Shown piece after piece: positions 1 through 11,469 of a stretch of DNA of 11,469 nt; position 1 is the stretch's first letter, and each line of letters opens with the position of its first letter. Position numbers and translations under genes: made by a program. The notes beneath the pieces are model-generated. The model had not been told where the DNA came from. It did no database searches and saw nothing but the letters and a program-made list of their open reading frames with translations. The stretch comes from Candidatus Neoflavobacterium equi (GTDB lineage Bacteria; Bacteroidota; Bacteroidia; Flavobacteriales; Flavobacteriaceae). The DNA lies in the NCBI GenBank assembly GCA_018065745.1, contig JAGHSS010000112.1, forward strand, positions 1 to 11,469, read 5' to 3'.

Positions 1-29
1 ATTTACACTAACTAATTAAACTGTAAGAA

Positions 30-470
30 ATGAAAAAATTATTAAGTCTTGTTGCGATTATAGCATTCAGCGCAACATCATTTGCACAAACAAAAGGTCC
101 AAAAATTGAATTTAAAGCAAAAGAAAACACCATTGATTATGGAACTGTTTCTAGAGATTCTGACTCAGGATTAAGAACTTTTGAATTTAAAAATACGGGT
201 GATGCACCTTTAATCGTTACGAATGTACAATCATCATGTGGATGTACAGTTCCATCAAAACCAACAGAACCAATCATGCCAGGTAAAGAAGGTAAAATTG
301 ATGTAAAATACAATATGTCTCCAGGGAAAATTGCTAAAACTATCACAGTTGAATCAAATGCAGTTAACGTTCCAGAAGGACGTGTTTCTTTGAGAATCAA
401 AGGAGAAGTTGTGGTTAAAGAAGCTAAAAGCGACTTGGAAAAACCAAAAGCAGTAATGCAAACTAAATAA
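30..470 (+). CDS. DUF1573 family secreted protein
   Basis: The 146-residue product starts with a clear Sec signal peptide: MKK, a hydrophobic core, and a likely cleavage after SFAQ near residue 20. The rest is one small beta-rich domain of the DUF1573 type. Its signatures are the opening 'IDYGTV', the phrase 'FEFKNTGDAPLIV' and the cysteine pair SSCGCTVP (about residues 69-72), followed by 'PGKEGKIDVKYN'. Such domains are Ig-like/ASH-like and common in Bacteroidetes periplasmic or surface proteins, but no biochemical function is established. The C-terminal tail is lysine-rich and probably disordered. The ATG is preceded by an A-rich stretch and no strong Shine-Dalgarno, as is usual in this phylum. 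Its promoter would lie left of the window. It converges on the cbb3 locus and shows no functional link to it. The family call is firm; the role is unknown. Confidence 0.9.
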   Translation: MKKLLSLVAIIAFSATSFAQTKGPKIEFKAKENTIDYGTVSRDSDSGLRTFEFKNTGDAPLIVTNVQSSCGCTVPSKPTEPIMPGKEGKIDVKYNMSPGKIAKTITVESNAVNVPEGRVSLRIKGEVVVKEAKSDLEKPKAVMQTK

Positions 471-483
471 TAAAACACCATAT

Positions 484-518
484 AAAAAGGGGCAATCTTT
501 ACAGATTGCCCCTTTTTT
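484..518. terminator. Bidirectional intrinsic terminator
   Basis: A 10-bp perfect stem, GGGGCAATCT (489-498) with AGATTGCCCC (503-512), has a 4-base loop. It is flanked by five A on the left and six T on the right, so it has a T-tract when read from either strand. It sits between the convergent DUF1573 gene and the TauE/SafE-like gene and should end transcription of both. Confidence 0.93.
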
Positions 519-531
519 ATTTGCCTAAATA

Positions 532-1233
532 TTAATGACATACACTGTGTGCTCCAATAATCAAATTTAATGTACTTGGCGAAAGGTAGGGAATGGAAAG
601 TCCCAAACCGCGAATCACAAAGAAAACACCAAGCAGACAGGTCAGTACTGGAATCCCTTTCTGTATGTAGCCGCGCACTTTTGGCGTCATTGCATCCAGC
701 AGCAACTTGATCAACAACATCAAAGGAACGGTGCCCAAACCATAACTAAACATAAATTTGGCGGCCTCGCTGTAATCCTGTGTGCCCAAAGCGCCAAACA
801 AAGCGACATAAACCAAGCCGCAGGGCAAGAATCCATTTAAAACTCCTACCACAAAAAAACTAAATGCCTTTTTGGATTTGATTTGCTGCCCCAACTGTTT
901 TTTAATCAAACTTATGCCACGGCCCAATTTGCCGTTGAACTGTTGCAATCCCAACATCTTTGAAGAAAAGAGGGAAAAAACAATCATCGCGATTCCCAAA
1001 ACAATGGACAGCTGTTGCTGTATTCCCGCAAGGAAAAATCCCCTTCCCAAGGTGCCAAAAAACAACCCCATCAGGGTGTAGGTCAAAAGTCTCCCCAAGT
1101 GATAACTCAGTAATTGCGCCTGCTTTTTAAAGGTTGAAGTGCGAGAAACAGGCAGCATTAACGCAATGGGACCACACATCCCAACACAGTGCAGACTGCT
1201 AAACAATCCCAGGATAAAAGCGCCCCAAATCAT
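532..1233 (-). CDS. DsbD-like/TauE-SafE family membrane protein of the cbb3 locus
   Basis: This is a polytopic inner-membrane protein of 233 residues with about six hydrophobic segments. The N-terminus carries the motif HCVGMCGP (residues 15-22) inside the first helix, and GFLPCGLVY (about 134-142) begins the second half. This paired Cys arrangement is typical of the COG2836/DsbD_2 group, which databases often label 'sulfite exporter TauE/SafE'. Members sit beside cco genes in many bacteria, so a role in moving copper or reducing equivalents for cbb3 assembly is more plausible than sulfite export. That is inference from context. The protein ends in SVCH, which could add a metal ligand. Its ATG follows the fixH stop after one base (TGA-G-ATG on the minus strand), so translation is probably coupled. 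It is the last gene of the operon and is followed by a terminator. Confidence 0.85.
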   Translation of the reverse strand: MIWGAFILGLFSSLHCVGMCGPIALMLPVSRTSTFKKQAQLLSYHLGRLLTYTLMGLFFGTLGRGFFLAGIQQQLSIVLGIAMIVFSLFSSKMLGLQQFNGKLGRGISLIKKQLGQQIKSKKAFSFFVVGVLNGFLPCGLVYVALFGALGTQDYSEAAKFMFSYGLGTVPLMLLIKLLLDAMTPKVRGYIQKGIPVLTCLLGVFFVIRGLGLSIPYLSPSTLNLIIGAHSVCH

Positions 1234-1234
1234 C

Positions 1235-1684
1235 TCAGTCTATTTTTACTGTTTCAGTAACCATATATGGAATGCCGTTGTGCTTCCAATCTACAACCAC
1301 TTCCCAAACACCTGAAGCCAGGTTGGTATTGGGAACAACAAAGTTTAAATGTTCCAATTTCAGTTTGAAATTTTGATCCAACTTTTCATCAGACGCTCTG
1401 TACAAACTCACGCTTCCCACAATTTTAGTGTAGTCAAAATGTTCTGGAAAGTGAATGATCATCCCTTTTGAAATTGGAATTATTTGCACGGGGCTGACCA
1501 ACACACGCGCATTGTTTTTTTTGAGGTATACAGAATCTACCTCTTTTTCTTTTTTGTAATATTCTTCTGTGACCATTTGATGGTCGTATGCTTTATTAGA
1601 TTGTACTTGCAAGACAAAATACAGGATAAAACTCATAAACAAAGCAAATGCTATCACGATACAGGTTCCCCAATTGAATTTCAT
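1235..1684 (-). CDS. ccoH: cbb3 oxidase assembly protein CcoH/FixH
   Basis: The product has 149 residues: a short N-terminal segment (MKFNWGT), one membrane helix (about residues 8-28), then a periplasmic domain. After the helix comes a charged stretch with EEYYKKEKEVDS (about 40-51), and later a beta-sandwich-like region ending in GVWEVVVDWKHNG (about 125-137). This matches the FixH/CcoH family, needed for assembly or stability of cbb3 oxidase although its exact action is unsettled. It lies between ccoG and the TauE/SafE-like gene, the usual order in Bacteroidetes. The upstream gap to ccoG is 98 bp and contains a G/C-rich hairpin but no -7 promoter element that I can see. It is therefore probably transcribed from upstream. 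Sequence conservation in this family is low, so the call rests partly on context. Confidence 0.88.
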   Translation of the reverse strand: MKFNWGTCIVIAFALFMSFILYFVLQVQSNKAYDHQMVTEEYYKKEKEVDSVYLKKNNARVLVSPVQIIPISKGMIIHFPEHFDYTKIVGSVSLYRASDEKLDQNFKLKLEHLNFVVPNTNLASGVWEVVVDWKHNGIPYMVTETVKID

Positions 1685-1748
1685 AATGGTAATTTTTAAG
1701 TGGTTTATATTTTGGTCTTTTTCTTTGGTTTGGTTTTGTTTTTTAAAA

Positions 1749-1768
1749 CCTCCCCGTTGCCAGGGAGG
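1749..1768. other. Intergenic hairpin between ccoG and fixH
   Basis: CCTCCC (1749-1754) pairs with GGGAGG (1763-1768) around an 8-base loop. Read on the minus strand the hairpin is followed by only four T and then A-rich sequence. It is therefore at best a weak terminator; it could also protect a 3' end or mark a processing site in the mRNA. It fills the 98-bp gap after the ccoG stop. Confidence 0.55.
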
Positions 1769-1782
1769 GTGATTTTTAAAAA

Positions 1783-3201
1783 CTAGTTGAAACTTCTTGG
1801 ACTCAAGAAATTTGTTTTGGTGGTTTCAATCAGCACCTGGCCGTTGTAAACTTCTATGATCAACTCTGTTTTATCGCGTTCCAATAAAACCTGAGGTATT
1901 TCAATAAACAGCGTTCCTTGGGACATCCCCTGGGACGGAATTTGCATTTTTTCTTTTCCAACAATTTGCACTGTCGCAGGAATATTTGCCACTTTAAAGG
2001 TCACTTCATTGTAGTCAACAACGGTTTTGTTGACCAATTTAAAAGTAAACACATTGCTGATGTTTGCGCCCTTGTGCTCAAAGAGTTGTCCAGGCAATCT
2101 CAATATATTGGCCTCAACATCGCTTCTCAAAAACAACAGTCCAACAAACAACAGAATCAAAGCGCCCAAAACTCCCAAATAGGCCTTCATGCGCAGGGTG
2201 AATTTAAAAGGTTCTTTTGCTTTTATCCCGCGTTCTGAAGCAAAGGTGATCAAGTTGGGTTGCATTTCCAGACTGTGCATCACGTGGTTACACTCATCAA
2301 TACAAGCCGTGCAGTTGATGCATTCCAACTGGGTTCCATTTCTGATGTCTATTCCAGTAGGACAGACGTGAACACAGCGTTTACAGTCAATACAGTCCCC
2401 TTTTCCCAAGGCTTTTCTGTCTTCTTTTTTAACCATTTTGGCCCTTCCGGAAGTACCTTCTCCCCTCACATAATCATAGGCAACAACCACAGATTTATCA
2501 TCCAAGAGTACCCCTTGTAGCCTTCCATAAGGACAGGCGATGATGCAAACCTGCTCTCTGAACCAAGCGTAGATAAAGTAAAAAACACCTGTAAAACACA
2601 GCAGTGCAATAAGCGTACTGCTGTTGTGGAAAGGTCCTTTTCTCACCATGTCCAAAACAACGTCACTCCCAATGATGTAAGCCAAGAAAATATTGGCAAT
2701 GGCAAAAGATATGAGGAAGTAAAGCAGGTATTTGAAACTGCGTTTTCTGATTTTCTCAGCGTCCCACGCCTGTTTGTCCAATTTGATCTGTGCAGTTCTG
2801 TCTCCCTCAATCCAGTAGTCTATGCGTCTGAAAACCATTTCCATGAAAATGGTCTGCGGACAAATCCAACCGCAAAACAACCTTCCAAAGGCTACTGTAA
2901 ACAAGGTTACTCCCACAATGCCGATGATCAAAATCAAAACCAACAAGTAAAAATCCTGTGGCCAAAACGGCGCTCCAAACAAACTGAACTTGCGGTCAAT
3001 GATGTTGAACAAAAACAGCTGATTGCCGTTGATGTGTATGAAAGGCGCAGAAAATAAAAACAGCAAAAGCAGATAGCTTACATATTTTCTTTGATTGTAT
3101 AAGCGTCCGTTAGGTTTTTTTGGATGTAGGAAAATGCGTTTTCCCTCTTTGTCAATCGTTCCAATATGATCTCTAAAGTCATCCTCAGTATGTTGAGACA
3201 T
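1783..3201 (-). CDS. ccoG: Cytochrome c oxidase accessory protein CcoG (polyferredoxin)
   Basis: This is a 472-residue membrane iron-sulfur protein of the FixG/RdxA/CcoG family, involved in cbb3 assembly; in other bacteria it has been linked to reduction of copper for the oxidase. Visible features are a first helix (about 41-54), helices around 83-106, 156-178 and 195-212, and CGWICPQ (Cys110, Cys114). CIIACPYGR follows (Cys219, Cys223). Next come two ferredoxin-type [4Fe-4S] motifs: Cys270/273/276/280 in CIDCKRCVHVCP and Cys294/297/300/304 in CINCTACIDEC. A fifth helix (about 340-358) leads to a C-terminal Ig-like domain (from about 375). Full length for the family. The start MSQHTEDDFRDHIGTIDKEGKR is typical of flavobacterial homologues. 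A terminator-like hairpin lies just upstream, between ccoP and this gene, with no room for a promoter after it, so expression probably depends on read-through. Confidence 0.95.
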   Translation of the reverse strand: MSQHTEDDFRDHIGTIDKEGKRIFLHPKKPNGRLYNQRKYVSYLLLLFLFSAPFIHINGNQLFLFNIIDRKFSLFGAPFWPQDFYLLVLILIIGIVGVTLFTVAFGRLFCGWICPQTIFMEMVFRRIDYWIEGDRTAQIKLDKQAWDAEKIRKRSFKYLLYFLISFAIANIFLAYIIGSDVVLDMVRKGPFHNSSTLIALLCFTGVFYFIYAWFREQVCIIACPYGRLQGVLLDDKSVVVAYDYVRGEGTSGRAKMVKKEDRKALGKGDCIDCKRCVHVCPTGIDIRNGTQLECINCTACIDECNHVMHSLEMQPNLITFASERGIKAKEPFKFTLRMKAYLGVLGALILLFVGLLFLRSDVEANILRLPGQLFEHKGANISNVFTFKLVNKTVVDYNEVTFKVANIPATVQIVGKEKMQIPSQGMSQGTLFIEIPQVLLERDKTELIIEVYNGQVLIETTKTNFLSPRSFN

Positions 3202-3214
3202 GTTTTTTGGATTT

Positions 3215-3251
3215 AAAAAAACGGTTCATGTCCATCACTGGAAATGAACCG
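3215..3251 (-). terminator. Internal intrinsic terminator between ccoP and ccoG
   Basis: On the minus strand an 8-bp stem, CGGTTCAT (3251-3244) with ATGAACCG (3229-3222), encloses a 14-base loop and is followed directly by seven T (complement of A 3215-3221). It lies 21 bases beyond the ccoP stop. Only 13 bases separate its T-tract from the ccoG ATG. The large loop suggests partial rather than complete termination. Confidence 0.75.
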
Positions 3252-3272
3252 CTAGAATTAATTATGGGACTA

Positions 3273-4157
3273 CTACTTTGCCGGTGTAGTTTTCAGTTCT
3301 CCTTCTGGAGCTTTTGGATCCACAGGATTACTCCCTTGAAGACTCAAAACATAACTGGCAATTTTTTCTATTTCAGAAGGTTTGATGATTTCTTTCCAAG
3401 CTACCATCCCCTTGCCTGAACGACCACCTTCCATAATGGTGTTAAATACTTCTTTGACATCTCCTCCAAGAATCCAGTATTCATCTGTCAGGTTGGGCCC
3501 AATTGCTCCTCCTGCATCTGGTCTGTGACACGCCACACAATTGGTTTCAAAAAGTGCTTTTCCCTTAGCCAAATCTGAAGGCTCAGTCAACAACACTACA
3601 TTTTCAACACTTTTGGTGTCTGGAGCAGTTAATTTATACAATTCAACAGCCTTGGTTGCCTCAGCCATTTCTTTTTGAAATTCTTGGTGCTGATTGTCAT
3701 AATCTAAAACGTGGTATTTGGTCAGGTAAATAATCGCAAATGCAATACAACCATAGAACAAATACACCCACCACGGTGGCAAATCATTATCTAATTCTTT
3801 GATGCCGTCATAATCGTGATCCATCGTGATGGAAGCTTCCTCCTCCATCTTTTTGGTGCGCGTCAATTTGTTGACAAAATTTTTAAACCCTGGAGTTTCA
3901 GTAAACCATTGGTCATCTTCAGCTTCATGAGCTTCCCACTGTTCTGGAGTCATCACAGAGCGCATCAAAGCGTTTAGTGCTGAAACAACCATTTCAATAG
4001 CGATGAGCAGCAGTAAGAAAAAGGCCAGAATCAACATCACAATTGGATATCTCACAAAAGCCGGTTGATCTCCAGAATCAATCGCCCACTCCATTCCAAT
4101 AAAAAACAGAAAGAATAAAAGTGGAACCCTTACATATACAGGAAAGAATTTTTTCAT
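3273..4157 (-). CDS. ccoP: cbb3 oxidase cytochrome c subunit CcoP, mono-heme form
   Basis: The 294-residue subunit accepts electrons and passes them toward CcoNO. Two N-terminal helices (about 10-22 and 37-58) precede the classic FixP/CcoP stretch 'DGIKELDNDLPPWWVYLFY' (117-135), which runs into a third helix (about 129-146). A coiled, charged linker (about 150-195) leads to a single cytochrome c domain with CVACH (Cys207, Cys210, His211) and a probable Met ligand at 251 in GKGMVAW. Proteobacterial CcoP normally has two CXXCH motifs; only one is present here. The tail (275-294) is rich in Pro and Lys. Its ATG overlaps the ccoQ stop as ATGA (4157-4154), which indicates coupled translation. A terminator hairpin follows. 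Confidence 0.95.
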   Translation of the reverse strand: MKKFFPVYVRVPLLFFLFFIGMEWAIDSGDQPAFVRYPIVMLILAFFLLLLIAIEMVVSALNALMRSVMTPEQWEAHEAEDDQWFTETPGFKNFVNKLTRTKKMEEEASITMDHDYDGIKELDNDLPPWWVYLFYGCIAFAIIYLTKYHVLDYDNQHQEFQKEMAEATKAVELYKLTAPDTKSVENVVLLTEPSDLAKGKALFETNCVACHRPDAGGAIGPNLTDEYWILGGDVKEVFNTIMEGGRSGKGMVAWKEIIKPSEIEKIASYVLSLQGSNPVDPKAPEGELKTTPAK

Positions 4158-4351
4158 AGTGTTTCTGTGTTAGATGTTACACAATGATCCTCTAAAGGCA
4201 ATTGACTCAATTCTTCAATTTTTTCTTTGCGGTAGGTAAACACCCACACATAAAGCATGATAAAGAAACTAAAGAAGATCAGTAGGGAGATAATTGGGTA
4301 TATCTCTATACCCAATATCGTATCTAAGTTGTGTTTTATAAATTTTAACAT
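4154..4351 (-). CDS. ccoQ: CcoQ/FixQ-like small cbb3 subunit
   Basis: This small protein of 65 residues has one membrane helix (about 17-39) followed by the basic turn TYRKEKIEELSQLPLED. That matches the shape of CcoQ/FixQ: a single helix and a short charged cytoplasmic tail. Its position between ccoNO (11-bp gap) and ccoP (4-base ATGA overlap) is the canonical ccoQ slot. CcoQ is thought to stabilise the interaction of CcoP with the core. Sequence similarity to proteobacterial CcoQ is weak, so the name depends on position and topology as well as sequence. Confidence 0.85.
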   Translation of the reverse strand: MLKFIKHNLDTILGIEIYPIISLLIFFSFFIMLYVWVFTYRKEKIEELSQLPLEDHCVTSNTETL

Positions 4352-4362
4352 CTGATGTGTTT

Positions 4363-6552
4363 TTAATCTTGTTTAGGCTGTTTAATCTTGATATCTGTTC
4401 CCAGACGTTGTAGGTAAGCAATCATAGAGATAATTTCACGATCTTTCATATCCACATATTGCTCTCCTTTAGCAGCCGCCTTTTCACGTCCTTGCGCATC
4501 ACTCTTAACAAAATCAGGGTCATTTCTCAAATTCTCTTCAATCTGTGCCGCCTGAGCTGCCATGTTTTTACGAGCGTTCAAAATGTCTGCTTCTGTATAT
4601 GGAACACCCAATTTAACCATCACCTCCATTTTCTTTTCAATGTCGCTATAATCTGCTGCTTTGTTGTCAAACAACCATTTGTAACGCGGCATGATTGAAC
4701 CTGCAGAGGTACTTTGTGGATCCCACATGTGGTTAAAGTGCCAGTTGTCATTGTACTTACCACCAATTCGCATCAAGTCAGGACCTGTTCTTTTAGAACC
4801 CCATAAGAATGGGTGATCATATACATATTCTCCAGATTTAGAGTACTCCCCATAACGGGCAACCTCAGATCTGAACGGACGAATCATTTGGGAGTGACAT
4901 CCCACACAACCTTCTCTGATGTATAAATCTCTACCTTCCAATTCCAATGGAGTGTAAGGTTTCACAGAACTGATGGTTGGTATATTTTCTTGAACCACCA
5001 ACGTTGGCACAATTTGAATAATCCCACCAATCAAAATAGCTACTGTAGCTAATACAGTCAATTGTATCGGTTTGCGTTCCAACCATCCGTGGAAGCGCTC
5101 TCCTTTTAGACGTTTTGGAGAAATGCGTTCCAAAGCGGGTGCTTCTGCCAATTCATCTGTGATTTTTTCACCCACTTGAACCGTTTTAATAATGTTGTAA
5201 ACCAATACAAACATTCCAATCAAATAAAGTGTTCCACCCACTGCACGCATGGCATACATCGGCATGATTTGCGTTACTGTTTCCAAGAAGTTTCCATAAA
5301 CCAAAGAACCGTCTGGATTAAATTGTTTCCACATCAAAGCTTGGTTGAAACCAGCTACATAAAGTGGTAGTGTATATAAAATGATCCCCAAGGTTCCAAT
5401 CCAGAAGTGAACGTTCGCCAATTTAGTAGACCACAATTGTGTTTTTGTCAATTTTGGGATCAACCAGTAGATCAATCCAAAAGTCATGAACCCGTTCCAA
5501 GCCAATGCGCCAACGTGAACGTGAGCTACAATCCAATCTGTAAAATGGGCAATTGCATTTACATTTTTCAAAGACAACATAGGTCCCTCAAACGTTGCCA
5601 TTCCATATCCTGTGATTCCCACAACAAAGAATTTCAACACCGGTTCCACACGTACCTTGTCCCAAACTCCTCTCAAGGTTAGCAACCCATTGATCATCCC
5701 TCCCCAAGATGGAGCAATCAACATAATGGAGAATACAACTCCTAAGTTTTGCGCCCATTCTGGCAAAGCTGAATACAATAAATGGTGAGGTCCAGCCCAG
5801 ATGTAAATAAAGATTAAAGACCAAAAGTGTATGATGGACAGACGGTAAGAATACACCGGTCTGTTGGCAGCCTTAGGTAAAAAGTAATACATCAACCCCA
5901 AGAAAGGCGTGGTTAAAAAGAAGGCAACTGCATTGTGACCATACCACCATTGTACCAAAGCATCTTGAACCCCTGCATATACAGAATAAGATTTTAAAGC
6001 ACTAACAGGCAAACTCAAAGAGTTGAAGATGTGCAAAACGGCAACGGTAATGAATGTAGCCAAGTAAAACCATATCGCAACATACAAATGGCGTTCTCTT
6101 CTTCTCAAAATAGTCATGATCATATTGACCCCAAATACCACCCAAATCACTGCAATGGCAATATCTATAGGCCATTCTAATTCAGCGTATTCTTTTGAAG
6201 ACGTGAACCCCAGTGGTAAGGTAATTGCGGCAGCAACTAAAATCAATTGCCAGCCCCAGAAGTTGATGTTGCTCAGTGCATCACTGAACATACGGGTTTT
6301 CAATAAACGTTGCAGTGAATAATACATTCCTGCAAAAATGGCGTTCCCCACAAAGGCAAAGATCACCACATTGGTGTGCAACGGACGTAGTCTACCGTAG
6401 CTCAACCAAGAAATTCCGTCTGTCATCCCTGGAAACAGGTACATCAATGCAACCACAAGGCCCACCAACATCCCCACAACTCCAAAGAAGATTGTAGCGT
6501 ATAGGAATTTCTTTACAATTTTGTTATCGTAATAAAATTGCTGTACTTCCAT
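4363..6552 (-). CDS. ccoNO: Fused cbb3 oxidase subunits I and II (CcoN-CcoO)
   Basis: This 729-residue protein joins the catalytic heme-copper subunit CcoN (about 1-460) to the membrane-anchored cytochrome c subunit CcoO (about 490-729). In the CcoN part, His59 in RPLHTN fits a low-spin heme b ligand. His206 in WYGHN, with His256/His257 in AGPHH, fits the CuB ligands. Tyr250 sits at the position of the cross-linked tyrosine. His344 and His346 in VAHVHVG fit the heme b3 and heme b ligands. The second part keeps its own anchor helix (about 497-520), then CVGCH (Cys549, Cys552, His553) with Met621 in SIMPRYKW as likely axial ligand. The joined reading frame is intact across the linker (460-495). 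This fusion is the usual arrangement in Bacteroidetes. The gene starts 13 bp after ccoS. All residues needed for oxygen reduction appear present. Confidence 0.97.
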   Translation of the reverse strand: MEVQQFYYDNKIVKKFLYATIFFGVVGMLVGLVVALMYLFPGMTDGISWLSYGRLRPLHTNVVIFAFVGNAIFAGMYYSLQRLLKTRMFSDALSNINFWGWQLILVAAAITLPLGFTSSKEYAELEWPIDIAIAVIWVVFGVNMIMTILRRRERHLYVAIWFYLATFITVAVLHIFNSLSLPVSALKSYSVYAGVQDALVQWWYGHNAVAFFLTTPFLGLMYYFLPKAANRPVYSYRLSIIHFWSLIFIYIWAGPHHLLYSALPEWAQNLGVVFSIMLIAPSWGGMINGLLTLRGVWDKVRVEPVLKFFVVGITGYGMATFEGPMLSLKNVNAIAHFTDWIVAHVHVGALAWNGFMTFGLIYWLIPKLTKTQLWSTKLANVHFWIGTLGIILYTLPLYVAGFNQALMWKQFNPDGSLVYGNFLETVTQIMPMYAMRAVGGTLYLIGMFVLVYNIIKTVQVGEKITDELAEAPALERISPKRLKGERFHGWLERKPIQLTVLATVAILIGGIIQIVPTLVVQENIPTISSVKPYTPLELEGRDLYIREGCVGCHSQMIRPFRSEVARYGEYSKSGEYVYDHPFLWGSKRTGPDLMRIGGKYNDNWHFNHMWDPQSTSAGSIMPRYKWLFDNKAADYSDIEKKMEVMVKLGVPYTEADILNARKNMAAQAAQIEENLRNDPDFVKSDAQGREKAAAKGEQYVDMKDREIISMIAYLQRLGTDIKIKQPKQD

Positions 6553-6565
6553 AATTAATTAGTTT

Positions 6566-6739
6566 CTATTTTTGTTTAGGTTTGTTTTTCGTCTTTACCA
6601 ATTCATCCTCAAATAACATCCGCACTGAGGGGGTGTAATCATCGTCAAATTGACCGCTTTTTACTGCTCTGATAAAAGCAATAAGGAAGCAAGCGGCAAC
6701 CACTATACTGATGCTTATCAAGATGTATATCACACTCAT
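6566..6739 (-). CDS. ccoS: cbb3 oxidase maturation protein CcoS
   Basis: CcoS is a small single-helix membrane protein needed for cofactor insertion into cbb3 oxidase. The 57-residue product begins MSVIYILISISIVVAACFLI, then has AFIRAVKSGQFDDDYTPSVRML. The 'SGQFDD' segment after the helix is the family hallmark. I chose the ATG at 6739 over an in-frame ATG at 6772 for two reasons: family members begin at MSVIY, and a -7 promoter element (6765-6758) predicts a transcript start near 6752, downstream of the longer start. The tail is Lys-rich. It is the first gene of the ccoS-NO-Q-P unit and follows ccoI by 96 bp that contain two Fnr-like boxes. Confidence 0.93.
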   Translation of the reverse strand: MSVIYILISISIVVAACFLIAFIRAVKSGQFDDDYTPSVRMLFEDELVKTKNKPKQK

Positions 6740-6757
6740 AGTTCTTGTTTTATAGGT

Positions 6758-6765
6758 CAAATGTA
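6758..6765 (-). promoter_or_regulatory. Promoter -7 element for ccoS-ccoNOQP
   Basis: The minus strand reads TACATTTG, a perfect match to the Bacteroidetes -7 consensus TAnnTTTG. It implies a start near 6752 and a leader of about 13 bases before ccoS. The nearer Fnr-like palindrome is centred 29.5 bp upstream of its first base, which puts the activator near -41.5. Confidence 0.7.
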
Positions 6766-6788
6766 CTCCCATTCATCGGGGGTAAATA

Positions 6789-6800
6789 TGACATTTGTCA
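6789..6800. promoter_or_regulatory. Fnr-like operator, proximal to ccoS
   Basis: TGAC-ATTT-GTCA is a perfect palindrome of two 4-base arms with a 4-base spacer, the half-site and spacer geometry of FNR/CRP-family sites. It is centred at 6794.5, about 42 bp upstream of the predicted ccoS transcript start. The neighbouring Fnr-like protein (9323-10006) is the obvious candidate to bind it. Confidence 0.7.
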
Positions 6801-6825
6801 GCAAGGGGAAAACCAGCGTCAAAAC

Positions 6826-6839
6826 ATGATATTTATCAT
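6826..6839. promoter_or_regulatory. Fnr-like operator, distal to ccoS
   Basis: ATGATATTTATCAT contains TGAT-ATTT-ATCA, the core of the canonical FNR site TTGAT-N4-ATCAA. It is centred 38 bp upstream of the proximal box and overlaps the ccoI stop codon; the TGA is part of one half-site. The spacer is the same as in the other two boxes. It could hold a second dimer upstream of the ccoS promoter. Confidence 0.6.
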
Positions 6840-9214
6840 ATTTTGGCCCTTTTTGCGCCAATGGCTGTTTGAAGGGAAACAAAGCTGACAATGGTAATGG
6901 TGCTCAACGGCATGATGATGGCTGCCACCAATGGAGAAAGCAAGCCGCAAACGGCAAAGGTCAATCCAACGGCATTGTAAAGCAGCGACAATCCAAAACT
7001 CCACTTGATGGTTTTGACCGCTTTTTTGGACAACTTTAAATAGGTATCCAACAGTTGGAATTGTTGGGCATCCAAAATTCCGTCACAGGCAGGGGAAAAA
7101 ACATTGACGTTTTCAGAAATGGAAATCCCCACGTTGCTTTGAGCCAAAGCCCCAGCATCATTAAGTCCATCCCCAACCATCATGACGTATTTGCCCTCCT
7201 GTTGTAAATTTTTGATATAGTTTAGTTTTTGATCGGGTTTTTGATTGAATACCAAGGTGGTACCCTCAGGCAAGATGCGCTTTAAGAACGCTTCCTCACC
7301 GGCATTGTCTCCAGACAAAACCACCAATTCACAGTGGCTGTGCAAACGGCTCAATAAGGTTTCCATCCCCGCTCTGTAGGGATTGTCAAAGACAAATTTG
7401 CCCTGATACACCCCATTGATTGCCAGGTGAACCACCGTCTCAGAAAGCATTTGATCTGTTTCCAACTGCAAGAAAGAAGCAGAACCCAACGCAATGTGCA
7501 AGCCGTTGACCTCCCCGCTGATTCCCTTCCCGGTTACCTCTTCAAAATGGGCAACAGCAGTGGTTTTTTCCTGCTCAAAAAAGCTGTATAACCTTCTGTT
7601 CAAGGGGTGGTTGGAATTGCGCACCACAGATTTTACAGCCTCCTTAAAAGCGACCTCCAATACAGCCCCTTCATAGTAAATTTCAGCTTTGGAATTGGTC
7701 GTTAACGTTCCCGTTTTATCAAAGACCACCGTGTCAATTTGAGCCATTTTCTCAATCACCTGCGCATCTTTCAGGTACAGTTTGCTACTTCCAAAATAGC
7801 GCAACACATTCCCCAAAGTAAATGGAGCCGTCAGCGCCAAAGCACAAGGACAGGCCACAATTAATATGGCGGTGAAGACATTAAAAGCCGTGGTAACATC
7901 CACAAAAAACCATCCGATAAAAGAGAGTACTGCCAAAGCCAGCAGCCCCGGAGTAAAGTAATGACTGATTTTGTCTGTCAGTGTTCTGTATGCCAAATCC
8001 TCCTCTTTTTGAAAAACCGCATGACTCCACAAAGACGTCAAATAAGATTGGGAAACCTCGTGCAGCACTTCCATTTCAACCCCGCTCCCCAACTGTTTTC
8101 CACCAGCAAAGATTTTGTCCCCACTCGTTTTGACAATCGGTTCTGCCTCCCCAGACACAAAAGCGTAGTCTATAGAAGCCTGCGGAGACATCAGAATCCC
8201 ATCCACCGGAATCAATTCCTGGTTTCTGATCAACAGACGATCTCCAATTTTGATGTCATAAATAGCCACAGCCTGCTCTGCCCCTTGCACCAGTTTAGTA
8301 ACTGCCATGGGGAAATAAGACTTATAATCACGTTCAAAAGAAAGGAAGTTGTATGTTTTTTGCTGGAACAGCTTGCCCAAAAGCATAAAGAAAATCAGGG
8401 AGCACATGCTGTCAAAGAACCCCTGACTGTGGTCAAAAATAATGTCATAACTAGACCTTAAAAACATCACGATGATTCCAAGAGCAATTGGAATTTCAAT
8501 GCTGAGAATCCCAGCCTTAATACTTTTCCAAGCCGCCTCATAATACCCCCATCCAGAATACAAAAATGCCGGTAGGGAAATCCCAAAAATCAACCACCTA
8601 AAGAAGCCTTTATACTGTTGAATCCAGAATTCATCCACCTCAAAATATTCCGGAAAAGACAACAACATCACATTCCCAAAACAAAAAAATGCCACCCCGA
8701 TTCGATAAATCAAACTGCGATCAATTTTCTGTTGTACTTGGTCATAATCCTCCAAACTGAGGTAAGGTTCATAGCCGATTTTTGCCAAAAGCAAGACAAT
8801 ATCTTTCAGACTTGAAGTTTCTGAAATAAATACAATACGCACCTTTTTTTCGTGAAAATTCACTTGGGAGCGCTGCACACCTGGCAGTAATTTATTTAAA
8901 TTTTCCAATATCCAGATGCAAGAACTGCAGTGGATATGTGGAATATAAAGATTTGTAATTTGCGTTCCACCCTCGTCAAAAGAAATCAATTTCTCCACCA
9001 AATGCGGTTGGTCCAAGAAATTGTAACGGTTGACATCTACAGACACACGCGCACCTGGCGCATCCCCCATTTCATAGTAGGACGTCAGGTCATTTGCAGA
9101 AAAAATTTCATATACCGTTTGACAACCTGTGCAACAAAACGACAGTTCGTCAAATACAATTTCCTCTTTTTTAACAATTGGTCCCCCACAATGGTAACAA
9201 TTTTGCACTTCCAT
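6836..9214 (-). CDS. ccoI: Copper-transporting P1B-type ATPase CcoI/FixI
   Basis: This 792-residue pump is of the CcoI/FixI type, which moves copper across the inner membrane for cbb3 oxidase assembly. The N-terminus has a metal-binding ribbon-like region with Cys6/Cys9 (CYHCG) and Cys27/Cys28/Cys31 (FCCTGC). A heavy-metal-associated domain with CSSC (Cys96, Cys99) follows. After several helices come the actuator loop SGEAEP (354-359), the membrane CPC motif (455-457), the phosphorylation motif DKTGT (499-503), the His-Pro pair of the nucleotide domain (536-537) and the hinge GDGLND (681-686). Two final helices (about 737-757 and 760-783) end the protein. All catalytic motifs are intact. The actuator loop has SGEAEP where many relatives have TGES or TGEP, which keeps the essential Gly-Glu. 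It is transcribed divergently from the fnr-like gene and has its own predicted promoter, separate from ccoS. Confidence 0.96.
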   Translation of the reverse strand: MEVQNCYHCGGPIVKKEEIVFDELSFCCTGCQTVYEIFSANDLTSYYEMGDAPGARVSVDVNRYNFLDQPHLVEKLISFDEGGTQITNLYIPHIHCSSCIWILENLNKLLPGVQRSQVNFHEKKVRIVFISETSSLKDIVLLLAKIGYEPYLSLEDYDQVQQKIDRSLIYRIGVAFFCFGNVMLLSFPEYFEVDEFWIQQYKGFFRWLIFGISLPAFLYSGWGYYEAAWKSIKAGILSIEIPIALGIIVMFLRSSYDIIFDHSQGFFDSMCSLIFFMLLGKLFQQKTYNFLSFERDYKSYFPMAVTKLVQGAEQAVAIYDIKIGDRLLIRNQELIPVDGILMSPQASIDYAFVSGEAEPIVKTSGDKIFAGGKQLGSGVEMEVLHEVSQSYLTSLWSHAVFQKEEDLAYRTLTDKISHYFTPGLLALAVLSFIGWFFVDVTTAFNVFTAILIVACPCALALTAPFTLGNVLRYFGSSKLYLKDAQVIEKMAQIDTVVFDKTGTLTTNSKAEIYYEGAVLEVAFKEAVKSVVRNSNHPLNRRLYSFFEQEKTTAVAHFEEVTGKGISGEVNGLHIALGSASFLQLETDQMLSETVVHLAINGVYQGKFVFDNPYRAGMETLLSRLHSHCELVVLSGDNAGEEAFLKRILPEGTTLVFNQKPDQKLNYIKNLQQEGKYVMMVGDGLNDAGALAQSNVGISISENVNVFSPACDGILDAQQFQLLDTYLKLSKKAVKTIKWSFGLSLLYNAVGLTFAVCGLLSPLVAAIIMPLSTITIVSFVSLQTAIGAKRAKI

Positions 9215-9236
9215 AAAACGACTGATTTTATATCTA

Positions 9237-9244
9237 CAAATTTC
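9237..9244 (-). promoter_or_regulatory. Candidate -7 element for ccoI
   Basis: The minus strand reads GAAATTTG, seven of eight positions of TAnnTTTG. It implies a start near 9231 and a leader of about 17 bases. The Fnr-like box at 9268-9279 is centred exactly 29.5 bp upstream, the same spacing as at ccoS. That identical spacing is the main reason for accepting an imperfect element. Confidence 0.5.
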
Positions 9245-9267
9245 CTGCTTTATCCCCCCTTAACCTA

Positions 9268-9279
9268 TGATAAATGTCA
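9268..9279. promoter_or_regulatory. Fnr-like operator in the ccoI/fnr divergent region
   Basis: TGAT-AAAT-GTCA is a near-palindrome of the same form as the two boxes before ccoS; on the minus strand it reads TGAC-ATTT-ATCA. It is well placed to activate ccoI, at about -42. For the divergent regulator gene it falls where the -33 element should be, which suggests autorepression. The flanks extend symmetry slightly (ATGAT...ATCAT). Confidence 0.65.
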
Positions 9280-9289
9280 TCATAATCCG

Positions 9290-9297
9290 TATATTTG
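9290..9297 (+). promoter_or_regulatory. Promoter -7 element for the fnr-like gene
   Basis: TATATTTG matches TAnnTTTG perfectly. It predicts a transcript start near 9303, about 20 bases before the ATG at 9323. No good TTG-type -33 element is visible; the position it would occupy is covered by the Fnr-like box. Confidence 0.65.
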
Positions 9298-9322
9298 CAC
9301 ATCTTTAAACTATACCAAAACT

Positions 9323-10006
9323 ATGAGCAAGTGCGAACAATGTATTGTGAGACAGTTCAGCTCCTTAAAAGCCCTGACTAAGGATGAATTAATACAGATG
9401 TCCAAATGCAAAACCTCTTACACCATCAAAAAGGGGGATTCGATATTTGAGGAAGGCGATGTCACAAACGGCATTTACTGCATCAAAGACGGCGTTTGTA
9501 AACTATCCAAATTGAGTCCAAACGGCAAGGATCAGATCATCAAATTTGTGCGTCCTGGAGAATTGTTGGGCCAGCGCTCCATGATCAGTGAGGAGCCAAC
9601 CAACCTGAGCGCCATAGCCTTGGAAGACATGGAAGTGTGTTTTGTTCCCAAGCAAGAAATTTTAAATTTCTTCACTCAGAACAACAAATTTTCTTTAAAT
9701 GTTATGAAAACTTTGTCCAACGACCTTAAAGAAGCAGACGATCTCACCGTTTCCATGGCCCAAAAAACGGTCAAAGAACGCCTCGCTGCAGCCTTGTTGT
9801 ACTTGGAAGAAATTTTTGACGTCAACATGGATGACACCCTGAAAGTGCAATTGTCAAGAGAAGAATTGGCAGGCATGATTGGCACCGCGACAGAAAGTTG
9901 CATCAGACTCCTTTCAGAATTCAACAAATTGGGACTGATCGAATTGATCGGAAAGAAAATTGCCTTGAAAGACAGAAAGGGACTGGAAAAATTAGCAAAT
10001 CAATAA
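9323..10006 (+). CDS. Crp/Fnr family transcriptional regulator
   Basis: This 227-residue regulator has a cyclic-nucleotide-binding-like sensor domain (about 15-125), a dimer helix (about 126-155) and a winged helix-turn-helix domain (about 150-225). Its recognition helix is TATESCIRLLSEF, with Glu191 and Arg195 at the positions of E. coli FNR Glu209 and Arg213. Against E. coli FNR from memory, the N-terminal stretch aligns without gaps at a constant offset of 16. Cys4, Cys7 and Cys106 match Cys20, Cys23 and Cys122, but Ser13 replaces Cys29. Cys29, Cys53 and Cys59 are extra. It is therefore a probable oxygen or redox sensor of FNR type, but the cluster ligand set is uncertain. The frame stays open upstream to 8930, but that would add 131 residues antisense to ccoI and lie before the promoter; MSKCEQC at 9323 is the family start. 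It most likely controls the adjacent cbb3 genes. Confidence 0.93.
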   Translation: MSKCEQCIVRQFSSLKALTKDELIQMSKCKTSYTIKKGDSIFEEGDVTNGIYCIKDGVCKLSKLSPNGKDQIIKFVRPGELLGQRSMISEEPTNLSAIALEDMEVCFVPKQEILNFFTQNNKFSLNVMKTLSNDLKEADDLTVSMAQKTVKERLAAALLYLEEIFDVNMDDTLKVQLSREELAGMIGTATESCIRLLSEFNKLGLIELIGKKIALKDRKGLEKLANQ

Positions 10007-10021
10007 ATATTGACATCATAT

Positions 10022-10125
10022 GGGCGTTGCGCCCCCGCCCAAGGCGGGTTGGGGGCGCCGGGTTTTCCGCTTTATCTTTTGGCTGGCAAAGCCAGTCAAA
10101 AGGATGCCGCTACAACCCCTAACGC
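10022..10125 (+). repeat. Structured intergenic element (flavobacterial multi-hairpin type)
   Basis: This is a compact folded module starting 16 bases after the regulator's stop. An outer helix GCGTT (10024-10028)/AACGC (10121-10125) encloses a GC-rich hairpin: GCGCC (10029-10033) with GGCGC (10054-10058), and inside it CCCGCC (10034-10039) with GGCGGG (10043-10048). Next comes a helix GGGTT (10060-10064)/AACCC (10114-10118). Within that is a long hairpin of about 13 bp (10075-10087 with 10091-10104, loop AAA). Matching TTCCGC (10065-10070) and TGCCGC (10105-10110) face each other as an internal loop. From memory, elements with the frame GGGCGTT...TTTCCGC...GCCGC...CCCTAACGC recur between genes in flavobacteria. 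It may be a mobile repeat or a structured RNA; I cannot tell which. Confidence 0.65.
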
Positions 10126-10169
10126 AAAAAAAAACGATCACACTGAAAAAGTGTGATCGTTTTTTTTTT
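10126..10169. terminator. Bidirectional intrinsic terminator
   Basis: A 10-bp perfect stem, ACGATCACAC (10134-10143) with GTGTGATCGT (10151-10160), has a 7-base loop. A run of A precedes it and nine T follow it. It separates the convergent fnr-like and CvfB-like genes and can serve both strands. Confidence 0.95.
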
Positions 10170-10186
10170 ATATCCTTGCAAAGCTC

Positions 10187-11014
10187 TTATACCAAGTAGA
10201 TACCGTCTTCCTCAATTCGAATCAATTTCTGTTTGTACAAACTACCGACAGCTTTTTTGAAAACTTTCTTACTCATTTTCAAAACCGTCTTGATTTCCTC
10301 CGGATGAGAAGCATCGTTTAATCCCAAAAATCCGTTGTTAGATTTAAGTTCCGCCATAATTTTCTCAGCACTCGGCTCAATTACTTCCACCCCAATTGGG
10401 TTTCTAGAAACGTCGATTTTACCGTCAGGTCTGATAAATTTGATGTAACCAATCACACGGTCTCCCGTTCTCAAATCTTCATATACCTCATTGGTGTACA
10501 ACAATCCTTTGTGTAGTTCATTGATGATCACATTAATCCCCACCTCTGTGATGTGAGAAACAATTAAATCTACTTCATCCCCTACTTGCACGGTAAGGTT
10601 GTCATTCTGTAAAAATTTATTTGTTCTACTTGAACCCACCAAACGGTTGGTCTTGTCATCCAAATGCATGAAAATCAAATAACGCTTTCCTGTTTCCATT
10701 GGACGCGCCTGCTCCTTGAAAGGAACAAATAAATCCTTTTCCAATCCCCAATCCATGAAGGCACCAAATGAGTTGGTGTAATTTACTTTCAACAAAGCAA
10801 ATTCATTCAAGTATATATAAGGATGTAAAGTGGTTGCCACCGGACGCTCTTCGTGATCTAAGTATACAAAAACTTCAATTTCTGCATCAATCTCAAAGTT
10901 TGTAGGTACATATTTTGTTGGAAGCAATACATCAGAAGTACCATCGGTTAAAAATAGACCAACGTTCGTTGATCGTGCAATGGTTAGTGTATTGTATTTT
11001 CCTATTTCTATCAT
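10187..11014 (-). CDS. CvfB-type S1-like RNA-binding protein
   Basis: The 275-residue cytoplasmic protein belongs to the CvfB/YitL family (COG2996). It has tandem S1-like OB folds and a C-terminal winged-helix domain. The N-terminal part (MIEIGKYNTLTIARSTNVGLFL...) holds the first OB fold. The segment 'LKVNYTNSFGAFMDWGLEKDLFVPFKEQ' (about 74-101) is a recognisable S1 motif, and GDRVIGYIKFIRPDGKIDVSRNP marks another near 183-206. The end (about 217-275, with KKVFKKAVGSLYKQKLI) fits the winged helix. CvfB influences virulence gene expression in Staphylococcus, probably through RNA binding, but its target here is unknown. It has a likely promoter of its own, and the upstream DUF2853 gene ends in a terminator, so it is probably a separate unit. 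No link to the cbb3 locus is visible. Confidence 0.92.
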   Translation of the reverse strand: MIEIGKYNTLTIARSTNVGLFLTDGTSDVLLPTKYVPTNFEIDAEIEVFVYLDHEERPVATTLHPYIYLNEFALLKVNYTNSFGAFMDWGLEKDLFVPFKEQARPMETGKRYLIFMHLDDKTNRLVGSSRTNKFLQNDNLTVQVGDEVDLIVSHITEVGINVIINELHKGLLYTNEVYEDLRTGDRVIGYIKFIRPDGKIDVSRNPIGVEVIEPSAEKIMAELKSNNGFLGLNDASHPEEIKTVLKMSKKVFKKAVGSLYKQKLIRIEEDGIYLV

Positions 11015-11034
11015 GGGTATTCTTATTTAAAGTG

Positions 11035-11042
11035 CAAAGGTA
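11035..11042 (-). promoter_or_regulatory. Promoter -7 element for the CvfB-like gene
   Basis: The minus strand reads TACCTTTG, a perfect match to TAnnTTTG, 20 bases before the ATG (its last base is 11035; the ATG begins at 11014). The -33 region falls inside the upstream terminator hairpin and has no clear TTG. Confidence 0.6.
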
Positions 11043-11044
11043 AC

Positions 11045-11073
11045 AAAAAAAGAGGTTGTTTCCAGCCTCTTTT
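11045..11073 (-). terminator. Intrinsic terminator after the DUF2853 gene
   Basis: Read on the minus strand, AAAAGAGGCTG (11073-11063) pairs with CAACCTCTTTT (11058-11048) across a GAAA loop. The pairing includes one G-T pair. A seven-T tract (complement of A 11045-11051) ends it. It begins 23 bases after the DUF2853 stop. Confidence 0.85.
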
Positions 11074-11096
11074 GATTTATGATATATAATGTATGC

Positions 11097-11441
11097 TTAT
11101 TTGTTGTAAACAGCTTCTTTTTTGAAGTGTTTAGCCAATAAATAATACACTACAGCACGGTATTTATTGCGGTTTGACTTTCCGTATTGTTCCATTACAG
11201 ACTCAATAGCAGCATCCAATTCTGGACCGTCTGTTAATCCTAATTTTTTGATTAAGAAATTGTTTTTAACCGTTTCTATCTCAGATTTCTGAGATGCTGA
11301 AACCGTAGATGAATCCGCGTTGTAAATTGCAGGACCACAACCAATAGTTACTTTGGTTAAGAAATCCATATCAGCTTCTACTCCGCATTTATCCTTTAAA
11401 TCTGATGCATATTTAGCAATCAATTCTTCTCTTTTACTCAT
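11097..11441 (-). CDS. DUF2853 family protein
   Basis: This 114-residue soluble protein has no signal peptide or membrane helix. It starts MSKREELIAKYASDLKDKCG and contains the recognisable stretch 'LTKVTIGCGPAIYNADSSTVS' (about 28-48). The segment NNFLIKKLGLTDG (60-72) follows. The end SNRNKYRAVVYYLLAKHF (about 89-106) is the strongest family signature. This is the DUF2853 family, a small helical protein widespread in Bacteroidetes and Proteobacteria with no assigned function. It is full length, and a terminator follows it directly. The start is preceded by AAAAC and no Shine-Dalgarno. Its promoter would lie at or beyond the right edge (11442-11469 holds no clear TAnnTTTG). Nothing here ties it functionally to its neighbours. 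Confidence 0.92.
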   Translation of the reverse strand: MSKREELIAKYASDLKDKCGVEADMDFLTKVTIGCGPAIYNADSSTVSASQKSEIETVKNNFLIKKLGLTDGPELDAAIESVMEQYGKSNRNKYRAVVYYLLAKHFKKEAVYNK

Positions 11442-11469
11442 GTTTTGGTTATGTTAATTAGTAATGATA

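Follow-up and report, generated by a model that had tools for sequence, protein, structure and literature searches.

Conserved, probable operator boxes at a fixed distance from the ccoI and ccoS promoters, and an adjacent Fnr-like protein as their likeliest reader in Flavobacteriaceae

Background

The cbb3 oxidase genes of Candidatus Neoflavobacterium equi and the copper pump gene beside them lie next to a divergent gene for an Fnr-like protein, and perfect palindromes stand before both ccoI and ccoS. What reads these boxes, and to what effect, is the question raised by the window, by which we mean the whole stretch of 11,469 nucleotides that was analysed. The proteobacterial CRP/FNR proteins FixK, FnrL and Anr control ccoNOQP and ccoGHIS, often together with hemN. 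For the low-oxygen response of flavobacteria, neither an operator nor a regulator was found among the open-access papers listed by the searches. According to the part of PMC9723704 available to us, cbb3 oxidase and heme synthesis are induced by oxygen limitation in F. psychrophilum, of the same genus; that part names no regulator or operator for the response, and the terms Crp, palindrom and fnr are absent from the main text.

Results

The following genes make up the locus:

532..1233, minus strand: DsbD_2-family membrane protein (family model match), last gene of the cco cluster
1235..1684, minus strand: ccoH/FixH (PF05751)
1783..3201, minus strand: ccoG, iron-sulfur accessory protein of cbb3 (TIGR02745, 390 bits, cut-off 317)
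3273..4157, minus strand: ccoP, cytochrome c subunit with FixP_N and cytochrome c domains
4154..4351, minus strand: ccoQ-like small subunit (PF05545, below cut-off)
4363..6552, minus strand: ccoNO, fusion of cbb3 subunits I and II (NF011053, 1332 bits, cut-off 1080)
6566..6739, minus strand: ccoS, cbb3 oxidase assembly protein (TIGR00847, 43.1 bits, cut-off 28.35)
6836..9214, minus strand: ccoI, copper-type P-type ATPase of the cbb3 assembly set (PF12156, PF00122)
9323..10006, plus strand: fnr, CRP/FNR-family regulator of 227 aa, with C4, C7, C53 and C106 and recognition helix E191-S-C-I-R195

The matches of ccoNO, ccoS and ccoG, all above cut-off, place the cluster among those of cbb3 oxidases. 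The ccoI product falls below the cut-off of the copper-translocating P-type ATPase model TIGR01511 (300 bits against 397) and matches both PF12156 and PF00122, so its identity is based on domains and synteny. A simple scan found no terminator in the ccoI-ccoS gap, so ccoI transcripts may read through into ccoS.

The boxes and promoter elements lie as follows:

6758..6765, minus strand: ccoS promoter -7 element TACATTTG, predicted start about 6753
6789..6800, minus strand: ccoS operator box TGACAAATGTCA (ccoS direction), centre 6794.5, predicted -41.5 of the ccoS start
6827..6838, minus strand: third perfect box, TGATATTTATCA / TGATAAATATCA, centre about -79.5 of the ccoS start
9237..9244, minus strand: degenerate -7 element of the ccoI promoter, GAAATTTG, predicted start about 9232
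9268..9279, minus strand: ccoI operator box TGACATTTATCA (ccoI direction), centre 9273.5, common to two divergent promoters, that of ccoI (at -41.5) and that of fnr (at about -28.5)
9290..9297, plus strand: fnr promoter -7 element TATATTTG, predicted start about 9302, its -33 region overlain by the box at 9268..9279

Direct reading bore out the original prediction on the positions of the first two boxes (6789-6800 and 9268-9279) and of their -7 elements, and on the distance from box centre to the first base of the -7 element, which is 29.5 bp both times (6794.5 to 6765 and 9273.5 to 9244). Because TAnnTTTG occupies -12 to -5 in the start-site map of F. psychrophilum (PMC9723704, available in part), both centres fall at a predicted -41.5, the class II spacing that had been proposed, and the predicted starts, 6753 and 9232, differ by one base from the 6752 and 9231 given originally. 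The two promoters had been described as identically built, with boxes of one form down to an ATTT spacer. Both boxes are indeed perfect TGAY-N4-RTCA palindromes, and box and spacing are alike, but ATTT is shared only across strands (TGACAAATGTCA versus TGACATTTATCA) and the -7 elements differ (TACATTTG versus GAAATTTG), the ccoI promoter lacking the T at -12 that the ccoS promoter has. A centre at -41.5 held at fixed spacing is the position of class II activators among CRP/FNR proteins, and, as far as sequence can tell, the two predicted sites occupy that position with constant promoter spacing.

The third perfect box was missed in the original prediction, which counted two. No -7 element lies at 29.5-bp spacing from it, and ccoI uses its TGA, on the ccoI strand, as stop codon.

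Exact matches to TGAYATTTRTCA number three in the window against 0.04 expected, a count reached in none of 200 shuffles, and there are two complete modules (box, 23 bp, KAnnTTTG) where 0.00 would be expected. Imperfect matches are plentiful in such AT-rich gaps: the loose pattern, with up to two mismatches, gave an unremarkable 11 against 6.8 expected, equalled in 22 of 200 shuffles. That the boxes are chance palindromes within AT-rich gaps is nonetheless vanishingly improbable given the exact-site and module counts and the conservation across genus and family described below, and we regard a chance origin as ruled out.

The recurrence of the boxes in orthologous gaps, a check named in the original prediction, was found throughout the genus sample of 92 loci with Fnr (the window and 91 others). 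Precisely one perfect box stands in the fnr-ccoI gap at 90 of 90 loci, window included, a count that omits G085, where ccoI lies 3.2 kb off, and G066, which has no ccoI. The ccoI-ccoS gap holds a box with TAnnTTTG exactly 29.5 bp away in all 78 cases, again including the window and omitting 14 of the 92 loci whose stretch does not hold both the ccoI end and ccoS. Towards ccoI, xAnnTTTG lies at the matching offset in 82 of 90, with G as first base in 54, A in 20, C in 8 and T in none; the unlikeness of the ccoS and ccoI -7 elements is thus itself kept across the genus sample. Towards fnr the spacing is variable, mostly 14.5-20.5, and in 59 of 90 gaps the box centre and TAnnTTTG are 14.5-17.5 bp apart. 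The operator has A as its outer base in 96% of the sites between fnr and ccoI and in 92% of those before ccoS; T stands on the far side in 100%. Since the N4 spacer differs among species, and is equal in the two gaps (in either orientation) in 41 of 78 genomes, it is AT-rich and not fixed, and ATTT was dropped as part of the code. The third box was likewise dropped as a conserved tandem site: a perfect box at its distance from ccoS occurs in 0 of 77 relatives, that is, in this genome only (1 of 78). Two relatives, G044 and G045, do have another perfect box, which lies upstream by 109 and 113 bp.

A set of named records that overlaps the genus sample (the best 80 of 466 loci, 2 of the 80 without ccoI and 7 without the second gap) gave a box in 78 of 78 fnr-ccoI and 73 of 73 ccoI-ccoS gaps. 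In other genera of the family, 28 of 29 ccoS gaps hold the box, with TAnnTTTG at 29.5 bp in 23 and TAnnTTTA in four more; these are the best 29 of 61 by score (with our own genome, the best 30 of 62 with ccoS). The link is weaker outside the family, where a box lies within 400 bp for 6 of 14 Fnr homologues and ccoI is divergent for 1 of 14.

Scanning whole genomes, a further check that the original prediction had proposed, gave 629 modules in 101 genomes against 16 matches of a reversed-pattern control. Neither this check nor that of the orthologous gaps told against the original prediction. When the spacing was freed to 14.5-44.5 bp, 79 of the first 150 matches listed lay at 29.5. Genomes with an Fnr ortholog carry a mean of 6.6 modules (n = 92) and those without one 0-6 (n = 9; one-sided Mann-Whitney P = 9e-5, kinship uncorrected). 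We fetched 60 non-ccoS modules among those listed, namely all of seven genomes and three of the five of G020, and an ORF lies downstream of 59; 20 proteins were named against family models, the others by clustering or by eye. In 7 of 7 relatives for which all listed non-ccoS modules were fetched, protein clustering places hemN behind one of them; it is absent behind the three fetched from G020. Modules also precede nirK in relatives, and an Fe-S repair protein is among the targets. Globin-like genes follow modules of a second class, spaced at 30.5 bp (9 of 24 listed modules fetched). Our own genome, 83.6% complete, has six module matches, one of them before hemN (TIGR00538) and two (C211 and C355) with no clear gene behind; modules account for four of its seven exact TGAYATTTRTCA sites (C160, C355 and two in the window), and the other three (6827, C150 and C372) are outside them. 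The original picture of a local regulon was too narrow and has been dropped, with hemN, ompW, nirK and others located elsewhere.

The adjacent protein has the CRP/FNR architecture, passing the cut-offs of PF00027 (78.8 bits) and PF13545 (61.2 bits), and at 93.1 bits it stays below the cut-off of 228 of the NCBIfam Fnr subfamily model NF008365. Its C4, C7, C53 and C106 recur in every protein compared, 92 of 92 in the genus (counting that of the window) and 20 of 20 among homologues of other genera. The latter are 20 of the 21 matches from beyond the genus; the one left, G193, with 36% identity and matched from residue 20, has no locus. By alignment with A. fischeri FNR, three of the four cysteines, C4, C7 and C106, coincide with cluster cysteines of E. 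coli FNR, whose numbering we take to be C20, C23, C29 and C122; Ser13 stands at the C29 position, and C53 is invariant instead. The cysteine that the window's protein has at its own residue 29 is not conserved. In the recognition helix E191 and R195 are invariant, and I194, in 92 of 92 genus and 20 of 20 other proteins, takes the place of the serine of E-x-x-S-R. The best PDB sequence match is 2GAU, a structure of P. gingivalis Crp. An AF2 model with 30 close homologues was poor (pLDDT 70.6, pTM 0.43), with a cysteine geometry not readable from it; the Foldseek rows shown for this model are CRP/FNR-type folds (TM-score at most 0.57, rmsd about 15).

Discussion

The boxes, their spacing, deep conservation and genome-wide enrichment, and the types of target behind them, are read directly from the genomes, and with good confidence we explain them as operators of the adjacent Fnr-like regulator, which would activate ccoI and ccoS as oxygen falls. 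Of the possible readers this protein is the likeliest, since it is the sole one with a Crp-type helix-turn-helix (HTH_Crp_2) above cut-off in its own, incomplete genome; comparison supports the assignment without proving it. As oxygen falls, an Fnr dimer would settle on ATGAY-N4-RTCAT centred at -41.5 and recruit RNA polymerase at two promoters, that of the copper pump ccoI and that of ccoS, the latter then probably driving NOQPGH as well. Fnr would act also at hemN and ompW, and in relatives at nirK and others. Fnr would carry an Fe-S cluster held by C4, C7, C53 and C106. Seen from the divergent fnr promoter, the box that would activate ccoI is centred at about -28.5 and overlies the -33 region, so that bound Fnr should limit its own synthesis, which suggests autorepression. 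This geometry is limited to 59 of 90 fnr-ccoI gaps.

It is important to note that boxes of this kind may have more than one reader. An alternative, which we consider unlikely, is that they are genuine -41.5 operators read mainly by another CRP/FNR paralog, such as a response-regulator fusion or a CX2CX4C paralog, with the adjacent Fnr secondary or a bystander. Paralogs occur in many relatives (11 of those listed were read), and the 30.5-bp class stands before globin-like genes. The complete genome of G073 has no Fnr ortholog, yet its cco genes keep boxes with other N4 sequence, which implies that a different protein is able to read such boxes; its nearest CRP/FNR gene encodes a fusion with a receiver domain. 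G019, with neither ortholog nor cbb3, still has five modules, and the fnr of G085, which does not adjoin ccoI, has no box, so the box tracks ccoI more than fnr. Against a paralog stand the union of Fnr, ccoI and box at 90 of 92 loci examined, the lower module counts of genomes lacking the ortholog, and the single HTH_Crp_2 protein of our own genome, where, at 83.6% completeness, a second reader may be missing from the assembly.

The nature of the signal and the sign of the response call for similar weighing. We think it doubtful, if less so than a paralog, that the adjacent protein reads the boxes in answer to nitric oxide, another redox cue or carbon supply. FNR-type clusters react with NO too, and nirK and an Fe-S repair protein are among the targets; by contrast, low oxygen is the classical signal for targets such as cbb3, hemN and ompW, and the four invariant cysteines suit a cluster and not a sugar ligand. 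Carbon sensing is predicted for a Flavobacteriales homologue whose orthology to our Fnr is only putative (PMC8510549, available in part), whereas in the available part of PMC9723704 cbb3 and heme synthesis rise in oxygen-limited F. psychrophilum. The same part reports that iron scarcity too induces hypoxia-induced genes, which is awkward for an Fe-S activator. Very improbable, in our view, is a box that blocks polymerase at ccoI and ccoS in oxygen: it does lie directly upstream of the -33 region, and location by itself is no proof of activation, but class II activators sit where this box does, centred at exactly -41.5 and at a constant distance, the spacing does vary towards fnr, the side on which repression is suggested, and the degenerate ccoI -7 element suits an activator-dependent promoter.

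Compared with E. coli FNR, the protein shares the CRP/FNR fold, the CX2C motif and later cysteine (C20, C23 and C122 equivalents) and a -41.5 operator, and FNR targets in E. coli include heme synthesis and ompW, the same types as here. It differs in having no cysteine at the C29 equivalent and an invariant C53, in E-x-x-I-R for E-x-x-S-R, in an ATGAY-N4-RTCAT operator for TTGAT-N4-ATCAA (the TGAY-N4-RTCA core being kept, with outer base A), in the Bacteroidota -7 element TAnnTTTG and in its subfamily score (93 against 228 bits). Like FixK, FnrL and Anr, it would be a CRP/FNR regulator over a cbb3 oxidase and its assembly genes; unlike them, it adjoins its targets and has a divergent operator in common with them, the promoter type is another, and ccoI lies beside ccoS, outside any GHIS operon. 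From the same phylum and superfamily are HcpR, PgRsp and Crp of P. gingivalis; HcpR and PgRsp are reported to bind heme, and no cbb3 link was found in the available parts of PMC6955866 and PMC12040651.

Taken further, these differences lead us to a tentative proposal that falls a little short of an even chance. Bacteroidota would have an FNR lineage of their own, its fourth cluster ligand shifted from the N-terminal loop (C29 in E. coli) to C53 of the beta-roll, the helix serine replaced by isoleucine, and the operator ATGAY in place of TTGAT. In Flavobacteriaceae this lineage would run a low-oxygen regulon through class II sites 29.5 bp from TAnnTTTG, one divergent operator would activate the pump and repress the sensor, and the -7 element of the pump would be kept weak, with T shunned at -12.

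The cysteine pattern leads to a definite claim that can be put to the test, namely that an Fe-S switch can be rebuilt on another ligand. Induction of cbb3 and heme genes has already been measured in F. psychrophilum (PMC9723704, available in part), and what is added here is the candidate operator and regulator in control. So strict a spacing rule should make it possible to read the regulon off the genome sequences of Flavobacteriaceae, and with it denitrification genes such as nirK, which is relevant to N2O.

Locus organization and non-random operator boxes

The core of the original prediction, that ccoI and ccoS-NOQP are each preceded by an alike operator-promoter module probably read by the adjacent Fnr-like protein, is upheld; its observation was correct, and was stated too modestly. 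Each module consists of a perfect palindrome, TGAY-N4-RTCA (the box), and a -7 element, KAnnTTTG (TAnnTTTG at ccoS), whose first base (-12) lies 29.5 bp from the centre of the box. The Candidatus Neoflavobacterium equi genome is of Flavobacterium type (2.17 Mb, 402 contigs, 83.6% complete), and in the window the strand opposite fnr carries ccoI, ccoS, a fused ccoNO, Q, P, G and H, followed by a gene of the DsbD_2 family. The relevant features are:

9323-10006, + strand: fnr, divergent partner of the cco cluster
9268-9279: box of the fnr-ccoI gap
6827-6838: third exact box, about -79.5 relative to ccoS and 38 bp upstream of its box
6789-6800: box of the ccoI-ccoS gap
4363-6552, strand opposite fnr: ccoNO, ccoN and ccoO fused in a single 729-aa reading frame (NF011053, 1332 bits)

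Both boxes and spacing are non-random: TGAYATTTRTCA occurs exactly at 3 sites in the window against 0.04 expected, a number attained in 0 of 200 shuffles, and the complete module (box, 23 bp, KAnnTTTG) is present at two sites, with 0.00 expected. The two boxes originally reported stand, and the third exact site had been overlooked. Across the whole genome there are 7 exact sites, and 111 with at most one mismatch, compared with 43 for the reversed pattern. The TGA of the third box doubles as the ccoI stop codon; a perfect box at its distance from ccoS was found in 0 of 77 relatives, so that this genome is alone among 78. Directly downstream of fnr lies a Flavo-1 RNA element (Rfam RF01705; 10052-10130, - strand; 46.8 bits, cut-off 42).

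Conservation of the modules

Our genus sample comprised 100 relatives, 91 of them with an Fnr of at least 54% identity over nearly its full length; with the window counted, ccoI is the divergent neighbour of fnr in 90 of 92 loci. Alignment of orthologous gaps, a check proposed with the original prediction, showed that the boxes are kept. Exactly one perfect box is present in 90/90 fnr-ccoI gaps, followed in the ccoI direction by xAnnTTTG 35 bases past the box start (29.5 bp from the centre) in 82 and by TAnnTTTG one base closer in 2 more. All 78 ccoI-ccoS gaps contain a box with TAnnTTTG at exactly 29.5 bp, a constant spacing despite gap lengths of 65-438 bp. A named-record set of 80 loci, which overlaps the genus sample and includes F. 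columnare and F. aquatile, gave the box in 78/78 fnr-ccoI gaps, xAnnTTTG at the standard offset in 67 of these 78, and the module in 73/73 ccoS gaps. Where fnr does not adjoin ccoI (genome G085), no box precedes fnr, which indicates that the box follows ccoI.

For ccoS, we compared 29 other genera of the family, the best-scoring 29 of 61 genomes with ccoS besides our own: a box lies within 300 bp in 28/29, with TAnnTTTG at 29.5 bp in 23 and TAnnTTTA there in 4 more, while one genus lacks the box and one has a box but no -7 element. The phylum sample contained 9 family members of other genera, 6 of which carry an Fnr at E <=1e-40. All six retain the synteny and have a box no farther than 400 bp away; in the ccoI direction, xAnnTTTG stands at the standard offset in four and one base nearer in a fifth. 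Of 14 homologues outside the family, 6 are accompanied by a box at 400 bp or less and 3 by a ccoI-like gene within reach, divergent in one of the three. This one, G290, belongs to another class (its Fnr is about 41% identical) and shows TAnnTTTG at the standard offset in the ccoI direction.

Promoter geometry

Class II sites of CRP/FNR activators are centred at -41.5. When the spacing was allowed to vary, 79 of 150 listed matches (25 genomes) fell at exactly 29.5 bp, 24 at 30.5 bp and 8 at 28.5 bp, the next commonest. In a published start-site map for F. psychrophilum, TAnnTTTG occupies -12 to -5 (PMC9723704); because the box centre lies 29.5 bp before the -12 base, this position would place it at -41.5, in agreement with the class II geometry first proposed. 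The promoters are not, as had been claimed, identically built: the -12 base is T in 78/78 ccoS promoters and in 0 of 82 ccoI promoters with standard offset (G 54, A 20, C 8), or 2 of 67 in the named-record set. Towards fnr, 59/90 loci have TAnnTTTG 14.5-17.5 bp away from the common box, which is therefore at about -28.5 and overlies the -33 region of the fnr promoter. Because it covers that region, fnr autorepression is likely in the 59 loci with this geometry; the prediction does not extend to the group of loci with gaps near 200 bp.

A regulon beyond the locus

We counted 629 modules in 101 genomes and 16 instances of the reversed pattern, a frequency in line with the original prediction, with hemN and nirK among the targets; the regulon is broader than the local one envisaged. 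Our own genome has 6 modules with K at -12: the window holds two of them, and hemN (TIGR00538) and ompW (PF03922) each follow another. Two perfect modules (contigs C211 and C355) have no clear gene downstream, and one faces a contig end. In relatives, the hemN that clusters with our own copy follows a module in 7/7 whose non-ccoS modules were all examined. Other downstream genes are nirK in four genomes (two confirmed by TIGR02376), the gene for the Fe-S repair protein RIC in another two cases (TIGR03652 confirmed one), outer-membrane barrel genes in several, and, in single cases, fumarase, phosphotransacetylase, PEP carboxykinase and a universal stress protein. Behind many further modules stand genes with no evident respiratory connection. 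FNR-type regulons typically contain genes for heme synthesis, cbb3, OmpW and nitrite reduction. Expression of cbb3 and heme synthesis is reported as raised in F. psychrophilum under oxygen limitation (PMC9723704).

The 24 matches with TAnnTTTG at 30.5 bp, among the 150 listed, form a second module class. Of nine examined, four precede a small membrane protein with a globin-like ORF behind it and one a flavohaemoglobin-like protein, all named by eye; the class probably marks a sister regulon for NO detoxification, under the control of another CRP/FNR paralog.

Which protein reads the boxes

Only one HTH_Crp_2 protein scores above cut-off in our own 83.6% complete genome, namely the window's Fnr; a further match falls below. 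Genomes with an Fnr ortholog (n=92) average 6.6 modules and those without (n=9) have 0-6 (G001 0, G019 5, G021 3, G026 1, G037 2, G039 1, G069 6, G073 3, G086 0), five of the nine being at most 90% complete (G069 76, G086 85, G021 86, G037 89, G026 90) and G021 retaining a fragment of fnr. G066 has Fnr; it lacks a full-length cbb3 match, a box before fnr and any module. By contrast, the complete genome G073 has no ortholog, yet its cco genes retain boxes, which differ in N4 sequence; a universal-stress-like gene stands in place of fnr, and its closest CRP/FNR gene is a receiver-domain fusion (by eye) adjoining a histidine kinase. G019, which lacks both cbb3 and an Fnr ortholog, still has modules. 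Because these two genomes keep boxes or modules without the ortholog, boxes of this type can have another reader.

A variant FNR

Alignment to A. fischeri FNR matches C4, C7 and C106 of the window's protein with C20, C23 and C122 and places Ser13 at C29, in E. coli FNR numbering; C53 lies opposite a non-cysteine. C4, C7, C53 and C106 are invariant in 92/92 genus proteins (window counted) and 20/20 homologues of other genera. The protein's own C29 is Cys in only 65/92 genus proteins, and C193, part of the recognition helix, is constant within the genus and variable outside. Among 11 same-genus paralogs, six have an N-terminal CX2CX4C, C106 and Phe at 53; five have neither such N-terminal cysteines nor Cys at 53, one of them retaining C106. 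C53 is thus present where the third N-terminal cysteine is absent, the pattern that a ligand swap would predict. A paralog of about 232 aa in the genus, with an N-terminal CX2CX4C and a C106 equivalent, has a canonical-looking FNR cysteine set. An AF2 model, too poor for distances, puts C53 in strand 50-56 and C106 in strand 103-109, strands that adjoin each other in the CRP jelly roll.

The sequence of the recognition helix is E-S-C-I-R and the outer operator base is A, compared with E-x-x-S-R and T in FNR of E. coli type; the two changes may be linked. Since the protein departs from E. coli-type FNR in defining traits (subfamily score, cysteine set, helix and operator), we class it as an FNR variant. 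Among the titles listed by searches of the open-access literature, none dealt with a flavobacterial Fnr operator. A Flavobacteriales CRP/FNR homologue, which may or may not correspond to the window's protein, is predicted to sense carbon (PMC8510549), and CRP/FNR proteins of P. gingivalis are described (PMC6955866, PMC12040651). The system appears to follow the scheme of class II activation of cbb3 genes by FNR, in which a weak ccoI -7 element would raise activator dependence and hold the copper pump below the oxidase.
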